Below are positions 1 through 64,000 of a DNA stretch of 64,000 bases, one piece after another. A program made the position numbers and the translations under genes. Under the pieces are notes generated by a model. It saw nothing but the letters and a program-made list of their open reading frames with translations, had not been told where the DNA came from and ran no database searches. Within the stretch, counting starts at the first letter, position 1, and the number at the start of each line of letters is the position of its first letter. The DNA comes from Methanorbis furvi (GTDB lineage: Archaea; Halobacteriota; Methanomicrobia; Methanomicrobiales; Methanocorpusculaceae): assembly GCF_032714615.1 (NCBI RefSeq), contig NZ_JAWDKA010000010.1, forward strand, positions 1-64,000, written 5' to 3'.

Positions 1-111
1 ACCGCGCTGGCAGGGCTGGACGTCACAGATCTTGCCGTCTTTGACGACGAGATTAAAGGTACAGCCGGCACCGCAGTACGGGCAGGTAGTGGTTACATAC
101 TTAATTTCCAT
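1..111 (-). CDS. fdhA: Formate dehydrogenase alpha subunit, N-terminal part (cut by window edge)
   Basis: Only the first 37 codons lie in the window; the gene runs off the left edge. The reverse strand starts at the ATG at 111 and reads [17 protein letters not shown] followed by NLVVKDGK. CxxCxxxC at the extreme N-terminus is the first part of the 4Fe-4S binding segment of molybdopterin oxidoreductases, and this wording matches archaeal FdhA, which oxidises formate to CO2 and passes electrons to F420 or heterodisulfide reductase through FdhB. A related molybdopterin enzyme such as formylmethanofuran dehydrogenase FmdB/FwdB is the main alternative. The start codon lies inside an imperfect direct repeat. 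Confidence 0.72.
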
Positions 112-203
112 GGATAAACCTCGGATAACAAACTCCGAGTTATATCCATGTAATCATGTGCACATTAATTTCCACAGATAAAACTCGGTTATTAAAAACT
201 CTG
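101..203. repeat. Imperfect direct repeat spanning the fdhA start
   Basis: The stretch at 101-139 reappears at 165-203, an offset of 64 bases. Both copies begin TTAATTTCCA and share GATAAA, CTCGG and ACTC. In the copy nearer the gene the next bases make the fdhA ATG; in the outer copy this is CA, so no start codon exists there. It could be a duplicated regulatory sequence or a small tandem duplication of the leader. Confidence 0.6.
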
Positions 204-624
204 GAAATTTGACATAAATATCTTTCCATATTTTTCAATTTTTTATATATTAATGGTGGGTTTGTGACAAAGTTTCAGCAGGTATAAATTCAATTTTCGG
301 AATTGATTTAATTTACAGGTTAAACATATGTGAGTATGCTACGCGCATTTTGATGGGTTTTTTGGGTTGTTTCGGCATTTTCAAAATGGATTAACTAAAC
401 ATCATTAACTCGTCTATGGTGACCATATTTTGACCGATGGGGGATTCAATGATTTTACGTTGATTATTTAGTATTTTCGATTTGAATCTAAAATGCGGGT
501 GTTATGTACTTCTCCCAAACATCATTCAAATGAGGATGATGGTACGGGGATCAACTATGATCCTGCAAAAAAATCGTAGTGCGAAACTTTTATTCAAAAA
601 AATGTTGAAGGTATGCCTGATCTC
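204..624. other. AT-rich intergenic region
   Basis: No convincing gene. It holds TATA-like tracts (TTTTTATATATTAA near 239-253) that could serve the leftward fdhA, and a short hairpin GGATCA-ACTA-TGATCC near 549-564. Short ORFs overlapping the right half run against the better-supported minus-strand gene at 625-888. Confidence 0.5.
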
Positions 625-888
625 TCAGGCTGCTTCTGCAATGATCGGGATAACTACCTTTCTGTATGCCCCGTCATCGCTCTGCTGGACCATTCTCAGT
701 TCATAGATGCCGGGCTTCTCCGCCTGAATTGTCCAGGTATAGAACTGTCCCGCAGCATCCGACGAGGATCTGATATCGGTCACCTTGAGCCCTCTGGATT
801 GCAAAGTTTTCCATGACTGTTTGCTTGGGCTCGTCACGGTTACCGTAAAACTTCGCGCGTTGATTTTCCGGATCGTATATGAGTCCAT
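625..888 (-). CDS. Small conserved-looking protein, possible beta-sandwich
   Basis: An 87-residue protein without signal peptide or membrane segment. I favour it over overlapping ORFs because a Shine-Dalgarno-like GGAG lies about 9 bases before its ATG and a TATA-like tract lies upstream (about 940-970). The composition is strand-rich, and the C-terminal half (YTWTIQAEKPGIYELRM) resembles the last beta-hairpin of chagasin-type I42 protease inhibitors, but the inhibitor loops NPTTG and RPW are not visible, so that link is weak. It stands alone between fdhA and tRNA-Ser. Function is not assigned. Confidence 0.55.
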   Translation of the reverse strand: MDSYTIRKINARSFTVTVTSPSKQSWKTLQSRGLKVTDIRSSSDAAGQFYTWTIQAEKPGIYELRMVQQSDDGAYRKVVIPIIAEAA

Positions 889-1115
889 GTTCGTTTTCTC
901 CGTTCTGTATAGTATGATCTAGTTGCTCTGTTGTTTGGTAATTCAAAATATATTGTGATACTATATAAACAAAACGGTGAAATTTTGCGCATAATCGCAT
1001 ATGATTCCTTCCGGTCAGAGAAAATATCTGTCGAATTGGTAATCGACAGAGTTTTGTAAAAAATGTATGCGAATGATAAATTCGTAATTTGAACCCGTAT
1101 CTGGGAAAATAAAGA

Positions 1116-1199
1116 CGCCGAGGGGGAGATTTGAACTCCCGAGGTATTGCTACCAGAGGCTTTCGAGGCCACCGCCCTTCCGGACTAGACTACCTCGGC
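1116..1199 (-). tRNA. tRNA-Ser (anticodon CGA)
   Basis: The reverse strand folds as a tRNA. The acceptor GCCGAGG pairs with CCUCGGC, the discriminator is G, and the T arm is CGGGAG-UUCAAAU-CUCCC-like. The anticodon loop CUCGAAA places CGA at positions 34-36, which reads UCG serine codons. The long variable arm is typical of serine tRNAs. No CCA is encoded. Length is 84 nt. Confidence 0.9.
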
Positions 1200-1337
1200 A
1201 CGTCCGATTCTGTTGATTTTTGGTATGCGCGACTCAATTTCGCTGACGTGATCAAAATACCATCAGCTGCTTCGCACTACCTGCCTATACACATATACCT
1301 GTACTCTAAAAAAGATAGTGTTTTTTGATATTGATCT

Positions 1338-2924
1338 TTACATCTGGCCTGCGCCTTTGCTGACCATCATGTCATCAACACGAATCAGCAGCATCGCAGT
1401 CTCGGATGCACTCTGAATTGCCTGGCGCTTGACACGTTTCGGCTCAACAACGCCTTCGGCCTTCATGTCAACAACATTTCCGGTGAAGACATCAAGACCT
1501 GCGTACTTCTGACCGGTTGCATGTGCCTGACGGAGATCAATGACTTTGTCAACCGTGTCAAATCCTGAGTTCTCTGCAAGAGTCTTCGGGATGATCTCGA
1601 ATGCCTTTGCATAGCCCTCGATTGCAAGCTGAACACGTCCGCCCTCGCTTGCCGCGTACTCGCGGATTCTCAGGGACAGCTCAGTCTCAACCGAACCGCC
1701 GCCAATCGTGTATGCTCCGTCCTCAATGACATCCTGCACAACACGTTTTGCATCCTCCATCGCACGGTCAAGCTCATCGACAAGGTGCTGGGAGGATCCG
1801 CGCAGAAGAATCGTCACTGCCTGTGGATTTTTGCATCCGGAGAGTTTCGTCATCTCAAGATCCTCCAGCATCTCAAGGTTGCCTGCGGTACCGATAACTT
1901 CCGGAGAAAGATCTTCGGGCTTGTTGACGATCTGGCCGCCGAGTGCCTTTGCTGCGTACTTGAGATCCTTTTCTGGAACAAACTCAAGGGCATAGATGCC
2001 GTTCTCGCCAAGATAGTACTGGACCGGATCTGCAATTCCCTTCTGACAGAGAACAACATTGACACCGTTATCAACAAACTTCTGTGCCATTGCCTTCAAG
2101 GTCTCGCGTTCTGCAACAGAGAATGCCTCAAGCTGTTCGTGGGACGTGATCTTGATCTTGGATTTGGTCTGGGTCTTGGTGATCTCAAGCGGGTTTGCAA
2201 TGAATGCTGCCTTCACGCCTTTGATCTTCTTCGGCATCAGTGCATCAAGTCTGGTCTTGTCGATTAAGACTCCCTTGATGAGCTCTGCATCCATCGACTC
2301 GCTGCGTTTTGTCTTGACAAGAATGTCGTCTTCGTTGACGATGGTTTTCTTGCCGACCGTGGTTGCAACGGTGCTGACCGCTTCAACAACAACATCGCAG
2401 GCTTTGTCCATTATCATCTCAATGGACTTGCCGGTCATTGCCGTCTTTGCAATCTGCTTCAGCATTGCTGTGTCCTTCGGGGTCACTTCGATTGCGAGGG
2501 TGTCGAGGATCTCCATGGCCTTTGCCATGCCGAGGTTGTAGCCTTTTGCGATGACCGACGGGTGAACACCGGTGTCGATCAGTTTTTCGGCCTGTTCCAT
2601 AAAGGAGCCGACCATTACGACTGCGGTTGTGGTTCCGTCACCACACTCGTCGTCCTGGGTCTCTGCAACCTCGACAACGAGTTTTGCTCCCGGGTGCTGG
2701 ACCTGAATCTGGTGGAGGATTGTTGCACCATCGTTGGTGATGACGATGTCGTCACTTCCTTGGGTTACCAGCATTTTGTCCATGCCGCGGGGACCAAGGG
2801 TGGTCCGAACGGTGTTTCCGAGAACTTTTGCGGCCATGATATTGGAGCGAAGCGCCTCCTGTCCAGGCACGTGCTCAACGTTGTCCCGTAAAATAACGAC
2901 AGGCTGTCCTGATCTGCTTGACAT
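1338..2924 (-). CDS. thsA: Thermosome subunit (group II chaperonin)
   Basis: A 528-residue cytosolic group II chaperonin subunit that folds proteins inside a double-ring ATPase. The N-terminal equatorial domain carries TLGPRGMDKM and the ATP-binding GDGTTTAVV near residues 92-100. Apical-domain sequence fills the middle, and a second equatorial part follows with GGGSVETELS. Length is normal. The tail is GAGQM rather than the usual glycine-methionine repeat. The start ATG has GGAG upstream (reading TATAGGAGATAATAGATTTT before it) and a TATA box about 50 bases up. It appears monocistronic, directly downstream of the gfcR-like gene. Confidence 0.97.
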   Translation of the reverse strand: MSSRSGQPVVILRDNVEHVPGQEALRSNIMAAKVLGNTVRTTLGPRGMDKMLVTQGSDDIVITNDGATILHQIQVQHPGAKLVVEVAETQDDECGDGTTTAVVMVGSFMEQAEKLIDTGVHPSVIAKGYNLGMAKAMEILDTLAIEVTPKDTAMLKQIAKTAMTGKSIEMIMDKACDVVVEAVSTVATTVGKKTIVNEDDILVKTKRSESMDAELIKGVLIDKTRLDALMPKKIKGVKAAFIANPLEITKTQTKSKIKITSHEQLEAFSVAERETLKAMAQKFVDNGVNVVLCQKGIADPVQYYLGENGIYALEFVPEKDLKYAAKALGGQIVNKPEDLSPEVIGTAGNLEMLEDLEMTKLSGCKNPQAVTILLRGSSQHLVDELDRAMEDAKRVVQDVIEDGAYTIGGGSVETELSLRIREYAASEGGRVQLAIEGYAKAFEIIPKTLAENSGFDTVDKVIDLRQAHATGQKYAGLDVFTGNVVDMKAEGVVEPKRVKRQAIQSASETAMLLIRVDDMMVSKGAGQM

Positions 2925-2973
2925 AAAATCTATTATCTCCTATACTCGTGTGATAAAAATGGAATTGAACTTC

Positions 2974-2984
2974 TATATAAAATA
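2974..2984 (-). promoter_or_regulatory. TATA box of the thermosome gene
   Basis: On the minus strand the sequence reads TATTTTATATA, roughly 50-60 bases before the thermosome ATG. That gives a leader of about 25-30 nt containing the GGAG site. It sits in the gap before the gfcR stop codon, so the thermosome likely has its own promoter. Confidence 0.6.
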
Positions 2985-3004
2985 TGTGTATTGGGTCTTC
3001 TCCC

Positions 3005-3601
3005 TTAGTCAACAAGCCGTATGGAGAACAGCGAGTACACCGGAACACCGTCAACTTCGGTCATGCCGCGCTTATCAAAGATGACGAGAACGGCAACCGG
3101 GGTTGCGTTGTGTCTGCGGAGGTAGGCGACGAGTTCTTTGAGGGTGTTTCCGGATGTGATGACATCGTCGACAAGAATGCAGCGTTTGCCGCTGACTTTG
3201 CTGAAGTTTCCTGAGATGCATCCTGGTCCTGATTCGGCGCTGTGCTTGGACGGGTGGTAGATGGAGAGGTCGAGTCCTTCTTCTGCTGCAATGAGGGTTG
3301 CAAGAGGAACTCCTGAGATGGAGATGCCGACAACTGTGTCAATCTCTTCCTCGCCGCCGGTCTCTGCGTCAAAGTATGCGGACATCATGGAGGCCATGCC
3401 GCCAAGAAGGGTTGCGTTGGAGCTGACGGTCGTCCAGTCGATGTGAACATCCTTCGGGACCGCGGTGTTTGTTTTGCTCTGGGTGAGAAGCCATGTGACT
3501 GTGTCGACAGAGAGGCTCATCTCGTCGGCAATCTGGCCGGATGAGTGACCGTCCGCACGGAGATCTTTTGCTTTTTCCATAAGCTCTTCAAGGGAAGACA
3601 T
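3005..3601 (-). CDS. gfcR: GfcR-like HTH / phosphoribosyltransferase-domain regulator
   Basis: A 198-residue protein starting at MSSLEELMEK. An upstream-extended start would run into repeat DNA and is unlikely. The first 55 residues contain a helix-turn-helix (SSGQIADEMSLSVDTVTWLL). The rest is a type I phosphoribosyltransferase fold with the PRPP loop CILVDDVITSGNT near residues 135-150. It belongs to the orotate-PRTase-like family of archaea; the haloarchaeal member GfcR regulates sugar metabolism genes. Catalysis is not shown by sequence, so a PRPP- or nucleotide-sensing transcription factor is the best reading. It lies 81 bases upstream of the thermosome gene, same strand. Confidence 0.85.
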   Translation of the reverse strand: MSSLEELMEKAKDLRADGHSSGQIADEMSLSVDTVTWLLTQSKTNTAVPKDVHIDWTTVSSNATLLGGMASMMSAYFDAETGGEEEIDTVVGISISGVPLATLIAAEEGLDLSIYHPSKHSAESGPGCISGNFSKVSGKRCILVDDVITSGNTLKELVAYLRRHNATPVAVLVIFDKRGMTEVDGVPVYSLFSIRLVD

Positions 3602-3668
3602 ATGATAAAATATCGAGTTTGGGGAATTATTAATCTTGGGTTTTCTCCAGTGTGATGGGATAAAAAAG

Positions 3669-3869
3669 GAAACGCGAATAACGCGAATAAAAAATCGCCA
3701 ATGGCGATTTTTCAAATTTGTTTCCCGTGTTTTTCTGATGGATAGGGACGCCCAAAAATAAGTTGTAGTAGTAATTTCTTAAAAATCTTCATTGGCGATT
3801 TTTTTATTCGCGCTATTCGTGTTATTCCGCGGAGCGGTGAGCAGGCCGAAGGCATGCGATTCGCGTTTC
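3669..3869. repeat. Fold-back element, family A, copy 1 with GC-rich module
   Basis: The left arm (3669-3709) reads GAAACGCGAATAACGCGAAT, then the core ATCGCCAATGGCGAT. The right arm (about 3790-3823) holds ATTGGCGATTTTTTTATTCG and CGCTATTCG, complementary to the left. The right arm is interrupted at about 3827-3858 by a module CCGCGGAGCGGTGAGCAGG...GGCATGCG and then resumes as CGCGTTTC. The interior (TGATGGATAGGGACGCCCAA) resembles copy 3 at 43.9-44.1 kb. It lies between nob1 and gfcR. Confidence 0.85.
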
Positions 3870-3897
3870 AAAATTTCATCATACCCATTTGCCATTT

Positions 3898-4383
3898 TTA
3901 TTTTCGTCTCTCGGAAGCTCTCTTCTCTGTCCCGCGCTTCACCGGCATCGACCCGCAAACCGGACAGTCAGCTTCTCCATCAGGAATTTCTGCACCGCAG
4001 CCACTGCAGATACTTTTCCAGACCCTTCGCTTTGCTTTCTTCTGCAACAGACTCTGTACCGGAATTTTCAGATGGCGACAGACATTCTGCACTGCAAAGT
4101 CATCCGAGACCACCGTTCCTTCGAGCGTAAGTCCCAGAGCAATGACTGAGATATCGGTCTCTGAGAGCACCCGCAGGTCACCTGACCTGCCCGCAGCCTC
4201 GCGGACGCGGTTCTTTGCGCCGGGTTCCGGATCAGAGATTGTGAGGCCTCTGCTTTGCATCACCTCATACCGCATCTTTGACGCCGCATCCCTCAGCTCA
4301 TCGACAACGCCGGACGTTGTTGCAAACTCTCCGTCAAACGGGTACTCACCGAAAAAAAATGAAGTATCTAAAATATAGCGCAT
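3898..4383 (-). CDS. nob1: Nob1 endonuclease (PIN domain plus zinc ribbon)
   Basis: A 161-residue protein. Residues 1-120 form a PIN-type nuclease domain with acidic residues at LDTSFF (D6), SGVVDEL, TDISVIAL and VSDDFAV. A C-terminal rubredoxin-like zinc ribbon, CSGCG then CPVCG, follows at about residues 126-148. This is the archaeal Nob1 architecture; Nob1 trims the 3' end of pre-16S rRNA in late 30S assembly. The start is 5 bases after the prs stop, so the two form an operon. The stop codon directly abuts a family A fold-back element. Confidence 0.9.
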   Translation of the reverse strand: MRYILDTSFFFGEYPFDGEFATTSGVVDELRDAASKMRYEVMQSRGLTISDPEPGAKNRVREAAGRSGDLRVLSETDISVIALGLTLEGTVVSDDFAVQNVCRHLKIPVQSLLQKKAKRRVWKSICSGCGAEIPDGEADCPVCGSMPVKRGTEKRASERRK

Positions 4384-4388
4384 GAAAA

Positions 4389-5234
4389 TTATCTGCGGAC
4401 TGCGTCTGCAATCACGGTTGAAGCAGTGATCTTGCTGCTCGCACGTTCAATCGTATCAGATGACGCAACATCAGCAAGTCCTGCCTGCATCAGTTTCACA
4501 TACCCGCCGCTTGCAAACACCCCGTGCACTCCTGCGGCACGAACAGACGTTGCCCCCTGCTCCTTGAGCATCCCTGCAGCTGTTGCCATCGAACCGCCGG
4601 TCGCAATAATATCATCCACAATAATGCAGTCGCGACCGTTCGCCTCAAGATGCTTCGGCGCCATCTTCACCTCCGAGCCTGAGAGTCTGGTCTTGTCAAG
4701 ATGATCGCAGTCCCAGCCGCCAACTGCTGCCACGCCTTTTGCAAACTCCCATGCCCCGTCATCGGGCGCGAGCACGAGTGGGTCTGCGAGATTCATCGTC
4801 TTGATGTACTCGCCGACCTTTGGCGCGATGGTCAGATTCTGTGCAGGGCACTTGAAGTGGGAGAGGACTGACGGGTCATGAATATTTACCGTGAAAATGC
4901 GGGATGCACCCTCCGAAAGGATGCGTGCCAGTGCACGGGCGCTGATCGGTTCGCCGTCGTTGAATCTTTTGTCCTGACGTGCGTAGCCCATGTACGGCAG
5001 AACAAGCGTCGTGTTCCTTCCTTCACATGCGTCCAGCATCAGAACCGCCTGCAGAACTGATCCTGCATCAACCGTACTTGCGACGATCACCATCTCTTCA
5101 TCCAGATCCATTACCCGCACGTACTGTTCGCCGTCAGGAAACGTGTTGTATTTGACCTCGGCAATCTTACAGCCGAGGTGCTGGGCTACCCGTGCGGCGA
5201 GGAGCTGACTTTTTTCGGTATAGATAACTTTCAT
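4389..5234 (-). CDS. prs: Ribose-phosphate pyrophosphokinase
   Basis: Makes PRPP from ribose 5-phosphate and ATP for nucleotide and histidine synthesis. I choose the start MKVIYTEKSQ at 5234, the usual N-terminus of archaeal enzymes, giving 281 residues; an in-frame ATG six codons upstream (5252) is possible. Visible motifs are FPDGEQYVRV, the ATP region YMGYARQDKRF near residues 85-95, VNIHDPS, and the PRPP loop DCIIVDDIIATGGS near residues 203-216. It is divergent from lonB and is followed by nob1 after 5 bases. Confidence 0.95.
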   Translation of the reverse strand: MKVIYTEKSQLLAARVAQHLGCKIAEVKYNTFPDGEQYVRVMDLDEEMVIVASTVDAGSVLQAVLMLDACEGRNTTLVLPYMGYARQDKRFNDGEPISARALARILSEGASRIFTVNIHDPSVLSHFKCPAQNLTIAPKVGEYIKTMNLADPLVLAPDDGAWEFAKGVAAVGGWDCDHLDKTRLSGSEVKMAPKHLEANGRDCIIVDDIIATGGSMATAAGMLKEQGATSVRAAGVHGVFASGGYVKLMQAGLADVASSDTIERASSKITASTVIADAVRR

Positions 5235-5334
5235 GGCAGAGTACTCTTCCATCTTCTATCTTTTACTGAAACTACTTAAACCATCATCAAGCACAATATT
5301 AACACTCTCGAATAAGGTGAGGTAAGAATACATT

Positions 5335-7356
5335 ATGAATGATTTTGATACTGCGACCGACTCCGCTGATGGCGCAAATATGGGGAATGCGCCGGTTATC
5401 AGTCCCGGAGTTGAGGAGTTGTCTACTCCTGCGCGGGAAGATTTGAACGTACCGAAAATTTTTGCATCGGATGAGTTCGATCTGGAACTTTTCGGCGGCA
5501 TGCGGTTTGACACGACCGCCGACATTGTCATCCCGCCGTCTCTGATCGATCAGGTGATCGGTCAGGAGCATGCTGTTGAGGTCATCAAGAAAGCGGCAAC
5601 ACAGCGCCGCCATGTGATGATGATCGGAAGTCCGGGTACCGGAAAGTCGATGCTTGCAAAAGCGATGGCTGAACTTCTGCCAAAGGAGGAGATGCAGGAC
5701 ATTCTCACCTACCCGAATGCTGAAGACAGCAACAATCCGATCATCCGTGTGGTTCCGGCAGGCCGCGGCAAGGAAATTGTTGCCGCCCACCGTGCCGAGG
5801 CACGCAAACGTGTTTCGTCCCGGAACACCATGCTGATGGTGATCATTTTGGGTGTGATCGTCTTCTCCATCTTCAGCGGCCAGCTGATTATGGGACTTTT
5901 AGTGGTTCTCATGCTGTTCTTTGTCTTCAAGAGCATGATGCCGCGTGACGAGGCGATGGTGCCAAAGCTGATCGTCTCCAACAAACCGGACTCCAAGGCA
6001 CCGTTCGTTGACGGTACCGGAACCCATGCAGGTGCACTGCTTGGTGATGTCCGCCACGACCCGTTCCAGTCCGGAGGTCTTGAGACACCGTCGCACGACC
6101 GCGTGGAGGCAGGAGCGATTCACCGTGCTCACAAAGGAGTGCTGTTCATCGATGAGATCAATACGCTTGAACTTCCCTCGCAGCAGAGCCTCCTCACCGC
6201 TCTGCAGGAGGGAGAGTTCCCGATCACCGGTCAGAGCGAGAGATCGTCAGGTGCAATGGTCAGGACAGAGAATGTCCCCTGCCGGTTCATCATGATCGCG
6301 GCAGGAAATCTGGATGCGATGCAGGGCATGCATCCGGCACTCCGCAGCCGTATCCGCGGATATGGTTATGAGGTGTACATGGGCGAGACGATGGATGACA
6401 CGATGCAGAACCGTGCACGTCTCGTCCGCTTCATTGCGCAGGAAGTGCAGAACGATGGAAAGATTCCCCACTTTGATCCGTCAGCAGTTTCCGAGATTCT
6501 TCGCGAGGCACGCCGCAGATCCGGTCGCAAGGGTCATCTTACCCTGAAGCTTCGTGACCTTGGCGGTCTTGTGCGTGTCGCAGGAGATCTTGCCCGTCAG
6601 GCAGGGGACCCTGCAACCACGATGAAGCATGTGGTTGATGCAAAGCAGATTGCAAGATCAGTCGAAGACCAGATCTCTGATGAGTACATCAGAAGAACCC
6701 GCGATTATGATCTGACGATTGTGGAAGGAACTCTCGTCGGTCGCGTGAACGGTCTTGCGGTTGTCGGCAATGATGCGGGATCGGTTCTGCCGATCACTGC
6801 TGAGGTTACGCCGTCGCAGGGTGCGGGAGCGGTGATTGCAACCGGTCTCTTAAAGGAGATTGCGCAGGAGTCGATCAAGAACGTGAGTGCTTTGATCAAG
6901 AAGTTCTCAGGAACCGACATCCGCAAGGTGGATATTCACGTCCAGTTCATTGGAACCTACAATGGTGTTGAGGGCGACTCAGCATCCATCACGGTTGCAA
7001 CTGCGGTCATCAGTGCTCTTGAGGATATTCCTGTTCGTCAGGATGTTGCGATGACGGGATCTCTATCGGTTCGCGGTGATGTTCTTCCGATTGGCGGTGT
7101 GACGTATAAGATTGAGGCAGCGGCAAAGGCCGGCATCCACACGGTCATCATTCCGCAGTCGAATCTTGACGATGTGCTGATCGAGGAGCGGTACAAACAG
7201 ATGGTTGAGATCGTTCCGGTGACAAGAATCGAAGAGGTTCTCCGGCGTGCTCTGGTGCCCGAGGACAAAGAGGCGTTTGAGAAGAAGCTCTCGATGATCG
7301 GCAAGCACATGGAGATTCCGAAGATGCCTGCTGTTGCGGAAGCAACAGAGGCCTAA
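5335..7356 (+). CDS. lonB: Archaeal membrane-anchored Lon protease
   Basis: A 673-residue LonB, an ATP-dependent protease tethered to the inner face of the membrane. Order: N-terminal tail, AAA+ domain with Walker A GSPGTGKS (about residue 100), an insertion of two membrane helices (LMVIILGVIVFSIFSGQLIM and LLVVLMLFFVF, about 163-200), Walker B GVLFIDEIN (about 265), then the protease domain. The catalytic dyad is Ser in GDSASITVA (about residue 545) and Lys in GGVTYKIEAA (about 588). AGGTGAGG precedes the ATG. It is divergent from prs and ends at a long T-run. Confidence 0.97.
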   Translation: MNDFDTATDSADGANMGNAPVISPGVEELSTPAREDLNVPKIFASDEFDLELFGGMRFDTTADIVIPPSLIDQVIGQEHAVEVIKKAATQRRHVMMIGSPGTGKSMLAKAMAELLPKEEMQDILTYPNAEDSNNPIIRVVPAGRGKEIVAAHRAEARKRVSSRNTMLMVIILGVIVFSIFSGQLIMGLLVVLMLFFVFKSMMPRDEAMVPKLIVSNKPDSKAPFVDGTGTHAGALLGDVRHDPFQSGGLETPSHDRVEAGAIHRAHKGVLFIDEINTLELPSQQSLLTALQEGEFPITGQSERSSGAMVRTENVPCRFIMIAAGNLDAMQGMHPALRSRIRGYGYEVYMGETMDDTMQNRARLVRFIAQEVQNDGKIPHFDPSAVSEILREARRRSGRKGHLTLKLRDLGGLVRVAGDLARQAGDPATTMKHVVDAKQIARSVEDQISDEYIRRTRDYDLTIVEGTLVGRVNGLAVVGNDAGSVLPITAEVTPSQGAGAVIATGLLKEIAQESIKNVSALIKKFSGTDIRKVDIHVQFIGTYNGVEGDSASITVATAVISALEDIPVRQDVAMTGSLSVRGDVLPIGGVTYKIEAAAKAGIHTVIIPQSNLDDVLIEERYKQMVEIVPVTRIEEVLRRALVPEDKEAFEKKLSMIGKHMEIPKMPAVAEATEA

Positions 7357-7372
7357 TTTTTTTTATTTTTTT
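7357..7372 (+). terminator. T-rich terminator after lonB
   Basis: Two T-runs interrupted by one A start immediately after the lonB stop codon. Oligo-T tracts are the usual archaeal termination signal. No hairpin is needed or seen directly before it. Confidence 0.55.
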
Positions 7373-7385
7373 GAAGATGATGTGA

Positions 7386-7604
7386 GTGTGGTTGTACTTG
7401 GAGTAACCACGGATCACACGGAATATCACTGAGCTTCACGGAATGCACGGAGAACGCCTGCGGCGCCGGAATGCACGGAAATTTTTTTGAAAAATCTATT
7501 TTGTATTATTGATCTTTGGAGATATCCGTGCATTCCCGCGAAGCTGCGAAGCGGTGAGCAGGCCGCAGGCATGCGAATCGTGGTTACTCCAAGTACAACC
7601 ACAC
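7386..7604. repeat. Fold-back element, family B, copy 1
   Basis: A perfect 26-base inverted repeat bounds the element: 7386-7411 is the reverse complement of 7579-7604 (outer arm begins GTGTGGTTGTACTTGG). Inner pairing includes GGAATGCACGGA near 7470-7482 against TCCGTGCATTCC at 7526-7537, and CCTGCGGC near 7459 against GCCGCAGG. The right half contains the shared module at 7536-7575 (CCGCGAAG...GCGGTGAGCAGG...GGCATGCG). It fills most of the gap between lonB and tldD. Confidence 0.88.
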
Positions 7605-7656
7605 CTCCCCATTTCCAAAATCAGTTATCCATCCCACGCACACATAATACCCAGCA

Positions 7657-8994
7657 ATGGATACGATACGCTACTATGATATCAGGTACGTCCGCGGGAA
7701 CTCCACCACAATCACGGTCGAGAACGGCGACGTAGAGTCTGCCGGCTCAAACTTTTTCGGCAAAGCCCTCATCCGCGTTCTCGGCAAACACGGCTGGGGC
7801 TACTACACCGCCTCCCCGTTTGATCCTGACAACACCAAAGCAAAGCAGGAGTACATCGCCCGCGCTGCCCGCGCCGCCAAACTTGCCAATGTCTCTGCAG
7901 AAATAGCCGACGTCCCGCACGGCTCACCCCGCAGCTGGTCATGTTCTGCGAACGAACAGGCAGCAGTCCCGCTTGAAGAAAAAGCAGCACTCCTTCTTCA
8001 GATGGAAGGCCGCGCAAAAATTTCCGAAGTAGTCAGCACATCCGCCAGATACGCAGAGCAGTATCATGACGTCTGGTTTGAGGACTGCAACGGGTACTCG
8101 GCAAAATCCTCCACATGCAGAACACTCTTCACCATCTCCGCAGTCGCCGCCCGCAGCGGAAACATGCAGATGAACTATGAACAGGAAGCAGTTGTCGGAC
8201 CATTGAATCTGAAGGAGTATCTCGACTGCGGAGAAAAATGTGCGAAACGTGCGGTCGAACTCCTTGACGCCTCCGCAGTCCCGGGCGGCAGAATGCCTGC
8301 GGTCCTTGACCCTGCGATTGGCGGCGTGTTCGCTCACGAAGCAGTCGGGCATGCAAGCGAAGGGGACGCAGTCCGCGATGGAGTCTCTGTCCTTGCCGGA
8401 AAACTTGGAACCGCAGTCGGCTCACCTCTCGTCACCATCATCGACGACCCTTCGATGCACGACTACGGCTACGAACCCTTCGATGCAGAAGGCATCGCCT
8501 GCGGTCCGACCGAACTCATCAAAGCAGGAGTTATGAACGCGTACATGCACTCCCGCGAAACCCTTGCCGCCGTCGGTCTTGAGACCGGAGACGCAGGTCA
8601 TGCCCGTGCAGAACCCGGCATGCAGCCTCTGGTTCGGATGAGCAACACCTACATCAAAGAAGGCGACTCCTCATATGACGAGATCATCGCCGAGTGCAAA
8701 AACGGAGTTCTTCTGATCGGTTCCCGCGGCGGTCAGGTGGACCCCGGCCGCGGTGCATTCCAGTTCAATGCTAAATACGGCTACAAAATTGTGAATGGCG
8801 AGACCGCCGGCATGATCCGCGACGTATCGCTCTCAGGAGACATCCTCTCGGTCCTTCACAACATCGCCCTCTGCGGCAGCGAACGAAAAATGTCCTCGGG
8901 AATGTGCGGCAAAGGCCAGTCGGTCCCTGTCTCTGACGGAGCACCGCACGTATATCTGACTGAAGCAATGGTAGGAGGGTCCGGCAATGCATGA
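7657..8994 (+). CDS. tldD: TldD-family metalloprotease
   Basis: A 445-residue TldD protein. The active-site metal motif HEAVGH is at residues 227-232, followed by ASEGD as usual for the family. The C-terminal region contains GSRGGQVDPGRGAFQFNA. In bacteria TldD and TldE form a heterodimer that digests unfolded or modified peptides through a narrow pore; TldE contributes no metal. Here the stop overlaps the start of the TldE gene by 8 bases, which supports a coupled heterodimer. It is preceded by a family B fold-back element rather than a clear Shine-Dalgarno, so a short-leader transcript is possible. Confidence 0.93.
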   Translation: MDTIRYYDIRYVRGNSTTITVENGDVESAGSNFFGKALIRVLGKHGWGYYTASPFDPDNTKAKQEYIARAARAAKLANVSAEIADVPHGSPRSWSCSANEQAAVPLEEKAALLLQMEGRAKISEVVSTSARYAEQYHDVWFEDCNGYSAKSSTCRTLFTISAVAARSGNMQMNYEQEAVVGPLNLKEYLDCGEKCAKRAVELLDASAVPGGRMPAVLDPAIGGVFAHEAVGHASEGDAVRDGVSVLAGKLGTAVGSPLVTIIDDPSMHDYGYEPFDAEGIACGPTELIKAGVMNAYMHSRETLAAVGLETGDAGHARAEPGMQPLVRMSNTYIKEGDSSYDEIIAECKNGVLLIGSRGGQVDPGRGAFQFNAKYGYKIVNGETAGMIRDVSLSGDILSVLHNIALCGSERKMSSGMCGKGQSVPVSDGAPHVYLTEAMVGGSGNA

Positions 8995-10285
8995 AAATAT
9001 GATCGACACTGATGTTATTCTTCGCGCCGGAGAAAAACTTGCAGATGAGATCGAGGTCCTCGTACTCTCCTTTGAAGATCTCTCCCTTGAACAGCGGGAG
9101 ATGGCGGTCTCCGCAGTCTCCGAACATGCGGGCACAACGATCTACATTCGTACCGTTACCAACAAAAAGATCGGAGTCTCGGCAACCTCTGATCCCACTC
9201 GGTGGAAGGACTGCCTCGCAGCCTCGGTCTCTTCGGCAAAACTTGCCGAGCCGGTGGAGGGATGGAAAGGACTCCCGGGTCCGGCAACCCTTCCCGCAGG
9301 CGACGACCCGTTCGATGCAAAACTCTCCATCGATCCTGATACCGCCGCCGCATTTCTGAAACGAATGAACGAAGGAGCGACCGCGCATCCTGATGCACGC
9401 GTGGTGACTGCCGGAGTTTCCCTTTCAAAAGGTCTGTCGGTTCTCGCCAACAGTCACGGCGTCCGGTACGAACGAAAAATGACCGGCATCTCCCTTGGTC
9501 TTGACGCCATTGCCGGTACTTCGACCGGTTACGAGTATGACTCATCCCCGTTCCTCGACCGCATCAATCCTGAGAAGATGGGTGAACAGACTGCGTTCTG
9601 GGCAACCGCTTCACGGAATGGTGTGGACGTTGCAACCGAAAAACGCGACGTCGTCTTCTCCGAACATGTGGTGGACTCGCTCGTCCTTGATCTGTTTTCG
9701 GATGCTGTGAACGGAAGAAATGTTCTGACCGGCAAATCGGTCTTCGCCGGAAAACTTGGCGAAGTAGTCGCCGACTCATCTCTTTCGATTGCTGATGTTC
9801 CCATGGATCCGCTTGGCAACAGCATGAGGAGATTTGACACCGAAGGAACGCCCGCATCCCGTCGCGAGATTATCGCAAACGGTGTGTTGTCGTCATACCT
9901 GTATGACTGCAAAACCGCTGGTCAGGCCGGCACATCTTCGACCGGCAATGCTCTTCGCGGCGGTAACGGCGCGACGTACATCGCTCCGCATTGTCTGAGA
10001 ATGTTTGGAAAAGTTTCTGACGTCACCAAGGAGCCGTGCATGTTTGTCCGCGAAGTGATCGGCGCGCACACCGCAAACCCTCTGACCGGCGAGTTTTCGG
10101 TTGAGGTCGCGAACGCGTTTCTGATGGAGGAAGGAGAGTTTGTTCAACCGGTGAAAAAAGCAATGATCGCAGGAAATGTCTTTGATATTCTGAAAAATAT
10201 CGGCGGCATCAGTGCGGAAACAAAAACTTTCGACGGCGCAGTCGTGCCAAAAATGCGTGTCTGTGACATGCAGGTCATCGGCTGA
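8987..10285 (+). CDS. pmbA: TldE/PmbA-family protein
   Basis: A 432-residue partner of TldD. It has the same fold but no HExxxH motif, as expected for the PmbA/TldE subunit. Visible family features are the N-terminal VTNKKIGVSATSD strand region and the C-terminal GNALRGG and FVREVIGAHTANPLTGEFS segments. Translation is probably coupled to tldD through the 8-base overlap. The likely role is peptide digestion or maturation in the cytosol; the natural substrate in methanogens is unknown. Confidence 0.92.
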   Translation: MHENMIDTDVILRAGEKLADEIEVLVLSFEDLSLEQREMAVSAVSEHAGTTIYIRTVTNKKIGVSATSDPTRWKDCLAASVSSAKLAEPVEGWKGLPGPATLPAGDDPFDAKLSIDPDTAAAFLKRMNEGATAHPDARVVTAGVSLSKGLSVLANSHGVRYERKMTGISLGLDAIAGTSTGYEYDSSPFLDRINPEKMGEQTAFWATASRNGVDVATEKRDVVFSEHVVDSLVLDLFSDAVNGRNVLTGKSVFAGKLGEVVADSSLSIADVPMDPLGNSMRRFDTEGTPASRREIIANGVLSSYLYDCKTAGQAGTSSTGNALRGGNGATYIAPHCLRMFGKVSDVTKEPCMFVREVIGAHTANPLTGEFSVEVANAFLMEEGEFVQPVKKAMIAGNVFDILKNIGGISAETKTFDGAVVPKMRVCDMQVIG

Positions 10286-10373
10286 CCAGCTCTTTATTTT
10301 TTATTCAGTCACCAATATTTTGTATGTGCTGCTTGTAAGATGATGGGAATTCTCATATTTGAGTACATCCTAC

Positions 10374-10670
10374 ATGATAGTAATGGCTGCAGCAAAACGT
10401 CTGTGCAAAAAACCTACCTCATATAAATTACCTGTTGATATTGAGGTACTTCTGCATAATGCAGTGGAAAGCGGCGAGTACAACAATACGTCTGATGTCA
10501 TTACTGCTGCACTCCGTTTCTTTTTCCAGCACAAAGATATCAAACAGGTCAAAGACGATATGGAGCTTCTGAAGGTTGACATTCGTGAACTCAATATGAT
10601 GAACCAGATTTTGGAACGACAGATGGCTGATCTTGAGGCGCAGATCAAAGTTCTGCAGTCTCGCAGATAA
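10374..10670 (+). CDS. Ribbon-helix-helix protein with C-terminal coiled coil
   Basis: About 98 residues. SYKLPVDIEVLLHNAVES looks like the strand and first helix of an RHH (CopG/ParD-like) DNA-binding domain, and NNTSDVITAALRFFFQH like the second helix. After residue 60, ELLKVDIRELNMMNQILERQM...LEAQIKVL forms a predicted coiled coil that could mediate oligomerisation. The start is uncertain: ATG at 10374 or 10383, or TTG at 10359, none with a clear Shine-Dalgarno. No toxin gene follows, so I read it as a solitary regulator rather than an antitoxin. Confidence 0.7.
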   Translation: MIVMAAAKRLCKKPTSYKLPVDIEVLLHNAVESGEYNNTSDVITAALRFFFQHKDIKQVKDDMELLKVDIRELNMMNQILERQMADLEAQIKVLQSRR

Positions 10671-10736
10671 TTTTTCATTTTTGAGAAATTTTTTCAGGCA
10701 AAGACTGATATTCTGCCGTGTTCAACATTCCATTGT

Positions 10737-11573
10737 ATGATGGTACCCCGTCTTCTTTCAATACTTCTTGTCATTGTACTGGTGGTTGTTTCTGTCGGAT
10801 ATCTGACAGGCGCGATCGGTGAAGGCTATGGTGACTCAGGAAATGTTTTTTCATTCCTCTCTCCGACATCCTCTCCGACACCCCTTCCGACGCGGGTTTC
10901 CGTGACTCCTTCGGTAACTTCGACGCCAACGGCTGTTCCTACCTGGGATACGATTCCGATCTCTTCGCAGGTGAATGAGATCGTGACCTTTACTCCAACA
11001 GTTACGATGACTGCCGCTGTACCAACGATGAATGATGTTACTCCTGCGTATGTTGTTCACATGGATGACACCATGCAGTACAACAGTTCCACCGAACGGA
11101 TGTTTGAACTGGATGTTGTTGAGGTGCCGTTTGTTCTCTACTTCTCCTTCAATCCGGGAAAGGTAAAAAAGATGTATCTCACTAAGGATGCAACTTCGGC
11201 AAACACGGTGAGCTATAGTTCCTGGAACCCTGCGACCGGCAAATATGGATCATGGTCCGAAACTGAGTCACGGTATTCGGTAAAGTCGACGGATGTGATC
11301 GATCCAAATGCATGGTTCAGGATTGATGTGATTCGCGTCTATGATGATCCGAAGCAGTACGCTGATGCGGTTCAGCTTGGCGGCGGGAAGGAAAAACTTG
11401 CTGAGAAGAAACTTCTCTATGGTGATAACGGAATTATTGTGAAGCAGGATGGTTACGCCCGCGGCTACAGCAGTGAAGTTGAAAAAGAGCTGAAGCTTTT
11501 CAGTTCAGGTCATTATATCATAAAAGTTACAGGAAATCAGATTGTTGCAAATATTCAGATGCTTTCACCATAA
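10737..11573 (+). CDS. Surface protein with Ser/Thr/Pro-rich stalk
   Basis: A 278-residue protein. An N-terminal hydrophobic helix (LLSILLVIVLVVVSVGYLTG) serves as signal or membrane anchor. A Pro/Ser/Thr-rich stalk of about 60 residues (SPTSSPTPLPTRVSVTPS) follows, as in glycosylated surface proteins. The C-terminal 170 residues are a probable beta-rich extracellular domain (DVVEVPFVLYFSFNP, WFRIDVIRVYDD). I do not recognise the domain. Two adjacent ATG codons are available (10737 and 10740). It stands alone on the plus strand before the pilus region. Confidence 0.7.
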   Translation: MMVPRLLSILLVIVLVVVSVGYLTGAIGEGYGDSGNVFSFLSPTSSPTPLPTRVSVTPSVTSTPTAVPTWDTIPISSQVNEIVTFTPTVTMTAAVPTMNDVTPAYVVHMDDTMQYNSSTERMFELDVVEVPFVLYFSFNPGKVKKMYLTKDATSANTVSYSSWNPATGKYGSWSETESRYSVKSTDVIDPNAWFRIDVIRVYDDPKQYADAVQLGGGKEKLAEKKLLYGDNGIIVKQDGYARGYSSEVEKELKLFSSGHYIIKVTGNQIVANIQMLSP

Positions 11574-11747
11574 TGGTGAACATTTTTTTTGAACAGAAAA
11601 ATAATTCGTGTTGTAAATTATTCATCATACCTTCATCTCTTTAATCCTCTTGCATTTTTCAAAAAAATATCACGAAATATTTTCGTGACAATCATATTTT
11701 TACCGGACAGCATCGCGCAGTTTCTATCAATAAAAAAAGTTTAATTT

Positions 11748-11987
11748 TTATTCATCGTCAGAGTCGGAAGCGTAGATGAGAATTGTTCCATCCTCTCCGT
11801 CCATGGTGTCAGAGACTACCCGTTCAATGACGTCCATCCAGTTACCGGTCGATTCATGTCTGGTGAGGGCACGGGTAAGCAGTTCGGTAAGGAATACTGT
11901 ACGATCCGTTACCCCCTCCTCTTTCATTTTTTCCTCGATCTGTTTTTGTGTCTCCGGTGAAAAGCTTAAGATTAGCTCAGCAGTCAT
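11748..11987 (-). CDS. Small RHH-like protein, partner of a membrane paralogue
   Basis: A 79-residue soluble protein. LILSFSPETQKQIEEKMK, then EEGVTDRTVFLTELLTRAL, fits the strand-helix-helix layout of RHH domains. The tail is acidic (DGEDG...ASDSDDE). Its ATG overlaps the stop of the upstream gene (ATGA), so translation is coupled. The helix-turn segment KEEGVTDR is nearly the same as KKEGVTNR in the membrane protein encoded just upstream, so the two are likely paralogous domains that could heterodimerise. DNA binding is an inference. Confidence 0.62.
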   Translation of the reverse strand: MTAELILSFSPETQKQIEEKMKEEGVTDRTVFLTELLTRALTRHESTGNWMDVIERVVSDTMDGEDGTILIYASDSDDE

Positions 11988-12526
11988 CGTACATCCTCCT
12001 CCTCGGCTCTTTGATCGCCTTCATCATCACCCAGAAGACTTCGTGCCACAAACCTGCGGAACTTCTCCTGAGCTTCAGGGGACTCAACATAGGCAGTGAC
12101 CACTTCCTGTATGGACTCAAGTTCTGCATGACTGCTTTGATTACAGGAAAGTTCCTCTACAATCAATTTCTGAACAAACTCATCCCGGTTTGTCACTCCT
12201 TCTTTTTTCATGAGACGACTAATCTGTTGTTTTGTCGTCTCCGAGATATGGAGGGGGGTCTTTGCCTTTTTTGCCTGCGAAAGCTTTGGGATAAGGGTGC
12301 TGATCATGTAAATGATTGCGAGAAGCAAAAGGACAATCAGCAGAACAAGCAGTATGACAATGAGTGCTATTGCGTCGGAAGAGACGAAGATCATGGCATG
12401 CTGTGGATCCGTAGAAAGTGATCCTGCGCTATCTGCTGCTGCGCACGGAACCGCACCGAACATTACCAGCACAACGGCGATGTTCAGGTAGAACATGATT
12501 TGTTTAATGTTGAGTATGTTAATCAC
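11984..12526 (-). CDS. Membrane-anchored RHH-like protein
   Basis: About 180 residues from a GTG start, or 170 from an internal ATG at 12496. An N-terminal signal-like helix (MFYLNIAVVLVMFGAVPCAA) is followed by a short exposed loop and a strong membrane helix (ALIVILLVLLIVLLLLAIIY, about residues 53-75). The cytosolic part begins with basic residues, then an RHH-like segment (TPLHISETTKQQISRLMKKE then GVTNRDEFVQKLIVEEL), and ends with an acidic tail. The combination suggests a membrane-tethered regulator or a membrane scaffold for its small partner downstream. It lies 238 bases beyond the KaiC-like pair, same strand. Confidence 0.65.
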   Translation of the reverse strand: MINILNIKQIMFYLNIAVVLVMFGAVPCAAADSAGSLSTDPQHAMIFVSSDAIALIVILLVLLIVLLLLAIIYMISTLIPKLSQAKKAKTPLHISETTKQQISRLMKKEGVTNRDEFVQKLIVEELSCNQSSHAELESIQEVVTAYVESPEAQEKFRRFVARSLLGDDEGDQRAEEEDVR

Positions 12527-12764
12527 TCCACTCTCAGATATACTACTATTTTCCCGTTCAAAAATATAATAATGCGTATGGGAATATTTTGTTGTCCCGT
12601 GCTGACAGGGCTCCTGATCCCGGTCAGAATTCAGGTAACCGTGTTATATTTTCTTTAGAGTTGGGTTTTCTTGAGTGGTTTGGGATAAATTATGTAAAAA
12701 AATAAAATTGCATGTTCGCTTTTGGGTATGCGCGGATTTTTGGTATCCTCGCATGCAGATTGAG
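12527..12764. other. Intergenic gap between RHH pair and KaiC-like pair
   Basis: 238 bases with no ORF. An AT-rich tract around 12555-12575 (AATATAATAATGCG) could hold the leftward promoter of the membrane RHH gene. Nothing else stands out. Confidence 0.4.
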
Positions 12765-13493
12765 TCAAACATTTTCCGGTTTTGTCAGGTACGCCACTCC
12801 GCGTTCATCGAACTCCAGCACTTTTCCTGAATGTTCATGTCTGTTGTACCGGGTTTTGAGAATCAGCAGAACTTTTTTGTACGGATTGAGATAGGTGTCT
12901 TTGGGGAACTCCCGAAAGAGCAGTATCACATTGTCGGCGAACTCTTCAGAGTATCCGCTCATGCTTTGTAAGGATCTCGCCGAACTTGTAGAAAGTACAA
13001 TGAAGGAGGTACAGGGAATGGATTTGAGTGTCCAGTAGATGTGGTATACCGACATAATTGGAACATTATCGTTTATACGCAGCGATTCTTCATAAATGGT
13101 CAGCGGATCAATTACCAGACGGGAGATGCTGAGATTTCTCAGGAGTTCCGGCAGACCATTTCCCAGATAGTAGGAGAGGGAATCAAAATTTTTTGGGTCC
13201 AGTTTCATAAAATGGAGCTGATGATCCAGTTTATCCTCTATCCATGGATACATGTCCAGCAATTTTTTCTTAAGTCTGTTGATATCATGGGTCAAGCTGA
13301 TAAAGAGAACATTCTCTCCTTCAGTTACTCCGCCAACGAGAAACTGAAGAGCTATCGTGGTTCTGCCGATTCCACTATCTCCAATCAATGCGGTTACGGT
13401 ATTTTCCATGAACCCGCCGTCTATCATCTCATCGAGCCCGGCAAGACCGGTGGAAAGTTTTCGCTCTCCCTGCACAATGATGTCCGTTAACAT
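12765..13493 (-). CDS. KaiC/FlaH-like RecA-fold ATPase with Arg in Walker A
   Basis: A 242-residue single-domain KaiC-like protein. STGLAGLDEMIDGGF is the KaiC signature near residues 14-28. The P-loop reads GDSGIGRTT (about 39-47), where the invariant lysine is arginine. A Walker B-like strand is LVIDPLTIYEE (about 140). The C-terminus continues KVLLILKTRYNRHE...VLEFDERG. Its ATG directly abuts the TAG of the upstream paralogue. In archaella FlaH has this fold and sits beneath the motor ATPase; the divergent neighbours are a pilin, a GspE-type ATPase and a platform protein, so a similar regulatory or scaffold role is inferred. Confidence 0.8.
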   Translation of the reverse strand: MLTDIIVQGERKLSTGLAGLDEMIDGGFMENTVTALIGDSGIGRTTIALQFLVGGVTEGENVLFISLTHDINRLKKKLLDMYPWIEDKLDHQLHFMKLDPKNFDSLSYYLGNGLPELLRNLSISRLVIDPLTIYEESLRINDNVPIMSVYHIYWTLKSIPCTSFIVLSTSSARSLQSMSGYSEEFADNVILLFREFPKDTYLNPYKKVLLILKTRYNRHEHSGKVLEFDERGVAYLTKPENV

Positions 13494-14360
13494 CTACGCC
13501 ACTGTTCTCATGTTTGTGATTTCAAAACCTGTTTTCGTGGTTACGTTCACGTTGAAGATTACCATGTCACGCTGATCGATTAAAGGAAGTACTCCGTCAA
13601 ATTTCTGAAGATACATCTGCCGCTGACGTTTCGTTTCTGTTTCTTTCTGCCAGAACAGATGAATCACTCCGTCACAGGTGTCGACCAGTTCAGTTTCCTG
13701 TCCTTTATTTAATACTCCGGCAGTCAGCAGGAATACAATAGTGACTTTCCATATCTCGGATGCGCGTGTCAGTCCCCGCATAAAAGTTACCAGCTCAAGC
13801 CAGGTGTCGGGGGACTTTGTACAGTACGGCAGCAGCGCGGTCAGTGAATCAATAACAACGATGCTTTCCTCAGGAAGGTGGGTGATCTTGTCCATGATGA
13901 CCGTGAGTCCGCCGAAGTCATCTGATACCGGCATCTCCAGCATTCCGTAGACAGGATCTTTGGATCCGTACCAGTTGTAGGGTACGTGAGTTCTGCTGAA
14001 ATAAATGTCCGCAAAATCAGTATAATGGATTTTATCGATCATCTCATTGAACATGTGGTATTTATTTGCGTTGAATAACTCGATGATTCTATTTTTGAAC
14101 TCATTCTTTCCTGTTGTGAGTGACATATAGTGATATTCCGACGGATGCCAGGTGCCTTTTGGTGCCGGCTCGTCGTAAATCTGGGAGTTACAGTACTGCA
14201 TTGCAGATGTCTGCAGAAGCTCAGTACCGCCAGCTCCGGGTTCTGAGAGAATAAGTACTGTTGTTCCTGACGGCACTCCTCCTCCGAGAACCTTGTCCAG
14301 TGTTGGAATATTTGTAGGATGGATTAGTCGTTGTCCGCTTGCTTCCGGCATAGTTAACAT
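13494..14360 (-). CDS. KaiC/FlaH-like protein with degenerate P-loop
   Basis: A 288-residue RecA/KaiC-fold protein. IPTLDKVLGGGVPSGTTVLI matches the KaiC N-terminal signature. The P-loop region reads SEPGAGGTELL (about residues 38-48), with glycine where lysine should be, so ATP hydrolysis is doubtful. A Walker B-like strand SIVVIDSLTALLPY is at about 165-178. It is the first gene of a two-gene operon with the 12765-13493 paralogue (TAG directly followed by ATG). A TATA box at 14381-14390 predicts a very short leader. It is divergent from the pilus motor genes. Confidence 0.8.
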   Translation of the reverse strand: MLTMPEASGQRLIHPTNIPTLDKVLGGGVPSGTTVLILSEPGAGGTELLQTSAMQYCNSQIYDEPAPKGTWHPSEYHYMSLTTGKNEFKNRIIELFNANKYHMFNEMIDKIHYTDFADIYFSRTHVPYNWYGSKDPVYGMLEMPVSDDFGGLTVIMDKITHLPEESIVVIDSLTALLPYCTKSPDTWLELVTFMRGLTRASEIWKVTIVFLLTAGVLNKGQETELVDTCDGVIHLFWQKETETKRQRQMYLQKFDGVLPLIDQRDMVIFNVNVTTKTGFEITNMRTVA

Positions 14361-14380
14361 ATACCTCTTCCTTTGATCAA

Positions 14381-14470
14381 CTTATATTTTGTCTCTGTAA
14401 AAAGCAAATATAATGTATTCTGACTGCCATACTTTATAGCTAAGGAGTTTCATATTACATACAGAGGAGC
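14381..14470. promoter_or_regulatory. Divergent promoter region of the pilus motor and KaiC-like operons
   Basis: Leftward, AAAATATAAG (14381-14390 on the minus strand) lies about 21-30 bases before the 14360 ATG, predicting a nearly leaderless transcript. Rightward, CTTTATAGC (about 14432-14440) precedes a GAGGAG Shine-Dalgarno at 14464-14469. Two TATA boxes within about 50 bases make co-regulation of the two operons plausible. Confidence 0.55.
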
Positions 14471-14477
14471 CTAAGTG

Positions 14478-14924
14478 ATGGACTTTGCAGATCCATTAGG
14501 ATTTTCTCATGTGAATATCATGGCTAGTAAAAATACCTCGTTCACCCCGGCGATGGGGGTTGTACTGGTAATAGCAGTGATTGGATTACTGGTAGGTTCA
14601 GGCCTTTTTGTGATGGAAAACATCATGACTGAGGTCCAGACAACCCGTGATGTTCAAATCAATCTCGTACTTTCCGGAGATGACATTGTTGTAACAGTGC
14701 TTCCCGGAGACGATGCTGCTTTCTTACGATACGTCACGATCTATGTGGATGGTTCTGACTCCTTTTCGGATGCCGAAAGGACAAAAAGTGCTTCTATAAG
14801 TGTGCCGATCGTGTATGAAAGTATTGCCCATGGTGTTACCGGTACCAGGTTCGTAATGGTTAAGGGAACATTTTCGGATGGTAAAGATGAAATTCTGAAA
14901 CAAATTCGGATTCAGTTCTCCTAA
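14478..14924 (+). CDS. Type IV pilin-like small protein
   Basis: About 148 residues. I start at the ATG at 14478, which has GAGGAG 8 bases upstream; an ATG at 14520 (MASKNTSFTP) is an alternative. After a polar N-terminus, SFTPAMGVVLVIAVIGLLVG forms the single hydrophobic helix typical of archaeal pilin-like or FlaF/FlaG-like proteins. The rest is a short beta-rich domain (VQINLVLSGDDIVVTVLPGD). It is the first gene of the motor operon and is followed by the ATPase after about 70 bases. It may be a stator or minor pilin rather than the main filament subunit. Confidence 0.68.
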   Translation: MDFADPLGFSHVNIMASKNTSFTPAMGVVLVIAVIGLLVGSGLFVMENIMTEVQTTRDVQINLVLSGDDIVVTVLPGDDAAFLRYVTIYVDGSDSFSDAERTKSASISVPIVYESIAHGVTGTRFVMVKGTFSDGKDEILKQIRIQFS

Positions 14925-14992
14925 CACTCATATAATATTTATTGAGAGCAGAGTATCATAGTCGTTGGGATTTCCTGACAAAAACGGGTGTG

Positions 14993-16624
14993 ATGATAGT
15001 GTTCGATAAAAAAACGGAAAAAGAGCCGATTCCGGATTATTGTTTTGAACGGGACGGTGCTCTTGTTTCTCCTGTTTTAGACCCTAACAATACTCCTGTT
15101 GAGTTGTATTGGGCTGTTCCCGGACTGTCCCTTGTGGCGATTGTCAGAACTCCTGAAAATGAAAATTTGTATCTCGTTTACGAGCCGTCACTGACACCAT
15201 TTGAAAAAGAAGTTCTTGAGAGACTTTACTCCGGCGTTCGCAATATTCTGATTCTGGAGGATGTCTATAATGAAGATGACAAGGCCAATGCTTTGTATCG
15301 TGCGATGGATAAGTACATGGAGCGTTTTGGCATTGAACTACCGCTTGTCTCCATCTACAAAATTCGCTATTATCTGAACAGGAACTATCTTGGATGGGGT
15401 ATTCTGGAGCCCCTGCAGCACGACTCCTCAATTGAGGATATCTCGTGTGACGGAATTAATGTGCCGGTATTTTTGTTTCACCGAAAGTACCGAAATATTC
15501 GTACAACCATTGTTTTCAAAAATACCAAAGACCTTGATACCATGGTTGTGCTGTTTGCCCAGAAAACCGACAAACATATCTCGCTTGCAACACCGATTGT
15601 GGACACCACACTTTCTGACGGCTCTCGTATTCAGCTGACGTACGGTACGACAGTCAGTGCTCACGGCTCTTCGTTCACAATTCGAAAGTTCAATGAAGTT
15701 CCGTTCTCACCGATCGATCTGATTCTGAACAAGACGTTTACGATTGATGAGATGGTCTACTTCTGGATGGCTGTTGAGTACAACCAGTCTGTTCTCTTTA
15801 TCGGAGGAACGGCTTCTGGAAAGACCACATCACTCAATGCAGTTGCCCAGTTTATTCCCAAGCTCTCAAAGGTTATTACTATTGAAGATACCCGTGAGAT
15901 TACGCTGAGTCATGAGAACTGGATTGCCAGTGTCGTTCCTGATCCCACCGGATCTTCAGAGGAACGTATTGAGATTACGATGTTTGATCTGTTGAAGTCT
16001 GCGATGCGTCAGCGGCCTGAGTTCATTCTGGTGGGTGAGGTTCGCGGCGTTGAGGCACAGACACTGTTCCAGGCAATGAACACCGGTCACACAACGTTTT
16101 CCACCCTGCACGCAGGCAGTGTGGACTCGGCAATCCACCGGTTGGAAAATGAGCCGCTGAATGTACCAAAGGCAACTATTGAGTCGCTGAATATTGTGTC
16201 CTCACAGGTACGTCTCTATCGTGATGGAAAACAGATTCGCCGGTGTAATGAAATTGTGGAGATCATAGGACTTTCCGAGACAAAAAATGTCGTGGTCAAT
16301 ACGGTGTTCAAGTATGATCCTGCAAGTGATGATGTGGTGCACTCAGGCCAGTCGCAGATTTATTCCCGCATTATGGAAATTGCTGGCCGGGATCAGACCT
16401 GGCTGATACAGGAACGAAGAAAACGATCCCAGTTTATTCGTGCTATGGTTGAACAGAAAATCCGGGATTACCGCGACGTCTCCGAACTTCTCTGGATGTA
16501 TGATGCTATGCCCGATATGGTCGCGGACTCGCTTGATGATCTGAGTGAACTTCTCACGAGTGGTATCACTTCACCCAAGCTCTATCGAAATATGAAAATC
16601 CCCTTGGATGTTCTGAGTCGATGA
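14993..16624 (+). CDS. Type IV pilus / archaellum-type secretion ATPase (GspE/FlaI family)
   Basis: Powers assembly of pilin filaments. About 543 residues from ATG 14993; a TTG at 14942 would add 17 residues. The N-terminal domain contains EDISCDGINVPVFLFH, typical of archaeal members. The RecA-like domain has Walker A GGTASGKTTSLN (about residues 276-287), VITIEDTREITL, and Walker B EFILVGEVRGVEAQ (about 343-356). A His-box segment TGHTTFSTLHA follows. The stop overlaps the next gene (ATGA), so it is co-translated with its platform protein. Confidence 0.92.
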   Translation: MIVFDKKTEKEPIPDYCFERDGALVSPVLDPNNTPVELYWAVPGLSLVAIVRTPENENLYLVYEPSLTPFEKEVLERLYSGVRNILILEDVYNEDDKANALYRAMDKYMERFGIELPLVSIYKIRYYLNRNYLGWGILEPLQHDSSIEDISCDGINVPVFLFHRKYRNIRTTIVFKNTKDLDTMVVLFAQKTDKHISLATPIVDTTLSDGSRIQLTYGTTVSAHGSSFTIRKFNEVPFSPIDLILNKTFTIDEMVYFWMAVEYNQSVLFIGGTASGKTTSLNAVAQFIPKLSKVITIEDTREITLSHENWIASVVPDPTGSSEERIEITMFDLLKSAMRQRPEFILVGEVRGVEAQTLFQAMNTGHTTFSTLHAGSVDSAIHRLENEPLNVPKATIESLNIVSSQVRLYRDGKQIRRCNEIVEIIGLSETKNVVVNTVFKYDPASDDVVHSGQSQIYSRIMEIAGRDQTWLIQERRKRSQFIRAMVEQKIRDYRDVSELLWMYDAMPDMVADSLDDLSELLTSGITSPKLYRNMKIPLDVLSR

Positions 16625-18858
16625 CCCGCAGTCGCAGTTTTTTGACATCAAAGTCGAACTCGCCTGATGATACAGGTGTGCCGGTGTCTGAAAACTGTGA
16701 AGTGTCGGATGCTAGTGAGAATGGTTCATCGAAGGATGATGTTTCCCCATCAAAGAACCGGTCGTTTTTCTCTCGATTCAAACGGGAAAGTACTTCAGAG
16801 AGTGATGACACTCAATCCTGGAGTATTCCATCTTTAGGAGATATTCTGCCACAGATATCTGATAGAGAATCATTGTTGGGAGGCGACACACCGCTTCCGG
16901 AGAGGAGCGGTGCTGTTCCCCATCAGCCTGTTTCCGGGGATTTACCGCGTGTCGGCAGAGGTTTTTTTTCCAGTTATCGTCAGGGGCGTCTGGACGTTTT
17001 GGAGGGGCAGCTTTTTTCTGCCAGGATGCATATCAAAGCAGAGAGACTGTTTTCCATCTCTATCCTCTCAGGAATTCTTGCAGGTATAGCGACGTTTATC
17101 CTGCTCGCTTATCTGTCACAGCTGGTTGTGCCGCTCTCTTTCTTCGCAGTATTTCCTGTCTATGGTGCGATCATCGTTTCCGTCTGGCTGTTGATCGCAG
17201 TTGCTTCGATGTATGCTGCCCATGTCGCGATTTTATACCTCCCAATTGTGGAATGTAACAGCCGAAAAATGCGTATTGATCTGTCGCTTTTCAATGTGGC
17301 GACGTATTTGTATGCATTGCATCACAGTGAGCCGAATCTGTACGCAGTTATTGCATCTCTTGCAAAGCATGCGGCGCCTTACTATGGTGAGGCGGCACAC
17401 GAACTCCGGCAGGTTGTTTTTGATTGTGAGATGACCTCATCTGATCTGTATGTTGCTCTTCTGAGGCTTTCGGAGACGACGCCTTCGGATAAGTTCCGGT
17501 TTTTTTTGACCGGCCTTTCGTCTTCGTACAAGACCATGGGAACTGCGACTGACTATCTGCGGATGAAGGTGGAGGAGCTTCGCAACGAGCTTCGTATTTC
17601 CCAGAAAGTGTATCTGAATACGCTTGGTGTTATTGCGGAGATGTATATTACAATCTTCGTCGCGGGCCCTCTGTTCATTATCATCGTGGTGATGGTGATG
17701 GGTATGATCTCCAGTGCGAATCCTTTGATCCTCGCTGTGATCATTTACGTGATGTTGCCGTTCGGGACTGCGATTTTCCTGCTGATGCTGGATATTATTT
17801 CAGAGATTCATGAGGATAAGTCAGAGAAGCTTCATGCGATGGCTTCGGTTCAGGAGCCTGAGCATTTTCCTTCAATTCCTCTGGTGATGCCAACTGAATC
17901 CGAGTCGCTGATGTTTGCAAAGCTTGCGGAAAATGATAAAAAAATAAAATATCGTTCGTTTGTGAGTTCTCCTGTTGCTCATATGAAACTCCATCCTGAG
18001 CTGGTGCTGCTGTTCAGTGTTCCGTGTGCGTTGATAGTGATCGGCGTTTTGTACTTTTTGTTTGTGTCTGTTCCTCTGACGCCATGGACGTTTATTGACT
18101 GGGTTACAGCGACCGAGGATATTGTGATGGCTGGCGCTCTGGTTGTGCTGATTCCGTTTGCGGTGTTTTATGCAATAAAGTCACGGAATGCCAGGCGCGT
18201 TGAGGAGGCCATTCCTGACTTTGCGGATCAGATGGCTTCTGCAGTGCGGCACAACATGACGCTCGGGCAGGCTGTCGGGCTGATTGCAACAGAGGGTAAG
18301 AGTAATATTTTGGGTGAGATCAATCTGATCCGCCGTGATGTTTACTGGGGCGCTCTGATCACGGATGCTATCCAGAGATTCAGTGATACGGTGCGTCTTG
18401 GTTCGATTGATCGGATGACTATTCTGATCTCTCAGGCAGAGCACTTTACGAACCGTTTGTCTGAGGTTCTGCAGATCATTGCCGAGGATGCGAAGAGTAT
18501 GGTGACTATGAAGACCGAGCGCCGCGGTGATATGCTGCTGTATGTGATGGTGGTGTATCTGGCATTCTTTGTGTTTGTGTTCGTGCAGAGTATTCTTGTG
18601 GTGATGTTTCTGCCGATGATGGTTCAGGGGGGAGACGGGATGTCAATTGTTGGTGGTATGACCGGTGGCGGCGGTATTTCCCTTGATATGTATGATCGTC
18701 TGATCTATCACTCAGTGGTGATTCATGGTTTTTGTTCCGGGCTTGTGGCTGGTATGATGGGTGAGGGCTCAGTACTTGCGGGCGTGAAGCATTCGTGCAT
18801 TATGATGGCTATTGCGATGATTGTGTTTGTTACACTGAAGTTTTTCTTCATGTCGTGA
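16621..18858 (+). CDS. Type IV pilus platform protein with two F domains (PilC/FlaJ/TadC-like)
   Basis: A 745-residue polytopic membrane protein. The first 110 residues are charged and disordered (repeated Ser/Glu/Asp). Two homologous halves follow, each with a cytosolic four-helix F domain and membrane helices: LSILSGILAGIATFILLAYL-like helices near residues 140-195, then a second set from about 460 on, including GALVVLIPFAVFYAI. The family holds the motor ATPase beneath the pilus. The duplicated layout is usual in archaeal pilus systems. It overlaps the ATPase gene by 4 bases and ends just before a fold-back element. Confidence 0.88.
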   Translation: MTRSRSFLTSKSNSPDDTGVPVSENCEVSDASENGSSKDDVSPSKNRSFFSRFKRESTSESDDTQSWSIPSLGDILPQISDRESLLGGDTPLPERSGAVPHQPVSGDLPRVGRGFFSSYRQGRLDVLEGQLFSARMHIKAERLFSISILSGILAGIATFILLAYLSQLVVPLSFFAVFPVYGAIIVSVWLLIAVASMYAAHVAILYLPIVECNSRKMRIDLSLFNVATYLYALHHSEPNLYAVIASLAKHAAPYYGEAAHELRQVVFDCEMTSSDLYVALLRLSETTPSDKFRFFLTGLSSSYKTMGTATDYLRMKVEELRNELRISQKVYLNTLGVIAEMYITIFVAGPLFIIIVVMVMGMISSANPLILAVIIYVMLPFGTAIFLLMLDIISEIHEDKSEKLHAMASVQEPEHFPSIPLVMPTESESLMFAKLAENDKKIKYRSFVSSPVAHMKLHPELVLLFSVPCALIVIGVLYFLFVSVPLTPWTFIDWVTATEDIVMAGALVVLIPFAVFYAIKSRNARRVEEAIPDFADQMASAVRHNMTLGQAVGLIATEGKSNILGEINLIRRDVYWGALITDAIQRFSDTVRLGSIDRMTILISQAEHFTNRLSEVLQIIAEDAKSMVTMKTERRGDMLLYVMVVYLAFFVFVFVQSILVVMFLPMMVQGGDGMSIVGGMTGGGGISLDMYDRLIYHSVVIHGFCSGLVAGMMGEGSVLAGVKHSCIMMAIAMIVFVTLKFFFMS

Positions 18859-18862
18859 GTCT

Positions 18863-19004
18863 GAAACGCGAATAACGCGAATGAAAAATCGCCAATGGCG
18901 ATTTTTTTATTCGTGTTATTTCGCGAAGTTGCAAAGCAATGAACACGATGAAACGGGAAGCATGCCTTCGATATGCGACTTGTGATTACTCCAAGTACGC
19001 CCAC
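18863..19004. repeat. Chimeric fold-back element (family A left, family B right end)
   Basis: The left part is a compact family A palindrome: GAAACGCGAATAACGCGAAT at 18863, core ATCGCCAATGGCGAT, then TTTTTTTATTCGTGTTATT. A diverged copy of the shared module follows (CGCGAAGTTGCAAAGCAATG...GGGAAGCATGCC). The right end (about 18981-19004) reads GTGATTACTCCAAGTACGCC, matching the terminal arm of family B copy 1 near 7.58 kb. It lies between convergent genes. Confidence 0.8.
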
Positions 19005-19017
19005 AAAAAAAAGAATT

Positions 19018-19266
19018 TTAGATGACGATTCCGAAGAATGAGAGGATGATAAGGAGTGCGGCTCCAAGAATTCCTCCCACTGCGCAGACAATTACCTGTG
19101 CTACGGAGAGGTCGCCGATTGGTGCGAGGTTGAAGTACGAGACGATGAAGAGGATGACGACTCCGCAGACTGCGTTGATGAGGAGTTTCAGCCCGTTTCT
19201 GAGGAAGAAGAAGAGAATTGCCGCGATTGCGATGGCGACAATGATCATCAGTATGGTTTCTATCAT
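19018..19266 (-). CDS. BofA-like small membrane protein
   Basis: Starting at MIETILMIIV gives 82 residues with three hydrophobic helices: LMIIVAIAIAAILFFFL, INAVCGVVILFIVSYF and VIVCAVGGILGAALLIILSF. The central LLINAVCGVVILFIVSYFNL matches the BofA/SigmaK-processing inhibitor family, known in bacterial sporulation but also present as small membrane proteins in archaea, where the role is unknown. A longer ORF start upstream adds a polar stretch without support. No Shine-Dalgarno is seen; a TATA-like ATATAT near the start suggests a leaderless transcript. Confidence 0.65.
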   Translation of the reverse strand: MIETILMIIVAIAIAAILFFFLRNGLKLLINAVCGVVILFIVSYFNLAPIGDLSVAQVIVCAVGGILGAALLIILSFFGIVI

Positions 19267-19549
19267 GTTTGATATATGGTTGGAGGAGGAAAGGGATAAA
19301 ATGTTGCGGTGGGTGAGTTCTGGGTGCCTGATCATCGGTTTTTCGATCATCAGATGTGAGGTGTTTGCGCGCCATGGGTATTTCAGGAGTAATCTTTGAT
19401 GAATTCATGAGTGTTCGATTTCAGGTAAATGCTCATTATAATTGTGTCTATTTCAAAATGGAATTGTAATAATGGACTTGACTGAATTTTTCATTCTGGC
19501 CTGTCTACCCATATCCTTATATCCTGATTGCATCATACAATTATTTATT

Positions 19550-19987
19550 ATGAAGTCTGTAGCTAAGAAAAATGATGCAGTCTCACCGGTTATCGGTACG
19601 ATTCTGCTGGTGGCTATCACCGTTGTGCTTGTCGCAATTGTTGCCGCTGTTGTAATGGGTATGGTCGGCGGCGTTGGCGAGACCAAGAGCGTTGGTGTGA
19701 TTGTCACTCCATTCTCTAACACATCTCAACATGGTGTAATTGTCACTGTCTCCGGTGGTTCCGATTCAGGTAAGATTAATGGAATGAATGTTTACCTTGA
19801 TGGTACTAATCTGGGTGCTGTTAGTGAAACTATTGTTGTTGGTAAGCCATATGAGTTCGGCACAACAACTGATGCAGGAAAATCAGTTTCCGGTACTGTA
19901 ACTGTGTCTGCAAAGTTCCTGGACAACACGACTCAGGTCATTTACACCAACACCGTTGGAATTCCAGCAACAGTATCAACAACATAA
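19550..19987 (+). CDS. Archaeal type IV pilin, likely major-type
   Basis: A 145-residue pilin from ATG 19550. MKSVAKKNDAVSPVIGTILL is a basic leader with a class III prepilin-peptidase-type site before AVSPVIG, followed by a hydrophobic assembly helix to about residue 42. The head domain is short and rich in Ser, Thr, Gly and Val (VGVIVTPFSN, VYLDGTNLG). A TATA-like CTTATATCC near 19517 gives almost no leader. It sits 0.7 kb from the platform gene and shares its N-terminal plan with the pilins at 20592 and 39345. Confidence 0.85.
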   Translation: MKSVAKKNDAVSPVIGTILLVAITVVLVAIVAAVVMGMVGGVGETKSVGVIVTPFSNTSQHGVIVTVSGGSDSGKINGMNVYLDGTNLGAVSETIVVGKPYEFGTTTDAGKSVSGTVTVSAKFLDNTTQVIYTNTVGIPATVSTT

Positions 19988-20591
19988 TTCTGGCAGATTA
20001 TTCTGCTATTTTTTTATTTTTTACTTGTAATTTCAATGACACCTCGTTACGGCTCTTATTGGCAGCGCCATAGTGTTTGGTCTTGTCGTTAGACCGTTTG
20101 AAGATGTTGATGATTTTTATCTATTCTCTATCTGACCAACAACACAGGCAGTGTCAATTCCATTTACCCCGTCATCGGTCCACCAAAATCTTCGGGCACA
20201 CGATGACTCTTCGTTCCATTCCTGTTTTTCTTCATCACCAACTCCTTTTCGGACGAGTGCAGTTCGATGATCTGGATCTGAATTTTTTTCTTCCTCTATC
20301 GACCAAACGATTTTCGTTCGACCAAGATTTTTTTTATTTCGTATATTCTTCAATAAAATTCCGTGTTTTCCCGCGAAACAGCGGGATGGTTCACACGCCG
20401 AAAGCATGCGCTCCATGATTATCACGAGTGAAACCAAGGACAAAAATCCTAAACTATGAAATTCGACGTCGTAGAACCCTGTTCAGATAAAAAAATCAGG
20501 TGAAATATTTTCCATCCCTTGTAAATTGTATTCCGAAAGTATTACCATAACCATACTATTATGAGGTATCGAGTATCTATAGTAGATTATC
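19988..20591. other. Long intergenic region with a diverged GC-rich module
   Basis: 604 bases between two pilin genes. A T-rich stretch (20010-20029) probably terminates the upstream pilin. At 20371-20410 a diverged copy of the shared module occurs: CCGCGAAACAGCGGGATGG then CGCCGAAAGCATGCG. A small palindrome AACGATTTTCGTT lies near 20309-20322. A 108-residue minus-strand ORF here has no domain or start signal and overlaps the repeat, so I do not call it. Confidence 0.55.
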
Positions 20592-21494
20592 ATGAGATCA
20601 GGAACACAGAATGAGGATGCAGTCTCTCCGACTATTGCAACAATTCTGCTGATTGCCATCGCGGTCGTACTTGTTGTGATCGTGACAGGTGTTGTGATGG
20701 GAGCCATTGGAGGCGAGCAGGAGGATACAAAGTTTGTAGAGATCTATATGGTGCCGTCAGGAGAGAATGCGTTTCTCCTCACCGTGATGGGTGGCTATGA
20801 TGCGGATACGCTGGTGTCTCTGAACGCATATATCACCGGCGTGACGTTTGAAGATAATGGATTCATCAATAATACGCAGGTGGGCATCCCATATCTGCTG
20901 AAGGTTTCCGGGTCCAGTACGAATGGTAATGCTTTGTTCACGCTGGTCGGGACGTTTGAGGACGGGACAGTACAGATGCTCTATCAGAGGATGGTGACTG
21001 TGCGGGGGAGCGGAGGGGTGCCGATAGCTACACCAACAGTGAATCCACCGACAGGTGATGGAAGTAGTTGGGATGATTATAAATTTGAGACTGGAATTAT
21101 GATCGATTGGGATACTACCGTACCAGGAGACAATAATAAGCGTCCTAATACGATTTATTACGACAAAAAAAGTGGCACATATCTCTGCTACTTCGATTCC
21201 TGGGGTACTATAGGGAATATTCCCTCTCCCAAACCCTCTCTTGAGGAACATGCAACAAAGCCGGAGTACTCCTCAGTGGTTTTATTGGATCTATCCAAGC
21301 GTCTGACATCAAAAGATTACGACTCTTCCTTAAAGGATAAAGCTGCTTGGGGTGGAAATTATCCCACGTTAGGTTCTCTTTATCTTAGTGAGGATGGAGG
21401 CCTTTATGTTGCAAAACAGTCCTTAAATGATGGTGACAATAATCATTCCCCCCCTCCAGGGGGATACTGGCTACTGATTGCAACATTGAATTGA
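20592..21494 (+). CDS. Large pilin with a C-terminal aromatic-rich module
   Basis: A 300-residue pilin. The first 145 residues are the same type as the 19550 pilin (NEDAVSPTIATILLIAIAVV, then a beta-rich head with VGTFEDGTVQMLYQ). After a Pro/Thr linker (IATPTVNPPTGDG) comes a 150-residue extension containing NTIYYDKKSGTYLCYF and, at the end, GSLYLSEDGGLYVAKQSLN followed by YWLLIATLN. The end resembles the spacing of small carbohydrate-binding modules (CBM5/12 type) and also matches the C-terminus of the pilin at 23156. A role as an adhesive tip or minor pilin is inferred. Confidence 0.78.
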   Translation: MRSGTQNEDAVSPTIATILLIAIAVVLVVIVTGVVMGAIGGEQEDTKFVEIYMVPSGENAFLLTVMGGYDADTLVSLNAYITGVTFEDNGFINNTQVGIPYLLKVSGSSTNGNALFTLVGTFEDGTVQMLYQRMVTVRGSGGVPIATPTVNPPTGDGSSWDDYKFETGIMIDWDTTVPGDNNKRPNTIYYDKKSGTYLCYFDSWGTIGNIPSPKPSLEEHATKPEYSSVVLLDLSKRLTSKDYDSSLKDKAAWGGNYPTLGSLYLSEDGGLYVAKQSLNDGDNNHSPPPGGYWLLIATLN

Positions 21495-21765
21495 TTATGT
21501 CAATCTAATCCCATCCATTTTCTTATTTCATACAATTCTTATCTCTATTCAATCCCTTTTTGGCTACATTTTACGAGAAACATTTTCATCTTTCCTTGAC
21601 CGTAGTATGCTAGATAGTCGTCTCCTTATATCTCATTATCAAGATTCTGATTTTGTCTGGATTGTGCGATGGCAGGTAGATTCATTTACTGTACCGTATT
21701 GAGATCATCACTGTTTCTGCCTCTTATTTTATACCGCATTGATCCGTTTCAGTGTTCAGTCGAGT

Positions 21766-21977
21766 TCACGTCCACTTATCCGACAACACATATCCTCCCG
21801 CATGGTACAAACTCTTCCCGTCGACCGACACCTGAAACCGCACATCAGGTAGTGTCCCTGACGCATTTCCCATCGCCGCAAACATCACCAGACCAATAAG
21901 AGTTTCTGTGTTATCGCTATCAGGACAATCAAAAGTACGATCGCAATAACCGGAGACATACCGTCCTCAGCTTTCAT
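21766..21977 (-). pseudogene. Frameshifted, truncated pilin remnant
   Basis: The reverse strand starts MKAEDGMSPVIAIVLLIVLI, equivalent to MKSDDGVSPVVAVALLIGLV of the intact pilin at 23156-24097. The frame is lost after about 22 codons and stops at TGG TGA. In another frame the match resumes as IGLVMFAAMGNASGTLPDV and SVDGKSLYHAGG, then diverges and stops. Its ATG overlaps the end of the upstream remnant in the same way as in the intact operon, so this is the decayed last gene of a duplicated operon. Confidence 0.85.
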
Positions 21978-23028
21978 AACGTTTCATCAGTGATACATCA
22001 TAGGTCGCCTCGCGAACATAGACTTTCACCCATTCATCACCGCCTGTTTTGACATTGATCGTCAACGTCGCATATTCTCCGTTATTATTACTTGCCTTCA
22101 CTTCAATTTTTTGGGAGTCTGGCTTCTCATCATAGCGCAACGCGGACTCCCGGAACAGAGCATACCACAGATCTCTCTGTTCCTTACTACCCCCTGTAAA
22201 CGAAATCTCCAGCGTATTATTCGTCGCTTTTGACCAGGTAAAATCATCCGTTCTCTCAACATACTGGAAATCAACGGGAGCCGCCAAGTTACTGCTGGCC
22301 ATAGCAGCCCCGGACAGATTCACAATAACCATATCCACCCTGACTGTCGCATTCGTCTCTGTTGTATCGGGATACACCTCAAGAAGACCCGGCGTCAGCC
22401 ACACTCCATGTCCGTTATCACTACGGAACACGCCCCCGCCCTCATAGCCGATCACCGTTGTCCCTCGTGTTCCTCCAACCCGCGCAGACAGCCTCTCGAC
22501 ACTCCACGTCTTCGGAGGTATACCTTCAGTCCCCACTATACTCAACTTCCCACCCGTTTCCTCAAACTCAATCGTTGTCCCACTCATTCCCGAACTCCCC
22601 GGCATCAGCATCGAAAATCGTGCGCCGGAAAGATCATTCACCCGCATCTTATCCGCCGAGAGCTTCAGATCCATAAACGCATTCGACAACTCAATCACAT
22701 GCGTACTCTCCGCTTCCTTAATCTCACCTGGAATCGCGATCAATGCCCAGATACCGATTCCAAGACCAATCAGCACCAGAGCCTGCCGGCAGGTTACGCC
22801 CTCTCCCTCTATATATACAGTATCCTCTCTCGTATCCGCCGTAATACTCAGCGTCCCCGAAGCCCTCGTCAACGGAAACGACAAAATTTCCATCCCGCTC
22901 TCCGACACATCCGGCCGAGCATAAACACACTCTCCCGCACCACACCCGTCGAGTTCGCAATCCTGTTTGGGGCAGTTCTCTTCAACTCTGGCATGAAGTT
23001 TGTCGTGCCGAGTGTGGGATACATTCAA
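21967..23028 (-). pseudogene. Fusion remnant of two minor pilin genes
   Basis: An open frame of 353 codons, but a composite. From about residue 83 on it matches the 24087-24959 protein (IGIWALIAIPGEIKEAESTH, GVFRSDNGHGVWLTPGLLEV, ending ATYDVSLMKRYES). Residues 39-67 match the 24956-25588 protein (PDVSESGMEILSFPLTRASG). The first 38 residues correspond to that gene read out of frame after a one-base deletion (CGGCCGAGC here, CGGCCCGAGC in the intact copy). A deletion has removed the end of one gene and the prepilin signal of the next. A secreted product is unlikely because no N-terminal signal remains. Confidence 0.8.
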
Positions 23029-23155
23029 TTTTATCTATCCTTATCACGGGCAACTGAGGGTCTGTGGGGTGAGAGTAGGGGTGATTTATTCTCGTTTGAA
23101 AAAGGGGTGAGATTGGAAAAGAACTCGAATATTTCGTGGGTTGATGTCTATACGA

Positions 23156-24097
23156 TTATATTGCGTCCCCAAGCTTTCGCCATAAACTTCCCCTCCCATC
23201 TCCTGGATCTACTGCCCCTGCCCATGCATTTTGGATTGCAAGATATAGTACCCCATTATATACATACAACGATCCTTTCTTAGGCCCCCTCTCACTATTG
23301 CCTTCTTTTTTCCAAAGCCTACCCTCATTGAGAACATATTCCGTATCGTTTTCATAGGTGTAAATTTTTTGGGAGAAGTCTATCGCTACCGCATTATTTT
23401 TTGAGTTTACAAAATCTTCAATAGGGTTCTGTATATCTTTCTCAGTAATCGTTGTCGTGTACGAGACGTAGACATAATAGTATTTACCTGTTGTTTCATC
23501 GACAAGAATATTGTTTTCAATATTCGTCCCCTTTGGGATCCAGTCGCTATTCTGTACTCTTGCTATAATATCTTGCCAAGAGACTGTTATTTCTGGATCA
23601 AGTACATACGGAAAATCAGGTTCCTCCTCTCCCCCGCTCTGCTGCTCCTTCCACTCGTCCGGCACCATATCTCCGATTGGCAGCACCGCCGCATTCGCTC
23701 CCATGTACAGCAGCGCAGGATAGTTTTTGCTGTCAAGCCCAACAATTGACAACACGCTCAGCTTTCCGTTCGGGACCTGAATCTTATCCCCTGTTTCCCA
23801 TATTTTATCATCAAGAGACCCCGCATAGGTATTTCCTCCCTTTACCAGCTGAACAGACATATTCTCTCTTGCAGCTGTATCATAAAACACCAAATTTCTC
23901 AGAGGCAGTGCGTCCCCTCCTGCATGATACAAACTCTTCCCGTCAACCGACGTCTGAAACCGCACATCCGGTATCGTACCTGACGCATCCTCAAGTGTCG
24001 AAAGCATCACAAGACCGATAACCGCTCCCGCCGTTACCACAAGGCCGATCAGAAGCGCAACCGCCACAACCGGAGAAACACCATCATCAGACTTCAT
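23156..24097 (-). CDS. Minor pilin with C-terminal aromatic-rich module
   Basis: A 313-residue pilin-like protein, last gene of a four-gene minus-strand operon. MKSDDGVSPVVAVALLIGLV is the leader and hydrophobic helix. Residues 40-165 (PDVRFQTSVDGKSLYHAGGD, NLVFYDTAA, PALLYMGANAAVLPIGDMVP) are nearly repeated in the pilin at 36743. The C-terminal 120 residues differ from that protein and end KKGSLYVYNGVLYLAIQNAW...GSLWRKLGD, similar to the tail of the pilin at 20592. It overlaps the upstream gene by 11 bases. Probable surface adhesin subunit. Confidence 0.78.
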   Translation of the reverse strand: MKSDDGVSPVVAVALLIGLVVTAGAVIGLVMLSTLEDASGTIPDVRFQTSVDGKSLYHAGGDALPLRNLVFYDTAARENMSVQLVKGGNTYAGSLDDKIWETGDKIQVPNGKLSVLSIVGLDSKNYPALLYMGANAAVLPIGDMVPDEWKEQQSGGEEEPDFPYVLDPEITVSWQDIIARVQNSDWIPKGTNIENNILVDETTGKYYYVYVSYTTTITEKDIQNPIEDFVNSKNNAVAIDFSQKIYTYENDTEYVLNEGRLWKKEGNSERGPKKGSLYVYNGVLYLAIQNAWAGAVDPGDGRGSLWRKLGDAI

Positions 24098-24959
24098 AAC
24101 GTTTCACAAGTGATACATCATATGTCGCCTCGCGAATATAGACCTTCACCCATTCATCACTACCAGCTGTGATCGTCAGCGTCGCATATTCTCCTTCATT
24201 CTTTGCCTCCACGTCAATGGTACAATTAGGGTAGTTCTTATAATAGCGCAACTGTGTTTCCATGAACTGAGCATACCATAGGTCTGTCTGCTCCTCATTC
24301 CCGCCAGTAAACGAAATTGTCATCGTTCTGTTCTCTGCATTTGGTTGAATATCATTACGTTCAACAAATACACAATCAACCGGCACACCCCAGTTGCCGC
24401 TCACTCCTGGCGTCCCTGTCAGATTCACCACAACCATATCCACCCTGACCGTCGTCCGTTCCTTCTCTGTTGTATCTGGATAAATCTCCAACAACCCGGG
24501 CGTCAGCCATACCGCTTTCCCATTATCACTCCGGAACACTCCTCCTCCCTCATATCCAATAACCGTCGTCCCCCGCGAACCGCCAATCTGTGCAAAAATT
24601 CGTTCAACCTCCTTTCCCTCTAAAGGAGGTTGCGGGATCTGCCCTTCACCTCCGCTCCACACCATATACAATTTTCCAACGTTTTTCTCAAATCCGATCG
24701 TTGTCCCGCTCATCCCGGAGCTCCCCGGCATCAGCATCGAAAATCGTGCGCCGGAAAGATTATTCACTCGCACCCTATCAGCTGACAGTTTCAGATCCAG
24801 AAATGCATTTGACAGCTTAATCGCATGCGTACTCTCTGCCTCCTTAATCTCAGCCGGCAGACTGATCAGTGCCCAGATACCAATTCCAAGAGCAATCAGC
24901 ATTAAAAGAATCACAAACCCGATTACAACCGTTGAGCCCGCATCAGAATTTTGCCTCAT
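24087..24959 (-). CDS. Minor pilin-like surface protein
   Basis: A 290-residue protein: polar leader MRQNSDAGSTV, one hydrophobic helix (VIGFVILLMLIALGIGIWAL), then a large beta-rich ectodomain (GARFSMLMPGSSGMSGTTIG, VIGYEGGGVFRSDNGKAVWL). Similar large pilin-like proteins with this N-terminal helix are found in pilus loci of other euryarchaea. The start overlaps the previous stop (ATGA) and the end overlaps the next gene by 11 bases, so translation is tightly coupled. A degenerate copy lies downstream at 21967-23028. Confidence 0.75.
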   Translation of the reverse strand: MRQNSDAGSTVVIGFVILLMLIALGIGIWALISLPAEIKEAESTHAIKLSNAFLDLKLSADRVRVNNLSGARFSMLMPGSSGMSGTTIGFEKNVGKLYMVWSGGEGQIPQPPLEGKEVERIFAQIGGSRGTTVIGYEGGGVFRSDNGKAVWLTPGLLEIYPDTTEKERTTVRVDMVVVNLTGTPGVSGNWGVPVDCVFVERNDIQPNAENRTMTISFTGGNEEQTDLWYAQFMETQLRYYKNYPNCTIDVEAKNEGEYATLTITAGSDEWVKVYIREATYDVSLVKRYEV

Positions 24960-25588
24960 GGCCGCACTCCCATATTATACAGATAATTATTCGTCTCATT
25001 GCCAACCAACCGGTACTCAATCACCGCACGACCATTGCCCGAAATCTCCGACTTCGTACCCTCAGGCACCAGAACCTTGTACTGATTCGATCCCGGAAGA
25101 ACGTACAAAAGATTTCCTGATGGTCCGTATGCCTTCACCGAATTATCATAGCCTGAATACTCCAGCGTCAGATCACTTGTGTACACATTCTTCCCTGAAT
25201 AGCGTACAACAACCGGCCAGTAGTCTGCCACCCCGTCTACATGTACTAAAGGCCCCATACTCGTATTAGCTGTAACACTCAGCGTCCCTGAGGCCTTTGT
25301 CAAAGGAAACGATAATATCTCAAGCCCGCTCTCCGACACATCCGGCCCGAGCATAAACACACTCTCCCGCACAACCCCGGTAGAGTTTGCAATCCACACA
25401 TTCTCTACACCCGACTTAAAATCGGAAAACTGCATCTGAATGTTTGCCGTATGAATCTCCTCCATCCGCTCGCCTCCTGCCGGAACCGCATACAGTGTCC
25501 AGATGGTGAACGCTAAGATCAGCATCGCAAGAATCAGCACAAAACTGATCACCTCCGATATTCCCTCGTCAGGTTTTCTCATTGCCAT
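24956..25588 (-). CDS. Minor pilin-like surface protein
   Basis: A 210-residue protein with leader MAMRKPDEGISEVISFVLIL and a single hydrophobic helix, then a beta-rich domain (GPDVSESGLEILSFPLTKAS, GKNVYTSDLTLEYSGYDN). GGGAG precedes the ATG inside the end of the upstream gene, which it overlaps by 10 bases. It is the second gene of the four-gene pilin-like operon. Part of it recurs in the fused remnant at 21967-23028. It probably contributes a minor subunit or pseudopilin tip component. Confidence 0.72.
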   Translation of the reverse strand: MAMRKPDEGISEVISFVLILAMLILAFTIWTLYAVPAGGERMEEIHTANIQMQFSDFKSGVENVWIANSTGVVRESVFMLGPDVSESGLEILSFPLTKASGTLSVTANTSMGPLVHVDGVADYWPVVVRYSGKNVYTSDLTLEYSGYDNSVKAYGPSGNLLYVLPGSNQYKVLVPEGTKSEISGNGRAVIEYRLVGNETNNYLYNMGVRP

Positions 25589-26391
25589 GGTACTGCTCCC
25601 TGAACTTTCATTGCATAATCTACCGACAAAACCTTGACTTTTCCATCGTACTTGAATTCCCCATCGCTACCCTGGGGGTCGAAATTTCTCAGCACATTCT
25701 CCCAGGCTTTTCTCACCTGCTCATTCGATGAAGAGACCTTTATCATGACCGGGCTTCCTATACTTCCAGAGAACTCTTTCGTACTCTGAACACCCACCGT
25801 ATAGTTTACCACCCCAAAACTGTTTCCCAGCACACTTGTCTCACCCAGTGTCTGTCTCGGCAGAACAATAAACAGCGTGCCGTCACTTCCCTTTCCCACA
25901 CTTGGAGCAAGCAGCATTGACTGATACGTCTGTGTTCCTGTAAACACTGCGCCTGCATCATACATCACCACAGAATTTTCAGTATAATGATTTGACGTTG
26001 CATAAGTCAGCCGCAGGAAGTTATCGTATGTAGTATTATCCTCGCCAATCGTTATATTCAGATCCGAGACCCCCGCAGTCAGCGTCGCTGAACCAATTGT
26101 TGGTTTGAACGCCGGCAGCATCGAAATCATTCCCTCTTTTGGTGTCGAAAGCTGGATCAAAACACTCCGCGTCACATTCTTCAGTCTCGCATCCTCCCAC
26201 AAAAGATCCATATCATACTTCAGATTCGAAATATCCTGCACCGCGCCAAGCGCCAGTTCATTCTCCAGCTCCGCTCCATTCATTGGAGGAATAGTGAGAG
26301 CCATAATAAACAGAACTATGACCACGAGTCCCATAATCAGCACGAACCCGATGATCTCCGTAACTCCATCATCTGACGCTGGCCGGATCAT
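25579..26391 (-). CDS. Minor pilin-like surface protein, first gene of operon
   Basis: A 270-residue protein from ATG 26391; the upstream 53 codons of the open frame are promoter DNA. An AAGGAGGT Shine-Dalgarno lies about 14 bases before the ATG. N-terminus MIRPASDDGVTEIIGFVLIM, one membrane helix, then a long ectodomain (VTRSVLIQLSTPKEGMISML, YATSNHYTENSVVMYDAGAV). It heads the operon 25579-24956-24087-23156, whose genes all overlap. The operon is divergent from the ATP synthase operon. Confidence 0.75.
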   Translation of the reverse strand: MIRPASDDGVTEIIGFVLIMGLVVIVLFIMALTIPPMNGAELENELALGAVQDISNLKYDMDLLWEDARLKNVTRSVLIQLSTPKEGMISMLPAFKPTIGSATLTAGVSDLNITIGEDNTTYDNFLRLTYATSNHYTENSVVMYDAGAVFTGTQTYQSMLLAPSVGKGSDGTLFIVLPRQTLGETSVLGNSFGVVNYTVGVQSTKEFSGSIGSPVMIKVSSSNEQVRKAWENVLRNFDPQGSDGEFKYDGKVKVLSVDYAMKVQGAVPWQ

Positions 26392-26607
26392 ACTACTATA
26401 GTAGTACCTCCTTTGAAAGCATATAGATTTGTGACGAGGGATGATAAGTGAAAAAATTTCCCAGCCAAAATACTGATCACTTTTTTTTCTCAGATATAAT
26501 TGTCCTCGTAAAACCACTTGCGCTCTCCCCCTCCTCCCCTCCCTCCGCACAAAGCAGAATGGTTTTCTTCATAACCTCTTACCCTGTTGCCGGAACCAAA
26601 GAACGTA

Positions 26608-26660
26608 AGTATAAACACTAATGCTCACCTAATATTATGTTGCCGTGAGAGGAGGGTTGG
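26608..26660 (+). promoter_or_regulatory. Promoter and RBS of the ATP synthase operon
   Basis: AGTATAAACA at 26609-26618 is a good TATA box, and GAGAGGAGGGTTGG ends directly before the ahaH ATG at 26661. The intervening leader is about 20 nt. The opposite pilin operon starts at 26391, so the gap holds two divergent promoters. Confidence 0.65.
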
Positions 26661-26990
26661 ATGAAAACTGAGGTTTTAAAAAGCATCAAAGAAACCGAAG
26701 CCCAATGTAAATCCATGATCACTGCAGCCCAGGCCGAACGTGAGCAAATTCTTGCAAACGCCCGACTTGAAGCTGACAACCTGATTGCCAAGGCAACTAA
26801 TGTTGCCGAGGATTACAAAAAGCAGCGTCTTTCAGATGCACGAAATGTTGCAGCAGCAAAGCATGCCGCAATCGTGGAACAGGGCAAAACAGATGCCGAA
26901 ACCACGATTGCCGCCGGAAGTAAAAAACTCCCGCAGGCATCCTCGTTGTTTGTAGAACGGTTTAAGGAGAAACTGCATGTTTCAGCCTAA
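26661..26990 (+). CDS. ahaH: A1AO ATP synthase subunit H (peripheral stalk)
   Basis: A 109-residue, almost fully helical and charged protein (ETEAQCKSMITAAQAEREQI, ARLEADNLIAKATNVAEDYK) that pairs with subunit E as the peripheral stalk of the A-type ATP synthase. It is the first gene of the nine-gene operon, in the typical methanogen order. It overlaps ahaI by 14 bases. A strong Shine-Dalgarno directly precedes it. Confidence 0.9.
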   Translation: MKTEVLKSIKETEAQCKSMITAAQAEREQILANARLEADNLIAKATNVAEDYKKQRLSDARNVAAAKHAAIVEQGKTDAETTIAAGSKKLPQASSLFVERFKEKLHVSA

Positions 26991-28980
26991 ATCGATGACG
27001 CATCTGCTCATTGCAGCGCCAAAAGGGCAGATGACGTCAGTTGTGACTGAACTATACCGTCACCGAGTCTTCCACATAACCGATTTTGTAGATCAGGGGA
27101 AGGAAGGTTACGAAGGTGTACGCATAGGCACCCCTCTTGAGGGGGCCGGCGACCTTTCCACCAACCTGCTGAAAATTCGTTCTCTCGAGAACGTCTTTCA
27201 GACAAGCCCCGAAACGCTTTTCGACGTTCCCAAACGTCCTGTAGAATCGATCCGACAAGCAATTGAGCGTGAACTTCCTGCAATCGAAGCAGAAGTAAAC
27301 GATCTCACGGTAAAACGATCGACCGCAGAGTCACGTATTCGGGAATGCGAACAGCGCATAGCAGAACTCAGACCTTTTGCACTCGTACCGCTTGAGATGG
27401 ATCTCTACCGCGGTTACGACAGCATCACTGCAATCGCCGGCACAATCGGAAATGATGTTACCATCGACGTCCCGCATGAAAAATACTATGCGGCACGCAA
27501 AGATGGAAACTTCATCGTCGTATTCGTCGAAAAGCAGCATGTTGTAGAGGTCGAACGCACACTTTCCGACGCAGACTTCCAGTCCGTTACCATACCAAAC
27601 GAAACCGGAAGCGTCCAGGCCGCAGTTGACAAGTACACTGCCGACCAGACCCAGGCAAAAGCCGCGTTCACCGAAGCAAACGGAAAAATTTCCGAGCTCA
27701 AAGCAAAATACGCCGACTTACTCGCCGCATGCGACGAAGTACTGTCCGGTGATGTGGAACGTGCCGAAGCCCCGTTGCGGTTTGCGACCACTGAGGAAGC
27801 ATTCGTCATCGACGGATGGGTCCCCGCTGATCACATCGAACCGATCACCGCAGGCTTAACCCAGGCAACCGGCGGCAGCGTATACGTAACGGTTGACGAC
27901 GGTGACGTCGATGCAACCGCAATACCGGTGGAGTATAACAACCCATCGTTCGCAAAGCCCACTGAACTTTTCATGGACGTCTATGCACGTCCAAGATACA
28001 ATGAAATTGACCCGACCTTAATTCTCGCCATCATGTTTCCGATCTTCTTCGGTCTCATCGTTGGTGATGTGGGATACGGTATCATCTTTTTAATCCTTGC
28101 ACTGCTCGTTCGAAAGATGGCAATGTTCAAAGGAGAAGGCGGTAAAAACCTTATCAAAATTCTCGTCGGAGCAAGTATCTCAACAATATTCTTCGGAATA
28201 CTCTATAGTGAATGCTTAGGATATGCCCTGCCGTGGCATGCCGTCATGTTCCAGCGCCATCTGGCGATCGGAGCCGACGCCGCTCACGCAACCGGCCCTG
28301 ACGCAATCCCTCTGCTGATTATGTCCGTATGGTTTGGTATCATCTACATCACCGTCGGCCGTATCTTCGGAATGATTAACCACTATAGAATGGACCATGC
28401 AGGAAAACACCGAACAAAAGCAATCATCGGACAGTTTGGATGGATCGCTATCCTCTGGGGTCTTTTAATCCTCGTCTGGTCGTTCTTCTCGATCGAACAG
28501 ATGTTTGGAATCTCGGGCATGATGCCTGACTTTACGAACTCCCCAGTGATCGTCCCCGGCCTTACCGTGAGCGCACTTGCCGGACTTATTCTGCTCGTAC
28601 TCGGATGCATATTCCTTGCACAGGAAAATGTGCTCGACTTAATGGAAATCCCGACAATCATCTCGCACGTACTTTCCTTCTGCCGTATCGCCGCAGTTGG
28701 TCTGTCGTCGGTTGCAATCGCAATGGTCGTCAACTACCTTTCCTTTGGTATGTTCATTGACCCGGCTCTTGCAAACCTCGATGCAGTCGGTGTAATAATG
28801 ATTATTGTTGGTGTCCTCATATTCATATGCGGTCACGCCCTCAACGTAGGTCTCGGTCTCCTTGGTGGAGGTCTCCACTCGATTCGTCTTCACTACGTTG
28901 AATTCTTCACCAAATTCTACGTTGGTGGAGGTATCAAGTACAATCCGTTTGGACTTAAACGCAAATTCTCAGAGGAGTAA
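26977..28980 (+). CDS. ahaI: A1AO ATP synthase subunit I (a subunit)
   Basis: A 667-residue membrane subunit that forms the ion half-channels against the c ring. The N-terminal 330 residues are cytosolic and coiled-coil-rich (binding the EH stalks). The C-terminal half has about seven to eight membrane helices, starting PTLILAIMFPIFFGLIVGDV. The essential arginine lies in the conserved SFCRIAAVGLSSVAIAM segment near residue 569. The C-terminus FFTKFYVGGGIKYNPFGLKR is typical. The start overlaps ahaH. Confidence 0.95.
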   Translation: MFQPKSMTHLLIAAPKGQMTSVVTELYRHRVFHITDFVDQGKEGYEGVRIGTPLEGAGDLSTNLLKIRSLENVFQTSPETLFDVPKRPVESIRQAIERELPAIEAEVNDLTVKRSTAESRIRECEQRIAELRPFALVPLEMDLYRGYDSITAIAGTIGNDVTIDVPHEKYYAARKDGNFIVVFVEKQHVVEVERTLSDADFQSVTIPNETGSVQAAVDKYTADQTQAKAAFTEANGKISELKAKYADLLAACDEVLSGDVERAEAPLRFATTEEAFVIDGWVPADHIEPITAGLTQATGGSVYVTVDDGDVDATAIPVEYNNPSFAKPTELFMDVYARPRYNEIDPTLILAIMFPIFFGLIVGDVGYGIIFLILALLVRKMAMFKGEGGKNLIKILVGASISTIFFGILYSECLGYALPWHAVMFQRHLAIGADAAHATGPDAIPLLIMSVWFGIIYITVGRIFGMINHYRMDHAGKHRTKAIIGQFGWIAILWGLLILVWSFFSIEQMFGISGMMPDFTNSPVIVPGLTVSALAGLILLVLGCIFLAQENVLDLMEIPTIISHVLSFCRIAAVGLSSVAIAMVVNYLSFGMFIDPALANLDAVGVIMIIVGVLIFICGHALNVGLGLLGGGLHSIRLHYVEFFTKFYVGGGIKYNPFGLKRKFSEE

Positions 28981-28985
28981 AAACT

Positions 28986-29234
28986 ATGGCAATTGAAACT
29001 ATGACAGTTGAAGCAGCACAGGCAATGGCAGTCGGATACAAAGCAATCGGTGCAGGTCTCGCAGTAGGTCTCGCCGGTGTCGGAACCGGTCTCGGTGAAA
29101 TGGGTATCGGAGCAGCCGCAGTCGGAGCAACCGCAGAAGACCGCGACATGTTCGGTCTCGCACTTCTCTTCACTGTGCTTCCGGAAACCATCGTCATCTT
29201 CGGTCTTGTGATTGCACTGCTGCTGCTCTTCTAA
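28986..29234 (+). CDS. ahaK: A1AO ATP synthase subunit K (c ring proteolipid)
   Basis: An 82-residue hairpin of two membrane helices, the standard short form with one ion site per hairpin. Helix 1 is GAGLAVGLAGVGTGLGEMGI and helix 2 is LALLFTVLPETIVIFGLVIA; the carboxylate in LPET is the ion-binding residue. A second glutamate sits in helix 1 (GLGEMG). Whether the ring carries protons or sodium cannot be decided from sequence by eye. The gene starts 5 bases after ahaI. Confidence 0.95.
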   Translation: MAIETMTVEAAQAMAVGYKAIGAGLAVGLAGVGTGLGEMGIGAAAVGATAEDRDMFGLALLFTVLPETIVIFGLVIALLLLF

Positions 29235-29251
29235 GCGGAGACTTGCAAATC

Positions 29252-29830
29252 ATGGGACTTGAGGTTGTAGTTGACGAAATCAAGGCAAAGGGTACCCGCG
29301 AGGCAGCCCGGATTAAATCCGAAGCTGAAGCTGAAGCAAAGACTATTGTTGCAGACGCAACCAAACGTGCAGAGGAAATCCGTCTCGCTGCAGAAGCAGA
29401 CGCTGTCCTTCAGTCTGACCGCATTATGATCCGTGAGGTCGCTGCGGCAAATCTGGTCGTAAAACGCGACCAGCTCAATGCACAAAAGGAGCTGCTCGAC
29501 AAAGTCTACAGTGAAGCATCCGGCGAAATCGCAAACCTTCCGGCAGACGTTCACGCAAAAGCCGTACGCTCCCTTCTCAAAGAAGCTGTAAAGCAGATCA
29601 AAGAAGGTGTCGTACTTGCAAACGAACGTGACGAAGCTGCGGTAAAAGCAGCACTGTCAGAGCTGAAAACCCTTTCCGGATTTACGTTTGGAGGAATCAC
29701 CGACATCGACGGCGGTGTCGTAGTACAGAGTGCCGATGGCCAGTTAACGCTTGACCTCTCGTATCAGACCTTTATGGCTGAGGTATGGGAGTCAAGTCTC
29801 AAGGACGCATCGGAGATCTTGTTTGGATGA
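29252..29830 (+). CDS. ahaE: A1AO ATP synthase subunit E (peripheral stalk)
   Basis: A 192-residue protein from ATG 29252; GCGGAG lies 11 bases upstream, whereas the in-frame TTG at 29243 is too close to it. The N-terminal half is a long charged helix (ARIKSEAEAEAKTIVADATK), the C-terminal half a globular head that binds the A/B hexamer. It partners subunit H in the stator stalk. Length and order within the operon are normal. Confidence 0.93.
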   Translation: MGLEVVVDEIKAKGTREAARIKSEAEAEAKTIVADATKRAEEIRLAAEADAVLQSDRIMIREVAAANLVVKRDQLNAQKELLDKVYSEASGEIANLPADVHAKAVRSLLKEAVKQIKEGVVLANERDEAAVKAALSELKTLSGFTFGGITDIDGGVVVQSADGQLTLDLSYQTFMAEVWESSLKDASEILFG

Positions 29831-29838
29831 GGTAAATA

Positions 29839-30897
29839 ATGACTGAGGTAATGAGCGGTCCGGCTCCATATATCTATGTTTCAACCCGTATGCGGGTGCG
29901 CAAAGCGAAGCTCATCCAGCGAGAAGAGTATCTCCGCATGTTGAACATGGGCCTCCCCGAGTTCACCAGAACAATCGAGGAGATGGAGTACAAACGCGAA
30001 GTCGATGAACTCTCCGCATCATTTGGTGGTGTGGATCTCATTGAAAACGCCCTGTCCTGGAACCTTGCAAAGGAGTATCAGCGTATTATCGCTCTTGCTC
30101 CGGGCGAGATGAAAGGATTTACCCGTGATTACCTGCACAAATGGGATATTCAAAACATTTTGACTATCCTTCGTGGAAAAGTCCAGGGTCTTTCCGAAGG
30201 AAAGATCCGGGCAGTACTTGTACCGGCCGGCGAGCTTGACGCTGCCGTGCTTGATCGCCTGCTTACGGAATCGTCAGTTGAAAGAATTATTGAAACTCTG
30301 CCGCAGAAGCAGATGGCAGCAATTCTTTCCGCAGGACTTTCCGAAGCACTTGAGACCCATTCGTTTGGAAAACTCGAGAACGAACTCTACAAGTACTACT
30401 ATGCGACGCTGATCAAAGCAGCACGCGGCGGCATGAAAGGCGGATTACCGTTCTTCAAGTACGTCGTGTTTGAGATCGACATCAAAAACATCACCAATCT
30501 CTTCCGTATCCGGGCTCAGGGCAAACCTGATGTAAATACTTCGGATATCTGGGTTGAGGGAGGGTCGTACCATGCCGAGGAACTCGAGCGTCTCTGCTCG
30601 GTTGCCGGTCTAGACGAGGTTGTCGACACACTCAAAAAGAAAGTCAAGTCGCCCGTTCTCATCGAGGCACTCGAATCACTGAGAGAGAAGAAACCGATCT
30701 ATGCAATTGAAGGCATGCTGATCACAGCCCAGCTGAATCAGATGGACAATGTCTCAAAGCGCAACCCGTTCTCGATCTCTCCGCTTCTGGTGTACCTCGA
30801 ACGAAAGAAGTATGAAGTTGCCAACCTCCGTGCACTCGCCCGCGGCAAAGAAGCAGGCTTAGCATCCGAGGTTCTGGAAAAGTATCTGGTGATGTAA
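29839..30897 (+). CDS. ahaC: A1AO ATP synthase subunit C (central stalk connector)
   Basis: A 352-residue V-type C/d subunit that caps the K ring and connects it to the D-F central shaft. Starts [20 protein letters not shown] and shows the family's repeated helical bundles ([31 protein letters not shown]). GATGAGGT lies before the ATG. Its stop codon overlaps the ahaF start (TAATGG). Confidence 0.93.
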
Positions 30898-31199
30898 TGG
30901 AAATCGCAGTTATTGGAAACAAGGAGTTCGTTATCGGATTCCAACTTGCAGGAGTACGCAAAACGTACTCTGCAGAAACTCCGGACAAACTGACCGAGAC
31001 CATCACCCGTGTCTTGAACGATCCCGAAGTTGGCATTCTCGTTCTTCAGAGCGCAGACCTTGAGCAGATCCCGCGTCGTCTGCAGGTAGTCATTGAAAAC
31101 TCCGTCAAACCCACCATTGTAACCATTGGCGGGCAGGAGGCAGGTCTCTCCCTGAGAGAGCGTATTAAGCGTTCGGTGGGTGTTGATTTGTGGAAGTAA
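30897..31199 (+). CDS. ahaF: A1AO ATP synthase subunit F (central stalk)
   Basis: A 100-residue alpha/beta subunit of the rotating central stalk. [20 protein letters not shown] is the usual N-terminus, and the C-terminus [17 protein letters not shown] is a helix that inserts toward the A/B hexamer. Length is normal. It overlaps ahaC by one base and ahaA by 10 bases. Confidence 0.93.
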
Positions 31200-32935
31200 G
31201 TAATAAGCCAGGAATACTCAAACGCATTGCAGGACCTGTGGTCACTGCAGTCGACCTTGACGCCCACATGTACGATGTGGTCAAGGTCGGCAATGAGGAG
31301 CTGATGGGTGAGGTCATTAAGATCGATGGCGATGATATCGTCATTCAGGTCTATGAATCCACCACGGGCATCCGCCCGGGAGAACCCGTCATAAACACCG
31401 GACTTTCGCTCGCAGTCGAGCTGGGTCCGGGACTGCTGACCAGTATCTACGACGGTATCCAGCGTCCGCTTGAAGTCCTCATCGAAAAGATGGGCAACTT
31501 CATTGCACGCGGAGTTACCGCACCGGGACTTGACCACGAGAAAAAGTGGGATTTCAAGCCGGTCGTAAGTGCAGGCGCAACCGTAAAACCCGGACAGGTC
31601 ATCGGTGAAGTGCAGGAAACCCGCAGTATCGTACACAAGGTCATGATCCCGCCGAACGCAAAAGGCGGCGTTGTCAAGACCATCAAGTCCGGTAACTTCA
31701 CGGTTGACGACATCATCATCGAACTTGACTCAGGCGAAGCATTCCCTATGATGCAGCGCTGGCCGGTTCGTCTTCCGCGTCCGTACGTGGAGAAGCACAC
31801 CCCGAACATTCCGCTGCTGACCGGTCAGAGAATCCTTGATGGTCTCTTCCCGATCGCAAAAGGAGGAACTGCAGCAATTCCGGGACCGTTCGGATCCGGA
31901 AAGACCGTTACCCAGCAGCAGCTGGCAAAGTGGTCTGATGCAGAGATCGTGGTCTACATCGGCTGCGGAGAACGCGGCAATGAAATGACTGAAGTTCTTA
32001 CCGAGTTCCCGGAACTTACTGACCCGAAGACCGGAAACTCTCTGATGGAGAGAACAATTCTCATCGCAAACACTTCCAACATGCCTGTGGCAGCCCGTGA
32101 AGCATCTGTGTACACCGGTATTACTCTTGCAGAGTACTTCCGTGACATGGGCTACGACGTTGCACTCATGGCAGACTCCACCTCCCGGTGGGCAGAAGCA
32201 ATGCGTGAAATCTGTTCCCGTCTTGAAGAGATGCCCGGTGAAGAAGGTTATCCCGCATACCTGTCCTCCAGACTCTCCGAGTTCTACGAGCGTGCAGGAC
32301 TTGTCCAGCCTCTCGCAGGCGGCAGCGGCTCTGTTTCCGTTATCGGTGCAGTTTCCCCTGCCGGTGGTGACTTCTCCGAACCGGTTACGCAGAACACGCT
32401 CCGTATCGTGAAAGTCTTCTGGGCACTGGATGCAAACCTTTCCCGCAGACGCCACTTCCCGGCAATCAACTGGCTGCAGTCCTACTCACTGTACATGGCT
32501 CAGCTGAATGATTACTATGACGAGAAAGTCTCGCCAGAGTGGAACAAGCTTCGCAGCTGGTTCATGGAAGTCCTGCAGAAGGAAGCTGAACTTCAGGAGA
32601 TCGTTCAGCTGGTCGGTTCCGACGCACTGCCGGAAGCCGAGCAGATCACGATCGAAGTTGCACGTATGATCCGTGAACTGTTCCTGCAGCAGAACGGTTT
32701 CGACCCGGTCGACACCTACTGCAGTCTGGAGAAACAGCTTGACATGTTCAAGATGATCAAAGGCTTTGCAGACCTTGCATACGCCGCACAGGCAGCAGGA
32801 GTTCCGCCGTCCCAGATTCTTTCCATCAAGGCAAAGAACGAGATGCCGCAGATCAAGTTCACCAAGGACTACAAGCCTGTTCTTGCCAAGATCTACTCTG
32901 AGATGGACGCTGAATTCAAAGTACTGAGGGCATAA
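31190..32935 (+). CDS. ahaA: A1AO ATP synthase catalytic subunit A
   Basis: A 581-residue catalytic subunit. GTG start at 31190 inside the end of ahaF gives [18 protein letters not shown]. The P-loop [12 protein letters not shown] is at about residues 231-242, preceded by the non-homologous region bulge of A-type subunits. [17 protein letters not shown] and [18 protein letters not shown] are family signatures. It forms the catalytic hexamer with AhaB. Two bases separate it from ahaB. Confidence 0.98.
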
Positions 32936-32936
32936 A

Positions 32937-34313
32937 ATGAAGGAATATAAGACAGTCTCCAAAGTTGCCGGACCTCTGCTCTTCGTTCAGAAGACCGAAC
33001 CGGTAAGTTATGAAGAGCAGGTCAGTCTTGTTCTGCCCGATGGAACAATGAAACGCGGACAGGTTCTTGATACCTCCGAAGATCTCGTCGTTGTCCAGTG
33101 TTTTGAGACCACGACTGGTCTCGGCCGCGACACCGGCGTTCGCTTCCTCGGTGAGACGTTCAAGATGCCGGTCTCCAAGACCATGCTCGGACGTATTCTC
33201 TCCGGCGGAGGAAAACCGATCGACGGCGGACCTGACATTGTCCCCGACAAACGCCTTGACATCAACGGTGCTGCAATCAACCCATATGCACGCGGTTCAC
33301 CCAGAGATTTCATCCAGACCGGTATCTCTACCATTGACGGAACCAACACTCTTGTCCGTGGTCAGAAGCTTCCGATCTTCTCCTCCGCTGGTCTCCCGCA
33401 CAACGAGATTGCACTGCAGATTGCCCGTCAGGCAAAAGTTCCGGGATCGACCGAAGAGTTCGCAGTCGTGTTTGCTGCAATGGGTATCACCCGTGAAGAA
33501 GCAAACTACTTCATGGCAGACTTCGAGAGAACCGGTGCACTTGAACGTGCAGTGGTGTTCCTGAACCTTGCAGATGATCCGGCAGTCGAACGCACGGTTA
33601 CCCCGCGTCTTGCACTGACCACTGCAGAGTATCTGGCATACGAGCTTGGATACCATGTGCTGGTTATCCTGACCGATATGACCAACTATTGTGAGGCACT
33701 CCGTCAGATTGGTGCTGCCCGTGAAGAAGTACCGGGCCGTCGTGGTTATCCGGGTTACATGTACACGGACCTGGCATCCATCTACGAGCGTGCAGGTATC
33801 ATTAAGGGTCTGAAGGGATCTGTTACGCAGATTCCGATTCTGACGATGCCTGGTGACGATATTACCCACCCGATTCCGGATCTTACCGGATACATTACGG
33901 AAGGTCAGATCGTTATCTCTCCGGAGCTGCACCGTAAGGGTATCTACCCGCCAATCAACGTGCTGCCGTCCCTGTCCCGTCTGATGAACCTTGGTATCGG
34001 CAAGGGTCTTACCCGTGACGATCACAAGAAGGTCTCTGATATGATGTACTCGGGTTACGCAGAAGGCGTCGACCTCCGCGGCCTTGTGGCTATCGTTGGT
34101 AAGGATGCACTTTCCGAGCGTGACCAGAAGTTCCTTGAGTTTGCAGATGCATTCGAGAACAAGTTCGTCCGTCAGGGTTCCGATGAGGACCGTACGATTG
34201 CTCAGACGCTTGATGTCGGCTGGAACATGTTTGTTCAGCTGCCGGAGAGCGAGCTTGAGAAGCGTATCGACCGTGATCTGATTAAGACCTACCACCCGAA
34301 TTACCGGAAGTGA
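32937..34313 (+). CDS. ahaB: A1AO ATP synthase regulatory subunit B
   Basis: A 458-residue non-catalytic subunit alternating with AhaA. It lacks a canonical P-loop ([20 protein letters not shown] at the position instead), as normal for the family. [20 protein letters not shown]-like sequence and [20 protein letters not shown] are signatures. It begins 2 bases after ahaA and is followed by ahaD after 6. Confidence 0.98.
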
Positions 34314-34319
34314 TTTGCC

Positions 34320-34946
34320 ATGGCGCTGAATGTGAAGCCGACCAGATCCGAACTGATCAATCTGAAAAGGAGGATCAAGTTATCGGAACGCGGATATAAG
34401 CTTCTGAAGATGAAGCGCGATGGACTGATCCTTGAGTTCTTCAAGGTGCTTGCGGAGGCAAAGGATCTCCGCAATGATCTTGCTGTGAAGTACGCCCGTG
34501 CACAGGAAATGATTGCAATCGCAGAAACTGTGGAGGGAAGTATCGGAGTGAAGGCTGCGGCATTCTCGGCATCCGAGAGCCCGCAGATTGATCTCAAGAG
34601 CAAGAACATCATGGGTGTTGTTGTGCCGAAGATCGAGTCAAGGAGTGTGAAGAAGACGCTGACTGAGCGCGGGTACGGAGTTCTGGGAACTTCGTCCGCG
34701 ATCGATGAGGCGGCTGAAGCATTCGAGGATTTAGTGGAGACGATTATTCTCTCCGCAGAACTTGAGACGACGATGAAGCGTCTTCTTGATGAGATTGAAG
34801 GAACAAAGCGCCGTGTGAATGCACTGGAGTTCAAGGTGATTCCGGAGCTGATCGAGGCACGGAACTTTATCAAGATGCGTCTCGATGAGATGGAACGCGA
34901 AGAGCTGTTCCGTATGAAGAGAGTGAAGGGCAAGTCGGAAAAATAA
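34320..34946 (+). CDS. ahaD: A1AO ATP synthase subunit D (central shaft)
   Basis: A 208-residue, mainly helical rotor shaft. MALNVKPTRSELINLKRRIK is the typical N-terminal helix and RRVNALEFKVIPELIEARNF the typical C-terminal one. It is the last gene of the operon; no AhaG gene follows, and a T-rich terminator (TTTTTATTTTTTCG) begins at the stop codon. All subunits needed for the complex are therefore present. Confidence 0.94.
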   Translation: MALNVKPTRSELINLKRRIKLSERGYKLLKMKRDGLILEFFKVLAEAKDLRNDLAVKYARAQEMIAIAETVEGSIGVKAAAFSASESPQIDLKSKNIMGVVVPKIESRSVKKTLTERGYGVLGTSSAIDEAAEAFEDLVETIILSAELETTMKRLLDEIEGTKRRVNALEFKVIPELIEARNFIKMRLDEMEREELFRMKRVKGKSEK

Positions 34947-34999
34947 TTTTTATTTTTTCGATTGTCTTTTTGAAAAATTTTTTTTGAAAATATTTTTGG

Positions 35000-35341
35000 T
35001 TACGTGTTTTGATCAGAGATGAATTGGCTGATCGATTTGTGAAGTGACGGGATGTCCTGCACTACTGTGTCCCAGATGAGATCATAGTCCACGTCAAAGT
35101 ATCCATGAATCAGTTTGTCCCGTGTTCCTGCAATAAGTTTCCAGGGAATTTCATGATGCAGTGAGGTGAACTCTTGCGTGAGATTTTTTACTGCTTCGCC
35201 GATGATCTCAAGCGATCTGACCACTGCCCTCTGACACATTTCATCCTGCATGAACATTTCATGCGAGTAGGTTGTAAGGATGTGGCAGAGGTAGGTTGTT
35301 TCCTTTTTGATGTGATGGAGGTTAGTCAGGTCGCTTTGCAT
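35000..35341 (-). CDS. hepT: HepT-like HEPN-domain toxin
   Basis: A 113-residue HEPN protein (DUF86 type). The catalytic R-x4-H RNase motif is visible in AGTRDKLIHGYFDVDY near residues 71-86, and the upstream helix AVVRSLEIIGEAVKNLT is typical. HepT toxins cleave RNA or are AMPylated by their MNT partner. It overlaps the MntA gene by 16 bases and is translated after it, the common MNT-HEPN order. It is convergent with the ATP synthase operon. Confidence 0.9.
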   Translation of the reverse strand: MQSDLTNLHHIKKETTYLCHILTTYSHEMFMQDEMCQRAVVRSLEIIGEAVKNLTQEFTSLHHEIPWKLIAGTRDKLIHGYFDVDYDLIWDTVVQDIPSLHKSISQFISDQNT

Positions 35342-35643
35342 ATGATCAGTTCCCCTTCGATATTTGGTTTGATATAGGGGCTGATGCCTGCCTCGGTGAG
35401 GAGATCCACTTTTCGCCCGAAGAGTTCTTCAAGAAAATCTGCGAGCCCCATGTAGTTTCTGATGTTCTTTTTTCCCGGTTGAAATGTTACCAGAACATCT
35501 ATGTCAGACTCTTGGGTATCCTCTCCCCGGGATACGGAGCCGAAGATTCCAATCGTTGCAACACCATATTTTTCCGAGAGGAAGGAGAGCTCACGCTTGA
35601 GTTTTACAAGAACATCATCTTTGATGCTGTGATACACTTCCAT
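35326..35643 (-). CDS. mntA: MntA-like nucleotidyltransferase antitoxin
   Basis: A 105-residue minimal nucleotidyltransferase. The active-site motif IGIFGSVSRGEDTQESDIDV is at about residues 31-50 (GS with DxD). Family members neutralise HepT, in some cases by AMPylating a tyrosine near its active site. The neighbouring HepT here has tyrosine in HGYF, consistent with that. The gene lies upstream of and overlaps hepT, so the antitoxin is made first. Confidence 0.9.
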   Translation of the reverse strand: MEVYHSIKDDVLVKLKRELSFLSEKYGVATIGIFGSVSRGEDTQESDIDVLVTFQPGKKNIRNYMGLADFLEELFGRKVDLLTEAGISPYIKPNIEGELIICKAT

Positions 35644-35705
35644 TCTGCTGCTCTCCCAATTAAGATGTATATTGGGATTAAGAAATTATAGTATTTCCCC
35701 TCGCG

Positions 35706-36296
35706 TCACAGTTGAGGGATCTGGGGATCAGTACTTGTGAGCATCTGACACCAGTTCCCCAGTTTCCATCCGTCTTCAGTTGAAAGCAGAACAAGAGACA
35801 CCGCATCAGAGTTGGTCGCATTCGTGTTCACGTTCATCTCAAGAAAAACAAACACCGTCTCTCCTGCGGACACGTTCACGGTATCCTGCTGCAGTCGAAC
35901 CGACATTCCGTCCGGGACATCAGTGTCAGGATCAAGGTGGACCTGGATGTCCTTCCCGGCTGGTGCCGTAATTTTCAATGAGATGAGGCCGGTCTCGCCC
36001 GGGTTTGCCACGAATACAGGGACTCGGCTCTCTGTTGCATTTCGCCGCTCCACTTTGGCAAATCCTGTACTGTTCTCAAGATCAAATCTCCACTCCACCG
36101 GAAAAATAATCTGACCCTCAACTCCCGGAGGCATGCGGTAAGAGCCCTTGTCGTAGATACCCGGGGTGAACAGGCTCGAAAACTCTGGTGTTTCATTTTC
36201 CACGGAGGTATTCTGAGGCGGCACAGTGGTACATCCTGCGGTGAATATCAGGAGGACTATTAGGAGATTAATGATTGCTATGGATTTGTATGTCAT
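35706..36296 (-). CDS. Secreted lipoprotein with beta-sandwich domain
   Basis: A 196-residue protein with a signal peptide ending in a lipobox (LLIVLLIFTAGC, Cys at about residue 22), then a polar linker (VPPQNTSVENET). The remaining domain is beta-rich: GLISLKITAPAGKDIQVHLD, VNVSAGETVFVFLEMNVNTN, a pattern seen in Ig-like or NEW3/APHP-type domains. Likely attached to the outer face of the membrane. Function is not assigned. It lies alone, 62 bases upstream of mntA on the same strand. Confidence 0.72.
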   Translation of the reverse strand: MTYKSIAIINLLIVLLIFTAGCTTVPPQNTSVENETPEFSSLFTPGIYDKGSYRMPPGVEGQIIFPVEWRFDLENSTGFAKVERRNATESRVPVFVANPGETGLISLKITAPAGKDIQVHLDPDTDVPDGMSVRLQQDTVNVSAGETVFVFLEMNVNTNATNSDAVSLVLLSTEDGWKLGNWCQMLTSTDPQIPQL

Positions 36297-36742
36297 TTTT
36301 CAGATGCCTTTTACTTACATTAATCTGTTTTAAATATTTGTAATATTTATCCAGTGCGGCACATCTGCGCCGAAGTTCATATTTTTTGAGATAACTTTTT
36401 TGTGCGTCTTTTTTTTCAAAAAAACGTACTGTGATGTCTTGTTGGAAAATTATTCTTGATTGAATATAGGTCACTTCTGAGATTTGTGGCGCGCATATTT
36501 TCCGATAAAAAAAAGAAAATAATTTTTTTTTTCTACCGAAAAAATTCTCGAAAAAATTATGCTCTCTGTTTGATTCACACTGATAAGTGAAATCGTCGGC
36601 GGGGAATTGATTTTTCGATAGTATGATCTTTGAAAAATATTGTGGGTAATGTATTAATAGTGCCTATTGGCATATCCTTCCTTAAGGGGATGTGGTAATC
36701 TCTACTTCGTCCCTCGTATGATCCAGGAGATGATGGTTCTTT
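36297..36742. other. AT-rich divergent intergenic region
   Basis: 446 bases, very AT-rich with long A and T runs (36490-36550). It serves divergent genes: the lipoprotein to the left and a pilin to the right. CAGGAG near 36723-36728 may be the Shine-Dalgarno of the pilin, and CATATCCTTCC near 36670 resembles sequence ahead of the 19550 pilin (CATATCCTTATATCC). No ORF of note. Confidence 0.5.
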
Positions 36743-37699
36743 ATGAGAACTGATAACGGTATCTCTCCGGTCATTGCAGTCGTGGTTTTGATTGGCCTTG
36801 TAGTGATAGCTTCAGCTATCATCGGCCTGACTATGCTTGCGACGATGGAGAATGTGTCGGGAACACCGCCAGATGTGCGGTTTCAGGTATCCGCAGACGG
36901 AGTGTGTTTGTACCATGCGGGAGGAGATGCACTGCCTCTAAGAAATCTGGTTTTTTATGATACTTCGACAAAAAAACCGATCGAAGTCAAGAATATTGAG
37001 CTGATAAAAGGCGGGGGTACTATCTTAAAGTTTGAGGGTGATGACGATAAAAGTTTCGAGCTGAATGTCTGGGAGACAGGGGATAAGATCCGGATCATCA
37101 GTGGAAAACTGAGTGAATTGTCGATTGTGGGGCCTGACAGCAGAAACCATCCGGCACTGCTGTACATGGGAGCGAACGCGATGGTGATGCCGATCGGGGA
37201 TATGGTGCCGGATGAGTGGATAGAAACGGTCGTGCCGGTAGTACCGACCGGGCCAGAAATGCCGGAAATTCCACTTGACATAAATCCAGGAATTTTTGAA
37301 GATTTAATTCAAATCCAGAAGAACAACGATAATAAGGGAATTAAATTTGATGAGAAACAATTGATTATAAATGGGGTCCTCGTGGATAGTTATGATTACA
37401 ATGTCACGAATAAGGATGAAGATATCTGGATTATAGTAAGTCCGGAATATGGTGAGGGTCATACTCAGAATACCACCATTACCGTAAATGTGTATTCCCT
37501 TGTGAACGATACATACGAACTAATTTATTCTCCTCCTGCAATACCGGATACACAAGGTCTGCATGATGTAATACTGAAAATACCGAACAATTATTTGATA
37601 CAAGGGGACCTATGTTACGTAACAATCTATAGAGAAGGTTCGAAGAATGGCATCATAAAATATGCTCAAAAAACAGTTGTCATTAGACTCATTCATTGA
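36743..37699 (+). CDS. Minor pilin, paralogue of the 23156 pilin with another C-terminus
   Basis: A 318-residue pilin. MRTDNGISPVIAVVVLIGLV is the leader and helix. The first about 165 residues closely match the pilin at 23156 (SLYHAGGD there, CLYHAGGDALPLRNLVFYDT here; PALLYMGANAMVMPIGDMVP). After a Pro linker (VPVVPTGPEMPEIP) the last 150 residues are different: an N-glycosylation-rich beta domain (DSYDYNVTNKDEDIWIIVS, NTTITVNVYSLVNDTYELIY). It stands alone, away from the pilin operon, which suggests duplication with domain exchange. Confidence 0.78.
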   Translation: MRTDNGISPVIAVVVLIGLVVIASAIIGLTMLATMENVSGTPPDVRFQVSADGVCLYHAGGDALPLRNLVFYDTSTKKPIEVKNIELIKGGGTILKFEGDDDKSFELNVWETGDKIRIISGKLSELSIVGPDSRNHPALLYMGANAMVMPIGDMVPDEWIETVVPVVPTGPEMPEIPLDINPGIFEDLIQIQKNNDNKGIKFDEKQLIINGVLVDSYDYNVTNKDEDIWIIVSPEYGEGHTQNTTITVNVYSLVNDTYELIYSPPAIPDTQGLHDVILKIPNNYLIQGDLCYVTIYREGSKNGIIKYAQKTVVIRLIH

Positions 37700-38080
37700 T
37701 TTCATATGAAAAATACTCCTGTTTTTAAATCCCATTCACCCACTTTTTTTCGATGCCAAAATCCTTTACCCACTCCAACATTTAACCATCATTCATCTAT
37801 AGCAAAGCCTCATATCATTTTCATAAACAACATTGCCTCCGGAGGATTCCTCCCTCAAATTTCGGCAGACACCTCGTGAATTTTTACACGAAGTAATCAC
37901 AAACAATTTTCCCCACCCATAATTTTTCCCTCTTCACTATTTTACCCAAACTGCTGTACTATAAAATAAATGAATCTATGAGAGAGTCTTCGATGGATTT
38001 AATACTCTCATAGCGAAACGTTGTAACTACGAGTGATTACGATTCTATGATTATCTCAGATAGGGAGGAGTGATTTTTCC
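37700..38080. other. Intergenic region before pgk
   Basis: 381 bases with no ORF. It includes a hairpin CGTG-AATTTTTA-CACG (about 37875-37891) and an inverted pair GTAATCAC (about 37893) with GTGATTAC (about 38033). These echo the GTGATTACTCC end of the fold-back element at 19.0 kb, but the similarity is short. GGGAGGAG at 38063-38070 is the pgk Shine-Dalgarno. Confidence 0.5.
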
Positions 38081-39304
38081 ATGAAATTTGGTACGCTTGC
38101 TGATGTGGAAACCCGCGGAAAAACCGTAATGGTTCGCGTGGATCTGAACTCGCCGATCGATCCTTCATCGAATACAATTCTTGACGACAAACGGTTCCGC
38201 GAGCATGTCCCAACCATTCAGGCTCTGGAGGAGTCCAAAGTTGTAGTGCTTGCCCATCAGAGCAGGCCGGGCAAAAAAGACTTCACAACGCTCGAAGCGC
38301 ATGCCGAGCGGCTTGAGCGACTTTTGGATATGCCGGTGACGTATGTTGATGATATTATCGGCAGGTGCGCTAAAGAGGCGGTCCGTAAGTCGCATCCGGG
38401 CGATGTGATTCTTCTGGAGAATGTCAGGTTTAGCGCTGAGGAGAATCTGACGATGAAGCCGGAGGACTCGCGGTACACGCATCTTGTCAGAAAACTTTCT
38501 TCGATGGCTGACATCTTTGTGAACGATGCGTTCGGTACTGCGCACCGCTCACAACCAACGATCACTGGCCTGCCGTTTGCGATGAAGACGGTCGCAGGTC
38601 TTCTGATGGAGAAGGAAGTAAAGAATCTGTCCCGCGTTTTTACTTCAGCACCAAAACCGGTGACGTTTGTTCTCGGCGGAACAAAAGTGGATGACTCGAT
38701 TGCTGTTGCAGGCCATGTTCTTGCAAATGGTACGGCAGACAAAATTGCGATCATCGGCGTTGTCGCGAATGTGTTTTATCTTGCGAAGGGGATTGATATC
38801 GGTGCGCCGTCAACGAATCTGATCAAAATTCTCGGATATGAGGATGAGGTTGCGAAGGCGAAAAAGATTCTTGATGCTTATGGTGATAAGGTTGTTCTGC
38901 CTGAGTTTGTTGCGGTGAAGGAGAACGGCGGACGCCGTGAGTATCCGGTTGAGGCAACTCCGGCTGACTGCCCGATTCTTGATATGGGCAGTGAGTCTAT
39001 CGGAATTTTTTCCGAGCTTCTCTGCAACTCGGGAACGATTGTGTTTAATGGTCCAGCAGGAATGTTTGAGGAGCGGGATTTTGCTACTGGTACGTATGAA
39101 CTTCTCCATGCAGCGGCAAAGTCAGACTTCTCGGTCTGCGGCGGAGGTCATACGGCGGCGGTTATTGAGCAGCTCGGACTTGAGCCGCAGTACTCGCATC
39201 TGTCTACGGGCGGAGGGGCATGCATCGAGTTTTTGACCGGCAAGAAGCTGCCGGCGCTTGATGCGCTGGAAAAGTCATGGGAACTGTTCGGCGGGAAATT
39301 TTAA
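38081..39304 (+). CDS. pgk: Phosphoglycerate kinase
   Basis: A 407-residue enzyme that converts 1,3-bisphosphoglycerate and ADP to 3-phosphoglycerate and ATP; in methanogens it works mainly in the gluconeogenic direction. N-terminal VRVDLNSPID binds 3-PGA, and VVLAHQSRPGKKDF and LLENVRFSAEE are typical archaeal variants. The C-terminal nucleotide domain has VLGGTKVDDSI, FNGPAGMFEE and CGGGHTAAVI. A GGGAGGAG site lies 10 bases upstream. It is monocistronic, flanked by pilins. Confidence 0.96.
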   Translation: MKFGTLADVETRGKTVMVRVDLNSPIDPSSNTILDDKRFREHVPTIQALEESKVVVLAHQSRPGKKDFTTLEAHAERLERLLDMPVTYVDDIIGRCAKEAVRKSHPGDVILLENVRFSAEENLTMKPEDSRYTHLVRKLSSMADIFVNDAFGTAHRSQPTITGLPFAMKTVAGLLMEKEVKNLSRVFTSAPKPVTFVLGGTKVDDSIAVAGHVLANGTADKIAIIGVVANVFYLAKGIDIGAPSTNLIKILGYEDEVAKAKKILDAYGDKVVLPEFVAVKENGGRREYPVEATPADCPILDMGSESIGIFSELLCNSGTIVFNGPAGMFEERDFATGTYELLHAAAKSDFSVCGGGHTAAVIEQLGLEPQYSHLSTGGGACIEFLTGKKLPALDALEKSWELFGGKF

Positions 39305-39344
39305 CGTACTTCCCCCATCATTTTTTTATTTTGATCCTAAGATG

Positions 39345-40505
39345 TTATCGTATGGTAATTGTCACCGTGTGAGTCATTAGTATCCCAGCGGTGTTATTGT
39401 ATGGTGCCACGGTAATTGAGCGTACATCACCTGGTTTTGCATTTGCGAGAACGGTTATTCCTGTGGGTGAGTCAGTTGGATTTTCTTTATCTTTATCTTC
39501 ATCATCATAGAAATACCATCCATCAACATCCATCCAATAATTGTACCTAGTATCTATATTACGAGCGATGGTTACCTGAACGCCTTGTTTCGGTAGACTT
39601 TCTCTCCAGATTGTAACTGTGTTGACAAAACGCAGATCCATAAAAGTGTCCATGTTATTCTCCGGATCCTCCCCATCCTTCAATAGATATTTCGTTTGAA
39701 ATTTGAAAACTTTCAGGTATTTTCTAATACCCTCATCCTCTATGGAAAGATACGTAGTGACTTCTTCAGTTACAGAGGTACATTTATCATCTTCATAGTA
39801 AACAGTAAATGTCACATTATAGGATTTTTCAGAAAGAATAGCATTTAATTTGGGATAGTCATGCAAAAATAGTTTTGTATCCTTCGGATATTCTAACGGA
39901 GAATATTCTTTAATAGGTGTTCCGTCATCATAGTCCAATGTCCATTTTTTTACCGGGTATTCTTCCACATACGTGCTTTTATCCGTGATATTGAGTCTGT
40001 AGTTCATCACATCACAACTTATTGCTATACGTGCCCGATCACTGACTTCCTGTGGAGTCTTCCATTTCGCCCCAACCCGCATCTTTCCAGTATAGATCAC
40101 CTGCTCCGTCTTATCATCAAACGTCGCCGTGATCACCATCGGATAATAGCCCTCATCAAATCCCTCTTCAAACTCAATCAGTACCGGCACCCCGTCAGAA
40201 AATACTGTCAGGTTATTCACAGGAGTACCAATCCGTACTCCGCCAGCAGTTGCAACAGCCACCTGAACCCCTTTCATCTTCACAAGATCCTCTCCCCAGA
40301 ACGTCAACTGCAGCGGCTTCGTATCATCTCCGGTAGTATGCGGCACCACTCCGATAGTCTTTCCTCCGCTGACCGCATCACCAAATCCCAAAACCGTCAC
40401 TCCGACAACCGCGGCCATCACAACCGTAATTGCAACAATGAGGATCATACCAATCACCGGTGATACTCCGCTGTTTCCTTTGCCTCGCATCATTCCCCCT
40501 GACAA
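39345..40505 (-). CDS. Large pilin with a C-terminal beta-sandwich extension
   Basis: A 386-residue pilin. GNSGVSPVIGMILIVAITVV is the prepilin site and helix, and residues 45-145 form a head like those of the 19550 and 20592 pilins (ITATFDDKTEQVIYTGKMRV). The remaining 240 residues are an extension: YVEEYPVKKWTLDYDDGTPI and KSYNVTFTVYYEDDKCTSVT have the layout of a PKD-like beta-sandwich (W.. DDGT ... Y.VT), and the end SPTGITVLANAKPGDVRSI continues beta structure. An MRGKG start six residues in is equally possible. Likely a surface or adhesive pilin. Confidence 0.74.
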   Translation of the reverse strand: MSGGMMRGKGNSGVSPVIGMILIVAITVVMAAVVGVTVLGFGDAVSGGKTIGVVPHTTGDDTKPLQLTFWGEDLVKMKGVQVAVATAGGVRIGTPVNNLTVFSDGVPVLIEFEEGFDEGYYPMVITATFDDKTEQVIYTGKMRVGAKWKTPQEVSDRARIAISCDVMNYRLNITDKSTYVEEYPVKKWTLDYDDGTPIKEYSPLEYPKDTKLFLHDYPKLNAILSEKSYNVTFTVYYEDDKCTSVTEEVTTYLSIEDEGIRKYLKVFKFQTKYLLKDGEDPENNMDTFMDLRFVNTVTIWRESLPKQGVQVTIARNIDTRYNYWMDVDGWYFYDDEDKDKENPTDSPTGITVLANAKPGDVRSITVAPYNNTAGILMTHTVTITIR

Positions 40506-40825
40506 AATAATATGTTATAGTGCGTGCTTCCTAATCAACGTATTTCCATAGTATGCTTTGATCAAAAAATCCGGAAAACATCTGATGCCGTGAACAGAAA
40601 TTTTTCAAGCGAAAAAATGATTTTTATTTATCGGAATTTTTGTATACGGTTTTGTTTGAAGTAACCGGGATAAAATCCATCGAGATTTTTTCCCAACACC
40701 AACTCTATACATTGTCACAGTACCTGATCATAATGTAATCTCTTAACTCCATTATGTTAATATATCTTTACAACAAACACTATCATAACGAATCTCCTGC
40801 TTGTGTTTGGGGATCGTACTCAGGA
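40506..40825. other. AT-rich intergenic region
   Basis: 320 bases between divergent genes. Long A/T tracts and no hairpin or ORF with support; an in-frame extension of the VTC gene back to 40754 is possible but unlikely given an AGGAG site at about 40822. I see nothing else in it. Confidence 0.45.
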
Positions 40826-41524
40826 GTGGTAGACAACTTGAAAGAACAAAAATTCAGACACGAACTCAAATATTACATCAACCACGCAGACTATCTCACC
40901 ATCCGTCAGCGGATGTCAACCATCGCAGGCAGTGACGAACATGCAGATGAAAACGGAACCTACAAAATCCGCAGCCTCTACTTTGACACCCCGGGCGACA
41001 AAGCCCTCTACGAAAAACTCTACGGCATCAACAATCGCGAGAAATTTCGCATCAGACTTTACAACAACGACGACTCATTCGTTCGCCTCGAAAAAAAGAC
41101 CAAAGTAAACGCACTCACCTGCAAAATATCAGCCCCCGTCACCCGCGACCAGTGTGAAAAACTGCTTGTCGGAGACACCGACTGGATGAAAAATGCCGGA
41201 CACGCTCTTCTCACCGAACTCTACGCAAAAATGCGGTACGAACAACTCCGGCCAAAAACTCTCGTCGACTACACCCGCGAACCCTTCACCTATGGGCCCG
41301 GAAATGTCAGAGTCACCCTTGACTCCAACATTACCACCGGCATCAGAACAACCGACCTCTTCGACCCGGCAATGCCGACCATCTCAACCTATGGCGTCTC
41401 AGTCATCATCCTCGAAGTAAAATACGACAACTATCTCCCTGACATCATCAGAAACATGATTCAGGTCGAAAACAGAAAAGCAACAGCCTTCTCCAAATAC
41501 GCCGTCGCTCGGATGTTTGGATAA
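40826..41524 (+). CDS. VTC-domain protein (polyphosphate polymerase-like)
   Basis: About 230 residues. The VTC domain is a tunnel-shaped triphosphate-tunnel fold; in yeast Vtc4 it makes polyphosphate from ATP. Conserved charged strands are visible: KFRHELKYYINHADYLTI, YKIRSLYFDTPGD, REKFRIRLYNND, VRLEKKTKVNA, LRPKTLVDYTREPF and ILEVKYDNYLPD, the basic and acidic residues lining the tunnel. The start is uncertain: GTG at 40826, TTG at 40838, or ATG at 40754. It heads a VTC / DUF4956 / CotH cluster. Confidence 0.85.
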   Translation: MVDNLKEQKFRHELKYYINHADYLTIRQRMSTIAGSDEHADENGTYKIRSLYFDTPGDKALYEKLYGINNREKFRIRLYNNDDSFVRLEKKTKVNALTCKISAPVTRDQCEKLLVGDTDWMKNAGHALLTELYAKMRYEQLRPKTLVDYTREPFTYGPGNVRVTLDSNITTGIRTTDLFDPAMPTISTYGVSVIILEVKYDNYLPDIIRNMIQVENRKATAFSKYAVARMFG

Positions 41525-41583
41525 TTACAGGATACTCATCATGACATTATACACATCATACCAATTACCTGGAGGCGAGAATT

Positions 41584-42267
41584 GTGGCAGAACAGCTGAC
41601 CTTTAACGACATCCTCTCCTCAAACCTCCTGACCACCGTGACCTCATTCTCGCTCACGGACATGATCATAGCCATGGGCCTTGCCTTCGTACTCGGTCTT
41701 TTCATTTTCTTCGTCTACAAACAAACCTACAGCGGAGTCATGTACTCATCAGGCTTTGGCATATCCCTCATTGCCATGGCCCTCATCACCACCATGATCA
41801 TCATCGCTATCGGCTCCAACATCATCCTGTCTCTCGGAATGGTTGGTGCACTCTCGATTGTTCGGTTCCGGTCCGCAGTCAAAGATCCCATGGACATCAC
41901 CTACTTGTTCTGGGCAATTTCTGCCGGAATCGTTCTCGGTGCAGGCCTCATCCCGCTTGCCTTCTTCGGTTCGATTGCGATCGGTGTCTTTTTGCTCGTC
42001 TTCTCCCGCAAAAAATCCCGCGACCAGCCATTCATTCTGGTTGTCGACTGTGATGGAGATGCAACCGAGAAGAAGATCATGGACATCCTCTCGCTCAGCG
42101 TGAAGAAACTCGTCCTCAGGTCCAAAACCGTTCGGACCGGCTCGGTCGAGCTGACCGTTGAGGTCAGACTCGCAGGCGAGACCAGCGAGTTCATCAACCG
42201 CATCGCAACGCTTCCCGGAGTCTCAAGCGCCGTTCTTGTCACGTACAACGGAGAGTATCTCACGTAA
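41584..42267 (+). CDS. DUF4956 membrane protein
   Basis: A 227-residue protein from a GTG start with GGAGG ten bases upstream. Three to four membrane helices: DMIIAMGLAFVLGLFIFFVY, FGISLIAMALITTMIIIAIG, NIILSLGMVGALSIVRFRSA and AGIVLGAGLIPLAFFGSIAI. SLGMVGALSIVRFR and KDPMDITYLFWAI are the DUF4956 signatures. The C-terminal 85 residues are a soluble ferredoxin-like or ACT-like domain (ILVVDCDGDATEKKIMDILS). The family usually neighbours VTC-domain genes, so it is probably the membrane partner of the polyphosphate polymerase-like protein. Confidence 0.85.
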   Translation: MAEQLTFNDILSSNLLTTVTSFSLTDMIIAMGLAFVLGLFIFFVYKQTYSGVMYSSGFGISLIAMALITTMIIIAIGSNIILSLGMVGALSIVRFRSAVKDPMDITYLFWAISAGIVLGAGLIPLAFFGSIAIGVFLLVFSRKKSRDQPFILVVDCDGDATEKKIMDILSLSVKKLVLRSKTVRTGSVELTVEVRLAGETSEFINRIATLPGVSSAVLVTYNGEYLT

Positions 42268-42271
42268 AATC

Positions 42272-43936
42272 ATGATCGATGCAAAGTACATCAACCTCAT
42301 CACCATAGTCTGCGTGGTCGCAGCTGCGGCTCTTATTGCGGTACTGATGTTTGCTCCTGGCCTTCTCGGCATCACCGAGAAGGAACGCATCGTCACGTAT
42401 GCATCCATGTTTGACGAGGATGCGATAACCGAGATCAATATTGTGATCAGCGATGCCCTGTGGAATGACATTCTGGAAAATCCTCTCGCAGAAGAGTATC
42501 ACCGCTGCGACATTGTGATCAACGGAGTCACGTATCCTTCGGTTGGTATACGGACCAAGGGGCTGACCAGTCTTTCACAGGTTGCGTCCAGCGACTCGGA
42601 CCGGTACAGTTTCAAGCTGAAGGCCGATGAGTATGTGAATGATCAAAGTTTTGCCGGACTTTCCGAGTTTGTGGTGAACAATGTCTATCAGGATGCTACC
42701 TACATGAAGGAGTATCTCTCCTATGATCTGATGGAGTACATGGGTGTGCCAACTCCTCTGGTGACCTATGCGAACATTTCGATCAATGGCGAGCCGTTTG
42801 GTCTGTACGTGATGATCGAGTCAGTCGAAGACGACTTCGCCTCCCGTGTTTTCGGCGTAAACTACGGTAATCTCTACAAGCCGGAAAGCATGGATAATGC
42901 CGGAGGCGGAGGGTTTGGCGGGGGCGGCGAACGTCCTGAGGGTATGGAGAACTTCGGCGGAATGGGAGACATTCCGGCAGGTATGGAGATGGGAAACTTT
43001 GATCCTTCTGCCATGATGCCCACCACAAAGCAGCAAAATGGTAATGGCAACGCCAATGCCAACACCACTTTCGACTTCTCGGAACGAAATGGAAATATGG
43101 TTCCCGGCGGGATGGGAGGGTTCGGCGGCAGCGGCGGAGGTGCGGATCTGATCTATACTGATGACAGTATTGAGAGCTATGCGCATATCTTCAACAATAC
43201 GGTCCTGAGCAAGACCAAAAAGGCCGACAAGCAGCGGGTGGTAACCGCCCTGAAGCATCTGAATGAAGGAACTGATCTGGAGACGTATGTTGATGTGGAT
43301 GAGGTTCTCCGCTACTTTGCGGCAAACACTGCTCTGGTAAATCTTGACAGTTATGTGAGCAGTCTGAAGCACAACTACTATCTCTATGAGGATGGCAAAG
43401 GGCAGATTTCGATTCTGCCGTGGGACTTCAATCTGGCGTTTGGTGCGTTCCAGTCAGGCAGCGCGACGAGTTCGGTGAATTTCCCGATTGACACGCCGGT
43501 TACCGGTGTGTCTCTGGAGGACCGGCCTTTGATTGGAAAGCTTCTCGAAGTGCCTGAGTATAAGGAGCGGTATCACCAGTATCTTCAGGAGATTGTGGAC
43601 GGCTACTTTGCGAGCGGCTATTTCGCGGCAAAGATTGATTCGCTCAACGAGCTCATTGCTCCTTCGGTGGAAGCAGACCCGACCGCTTTCTACAGTTACG
43701 CAGAGTATCAGAAGGCAGTTGAGTCGCTGAAGCTGTTTGGCGAGCTCCGCGCCGAAAGCATCGCTGGTCAGCTGGACGGGAGCATTCCGTCCACTGATGC
43801 CGGGCAGACTGAGAATCCTTCTGCGCTGATCGATGCGTCCAATCTCAATATGAATGATATGGGATCGATGGGCGGCGGCGGTGCTGGAGGATTTGGTGAA
43901 GGCAGAAATCAAAATACATTTTTGCAACGCGAATAG
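42272..43936 (+). CDS. CotH-family secreted kinase-like protein
   Basis: About 554 residues from ATG 42272, 4 bases after the DUF4956 stop. An N-terminal signal anchor (LITIVCVVAAAALIAVLMFA) leads to a CotH kinase fold: VGIRTKGLTSLSQ, YMKEYLSYDLMEYMGVPTP, GLYVMIESVEDDF, NLYKPE, and the metal-binding ILPWDFNLAFGAF near residue 385. A long Gly/Met/Asn-rich insert (residues 210-285) separates the lobes, and another Gly-rich tail precedes the end. CotH proteins phosphorylate surface proteins or polymers. The last codons (LQRE, stop) are supplied by a fold-back repeat. Confidence 0.85.
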   Translation: MIDAKYINLITIVCVVAAAALIAVLMFAPGLLGITEKERIVTYASMFDEDAITEINIVISDALWNDILENPLAEEYHRCDIVINGVTYPSVGIRTKGLTSLSQVASSDSDRYSFKLKADEYVNDQSFAGLSEFVVNNVYQDATYMKEYLSYDLMEYMGVPTPLVTYANISINGEPFGLYVMIESVEDDFASRVFGVNYGNLYKPESMDNAGGGGFGGGGERPEGMENFGGMGDIPAGMEMGNFDPSAMMPTTKQQNGNGNANANTTFDFSERNGNMVPGGMGGFGGSGGGADLIYTDDSIESYAHIFNNTVLSKTKKADKQRVVTALKHLNEGTDLETYVDVDEVLRYFAANTALVNLDSYVSSLKHNYYLYEDGKGQISILPWDFNLAFGAFQSGSATSSVNFPIDTPVTGVSLEDRPLIGKLLEVPEYKERYHQYLQEIVDGYFASGYFAAKIDSLNELIAPSVEADPTAFYSYAEYQKAVESLKLFGELRAESIAGQLDGSIPSTDAGQTENPSALIDASNLNMNDMGSMGGGGAGGFGEGRNQNTFLQRE

Positions 43937-44144
43937 CGCGAATGAAAAAATTATCTGTATTTCTCAATGGATAGATATGTCCAAAAAAATAATTATGATA
44001 ACTTCTTAAAAATCGCCATTGGCGATTTTTTTTATTCGCGCTATTCGCGTTCTTCCGCGAAGCGGTGAGCAGGCCGAAACGACTCCTGAAAGGAGGAGTT
44101 GAACACGACGGAACGGCGTGTGGGAGGCATGCGATTCGCGTTTC
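43926..44144. repeat. Fold-back element, family A, copy 3 with extended module
   Basis: The left arm AACGCGAATAGCGCGAATG starts inside the cotH stop region. The right arm (44011-44052) holds ATCGCCATTGGCGAT and TTTATTCGCGCTATTCGCG. The interior TGGATAGATATGTCCAAAAA matches copy 1. The module CCGCGAAGCGGTGAGCAGGC is at 44055-44074, is interrupted by an insert with its own hairpin (GACTCCT-GAA-AGGAG, then GAGTT), and continues as GGCATGCGATTCGCGTTTC at 44126-44144. Confidence 0.86.
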
Positions 44145-44203
44145 GGATCATCACTCAGCCAAACCGTAAATATATGTAGTAGCAGAAAGCATTTTTCTGT
44201 ATT

Positions 44204-44509
44204 ATGGAAACAAAAGAGGTAAAGCACATCGACGTCTGGTCTGCCGCCAAACTGAGTGCGGCAATCTACCTGGTCATCTCCATTATTGCCGGCATCATCT
44301 CGGCACTCATTGCCATCTTCAACATGACTGCAATTCCGGGATTATCAATGCTCACATCATTTGGTGAAGGAATTCTCATCATCGTCATTACGGTCGTCAT
44401 CATCGCCATCATCGGCATGATTGTCGGATTCATTGTCGGCGCAATCATCGCCTTCATCTACAACCTCGCTGCCGGCATCTTCGGCGGCCTGAGACTGGAA
44501 GTTGAGTAA
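44204..44509 (+). CDS. Small integral membrane protein
   Basis: A 101-residue protein with a short polar N-terminus (METKEVKHIDVWSAAKLS) and two to three membrane helices: AIYLVISIIAGIISALIAIF, GILIIVITVVIIAIIGMIVG and FIVGAIIAFIYNLAAGIFGG. The layout resembles DUF3566-type small membrane proteins with a flexible re-entrant loop, but this is only a shape match. It sits between two intergenic repeat elements, and neither neighbour suggests a role. Confidence 0.68.
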   Translation: METKEVKHIDVWSAAKLSAAIYLVISIIAGIISALIAIFNMTAIPGLSMLTSFGEGILIIVITVVIIAIIGMIVGFIVGAIIAFIYNLAAGIFGGLRLEVE

Positions 44510-44543
44510 AACTTCTTTTTGTATTTTGGTGGAACCACGATCT

Positions 44544-44795
44544 GTTACCGCACCATGCGGCAACAAAAATAACTCATATTTAGGAGTTATTATCTATTTC
44601 CTGCGAATACTGCTGATTTTTATTTTTTGTTGCCGATCTATTGACATTGTGTTTCTAGGTAAAGGGATACTCACAGTAACAGTACTGTTTTAGCGGCAAC
44701 ATCGGCAACAAAAATATAAATTACTGATATATGCGAATAATTTCGACATTCGCTGATTTTAATGGGATAATTTTGTTGCCGCATCCTGCGGTAAC
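44544..44795. repeat. Nested inverted-repeat element (family C)
   Basis: The outer arms are GTTACCGCA-CCA-TGCGGCAAC (44544-44564) and GTTGCCGCA-TCC-TGCGGTAAC (44775-44795), each a hairpin and each the near reverse complement of the other. Inner arms TTTTTTGTTGCCGAT (about 44623-44637) and ATCGGCAACAAAAA (44701-44714) also pair. It fills the gap between the small membrane protein and purL, which converge here, and has no ORF. Confidence 0.75.
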
Positions 44796-44819
44796 AAATC
44801 TCCAAAATATATTTTCTCT

Positions 44820-46907
44820 TCACCGTGCACGGCAGGCCTTCGTGATCGTGCTTCCGGCAGTGAAAAGATCCTGCTGGGTCAGCACGACAACTTCTGTATC
44901 GGTACGAATCGTCAGCTTTCCGCTCTCGGTAATCTTTCCGATGATTTCATACGGAATACCGCTTTCTTTCAGGAAATGCTCATCCGAAAACGTCACCAGG
45001 AACCGTCCGTAGGTTTCTGAGAACAGCTTCGTCACGGCATCGCCGCTCAGCTGCACCTCAGCCTGCGCCGCAAGATTTACCAGCGCATACAACAACCCGC
45101 CGCGGGTAATCGCCATACATCCGCTTACCTGCGCCTTCTCCACCAGCTCACGGATGGCCGGCAGCGCCTTCACATCGCCCACTGCCGGTGCCGCACCACC
45201 GCAGCCGGTCACTGCGTCCAGCACCGATCCGCCAAGCTCCTCCTTTGTTGCACCGACAACTGCAATCATGTCGCCGTTATCCGGCCACTCCCAGCCGATC
45301 AGATCTCCCTTGCCGAACATTGCAACTGCCGGAGCCGGCTTGATACTGGTACCGTAAGCATCCGACTCATTGTAGAGCGAAACATTTCCTCCAACAATCG
45401 GAATCGCCAGAGCGCGGCACATATCACCGAGGCCTTTGGTTGACTCAGATATCTGCCACATTACTTCAGGCTTCTCCGGAGAGCCGAAGTTTAGATTATC
45501 CAGAGCGCACAGCGGCATACCGCCAACCGATACAATGTGCGAGGCAAGCTCGAGCACCGCATTTGCCGCGCCCGCGTACGGATTGAGATACGTGTGGCGG
45601 GCATTACATCCACATGCCGCCGAGAGTCCCATGCCGTCAAGCTCGAGCACCGAGTAAAACGGCGTAACACAGTAGGTCCTCCCTTGCGCCTGTGAGTTGA
45701 ACTGGGCTGCATGCATGCTGTTGTCTGCGAGGTCGGGGTGCGACAGAACTTTTCTGACAAGTTCTGAAATCGTTCCCGCGGGTTTTGTGAACGGCGTTTC
45801 TGCGTCATACGGTTTTTCGGGAAAATCGTTCTCCACGACGCCTTCGGTCAGCAGTTTGATCGGCAGTTCGCAGACAACTTTTCCGTTGAACTCGACCACG
45901 TACTGATCACTGCCGGTCGTCTCACCAACGATTGCATACGCAAGACCGTATTTTTTGCAGACCGCTTCGGCTTCAGCAACTTTTTCCGGCTTGACTTCTG
46001 CGATCATCCGTTCCTGCGACTCGGCGAGCATGATTTCCACTTCATTCATGTTGGTGTCGCGAAGAGGGACCGCGTCGGCGAATATTCTTGCGCCGACATT
46101 GACGCACATCTCTGATGATGCGCCGCCAAGTCCTGCGGCTCCGAGATCGCGGCAGGAGAGAATCAGTCCGCGTTCGAACAGTTCAAGCGTTGCTTTGATC
46201 AGGTCTGCTTCGACTGCCGGGTTTCCGTCAACGCAGGTGTTTTTCACGCCTTCGTCTCCGGCATTCTTTGCGATGTCGCCTGATGCAAATGCTGCGCCGC
46301 CTAGGCCGTCGCGTCCGGTTGCCGCACCAAAAAGCAGAAGTTTTGATCCGATCTTGAATGCTTTGCCGAACATGAATTTGCCTGCTTTCATCTTTCCAAG
46401 GCACACTACGTTGATGAGTGGATTGCCCATGAAGCTCTCGTCAAACATCTGGTAGCCGGAAAGTGCAGGGACATTGATGGTGTTTGCGTAGTCGGCAGCC
46501 CCTGCGGTTGCGTTCCTCATCAGCCATTGTGTTTTTTCTTCTTCGATTTTACCGAAGTACCAGGGTGCGAGGATTGCGATCGGCTGTGCTCCCATGGAGA
46601 ATACGTCACGTGCGATTCCGCCGACGCCGGTCGCGGCTCCTGAGTAGGGGTTGATGTAGCTTGGGTGGTTGTGGGATTCCATCGCAAGAGCAAGGAAAGT
46701 GTCGTCGCTGAACTGCACGATTGCTGCGTCGTCGCCGGGCCCGACAATGACTGCATCTCCTGTGGTAGGCAGTGTTCGCAGGAATTTTTTCGTGGAGCGG
46801 TAGCTGCAGTGCTCGCTCCAGAGGTTTTCAAATGCTGCGGACTCCAGCGGGGTGAGTTCGCGTCCGAGAATTGAGTTGATGTAGGCTTCATCTTTTGCTG
46901 CCAGCAT
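44820..46907 (-). CDS. purL: Phosphoribosylformylglycinamidine synthase subunit II
   Basis: A 695-residue small-type PurL, which makes FGAM from FGAR, ATP and ammonia in purine synthesis; it needs PurS and PurQ, not present in this window. N-terminal LTPLESAAFENLWSEHCSYR includes the conserved catalytic-region histidine, VGPGDDAAI binds nucleotide, and MESHNHPSYINPYSGAATGV and GGNVSLYNES are family signatures. GATGRDGLGGAAFAS is also conserved. Length is normal. It appears monocistronic. Confidence 0.97.
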   Translation of the reverse strand: MLAAKDEAYINSILGRELTPLESAAFENLWSEHCSYRSTKKFLRTLPTTGDAVIVGPGDDAAIVQFSDDTFLALAMESHNHPSYINPYSGAATGVGGIARDVFSMGAQPIAILAPWYFGKIEEEKTQWLMRNATAGAADYANTINVPALSGYQMFDESFMGNPLINVVCLGKMKAGKFMFGKAFKIGSKLLLFGAATGRDGLGGAAFASGDIAKNAGDEGVKNTCVDGNPAVEADLIKATLELFERGLILSCRDLGAAGLGGASSEMCVNVGARIFADAVPLRDTNMNEVEIMLAESQERMIAEVKPEKVAEAEAVCKKYGLAYAIVGETTGSDQYVVEFNGKVVCELPIKLLTEGVVENDFPEKPYDAETPFTKPAGTISELVRKVLSHPDLADNSMHAAQFNSQAQGRTYCVTPFYSVLELDGMGLSAACGCNARHTYLNPYAGAANAVLELASHIVSVGGMPLCALDNLNFGSPEKPEVMWQISESTKGLGDMCRALAIPIVGGNVSLYNESDAYGTSIKPAPAVAMFGKGDLIGWEWPDNGDMIAVVGATKEELGGSVLDAVTGCGGAAPAVGDVKALPAIRELVEKAQVSGCMAITRGGLLYALVNLAAQAEVQLSGDAVTKLFSETYGRFLVTFSDEHFLKESGIPYEIIGKITESGKLTIRTDTEVVVLTQQDLFTAGSTITKACRAR

Positions 46908-47095
46908 AATGATCAGAGTATTGGTTTTGGACGGGGAAAAACACCTGTATCAGGGTGGCGTCGTGTACTCTCAAAAAATTATTTAGTTCGCTTTTTGGAA
47001 TCACGCTTTATGCGGTTACCGTTTTCATGAATGATGAGCCGGGCAATAATTCCTGCCTGAAAAAAATATAAAAGCATGTGGTAGGTGCCCCTCAA
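46908..47095. other. Intergenic region left of the candidate ncRNA
   Basis: Contains the leftward purL upstream region and, on the plus strand, a strong TATA-like AAATATAAAAG at 47064-47074. A stem GGTGCC / GGCACC (47084-47089 with 47101-47106) straddles the predicted transcription start. A minus-strand ORF of 62 codons overlaps it without start signals. Confidence 0.45.
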
Positions 47096-47253
47096 GCACA
47101 GGCACCTCAACTTAGATGTCTCGCGAAAAGGCGAGAGAGATTGTTCAATCACAAACAACACACACATCGGATGATACCGGCCGTTATCGGTAATTCTGCC
47201 GGTCGGGATCAGGGACGTTCAGCCGCAGACTTCATTGCAGACAGATCTTTTTA
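47096..47253 (+). ncRNA. Candidate structured small RNA or long leader
   Basis: A TATA-like box 22-30 bases upstream predicts a start near 47096. The segment contains a perfect hairpin TCTCGC-GAAAAG-GCGAGA (47119-47136), a second pairing ACCGGC with GCCGGT (47176-47181 with 47198-47203), and ends at a T-run (47248-47252) after ACAGATC. No ORF fits. It is not SRP or RNase P RNA, whose conserved blocks are absent. It could instead be the leader of the aIF2beta gene 200 bases downstream. Confidence 0.35.
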
Positions 47254-47468
47254 GGCAGTTTCCTTTGTGAACCATATCGATTTTTTCTTCGTCCTTATTT
47301 GGTATATTTACCGGCTTCATGTTTATTATGATTTTGGTGATGACATGAAACGGGAACAAAATCAAATTTTATCGGTACTTTGCCGCGTTCCGTGGGCGAC
47401 TCACAAATAAATCCGCAAAGCCTTTCATGACACCAGAACTTTATGTCTTCAGCACCAACGTATACTGC
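47254..47468. other. Gap with a solo family B end
   Basis: At 47388-47403 TTCCGTGGGCGACTCA matches the outer right end of the family B elements at 50.4 and 57.0 kb, without a left partner nearby. It lies 66 bases before the chosen aIF2beta start. Nothing else is recognised. Confidence 0.5.
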
Positions 47469-48083
47469 ATGGTCGAGTCATACGAGGATATGTTAAAATC
47501 GGCGTACTCGGGAATGTCTGAGCCGACAGACACGGGCGAACGTTTCGTCATGCCCAAAACCAAGATCTATATTGAGGGCAAGACCACCGTTCTGGATAAC
47601 TTCGCAGATATTGCCGACTCGTTAAACAGAGATCCGGAACACTTCATGAAGTTCATCCTTGGCGAACTCGGAACCGCCGGTAAAATCGACGGCAGCCGTG
47701 CCGTCTTCAACGGTAAGTTCGAAGAGTCACAGTTCGTCGCAATTGTTGAAACCTATGTCAACGACTATGTCATCTGCTCAGAATGCGGCCGCCCGGACAC
47801 CAAACTCGTCAAAGACGACCGTGTCCAGATGCTTCTCTGTGAGGCATGCGGCTCTAAACGCCCGATCAGAAAACGCAAAGTCAAGACCGAAGTACAGGGT
47901 CCCGCAATCGAAGAAGGAAAAGAGCTTGAGGTTCACATCGAATCCATCAGCAAAAAAGGCGACGGTGTTGCCCACATCGGAAAATACATTCTGTACGTCT
48001 CAGGAACCAAAGCAGGTCAGAACGTCAAGGTCAGAATCACCAGAATCTCCGGCTCTGTTGCATTCACCCAGAAAATTCTCTAA
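47469..48083 (+). CDS. Translation initiation factor aIF2 beta with TRAM domain
   Basis: A 204-residue protein starting MVESYEDMLKSAYSGM; an ATG 14 codons upstream (47427) is an alternative. The N-terminal about 125 residues are aIF2beta: MPKTKIYIEGKTTVLDNFAD and the zinc ribbon CSECGRPDTKL...LLCEACGSKRPI (about 105-130). aIF2beta stabilises Met-tRNAi binding by aIF2gamma. The C-terminal 60 residues form a TRAM RNA-binding domain (HIESISKKGDGVAHIGKYIL, VSGTKAGQNVKVRITRISG). The short archaeal form ends near residue 135, so this is the extended methanogen form. Confidence 0.9.
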   Translation: MVESYEDMLKSAYSGMSEPTDTGERFVMPKTKIYIEGKTTVLDNFADIADSLNRDPEHFMKFILGELGTAGKIDGSRAVFNGKFEESQFVAIVETYVNDYVICSECGRPDTKLVKDDRVQMLLCEACGSKRPIRKRKVKTEVQGPAIEEGKELEVHIESISKKGDGVAHIGKYILYVSGTKAGQNVKVRITRISGSVAFTQKIL

Positions 48084-48087
48084 AAAT

Positions 48088-48831
48088 TTACTCTTTTTTC
48101 TGCTCAGCAGTTTCCCCGAAGAATGTCTGAACCGTCTTGGTAAACTCTCTTGGATAGAGATCATGCATACGATGCGTTCCGCCGGGAACAATCTTCAGCA
48201 CTGACGCATCGATCATGGCATGCATCTCGTGACCGACATCAATATGCATCAGAAAATCCGTGTCCCCAAACAGAAGCATGGTTTCGCACTGTATTGTACA
48301 CAGCCGCTCCGCTGTTCCCTCCCACGACGCAATAGCGCACGCGCCTGCCCGAAACCCTTTCGTGTGCCAGGGTGCAATCACCGAAAGCGCCTGCAGAGGC
48401 AAAACGCACCGGTTCATCAGACGGGCGCGGTACGAAGATTCCGGCCCGTAATCGGTTGCAAACAGCATCAGCTTTTTCACTCTGTCAGGATGGGACAGCG
48501 CAAACTCCTGCGCGATCATGCCGCCCATCGAATGGCCAAGGAGGTATACATCAGTCAGCCCTTCCTTTTGGACCACCGCAAAAACATCCTCTGCATACTG
48601 GGATATCGTCATCTTCTGCGGGGCAACCGACCCTATCCTTGTCAGTCCCATACCCCGGTTGTCCGGCAGGATCACACAGTACTCTTTAGCGAGCGCCTGC
48701 ACGATCGACTCTTTCCAGTCATTCATCGAGTCGCCGAGTCCGCTCACGATCACCAGCGGCGATCCGGACCCGACAATACGATACGCGACCTTCGTGTCTT
48801 TGGACGCTGCATACCGTATCTCATCAAGCAT
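48088..48831 (-). CDS. Alpha/beta hydrolase, cytosolic
   Basis: A 247-residue alpha/beta hydrolase. The oxyanion/HG region GSGSPLVIVSGLGDSMNDW is followed by the nucleophile elbow LLGHSMGGMIAQEFA (Ser near residue 100). The acid is in MLLFGDTDFLMHIDVG and the His in GGTHRMHDLYP near residue 228. The triad is complete. There is no signal peptide. Substrate is unknown. It is convergent with aIF2beta (5 bases apart) and lies 65 bases downstream of rpo11 on the same strand. Confidence 0.85.
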   Translation of the reverse strand: MLDEIRYAASKDTKVAYRIVGSGSPLVIVSGLGDSMNDWKESIVQALAKEYCVILPDNRGMGLTRIGSVAPQKMTISQYAEDVFAVVQKEGLTDVYLLGHSMGGMIAQEFALSHPDRVKKLMLFATDYGPESSYRARLMNRCVLPLQALSVIAPWHTKGFRAGACAIASWEGTAERLCTIQCETMLLFGDTDFLMHIDVGHEMHAMIDASVLKIVPGGTHRMHDLYPREFTKTVQTFFGETAEQKKE

Positions 48832-48896
48832 AAGATAAAAAAGTATTAGTATGGTTTTTGCCCATAAACCTGAGGGTTCGGGCAGAAAAGTAATCT

Positions 48897-49169
48897 TCAG
48901 TTTTTCAGGTATCCAAGCAGATCATCGCATCTGGATGAGATGCGGGTGCATGCATCGCGGATAACTGCTATCGGATCTTTTTTGGATCCTTCCTTTAAGG
49001 TGACGAACAGTTCCGGGTCAGAGAACTGGTACTCGATCACATATCTTGCTACATCGACTTCCGGATCGGTGAGGATCTCTTCGGTCAGTGTATTCATAAA
49101 TGTGTGTCCTTCTCCTTCGAGACTCATTCGTACCTTGTCCTTCTCGAGCTCGATGATCTTCAGCTTCAT
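48897..49169 (-). CDS. rpoL: RNA polymerase subunit Rpo11 (RpoL)
   Basis: A 90-residue subunit that forms the assembly platform with Rpo3 (RpoD). MKLKIIELEKDKVRMSLEGE and GHTFMNTLTEEILTDPEVD are the Rpo11 signature, with the dimerisation helix in the C-terminal half (IRDACTRISSRCDDLLGYLK). Length is normal. It is divergent from the lipoprotein hydrolase gene, and its partner RpoD is encoded at 52.2 kb. Confidence 0.95.
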   Translation of the reverse strand: MKLKIIELEKDKVRMSLEGEGHTFMNTLTEEILTDPEVDVARYVIEYQFSDPELFVTLKEGSKKDPIAVIRDACTRISSRCDDLLGYLKN

Positions 49170-49277
49170 GTGGATTATCTATTTGGCGGACGAGACTATA
49201 TAGATGATGTCGGTCCGACTCTCTGTTCCTTGGAAAACCATATCTTTATCTGGCAATTGCGTGAAATTAGTTGTACT

Positions 49278-50138
49278 ATGCGAAAAATATTGTCTGTCGT
49301 TTTTCTGCTCTCTTTTCTTGTTCTGTCTGTTTTTGCTGCGGGGTGTATCGTTTCCCAGACGATCACAGAGACCGAGGTCTCCACTGTCAATCTGACGGAA
49401 TGGTATCTCAGCACTCCGGTTCAGTATGTCGAGGTAAACAATGTCACAATCGCGTACCGGGAGTTTGGTACATCAAATGCTGATCCTCTGTTAATGATTC
49501 TGGGATACCGGATGACGATGGACGGGTGGGATCCAACGTTCATCTCTTCGCTCGCCGACGACTATCATGTCTATGTGTATGATCATCGCGCAATGGGATA
49601 CTCATCCAATGATCCGTCAACTCCGTACACAATGAATCAGCTTACCAACGATGCTGCCGCTCTGGTCAAGGCCTTTGGCTATGAGAGGATGTATGTGTTC
49701 GGCCACTCAATGGGCAGCACGATCGGTCTTGAGTTTGCGGTCATGCATCCTGATGCAATCATCCGGCTTGTCCTTGCATCCGTTACGCCGTCACCCCATG
49801 AGCCGTACTGCCGGTCTTTAATGAATGTCGTGGAGAGTGCAATTGCCGATCCTGCAACTGAGCAGGGAATCTACTATGAGTCTGTTGCCATCAAAGAGTC
49901 TGTGCCGGTAACCGATCAGCTGGGAAATGTTACCTTGGATGTTCTCGTCATTGTCGGAACTGAGGATGATGTCACGCCGGTCGAGGGATGTTTTGTTGTT
50001 GCGGAAAAAATTCCGGGGGCGTCTCTTGTTCAGTTCAAGGGCTGTACACATGAGATCTTTGTGGAAAAACCATATGAGGTGGCTGATGTGATGACCGGAT
50101 TTTATCAGAACACGGTGACAGCAGTTCCTGCCTCCTAA
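49278..50138 (+). CDS. Alpha/beta hydrolase lipoprotein
   Basis: A 286-residue secreted hydrolase. From ATG 49278 the signal peptide KILSVVFLLSFLVLSVFAAG ends in a lipobox Cys (residue 22). The hydrolase domain has DPLLMILGYRMTMDGWDPTF, the nucleophile elbow VFGHSMGSTIGLEFA, the acid VIVGTEDDVTPVEGCF and the histidine KGCTHEIFVEKPY. It is the same family as the 48088 hydrolase but exported, suggesting duplication. An upstream in-frame extension to 49104 overlaps rpo11 and is rejected. Confidence 0.85.
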   Translation: MRKILSVVFLLSFLVLSVFAAGCIVSQTITETEVSTVNLTEWYLSTPVQYVEVNNVTIAYREFGTSNADPLLMILGYRMTMDGWDPTFISSLADDYHVYVYDHRAMGYSSNDPSTPYTMNQLTNDAAALVKAFGYERMYVFGHSMGSTIGLEFAVMHPDAIIRLVLASVTPSPHEPYCRSLMNVVESAIADPATEQGIYYESVAIKESVPVTDQLGNVTLDVLVIVGTEDDVTPVEGCFVVAEKIPGASLVQFKGCTHEIFVEKPYEVADVMTGFYQNTVTAVPAS

Positions 50139-50154
50139 TTTTTTTGAATGGTGC

Positions 50155-50176
50155 ATTATTATTATTATTATTATTT
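50155..50176. repeat. (ATT)7 microsatellite
   Basis: Seven consecutive ATT triplets directly downstream of the lipoprotein hydrolase and directly before a family B fold-back element. It may be length-variable between strains. No coding role. Confidence 0.85.
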
Positions 50177-50178
50177 CT

Positions 50179-50413
50179 GAGTCGCCCACGGAAAGCACTG
50201 AACACACGGAAGAAAAAAAACATCACGGAAATATTATTGATACTTCGCATCAAGCTCCCCGATGTAACTTGAATCGATATTTGATTTTCATATCAGACAA
50301 TGATATTCATCTTCTTGTAAGCCCTATTGTATTAGAATTCCGTGATGTTCACGTCTGCTCCGTGATGTTTTTCCATGAAGTTCAGTGTGTTCTGCTTTTC
50401 CGTGGGAGGCTCA
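50179..50413. repeat. Fold-back element, family B, copy 2
   Basis: Outer ends GAGTCGCCCACGG (50179-50191) and CCGTGGGAGGCTCA (50400-50413) pair. Inner arms include CATCACGGAAATATT (about 50221) against TTCCGTGATG (about 50338). The right arm 50338-50373 matches the same arm of copy 3 (56920-56955) at 35 of 36 bases by eye. No GC-rich module in this copy. Confidence 0.85.
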
Positions 50414-50443
50414 TGCACAAAGGTGCAAAGCCCCTGACACAAG

Positions 50444-50452
50444 TATTATATC
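50444..50452 (+). promoter_or_regulatory. TATA-like box before the candidate RNA / tRNA-Ser
   Basis: TATTATATC in an AT-rich setting; predicted start about 50472. There is no other TATA-like sequence between here and tRNA-Ser(GCT), so this may also drive the tRNA. Confidence 0.45.
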
Positions 50453-50471
50453 ATCCCACTCCCTATGTATT

Positions 50472-50587
50472 AGAGCACTCAATTTAGTGGAGCGGTGTAT
50501 CGGGCATGTCCCGGAAGTGTTGCACAGAAACCTGTGTAGTACAGCATCGCGAGTGTCGAAAGTGCACGAAACTGTTCGCGGTTTTTT
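50472..50587 (+). ncRNA. Candidate structured RNA upstream of tRNA-Ser
   Basis: Three consecutive small hairpins and an intrinsic-terminator-like end: CACT/AGTG (50476-50489), CGGG-CATGT-CCCG (50501-50513), CACAG-AAAC-CTGTG (50523-50536), then CGCGA (50548-50552) pairing with TCGCG (50576-50580) directly before G and six Ts. No ORF. A further perfect hairpin CCTGCAG-TCT-CTGCAGG (50594-50610) lies between it and the tRNA. It may be a separate RNA or a processed 5' leader. Confidence 0.4.
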
Positions 50588-50630
50588 GCGCTGCCTGCAG
50601 TCTCTGCAGGTGTAAGATGCGGAGTTCTCT

Positions 50631-50715
50631 GTAGACGTAGCCAAGCCTGGTATGGCGCAGGTTTGCTAAACCTGTGTCCCCCTGGGACTCGAGGGTTCAA
50701 ATCCCTCCGTCTGCG
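50631..50715 (+). tRNA. tRNA-Ser (anticodon GCT)
   Basis: The acceptor GUAGACG pairs with CGUCUGC (one U-G). The anticodon stem CAGGU / ACCUG encloses UUGCUAA, giving GCU, which reads AGC/AGU serine. The long variable arm GUCCCCCUGGGAC and T arm GAGGG-UUCAAAU-CCCUC are clear. Discriminator G, no encoded CCA. It lies 90 bases before rps13. Confidence 0.93.
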
Positions 50716-50805
50716 CTTATTGCGGGGTGAAACAATCCCCGACGTTCAGGAGTACGAAGCGCTCATAACGTATGAGACTTATCTCTCCACTGAGAGGCGA
50801 CTATC
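50716..50805 (+). other. Leader of the ribosomal operon
   Basis: A hairpin CGGGG-TGAAACAAT-CCCCG lies just after the tRNA, followed by a palindrome CGCTCATAACGTATGAG. GAGAGGCG before the rps13 ATG is a modest Shine-Dalgarno. It may be a processing signal between tRNA and mRNA or a terminator; no TATA box is obvious. Confidence 0.4.
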
Positions 50806-51258
50806 ATGGTTGAAGAGTCAGAACTGAAATATTTTGTGCGGATCATTAACAATGATCTGGACGGTACCCAGCCGGTACAGCTTGCGCTGACCGGAATTAA
50901 GGGCATCGGCCTCCACGCCGCACTCGTCATCTCCCGCCGTGCAGGAGTCGACACCCATGCAACAATGGGTCTTCTTGCAGACGAAGATGTCGCGCGTATT
51001 GAGGAACAGGTACTTGCGTACCCGACCTCAGTTCCGGCATGGATGGTCAACCGCCCGGTAGATGTGTACTCCGGAGAACCGAAGCACCTCTACGGCAGCG
51101 ACCTTGCGCTCGCAAAAGAAGACGACATCAACCTCATGAAGAAGATGCGCTGCTATCGCGGCATTCGTCATGAGAACGGCCTGAAGGTACGTGGTCAGGG
51201 CACCAAGTCCACCGGACGGTTCGGAAAGATTGTCGGTGTTTCCAAGAGGAGAAACTAA
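50806..51258 (+). CDS. rps13: Ribosomal protein uS13
   Basis: A 150-residue 30S head protein contacting the P-site region and the 50S subunit. LTGIKGIGLHAALVISRRAG near the N-terminus is the helix-two-turn-helix signature, and the basic C-terminus contains GIRHENGLKVRGQGTKSTGR. First gene of the rps13-rps4-rps11-rpoD operon, which has the usual archaeal order. Confidence 0.97.
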   Translation: MVEESELKYFVRIINNDLDGTQPVQLALTGIKGIGLHAALVISRRAGVDTHATMGLLADEDVARIEEQVLAYPTSVPAWMVNRPVDVYSGEPKHLYGSDLALAKEDDINLMKKMRCYRGIRHENGLKVRGQGTKSTGRFGKIVGVSKRRN

Positions 51259-51275
51259 CACTCAGGTGAGATAAA

Positions 51276-51821
51276 ATGGGATACCCAGGAAAGAACACCA
51301 AACAGTACTCCTCACCGAAACGCCGCTTCGAAAAGTCGCGTATCGAGAGCGAGCGAGTACTTGCAATCACCTATGGTCTTCGTAACAAGCGTGAGATCTG
51401 GAGAGCAACCGAAGTCCTTCGCAAACACCGCGGGGGAGCTCGTGAAGTGCTCGCTATGATGTCCGCCGCAGGCGAGACCCCGAAAACCGTTGCACGCCGC
51501 GACGAGCTGATCAACACCCTTCAGCGCTACGGCATGGTCGGTGCAAACGCCGCAATGGATGATATTCTTACCTTAAAAGTTGAGAACATCCTTGAGCGCC
51601 GCCTCCAGACCATCGTCTACCGCAAGGGTCTTGCACGCAGCCCGAAACAGGCACGCCAGCTGATCACCCACGGACACATCGCCATCAACGGCCAGCGTGT
51701 CTCCGTGCCCGGTTACATGGTTTCCGTTTCCGAAGAGGCAGGCATTGCATACTATGCAACCTCCGGCCTTGCAGATTCAGCAAACGGTGAACGCCAGCGT
51801 ATTATGAATGTGAGGGCGTAA
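51276..51821 (+). CDS. rps4: Ribosomal protein uS4
   Basis: A 181-residue primary 16S rRNA binding protein. N-terminal [20 protein letters not shown], then the S4 RNA-binding domain [20 protein letters not shown] and [20 protein letters not shown] near residues 107-150. Length is normal for archaea. It sits 17 bases after rps13 and 2 before rps11. Confidence 0.97.
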
Positions 51822-51823
51822 CT

Positions 51824-52219
51824 ATGGCAGAAGCAACTGAAAAGTGGGGCATTGCACATATCTTTGCCTCCTTTAACAACACGATCATCACCGTCACCGA
51901 TCTGTCCGGCGCAGAAACCATCTGCAAGAGCAGCGGTGGTATGGTCGTCAAGCAGGCCCGCAATGAGTCATCCCCCTATGCAGCAATGCAGATGGCGATC
52001 AACATTGCCCAGGCAGCAAAAGAAAAGGGAATCACCGGACTTCACATTCGTGTCCGTGCACCCGGAAACGGAAAGCAGCGCTCTCCGGGACCAGGAGCCC
52101 AGGCCGCTATCCGTGCACTTTCCCGTGCAGGTATGCGTATTGGAAGAATCGAAGATGTGACTCCGGTACCGCACGACAGCATCCGCCCGGCGGGTGGGAG
52201 AAGAGGCAGGAGAGTCTGA
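51824..52219 (+). CDS. rps11: Ribosomal protein uS11
   Basis: A 131-residue 30S platform protein. [20 protein letters not shown] and the C-terminal [20 protein letters not shown] are diagnostic; the basic tail contacts mRNA near the E site. It starts 2 bases after rps4 and its stop directly abuts the rpoD ATG. Confidence 0.97.
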
Positions 52220-53059
52220 ATGGATCTTGTATTCAGCAGGCTTGATGACTCTGTCGCACGGTTTACTATCAGCGGAGCGACCCCGGCATTTGCAAACGCT
52301 CTCAGACGTTCTATGATCGGTGAGGTACCAACCCTTGCCATTGAAGACGTTCGCATCTATGACAACACCAGTGTTCTCTTTGACGAGATCCTTGCGCACC
52401 GGCTCGGTATGGTTCCGATTAAAACGGATCTGTCCCAGTTTGTCCGCCGCAGCGAATGTTCCTGCGAAGGTGTTGGCTGTCCCCAATGTACTGTCACCTT
52501 CACCTTAAGCGTTGAAGGCCCGGAAATGGTCACCTCAGGTGATCTGATCTCCATGGACCCGCGTACCGTTCCGGTACATAACAACGTGCCAATCGTCAAG
52601 CTCTGGGAAAACCAGAAGGTTGTTCTGGAAGCGGTCGCCGAACTCAACACCGGCAGCGAGCATGCCAAATGGCAGCCGACGCTTGCATGCGGTTACAAAG
52701 AGTTCCCGGTAATCACCATCCACGACACCTGTGACGGATGCAAAAAATGCGTCGACGAATGTCCCCGCAATGTTCTTGAAATATCCGAGAACAAAGTGCG
52801 TGTCCGCGTAGTAAACGGCGAAAGCAAAGAAAAAGACTGTTCCATGTGTCGTCTGTGTCAGACTGCATGCATGAACAGCGGAATCGGCGAAAACCCCGCA
52901 ATCACCATTGGTGCCGACAGCACGAAGTTCGTCTTTGTTGTCGAGAGCGACGGTTCTCTGCCGGTCAAAGAGATCATCGAAAGAGCACTGCTGCATATCA
53001 AGTCACGATCCACAGACCTGACTGATGCATTACAGGACATATCCACGGAGGGACTGTAA
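52220..53059 (+). CDS. rpoD: RNA polymerase subunit Rpo3 (RpoD) with two 4Fe-4S motifs
   Basis: A 279-residue alpha-like subunit that dimerises with Rpo11. The N-terminal domain has LRRSMIGEVPTLAIEDVRIY, and the central insertion is a ferredoxin-like domain with two cluster motifs, CDGCKKCVDECP (about residues 172-183) and CSMCRLCQTAC (about 213-223). Eight cysteines are present, so both clusters could be bound; many archaea keep only one or none. The C-terminal dimerisation helix is VKEIIERALLHIKSRSTDL. Adjacent to rps11 and rpl18e without gap. Confidence 0.96.
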   Translation: MDLVFSRLDDSVARFTISGATPAFANALRRSMIGEVPTLAIEDVRIYDNTSVLFDEILAHRLGMVPIKTDLSQFVRRSECSCEGVGCPQCTVTFTLSVEGPEMVTSGDLISMDPRTVPVHNNVPIVKLWENQKVVLEAVAELNTGSEHAKWQPTLACGYKEFPVITIHDTCDGCKKCVDECPRNVLEISENKVRVRVVNGESKEKDCSMCRLCQTACMNSGIGENPAITIGADSTKFVFVVESDGSLPVKEIIERALLHIKSRSTDLTDALQDISTEGL

Positions 53060-53413
53060 ATGAATAAGACAAACCCCCGCCTCGAATCCTTAATTGGTAT
53101 GCTCAAGCGGGCATCCCGGGAAAACGAGGCCAATATCTGGCGCGAGATTGCCGGACGCCTTAACACGTCCAGCAAAAACTACGCTGAGGTTAACATCGGA
53201 AAGATTAGCCGCTACGCAAGCGAGAATGAGATCATCATTGTTCCGGGCAAAGTCCTGGCAGCAGGTACGATCGCCGCACCCGTCAAGGTTGCAGCACTCA
53301 ACTTCTCCGACGCTGCGCGTGAAAAAATCATGGAAGCCAAAGGCAGCTGCATGACAATCGAAGAGCTTGTTGCAGCAAACCCGAAAGGCAGCCGTGTCCG
53401 TATCCTGAGGTGA
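53060..53413 (+). CDS. rpl18e: Ribosomal protein eL18
   Basis: A 117-residue archaeal/eukaryotic 50S protein. MNKTNPRLESLIGMLKRASR is the usual N-terminus, followed by EVNIGKISRYASENEIIIVP and VKVAALNFSDAAREKI. Length is normal. It starts immediately after rpoD and precedes rpl13 in the standard archaeal order. Confidence 0.95.
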   Translation: MNKTNPRLESLIGMLKRASRENEANIWREIAGRLNTSSKNYAEVNIGKISRYASENEIIIVPGKVLAAGTIAAPVKVAALNFSDAAREKIMEAKGSCMTIEELVAANPKGSRVRILR

Positions 53414-53421
53414 ACTGAAAA

Positions 53422-53844
53422 ATGGTAACTGTTATCGATGGAGAGAATCTTCTTCTCGGAAGAATGTGCAGCCTTATCGCTCAGCGCATCCTTGCCGGTG
53501 AGGAGATTGCTATCATTAACGCCGAGAAAGTAATCGTATCCGGTTCCCGCGCGATGGTTATGGAAGAGTACTATGTAAAACGCGTCCGCGGTTCAGTTGA
53601 AGGCGGTCCGTTCTACCCAAGACGCCCGGATCAGATCGTTAAACGCACTGTCCGCGGTATGATTCCGTACAAGACCCGGCCCGGAGCAGCAGCGTTCCGC
53701 CGTGTCAAGGCCTATGTCGGTGTTCCTTACGAGCTGAAGGATGCCGAGGCAGAGGTTCTTGAGGCAGCACACCGTGACCGGTTAAGCAGCGCACGCTACG
53801 TTACCGTTGGTGCAATCAGCACCAACCTTGGAGCAAAGTACTAA
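53422..53844 (+). CDS. rpl13: Ribosomal protein uL13
   Basis: A 140-residue 50S protein acting early in assembly. VIDGENLLLGRMCSLIAQRI at the N-terminus and PFYPRRPDQIVKRTVRGMIP with the following GAAAFRRVKAYVGVP are family signatures. It lies 8 bases after rpl18e and 13 before rps9. Confidence 0.96.
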   Translation: MVTVIDGENLLLGRMCSLIAQRILAGEEIAIINAEKVIVSGSRAMVMEEYYVKRVRGSVEGGPFYPRRPDQIVKRTVRGMIPYKTRPGAAAFRRVKAYVGVPYELKDAEAEVLEAAHRDRLSSARYVTVGAISTNLGAKY

Positions 53845-53857
53845 GAGGTGGAAGAAG

Positions 53858-54256
53858 ATGAAGATCATTAACACCAGCGGTAAGAGAAAGACGGCAATTG
53901 CACGCGCAACTCTCAGAGAGGGCAAGGGCAGAGTCCGTATCAACTCGGTTCCGCTCGAGGTTTACGGCAGCGAGATCATCCGCATGAAGATTGCCGAGGC
54001 AATCGCTCTTGCACCGGGTGCAATTGACGGCGCCGATGTTGAGATTGAAGTCTCCGGCGGCGGTGTCATGGGCCAGGCAGAGGCAGTTCGTACTGCACTC
54101 GGCCGCGGCATCCTTAACTGGACCAACGATCCGCGCATTAAAGAGGTTTACCTCAGCTACGACCGTACGCTTCTTGTCAACGATTCCCGTCAGAAGGAAG
54201 CCAAGAAGCCGCATGGACGCGGTGCACGTGCACGGTTCCAGAAGTCGTACCGTTAA
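53858..54256 (+). CDS. rps9: Ribosomal protein uS9
   Basis: A 132-residue 30S head protein. I start at MKIINTSGKRKTAIARATLR, preceded by GAGGTGGAAGAAG; a longer frame back into rpl13 is an artefact. GGGVMGQAEAVRTALGRGIL and the C-terminal tail KKPHGRGARARFQKSYR, which reaches the P-site tRNA, are diagnostic. Confidence 0.96.
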   Translation: MKIINTSGKRKTAIARATLREGKGRVRINSVPLEVYGSEIIRMKIAEAIALAPGAIDGADVEIEVSGGGVMGQAEAVRTALGRGILNWTNDPRIKEVYLSYDRTLLVNDSRQKEAKKPHGRGARARFQKSYR

Positions 54257-54345
54257 ATTCGCTTTCAGAACATATGTTCTGCAAAAAGGAGGGATCTCCC
54301 CTCCCTTTGCAAAACAACAAATTAATAAGCTTAGAAGGATAACTA

Positions 54346-54534
54346 ATGATACCAGTTCGATGTTTCACCTGTGGTAAAGTAATTTCCACGGTATGGGAAG
54401 AATATCAACAGCGCAAAGCTGCCGGTGAGGACCCGAAAGAGATTCTCGACTCTCTTGGACTTGATCGGTACTGCTGCAGACGCATGCTTCTCTCGCATAA
54501 AGAGACGGTTGATGAGCTGTATCCCTACACGTGA
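54346..54534 (+). CDS. rpoN: RNA polymerase subunit Rpo10 (RpoN)
   Basis: A 62-residue zinc-binding subunit. The CxxC near the N-terminus ([12 protein letters not shown]) and the later CC pair ([12 protein letters not shown]) form the unusual zinc site of the family. Binds the Rpo3/Rpo11 platform. It lies 90 bases after rps9, behind a CTTAGAAGGAT-type Shine-Dalgarno, and before tRNA-Pro. Confidence 0.96.
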
Positions 54535-54548
54535 TGCATGAATGATGC

Positions 54549-54623
54549 GGGGTCGTAGGGTAGCCTGGACCATCCTATTACGTTCGGGACGTAGTGACCT
54601 GAGTTCGAATCTCAGCGACCCCA
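54549..54623 (+). tRNA. tRNA-Pro (anticodon CGG)
   Basis: The acceptor GGGGUCG pairs with CGACCCC, discriminator A. The anticodon loop UUCGGGA between UUACG and CGUAG gives CGG, reading CCG proline. T arm CUGAG-UUCGAAU-CUCAG. 75 nt, no encoded CCA. It is embedded in the operon between rpoN and rpoK. Confidence 0.92.
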
Positions 54624-54658
54624 TTTTTCCATTTTATGTTTTATGGATGTGATTACCA

Positions 54659-54847
54659 ATGATATACACTCGTTATGAACGGGCCAGAATCATCGGTGCT
54701 CGTGCGTTACAGATCTCGATGGGTGCTCCTATTCTCGTCAGAACCACAAAGATCGATCCGCTTGAGATCGCGCTGGTTGAGTACGATAGCAATATGGTGC
54801 CTATTACTGTGAAGCGCCGCATCGGTGAGAAGGTAGAGGTTTTGTAA
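54659..54847 (+). CDS. rpoK: RNA polymerase subunit Rpo6 (RpoK)
   Basis: A 62-residue omega-like subunit. [20 protein letters not shown] and [20 protein letters not shown] are nearly invariant in archaeal Rpo6; it helps fold the largest subunit. Placed between tRNA-Pro and enolase, starting one base before eno after its stop, as in many euryarchaea. Confidence 0.96.
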
Positions 54848-54848
54848 T

Positions 54849-56048
54849 ATGACCACAATTGATGGAATTACTCTTCGGAGAATTCTTGACAGCCGCGGCA
54901 ATGAGACCATTGAAGCGGAAATTCTGACTGCAAGCGGTGGATACGGACGCGCATGCGCTCCCAGCGGTGCATCAACCGGTATCTACGAGGCAAAGGTTCG
55001 CCCCTGCCGCGAGGCTATTGCGGATGCACAGGCACGCCTTATTCCTGAGCTGATTGATCTTGATTCCCAGGATCAGCGCGGTTTTGATGAGGTGCTCCAT
55101 GTGGTGGATGCGACCGACGATCTTTCCGGTATCGGTGCAAACATCGCGGTTGCACTCTCTCTTGCAAACGCAAAAGCTGCGGCATCTGCAATGAACATGG
55201 AGCTCTTCCAGTTCCTTGGGGGGGCCTTCGTGGACCAGACCCCGCTCCCGCTCGGCAATGTGATCGGCGGCGGTGCCCACGCAGTGGATGCAACCGACAT
55301 TCAGGAGTTCCTGATTGTGCCGACCGGCGCTGCAAATGCAAGCGAAGCTGTCTTCACCAATGCACTTGTGCACAAGACGGCGAAGAGCATTCTTGTCGCG
55401 CGCGGAAAAGGCTGCGGCAAAGGTGACGAGGGTGCATGGGCTCCTCACGTCAGCGATGCCGAAGCATTCGAAATTGTTGCCGAAGCAGTGAACAAGGTTC
55501 AGGACGAGACCGGAATTGAGGTCCGCATGGGTCTTGACGTCGCGGCTTCCGAGATGTGGAATGCTGATCTTGAGCGGTATGTGTATAAGAATGCAAAGCG
55601 CACTACTGAGGAGCAGATCTCATACATTGCCGAACTGGTGGATCAGTATAATCTGGTCTATGTTGAGGATCCGATTCAGGAAGAGGACTTTGCAGGCTTT
55701 GCACTGCTGACCGAGGAGGTCGCAGGCCGTGACACATTAATCTGCGGTGATGATCTTTTCGTTACCAATGTGGAGCGGCTTGAAGAGGGCATTGCTCTTG
55801 AGGCAGGAAACTGCGTCCTGATCAAACCGAATCAGATCGGAACCCTGACTGATACCTTTGAGACTATCCGTCTTGCCCGTGACTACGGGTATGAGACGGT
55901 TATGAGCCACCGTTCCGGTGAGACAACCGACACTACTATTGCACATCTCGGCACAGCTTTTGGCTGCTGCTTTTTGAAGTGCGGTATTGTGGGCGGCGAG
56001 CGTATTGCTAAATTAAATGAACTTATAAGAATTGAGGAGCATTTGTAA
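54849..56048 (+). CDS. eno: Enolase
   Basis: A 399-residue phosphopyruvate hydratase interconverting 2-phosphoglycerate and PEP; in methanogens chiefly gluconeogenic. [34 protein letters not shown] (substrate loop), [13 protein letters not shown], the lysine region [16 protein letters not shown] and [17 protein letters not shown] are all present, including the Mg ligands. The N-terminus is slightly short compared with bacterial forms. It ends 1 base before rps2. Confidence 0.97.
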
Positions 56049-56049
56049 A

Positions 56050-56658
56050 ATGACCGACAATGAACTTGGAATTGAATTAAACGAACCGTTAGTATCTGTA
56101 GAAGAGTATCTGGCAGCCGGTGTCCATATCGGTACCCAGCAGAAAGACGATGACATGAAGGAGTTCATCTACCGCGTCCGCTCTGATGGTCTCTATATCA
56201 TTGATATCAGAAAGACCGATGAGCGTATCAAGCAGGTGGCAAAGTTCCTTGCACGCTACGAGTCTCCGAAGATCTTTGTGGTGACGTCACGTCAGTACGG
56301 TCAGTACCCTGCACAGAAGTTTTCCAGCACGATTGGTGCAATCTCTCATGTGGGACGGTTCATCCCTGGTACGCTCACCAACCCGGTCCTTCCGAAGTAC
56401 GTTGAGCCGGAAGTTGTTATTGTCACTGACCCGATCGGAGATGCACAGGCAATCACCGAAGCAGTCCAGTGCGGTATTCCGGTTATTGCACTTTGTGATA
56501 TCAATAACCAGACCAACAATGTTGATCTCGTCATTCCGACGAACAACAAGGGTCGCAAGGCCCTTTCCATGGTCTACTTCCTGCTTACCCGCGAGCTTCT
56601 GAAGCAGAAGGGCATTGTGTCCTCTCTGACCTTTGAAGACTTCGAGTCTGAGTTCTAA
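56050..56658 (+). CDS. rps2: Ribosomal protein uS2
   Basis: A 202-residue 30S protein, last gene of the operon. I start at [20 protein letters not shown], with GAGGAG before it inside the eno end. [40 protein letters not shown] and [20 protein letters not shown] are diagnostic. The T-rich tract ACAATTTTTTTCTTTTTTG after the stop is a likely terminator. Confidence 0.96.
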
Positions 56659-56726
56659 ATATCTCAGATACAATTTTTTTCTTTTTTGTGAACTTTTGTT
56701 TGTTGGATTTTGTGTCTTTAATTCCA

Positions 56727-56998
56727 GGCAGCCCACGGAAAAACGGAACGCATGCCTGCGGCCTGCTTCCCGCTTCGCGGGAACACACTGAAATTTCACA
56801 GAAAAATATCACGGAGCAGACGTGAACATCACGGAAGTGAATTGTTTTCGGATTTGTGATGCCCTTTTCATCTATGAGGTGCTCGGTGGTTGAGGCAAAA
56901 ATAATGAATTGTTTTAGAGTTCCGTGATGTTCACGTCTGTTCCGTGATGTTTTTCTGTGCCTACTTCTGTGTACTCCGTGTTTTCGGTGGGCGACTCA
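56727..56998. repeat. Fold-back element, family B, copy 3 with inverted module
   Basis: Outer ends GGCAGCCCACGG (56727) and GGTGGGCGACTCA (to 56998) pair. Inner arms 56801-56836 and 56920-56955 are complementary over about 34 of 36 bases (right arm begins TTCCGTGATGTTCACGTC). The GC-rich module appears reversed in the left arm at 56749-56785 (CGCATGCCTGCGGCCTGC, then TTCCCGCTTCGCGG). It lies between rps2 and the MEMO gene. Confidence 0.87.
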
Positions 56999-57143
56999 TA
57001 AAACCTCCATGGCGCAATCATTAAAGCCCCGCCAAACCAACACATAATCACCTTCACATGCCGGTCCGCAATATCTCAATAGTATCTTTCGCGGGATCGG
57101 CGGACGAAAAATTTGGTTACGGCGTAAAACCCGTTTGATATCC

Positions 57144-58001
57144 ATGAAAATAGAGGAAACTTCTGCATGCTGTTCCTCAGCCGGTACGGCGACAGTGCGG
57201 CCTGCAACACTTGCGGGTATGTTTTACCCGGCCGGCGCTGAGGAACTGGCATCTCTGCTCAACGCATTTTTCTCTTCTACGGTTACGTCTGTAACCTCTC
57301 CGTACGGTGTGTTGGTTCCGCATGCAGGCTACGTTTACTCGGGAAAAACTGCTGCATGCGCTTATGCGAAAATTCCCGAAACATTTTCCGGAACATTCGT
57401 GATTATCGGTCCAAGCCATGCAGGATGTATGACCGTAACCGCGGACTGTTCTTGGGAAACGCCTCTTGGTCCGGTCGCGGCTGATGCAGAACTTGTTGCC
57501 GCTCTCGCTGATGCGGGCATTCCGAACCGCAATGATCTGATGCGTGTTCAGGAGAACTCTCTTGAGACGCAGATGCCGTTCATCCGCTACCGGTTCCCGC
57601 AGGCAAAAGTTGTGCCGGTACTTCTCGGTGACCAGTCTTTGGCATCAGCCCGCACGGTTGCTGATGCAATCGCCAAAGCGATTGATGCGACCTCTACCGC
57701 AAGCGACAGAGTCGTCATCATTGCTTCCGGCGACGGCTCGCATTATGTTCCGGCAAAAGTTGCCGAGCATGATGACCTGACCGTCCTTGCCGCAGCAGCA
57801 AAACTTGATGCTGATCAGTTTTACAAGACGCTCATGGATGTCAGACCATCCATGTGCGGGTACGGATGCATCGCCGTGATGATGCTTGTCTGCAAACATC
57901 TCGGCGCACGCGAAGCAAAACTGATCATGTACCAGACCTCGGGCGATGCGACCGGCGACGACCGAGAGGTTGTCGGCTACGCAGCAGTGGAGGTCGTCTG
58001 A
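57144..58001 (+). CDS. MEMO-family protein
   Basis: A 285-residue protein from ATG 57144 (TTG at 57135 also open). The MEMO fold is related to extradiol dioxygenases: RPATLAGMFYPAG, VLVPHAGYVYSGKTAACAYA with a metal-site histidine, IIGPSHAGCM, and VIIASGDGSHYVP. The N-terminal ~15 residues are variable. In methanogens MEMO regularly precedes mevalonate kinase, as here (1 base between them), so a link to isoprenoid synthesis is suspected but the reaction is unknown. A cysteine-rich N-terminus (ACCSS) is odd. Confidence 0.9.
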   Translation: MKIEETSACCSSAGTATVRPATLAGMFYPAGAEELASLLNAFFSSTVTSVTSPYGVLVPHAGYVYSGKTAACAYAKIPETFSGTFVIIGPSHAGCMTVTADCSWETPLGPVAADAELVAALADAGIPNRNDLMRVQENSLETQMPFIRYRFPQAKVVPVLLGDQSLASARTVADAIAKAIDATSTASDRVVIIASGDGSHYVPAKVAEHDDLTVLAAAAKLDADQFYKTLMDVRPSMCGYGCIAVMMLVCKHLGAREAKLIMYQTSGDATGDDREVVGYAAVEVV

Positions 58002-58002
58002 G

Positions 58003-58875
58003 ATGGCAACATGGAGTGCGCCTGGCAAAGTGTTCCTCTTTGGTGAACACGCGGTCGTGTACGGAAAGCCGGGCATTGCGATGGCAATCAAACCCCGCGT
58101 GATCGTCACGGTCCGCGAGTCCAGGTACCACCAGAAACCAAACTCCCCCTACATCGCCGAATGCTTCCGGTTAATGGATGTCAAGGGAAGCGTCTACGTC
58201 AGATCCCAGCTGCCGAGTTCATCCGGACTCGGCTCCTCAGCTGCCGTAACGGTTGCAACGCTGTGTGCCATCAACGACGAGTTCGAGCTCAAAAAGACCA
58301 AGACCGAGATCGCGGATCTCGCCCATCAGGTGGAGATGTCCGCACAGAACGGCCGTGCCAGCGCGACCGACACCTATGTCTGCACATTCGGCGGCATGGT
58401 TCTGGTCCGCGGCAGTGAAAAGCGTCGTCTTCTGCCGCCGCAGAACTTTTCCCTCGTCATCGGTAACACGCTCGTCTCGCACAGCACGTCTGAGATGGTG
58501 GGTAAAGTTGCCGACCTTCGCAGGAACTCGCCTGACATTGCAGAACCGATTCTTGACTCGATTGGTGCCATCACCATGCAGGCGATGCACAGTCTCGACA
58601 ACCAGAGAGAGCTTGGAAACCTGATGAACATGAACCATGCGCTTCTTGACGCGCTCGGTGTTGGTCATCCGATGCTTTCCAAACTTGTGCTTGCCGCCAG
58701 ATCCGCCGGAGCGCACGGAGCGAAGACGACCGGTGCGGGCGGCGGCGGATGCATGTATGCAATCTGTTCGAAGAGTTCCCGCAACCGTGTTGCAGGCGCA
58801 ATCGAAGGATGCGATGCACGCGCCATCATCACCACCATTGACACTGAAGGCGCACGGAAGGAAAAAGATGAGTGA
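58003..58875 (+). CDS. mvk: Mevalonate kinase
   Basis: A 290-residue GHMP kinase that phosphorylates mevalonate. SAPGKVFLFGEHAVVYGKPG near the N-terminus is the family start, SQLPSSSGLGSSAAVTVATL (about residues 66-85) is the nucleotide-binding motif 2, and GAKTTGAGGGGCMYAIC (about 243-259) is motif 3. It starts 1 base after memo and overlaps the IPK gene by 8 bases, giving a tight memo-mvk-ipk-fni operon. Confidence 0.96.
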   Translation: MATWSAPGKVFLFGEHAVVYGKPGIAMAIKPRVIVTVRESRYHQKPNSPYIAECFRLMDVKGSVYVRSQLPSSSGLGSSAAVTVATLCAINDEFELKKTKTEIADLAHQVEMSAQNGRASATDTYVCTFGGMVLVRGSEKRRLLPPQNFSLVIGNTLVSHSTSEMVGKVADLRRNSPDIAEPILDSIGAITMQAMHSLDNQRELGNLMNMNHALLDALGVGHPMLSKLVLAARSAGAHGAKTTGAGGGGCMYAICSKSSRNRVAGAIEGCDARAIITTIDTEGARKEKDE

Positions 58876-59620
58876 AATTACCGTACTCAAACTCGGCGGA
58901 AGCGTTGTCACCAAAAAATCCGAAGCAGGTGTGATTGACACTGCACGGATTCGTGAACTTGCCGCACAGATTGCGCCGATCGCAAAGTCGGTGCCGCTCG
59001 TGATCGTTCACGGCGCAGGTTCTTGCGGCCATCCGGAAGCCAAAGCCTATCACATTCAGGACGGTGTCACTGAAAAAAATGCGGAAGGCATTGCCGTCAC
59101 GCACTTTGCCGTCCGCAGACTCAACGAAGAGTTCGTTGCACTCCTTCGCGAAGAAGGAGTTGATGCGGTCTGCATGCATCCGTTCTGCAGCAGTCTTGCA
59201 CAGAACGGACGCCTTCTCTACTCAGGCGAGGAACAGATCAAAGCAATGCTCAATCTCGGCGTTGTTCCGGTACTGCACGGCGATGTGGTGATGGACACCG
59301 TCCGCGGAGCAGTGATCGTCTCAGGCGATCAGATCGTTCCTGCGATGGCGAAGGCTCTTGGTGCGACCCGCGTCGGTGTTGCAACCGATGTGCCCGGAGT
59401 TCTCTCTGAAGGTTCGGTTGTCCCGGTCATCACCCGCGAAAATGTCGGGTCCATTGATCTCGGCGACTCTTCGAATACTGATGTGACCGGAGGGATGCGA
59501 GGAAAAGTTGAGGAGCTTCTGCTTCTTGCAGACGCCGGCATCTCTTCGCACCTCTTTCATATATCCCGTGTGATGGACTTCCTTGAAGACCACGAGCACG
59601 GCGGAACAACTGTTCGGTAA
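58868..59620 (+). CDS. ipk: Isopentenyl phosphate kinase
   Basis: A 250-residue amino acid kinase-fold enzyme that phosphorylates isopentenyl phosphate to IPP, the archaeal end of the mevalonate pathway. VLKLGGSVVTKKSEAG binds nucleotide, IVHGAGSCGHPEAKAYHIQD carries the histidine that distinguishes IPK, and GDVVMDTVRGAVIVSGDQI is conserved. I start at MSEITVLKLG, overlapping mvk by 8 bases; the longer frame is an artefact. Confidence 0.95.
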   Translation: MSEITVLKLGGSVVTKKSEAGVIDTARIRELAAQIAPIAKSVPLVIVHGAGSCGHPEAKAYHIQDGVTEKNAEGIAVTHFAVRRLNEEFVALLREEGVDAVCMHPFCSSLAQNGRLLYSGEEQIKAMLNLGVVPVLHGDVVMDTVRGAVIVSGDQIVPAMAKALGATRVGVATDVPGVLSEGSVVPVITRENVGSIDLGDSSNTDVTGGMRGKVEELLLLADAGISSHLFHISRVMDFLEDHEHGGTTVR

Positions 59621-59627
59621 CGAAATC

Positions 59628-60695
59628 ATGACAAAGGCGAAACTTACCTCATCACGCAAGATGGATCATCTGCGTATCTGCAGTCAGGAGAACATCGAGA
59701 CAGGAACCACGCTCTTTGACGATGTGCATCTCGTGCACTGTGCCCTGCCCGAATGCGACATGGACGCGATTGATCTCTCGGTTGAGTTTCTCGGAAAACG
59801 TCTTGGCTCTCCGCTGTTTATTGCGGCAATGACCGGCGGCCATCCGGATACTGCTGAGGTAAACCGTGTTCTTGCAGCTGCCGCAGAAAAGTACTGGCTT
59901 GGTATCGGTGTTGGTTCCCAGCGTGCGGCTCTGGAAAAGCCTGAGCTTGCCGACTCGTTTGCGATTGTCCGCGAGACCGCTCCGCATGCTTTTGTGTGCG
60001 GAAACCTTGGTGCCGTCCAGCTTGCTGAGCATGGTGCCGAGTGGGCGGAACGCGCTGTTGAGATGATTGATGCTGATGCTCTCTGCATTCATCTGAACTT
60101 TTTGCAGGAGGTAATTCAGCCTGAGGGTGATCGCTCCGCGGTCGGGTGTCTTGAGGCAATCCGGCAGTGTTGTAAAGATGTGAAGTTTCCGGTCATCGTC
60201 AAAGAGACCGGAAACGGAATTTCCCGCGAGGTCGCGTCCCAGCTCTGGGATGCAGGCGTTGCCGCCATTGACACCGGAGGTGTCGGCGGAACCTCGTGGG
60301 CGAAGATAGAAGGAATCCGCGCTGATGAGCGCGGGGCTGCCGGTGATAAAGCACTCCGGGAACTTGGGGACTCCCTCCTTACGTGGGGAATTCCAACAGC
60401 ATTGAGTGTTTTTGAGGTAGCCGGGACCAGAAAAGGACCTGTGATCGCAACCGGCGGGCTGCGCTCAGGTCTTGACATCGCAAAAGGAATAGCTCTCGGG
60501 GCAACCCTCGGGGGCATGGCTCTTCCCCTGCTCTCTCCGGCACTGTCCGGCGAAGAGGAGATGTATGCAAGCGTTGACTCGATTCATTACCAGCTTCGTG
60601 CGGCAATGTTTCTGACCGGCTCTGCAAACATCTCCTCCCTTCAGTCCGCACGGACCTATATTACCGGAGCACTGCGGGAGATGACCCGCGAATAA
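59628..60695 (+). CDS. fni: Type 2 isopentenyl-diphosphate isomerase
   Basis: A 355-residue FMN- and NAD(P)H-dependent enzyme interconverting IPP and DMAPP. TSSRKMDHLRICSQENIETG, FIAAMTGGHPDTAEVNRVLA, GVGSQRAALEKPELADSFAI and the FMN/phosphate region VIATGGLRSGLDIAKGIALG are diagnostic. It starts 7 bases after ipk, completing the C5 operon; the downstream prenyl synthase consumes the product. Confidence 0.96.
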   Translation: MTKAKLTSSRKMDHLRICSQENIETGTTLFDDVHLVHCALPECDMDAIDLSVEFLGKRLGSPLFIAAMTGGHPDTAEVNRVLAAAAEKYWLGIGVGSQRAALEKPELADSFAIVRETAPHAFVCGNLGAVQLAEHGAEWAERAVEMIDADALCIHLNFLQEVIQPEGDRSAVGCLEAIRQCCKDVKFPVIVKETGNGISREVASQLWDAGVAAIDTGGVGGTSWAKIEGIRADERGAAGDKALRELGDSLLTWGIPTALSVFEVAGTRKGPVIATGGLRSGLDIAKGIALGATLGGMALPLLSPALSGEEEMYASVDSIHYQLRAAMFLTGSANISSLQSARTYITGALREMTRE

Positions 60696-60737
60696 TGCCG
60701 GTGTCACAATGGTCCACAATTAATTTGGAGAATATCA

Positions 60738-62081
60738 ATGGTTGACATAGAAGTCATTGCTGTTGGCGGATACAACGAGGTCGGAAGGAATATGACCGCG
60801 GTCCGCGTCGGCAAAGAGATCGTTATCTTTGATATGGGTCTGTATCTTGACCCGATATCAGGAAACAACAATGTAGAAATGGAGAACATGCACTCGCTGG
60901 ATCTGATCCAGATTGGTGCAATCCCTGACGACACGGTGATGAACTCTGTCGAGGGAACGGTGAAGGCGATCGTTTGTACGCACGGCCACCTTGACCACAT
61001 CGGTGCGGTTCAGAAACTTGCCCACCGTTACAACTGCCCGATCATCGCAACACCGTACACGACAGAACTGATCAAACAGCAGATTGAGGGAGAGCGCAAG
61101 TTCTCGGTGACGAACAAGACCTTCGCGCTGAAAGCCGGAGGCAAGTACACCATCTCGCAGCATCTGACGCTTGAATTCGTTCGCATTCAGCACAGTATCA
61201 TCGACTCGGCAATTGCGGTGCTTCACACGCCGGCCGGTTGTGTGGTGTATGCCAACGACTTCAAACTGGATATGACGCCGGTGATCGGCGAGGCTCCGGA
61301 CCTTGCACGTCTGCGTGCGATCGGTAAAGAAGGCGTGAAGCTCCTGATCGTTGAGTCGCTGAATCTTGATGACCGCGGCTACTCTCCAAGTGAGCAGGTG
61401 GCACGGCTTCGCGTGCGGGATGCTATCACCCGCTGCGAGGATGATAAGAACGCGATCATTGTCTCGACGTTTGCATCACAGATTGCGAGGATCAAATCCA
61501 TCACCGAGTGTGCACGCGAGATTGACCGGACCCCGATTCTCCTCGGCAGATCGATGGAGAGGTACAACGGTACTGCAGAGGTCATGAAGATGGTTGCGTT
61601 CCCGCAAGGAACCAGCATCTACGGCAACCGCAAGACCACCGACCGGATGCTTCGCCGCGTTGCAAAGGAAGGAAAGGAAAAGTTCCTTCTTGTGGTAACC
61701 GGTCACCAGGGTGAGCCGGGCTCGATGCTTTCCCGCATGGCGATGGGCGAGACACCGTTCAAGGTTGAGAAGGGTGACAAGGTAATGTTTTCCGCAAACA
61801 TTATTCCAAACCCGGTGAACTATGCACAGCGTGCCGAGGTTGATCGTCTGCTGCTGCGGCAGGGTGCCCGCATCTTTGATGGTCTGCATGTTACGGGACA
61901 CGCGTATTATCAGGAGCATTATGATCTGCTTTCGATGCTGAACCCTGAACACATTGTTCCGTCCCATGGTCCGTTTGAGATGAAGGGCGGGTATGTGACG
62001 CTCAGCCGCGAGTTCGGCTACACGCTGAACCGTGATGTTCACATTATGCAGAACGGAGACCGTCTGGTTCTTCCGAAATAA
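60738..62081 (+). CDS. Archaeal RNase J
   Basis: A 447-residue metallo-beta-lactamase/beta-CASP ribonuclease, in archaea a 5'-3' exonuclease. VIAVGGYNEVGRNMTAVRVG at the start, the zinc motif CTHGHLDHIGAVQKL near residues 77-91, VYANDFKLDM, and the beta-CASP elements GHQGEPGSMLSRMA and GHAYYQEHYDLLSMLNPEH with ending VPSHGPFEMKGGYV. There is no Lys-rich archaeal KH extension, so this is the RNase J rather than aCPSF1 type. It is 42 bases after fni. Confidence 0.94.
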   Translation: MVDIEVIAVGGYNEVGRNMTAVRVGKEIVIFDMGLYLDPISGNNNVEMENMHSLDLIQIGAIPDDTVMNSVEGTVKAIVCTHGHLDHIGAVQKLAHRYNCPIIATPYTTELIKQQIEGERKFSVTNKTFALKAGGKYTISQHLTLEFVRIQHSIIDSAIAVLHTPAGCVVYANDFKLDMTPVIGEAPDLARLRAIGKEGVKLLIVESLNLDDRGYSPSEQVARLRVRDAITRCEDDKNAIIVSTFASQIARIKSITECAREIDRTPILLGRSMERYNGTAEVMKMVAFPQGTSIYGNRKTTDRMLRRVAKEGKEKFLLVVTGHQGEPGSMLSRMAMGETPFKVEKGDKVMFSANIIPNPVNYAQRAEVDRLLLRQGARIFDGLHVTGHAYYQEHYDLLSMLNPEHIVPSHGPFEMKGGYVTLSREFGYTLNRDVHIMQNGDRLVLPK

Positions 62082-62106
62082 CCAAAAAAATTTGAGAGTG
62101 TGTATT

Positions 62107-63078
62107 ATGGAGTTATCTGAGTATCTGAAGTCTGTTGCTGAGAAGGTTGATCAGGAGGCGGACGAGTACAGCAAAGCGACCGACACGACGCTGCAGAAGG
62201 CATCAGCCCATCTGCTGCTCGGCGGCGGCAAACGCCTGAGACCTGCAATGGTTCTTCTTGCAGCAGACGCTGTCCGCAAGGGTGCTTCGGCAGATATTTT
62301 TTCTGCTGCTCTTGCTCTTGAGTGGACCCACACGTTCACGCTGGTTCATGATGATATTATGGACGGCGACTCGCTGCGCCGCGGAAGACCGACGGTTCAT
62401 GTGGTGTGGAACGAGGCAACCGCAATTCTTGCAGGCGATGTTTTGTATGCAAGGGCGTTTGAGTATCTGTGTTCGGTGAAGAATGCAAGTGCTGAGTCGA
62501 AGGTGAAGGCTGTTCAGATGCTGTCTCATGCATGTTATGAGATCTGTGAAGGCCAGGAGGAGGATGTTTCCTTTGAGACTAGGAATGATGTTCGAGCATC
62601 TGAGTATCTTGAGATGGTTCGAAAGAAGACGGGTGTGTTGTATGCGGCTGCTGCCGGTATCGGTGCGGCTCTTGCAGGAGGAGATGCCAAGCAGATTGCG
62701 GCATTCTATACGCTTGGTCAGAACACAGGCATTGCATTCCAGATTCAGGATGATATCATTGATCTGATGACGCCGCCTGAGATTTCTGGTAAGGATCAGG
62801 CATCTGATCTTCGTGAGAACAAGCAGACGCTTCTGGCAATCACGGCACGCGAGATGGGTGTTGATCTGTCAAAGTACCACAAGGATCATCTTACAAAGGA
62901 GGAGATTGCCGAGGCAATTGCCCTTCTTGAGATGTCAGGTGTGCTTGGCAAGGTCCGCGGTATTTCCGAGAAGATGATCGCTGATTCGAAGGCTGGTCTT
63001 GCAAGTGTTGTGCCTGCATCCGAGGAGCGGGATCTGATCTTTGAGATGGTGGACTTCTTTATTACGAGAGGATACTAA
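62107..63078 (+). CDS. idsA: Prenyl diphosphate synthase (geranylgeranyl/farnesyl)
   Basis: A 323-residue trans-prenyltransferase that extends IPP/DMAPP units for archaeol lipids. First aspartate motif LVHDDIMDGDSLRRGRPTVH (about 80-100), second FQIQDDIIDLM (about 216-226), and LLGGGKRLRPAMVLLAADA near the N-terminus. Chain length cannot be fixed by eye. I start at MELSEYLKSV, 25 bases after RNase J; a longer frame back into that gene is rejected. Confidence 0.94.
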   Translation: MELSEYLKSVAEKVDQEADEYSKATDTTLQKASAHLLLGGGKRLRPAMVLLAADAVRKGASADIFSAALALEWTHTFTLVHDDIMDGDSLRRGRPTVHVVWNEATAILAGDVLYARAFEYLCSVKNASAESKVKAVQMLSHACYEICEGQEEDVSFETRNDVRASEYLEMVRKKTGVLYAAAAGIGAALAGGDAKQIAAFYTLGQNTGIAFQIQDDIIDLMTPPEISGKDQASDLRENKQTLLAITAREMGVDLSKYHKDHLTKEEIAEAIALLEMSGVLGKVRGISEKMIADSKAGLASVVPASEERDLIFEMVDFFITRGY

Positions 63079-63087
63079 CCGACCCGC

Positions 63088-63145
63088 TAAAATCGTAATG
63101 TGAGTGTCTGAACGCCTACGGCGTTCAGACACTCACACGATTTTA
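63088..63145 (+). terminator. Perfect long hairpin after idsA
   Basis: TAAAATCG (63088-63095) pairs with CGATTTTA (63138-63145), and 63099-63116 (TGTGAGTGTCTGAACGCC) pairs perfectly with 63120-63137, around a TAC loop, with only three unpaired bases between the two stems. It starts 9 bases after the idsA stop. A following segment CCCTCGCTTCGCTCGGTC (63156-63173) adds a smaller fold. It could end transcription or be another fold-back insertion. Confidence 0.7.
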
Positions 63146-63264
63146 CCGGCGCGCATCCCTCGCTTCGCTCGGTCAGGGTGAGTGGTGAGTGGATTTTTTT
63201 CTAATCATGTTCACTCACCATTGATTCACTTACTTTTTTCATAATAGGAGTTACGCGGTGACGA

Positions 63265-63390
63265 ATATTTCGAAACGCGAATAGCGCGAATAAAAAAATT
63301 TGTGCTTCTATCTAAAATATGATATTTAATACTTTCCTAAAAATCGCCATTGGCGATTTTTTTATTCGCGCTATTCGCGTTTCGAAATAT
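63265..63390. repeat. Fold-back element, family A, copy 4 (no module)
   Basis: Perfect 33-base inverted repeats: 63265-63297 and 63358-63390 (arm starts ATATTTCGAAACGCGAATAG). The right arm is directly preceded by the core ATCGCCATTGGCGAT. This copy has no GC-rich module, so it shows the uninterrupted form. It lies between idsA and the nitroreductase gene. Confidence 0.9.
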
Positions 63391-63463
63391 TTACCACCGC
63401 CTAACGCCTCAAACATGGCAATACACAAAGCTCTTTTTATCACCAGATCCCTAATTATCATCA

Positions 63464-64000
63464 ATGAAATCAGCTCTCTCATCACCCCTGACAATCATCT
63501 GCGACAAAGACGCCTGCACATCCTGCGGCCTCTGCTCAACCATATGCACCACACGAAAAATTACCGGTGAAAAAGGAAAAAATCCTGACATCAATAATGC
63601 AGGTCCCTGCATCTCCTGCGGCCACTGCATCGCAGTCTGCCCGGCAAACGCACTCTCAACAACCAGCAGTGACTTCACCTCACCGGAAAACATCAAAGCA
63701 TATCACTCAGGGGTTGACGCAGACCTCCTTGCCCAGTACCTCAAAAGCCGCCGCTCGATCAGAATATGGAAGGACACGCCGGTAGCAAAAGAGGATATCG
63801 ACCGCCTCCTCGACATCGCCGCATACGCTCCATCTGCTGCGAACATCCATCCGGTCAAATGGGCAGTGACCGCCGACCCGAAAAAAGTACAGGAGTTCAC
63901 CAAAGCCTCGGTCGCATACCTCAAAACCCTTCCCGCAGATCATCCCGCAGCAGGAGTCGCACAAATGCTTATCGCCGGAGCTGATGCCGGAGGCGACCCG
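63464..64000 (+). CDS. Ferredoxin-nitroreductase fusion, N-terminal part (cut by window edge)
   Basis: 179 codons lie in the window, frame open to the edge. Two 4Fe-4S motifs come first: CDKDACTSCGLCSTIC (about residues 13-28) and CISCGHCIAVCPA (about 48-60). The nitroreductase domain begins at YLKSRRSIRIWKDTPVAKED (about 93-112), with FMN-binding arginines and YAPSAANIHPVKW. This family of flavoproteins with an N-terminal ferredoxin occurs widely in methanogens; the substrate is not known. It has no strong Shine-Dalgarno. Confidence 0.88.
   Translation, partial: MKSALSSPLTIICDKDACTSCGLCSTICTTRKITGEKGKNPDINNAGPCISCGHCIAVCPANALSTTSSDFTSPENIKAYHSGVDADLLAQYLKSRRSIRIWKDTPVAKEDIDRLLDIAAYAPSAANIHPVKWAVTADPKKVQEFTKASVAYLKTLPADHPAAGVAQMLIAGADAGGDP

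Follow-up and report, generated by a model that had tools for sequence, protein, structure and literature searches.

In KaiC, the Walker A lysine is K52 and the catalytic residues are E77 and E78, while K224 and R226 act on the ATP of the neighbouring subunit (PMC2777353). The KaiC-like protein ArlH (FlaH) assembles into a hexamer; it binds ATP but does not hydrolyze it, and its interaction with the motor ATPase ArlI depends on nucleotide (PMC8978795). In Methanomicrobia, KaiC families co-transcribed with VirB11/TadC genes were described by Makarova, Koonin and Albers in 2016, who proposed a regulatory role for them (PMC4858521).

We analysed a 64,000-nucleotide stretch of DNA (the window), which is part of contig 10 of a 1.85-Mb source genome. 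Its genus is named Methanocorpusculum here and belongs to the order Methanomicrobiales; within its family, the sister genus is Methanocalculus. Two KaiC-like genes of the window, named A and B, are the subject of this study.

RESULTS

Locus organization and family assignment

The two ORFs adjoin as a sequence-only reading of the locus had said, with the TAG of A directly before the ATG of B; the junction DNA is GTGGCGTAGATGTTA, and the A and B frames are continuous across it. Both products match the KaiC-like Pfam family PF06745 (85.5 bits for B and 36.2 bits for A, cut-off 26.6), their P-loops carry Arg (B) and Gly (A) at the lysine position, and the divergent plus-strand operon does encode a pilin-like ORF, a T2SSE/VirB11 ATPase, and a T2SSF/TadC protein (Table 1). 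The two TATA boxes that had been read into the intergenic region came down to one exact YTTAWAW match (14381-14387, plus strand), and shuffled sequence gives 0.8; divergent promoters on TATA-box evidence were rejected as not above chance.

Table 1. Features of the A-B locus and the adjoining pilus genes in the window
Feature	Position	Strand	Remarks
Gene A	13494-14360	-	288-aa lysine-less protein of KaiC/RecA fold, pseudo-ATPase; first gene of the pair
Gene B	12765-13493	-	KaiC-like protein of 242 aa with a single domain; related to TIGR03880 (KaiC_arch_3) but diverged
A residues 39-47, SEPGAGGTE	14220-14246	-	Lysine-less Walker A loop, with an acidic residue two positions further
A residues 253-255, K-F-D	13596-13604	-	Counterpart of the KaiC K224-x-R226 trans finger; HMM alignment with KaiC KFRG
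B residues 38-46, GDSGIGRTT	13356-13382	-	Walker A loop; Lys44 to Arg, codon 13362-13364
B residues 68-69, Thr-His	13287-13292	-	Catalytic pair, E/D-E in other genera (KaiC E77/E78); column matched to KaiC FEE
B residues 213-215, K-T-R	12849-12857	-	KaiC-type trans finger, retained; aligned to KaiC LKFR
Pilin-like ORF	14475-14924	+	Likely true start, judged from the sequence, ATG 14520 (MASKNTSFTPAMGVVLVIAVIG); no match in a Pfam search
PilB/VirB11-type (T2SSE) pilus motor ATPase	14942-16624	+	PF00437, 124.7 bits; intact P-loop GGTASGKT
TadC/PilC (T2SSF) membrane platform protein	16621-18858	+	PF00482, 82.8 bits
Archaeal type IV pilin	19442-19987	+	PF07790 and TIGR02537, both over cut-offs

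Against the 249-bit cut-off of TIGR03880, an NCBIfam hypothetical equivalog, window B scored 161 bits, a complete active site being absent, and the orthologues of other genera scored 299 to 335 bits. The orthology of B to these scorers is seen from its place in the same clade of the tree and in the same slot after A. When tried as ArlH/FlaH (NF052589, cut-off 215 bits), A reached 41.3 bits and B 23.8 bits, and A, B, and the ArlH proteins of the same order form three separate groups in the tree. The equivalence to FlaH that had been suggested for the pair therefore holds as a comparison but not as orthology.

A TldD/TldE-type metalloprotease pair lies at 7657-10285 (plus strand) and adjoins A-B throughout the order. 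Between B and TldE, at 10359-12526, there are four ORFs of 103, 278, 79, and 180 aa, small or membrane-type, an arrangement confined to the sub-lineage of the window, and the 79- and 180-aa products have a similar ET-x-QI...EGVT-x-R segment in common. The source genome of the window carries a second pilus-type ATPase/TadC locus (L140; G000 contig 1, near 243821), whose ATPase belongs to a different clade.

The Walker A lysines of A and B have different histories

Orthologues were collected from 61 relatives, 60 more genomes of the order, and 39 loci from other lineages of the phylum. A single-sequence scan of genome contigs with A as the query gave no match; a profile scan recovered named relatives. 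The columns of A and B were matched to KaiC by profile (HMM) alignment, and "Halobacteria-type" is an inferred lineage label, with acidic proteins among its grounds.

Across the phylum, the Walker A lysine of A is absent in 134 of 137 orthologues, and the loop is remodelled to GxxGAGxxE/D. Within the order, lysine occurs in only 3 of 98 readable loops, all from one genus, and an acidic residue sits two places past the lysine site in 96 of the 98; outside the order, none of the 39 loci has the lysine. Taken together, the missing lysine and the acidic residue indicate, at the level of sequence, that A is a long-standing lysine-less family whose loop was remodelled in a non-random way. The sole A orthologues with a P-loop lysine (L212, L213, and L214) read GSGKIE, yet without the subsequent Thr/Ser, and may represent a reversion or a relic in one genus.

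For B, the lysine is present in all orthologues from outside Methanocorpusculum (85/85 within the order and 19/19 beyond it, 104/104 altogether), and Methanocorpusculum has Arg at this position in 11/11. The second catalytic Glu (E69) shows the same division, with 85/85 outside the genus and 1/11 inside. Both catalytic Glu positions are changed in 10 of the 11 genus members, and in 6 of the 11 the Walker B Asp has become Asn. Compared with a complete ATPase site, window A lacks the Lys, and window B lacks the Lys and has no Glu at 68/69; the Walker B Asp is present in both. A and B are probably no longer able to use ATP in the normal way.

Two altered copies in one operon had been taken as a sign against chance. 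Because all genus orthologues carry the substitutions and a comparison with the nearest species gives dN/dS values of 0.07 for A and 0.21 for B, the substitutions are neither chance nor sequencing error. The lysine survey that the sequence-only reading had called for agrees with it for A and goes against it for B, and a simultaneous loss of both lysines is ruled out by the orthologues: judged from the sequences, the loss is old and family-wide in A and genus-specific in B. The proposed pseudo-ATPase pair stands, with both genes in a single operon and with linkage to a pilus motor, but the lysine losses are neither one joint event nor a general feature of such pairs.

Predicted folds and the trans finger

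AF2 predicted a RecA/KaiC fold for window A (pLDDT 83.5, pTM 0.83), the nearest solved structures being KaiC, Sso2452, and Sulfolobus FlaH (4YDS). Because the A stop and the B ATG abut in frame in Methanocalculus and in the window, an A-B fusion with the TAG read as Gln was folded to stand in for the complex; each domain was confidently predicted as RecA/KaiC, but their arrangement was not (pTM 0.53), and no usable interface was obtained from this fold.

The K-x-R trans finger of B is kept within the order (K in 96/96, R in 95/96). In A, the finger arginine is found in 78/85 orthologues outside the genus and in 0/12 in Methanocorpusculum. Of 20 Halobacteria-type loci, in which A is present but B is not found nearby, 19 have lost the finger lysine, and the arginine stays. 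The finger of A is altered where B is dead (arginine, in Methanocorpusculum) or missing (lysine, in the Halobacteria-type loci), a correlation suggestive of a finger that might serve the ATP of B. We treat it as only suggestive because either change arose as one event in one lineage and because a few genomes lack the arginine although their B is live; perfect co-loss of the finger arginine with the B lysine is weakened by the 7/85 orthologues that lack the arginine while B is intact.

At one Halobacteria-type locus (L241, 4534-5370) and about 19 similar ones, a lysine-less A stands by itself, B is absent, and the neighbours are not pilus genes; in L241, A lies next to a leucyl-tRNA synthetase-like ORF.

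A is inherited together with one motor ATPase clade

Genomes that have both A and B always carry them side by side, in most cases overlapping by 4 bases (translational coupling). Linkage to the motor genes in relatives, which had been put forward as a check, was found order-wide: apart from Methanocorpusculum, almost every genome of the order has ATPase-TadC divergent from A, and the same arrangement is seen in other methanogen-type lineages of the phylum. The A-associated ATPases, including that of the window, form one supported clade in the tree, and all motor ATPases checked have an intact P-loop. In the order without Methanocorpusculum (207 genomes), A and this ATPase clade occur together in 143 genomes and are both missing from 54; 6 have A only, and 4 have the ATPase only, the clade being counted by score with a threshold set by eye between two modes. 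The ten discordant genomes are all many-contig drafts. The genomes behind these counts are not independent, yet several families contain carriers as well as non-carriers. A is thus inherited together with the adjacent PilB-type ATPase clade.

Fate of the pair inside Methanocorpusculum

The window arrangement recurs, in whole or in part, in four other species (L065, L066, L067, and L086, the last without B). In seven Methanocorpusculum genomes, A-B lies beside TldD/TldE, co-directional behind TldE in one apparent operon, and the orthologous ATPase is elsewhere in the genome. Three genomes have A only (L086 and two with a short, degraded A), six have the ATPase clade with neither A nor B, and one (G017) has an in-frame TGA in A; single gene absences are uncertain because some of these genomes are incomplete drafts. 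The absence of A-B where the motor is retained makes the module dispensable in some members of the genus. Where they are retained, A and B evolve under purifying selection (dN/dS 0.05-0.21), and both show long genus branches in the tree. No ArlH over the family cut-off was detected in 25 Methanocorpusculum genomes, and nearly all others of the order have one; the archaellum has apparently been lost in this genus.

DISCUSSION

The reading that we favour, with a probability of about 55%, is that A-B is a conserved ArlH-like accessory module of one PilB/TadC-type motor, made up ancestrally of a pseudo-ATPase A and an ATP-binding B, and nucleotide-independent in Methanocorpusculum. Like ArlH, the pair would oligomerize through its KaiC folds, dock on the motor ATPase, and determine how that ATPase assembles or in which mode it works; an accessory ring or clamp on this ATPase is its most likely form. 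In the ancestor, the only complete nucleotide site would lie in B, and the lysine-less pseudo-subunit A would stack against B and offer its K-x-R finger to the ATP of B. In Methanocorpusculum, B lost the P-loop lysine and the catalytic glutamates and A the finger arginine, which would have turned the module into a nucleotide-independent structural or docking piece; some species then dropped B or both genes. As the genus pair holds no complete site, it is probably a static docking piece, dispensable in some species. The sequence-only reading had offered nucleotide sensing or a purely structural role; sensing is unlikely for B in this genus because the catalytic glutamates are lost as well, and a structural role fits better. 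Speaking against a motor module are the low confidence of the domain arrangement in the fused A-B fold, the loss of the finger arginine of A in 7/85 orthologues with an intact B, the absence or displacement of the module in some Methanocorpusculum, and the Halobacteria-type A, which stands alone in an unrelated neighbourhood.

That solitary A would suit a different role, in which A-B is a cytoplasmic signalling or transcription-level regulator of the pilus genes, a KaiC-like hub outside the motor complex, with the linkage reflecting co-regulation only. KaiC-like proteins have been proposed as regulators of type IV pili (PMC4858521), and Haloferax CirA influences motility gene regulation (PMC13286277). 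We consider such a regulator unlikely, since the domain searches detected neither a sensor nor a DNA-binding domain, the pair is inherited along with one particular clade of motor ATPases, and a phosphorylation switch cannot work with the B site dead in the genus. The gene losses inside Methanocorpusculum raise another question, whether the pair is simply decaying there, with selection relaxed after the use of the motor changed and substitutions that bring no new function on the way to loss. Several members have indeed lost B or both genes, A is degraded in two and interrupted by a TGA in G017, the genus branches are long, and the lack of ArlH implies that motility changed too. However, the low dN/dS of retained copies, their preserved fold-defining residues, and active-site losses common to the whole genus, so that the copies long outlived the loss of the site, make decay somewhat less probable still than a regulator.

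An unconventional use of nucleotide has also been weighed. B retains the remainder of its loop (GxxGxGRT) and its trans finger K-x-R, and its arginine P-loop might still bind nucleotide and keep the pair a sensor; with both catalytic Glu positions changed in nearly every genus member, the Walker B Asp replaced in about half, and an acidic residue in the loop of A, we regard this as improbable. We give hardly any credence to a partnership with the TldD/TldE metalloproteases in place of the pilus motor: these genes adjoin A-B across the order, and A-B runs co-directionally right behind TldE where the motor has moved away, but they are usually convergent, so not co-transcribed, and are not found near A-B outside the order, whereas ATPase-TadC is.

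Returning to the accessory module, a bolder form of it can be put forward only tentatively, in which a phylum-wide lysine-less KaiC paralogue sits with a live partner in a mixed ring under a pilus motor, and the whole ring has become nucleotide-free in one genus while still serving the motor. If true, an ArlH-type switch would have been turned into a static part. One order offers a natural mutagenesis, in which the same ATPase-TadC core is accompanied by a live B, by a dead B, by A without B, or by neither gene; through this series, the need of a KaiC module for ATP and the completion of a neighbour's active site by a lysine-less paralogue become testable.

With respect to described families, A-B agree with arCOG01172/arCOG01173 in lineage, VirB11/TadC operon linkage, and KaiC family, and judged by this linkage and lineage they are very probably the same genes (PMC4858521). 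The pilus linkage of the KaiC pair is therefore already published. That paper names the members ATPases and regulators, and in its main text we found no statement that one member is lysine-less in all its orthologues or that the site of the other is dead in a single genus (PMC4858521). The lysine-less partner and the stepwise decay appear to be new; the literature searched, whose partial coverage leaves novelty unproven, held no description of a constitutive lysine loss in A or a genus-specific death of B.

The likeness to ArlH/FlaH lies in the RecA/KaiC fold (TM 0.78 to 4YDS on target length) and in being encoded with a PilB/VirB11-type ATPase and a TadC-type platform, adjacent and divergent in nearly all genomes. 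The difference is that ArlH is one gene with the intact P-loop GENDTGKS, whereas here there are two genes, and the lysine is missing in both window proteins. The division of labour proposed for a dead and a live paralogue presumably resembles that of non-catalytic partners that lend a finger residue, such as A/V-type ATP synthase subunit B, which we take to be of a different subfamily from A-B, and the A-B heteromer on which this comparison turns is itself inferred. The CI domain of the circadian clock protein KaiC aligns with A-B in its fold, finger, and catalytic columns; A-B differ from it in being two separate single-domain genes, one of which, A, is without the lysine.
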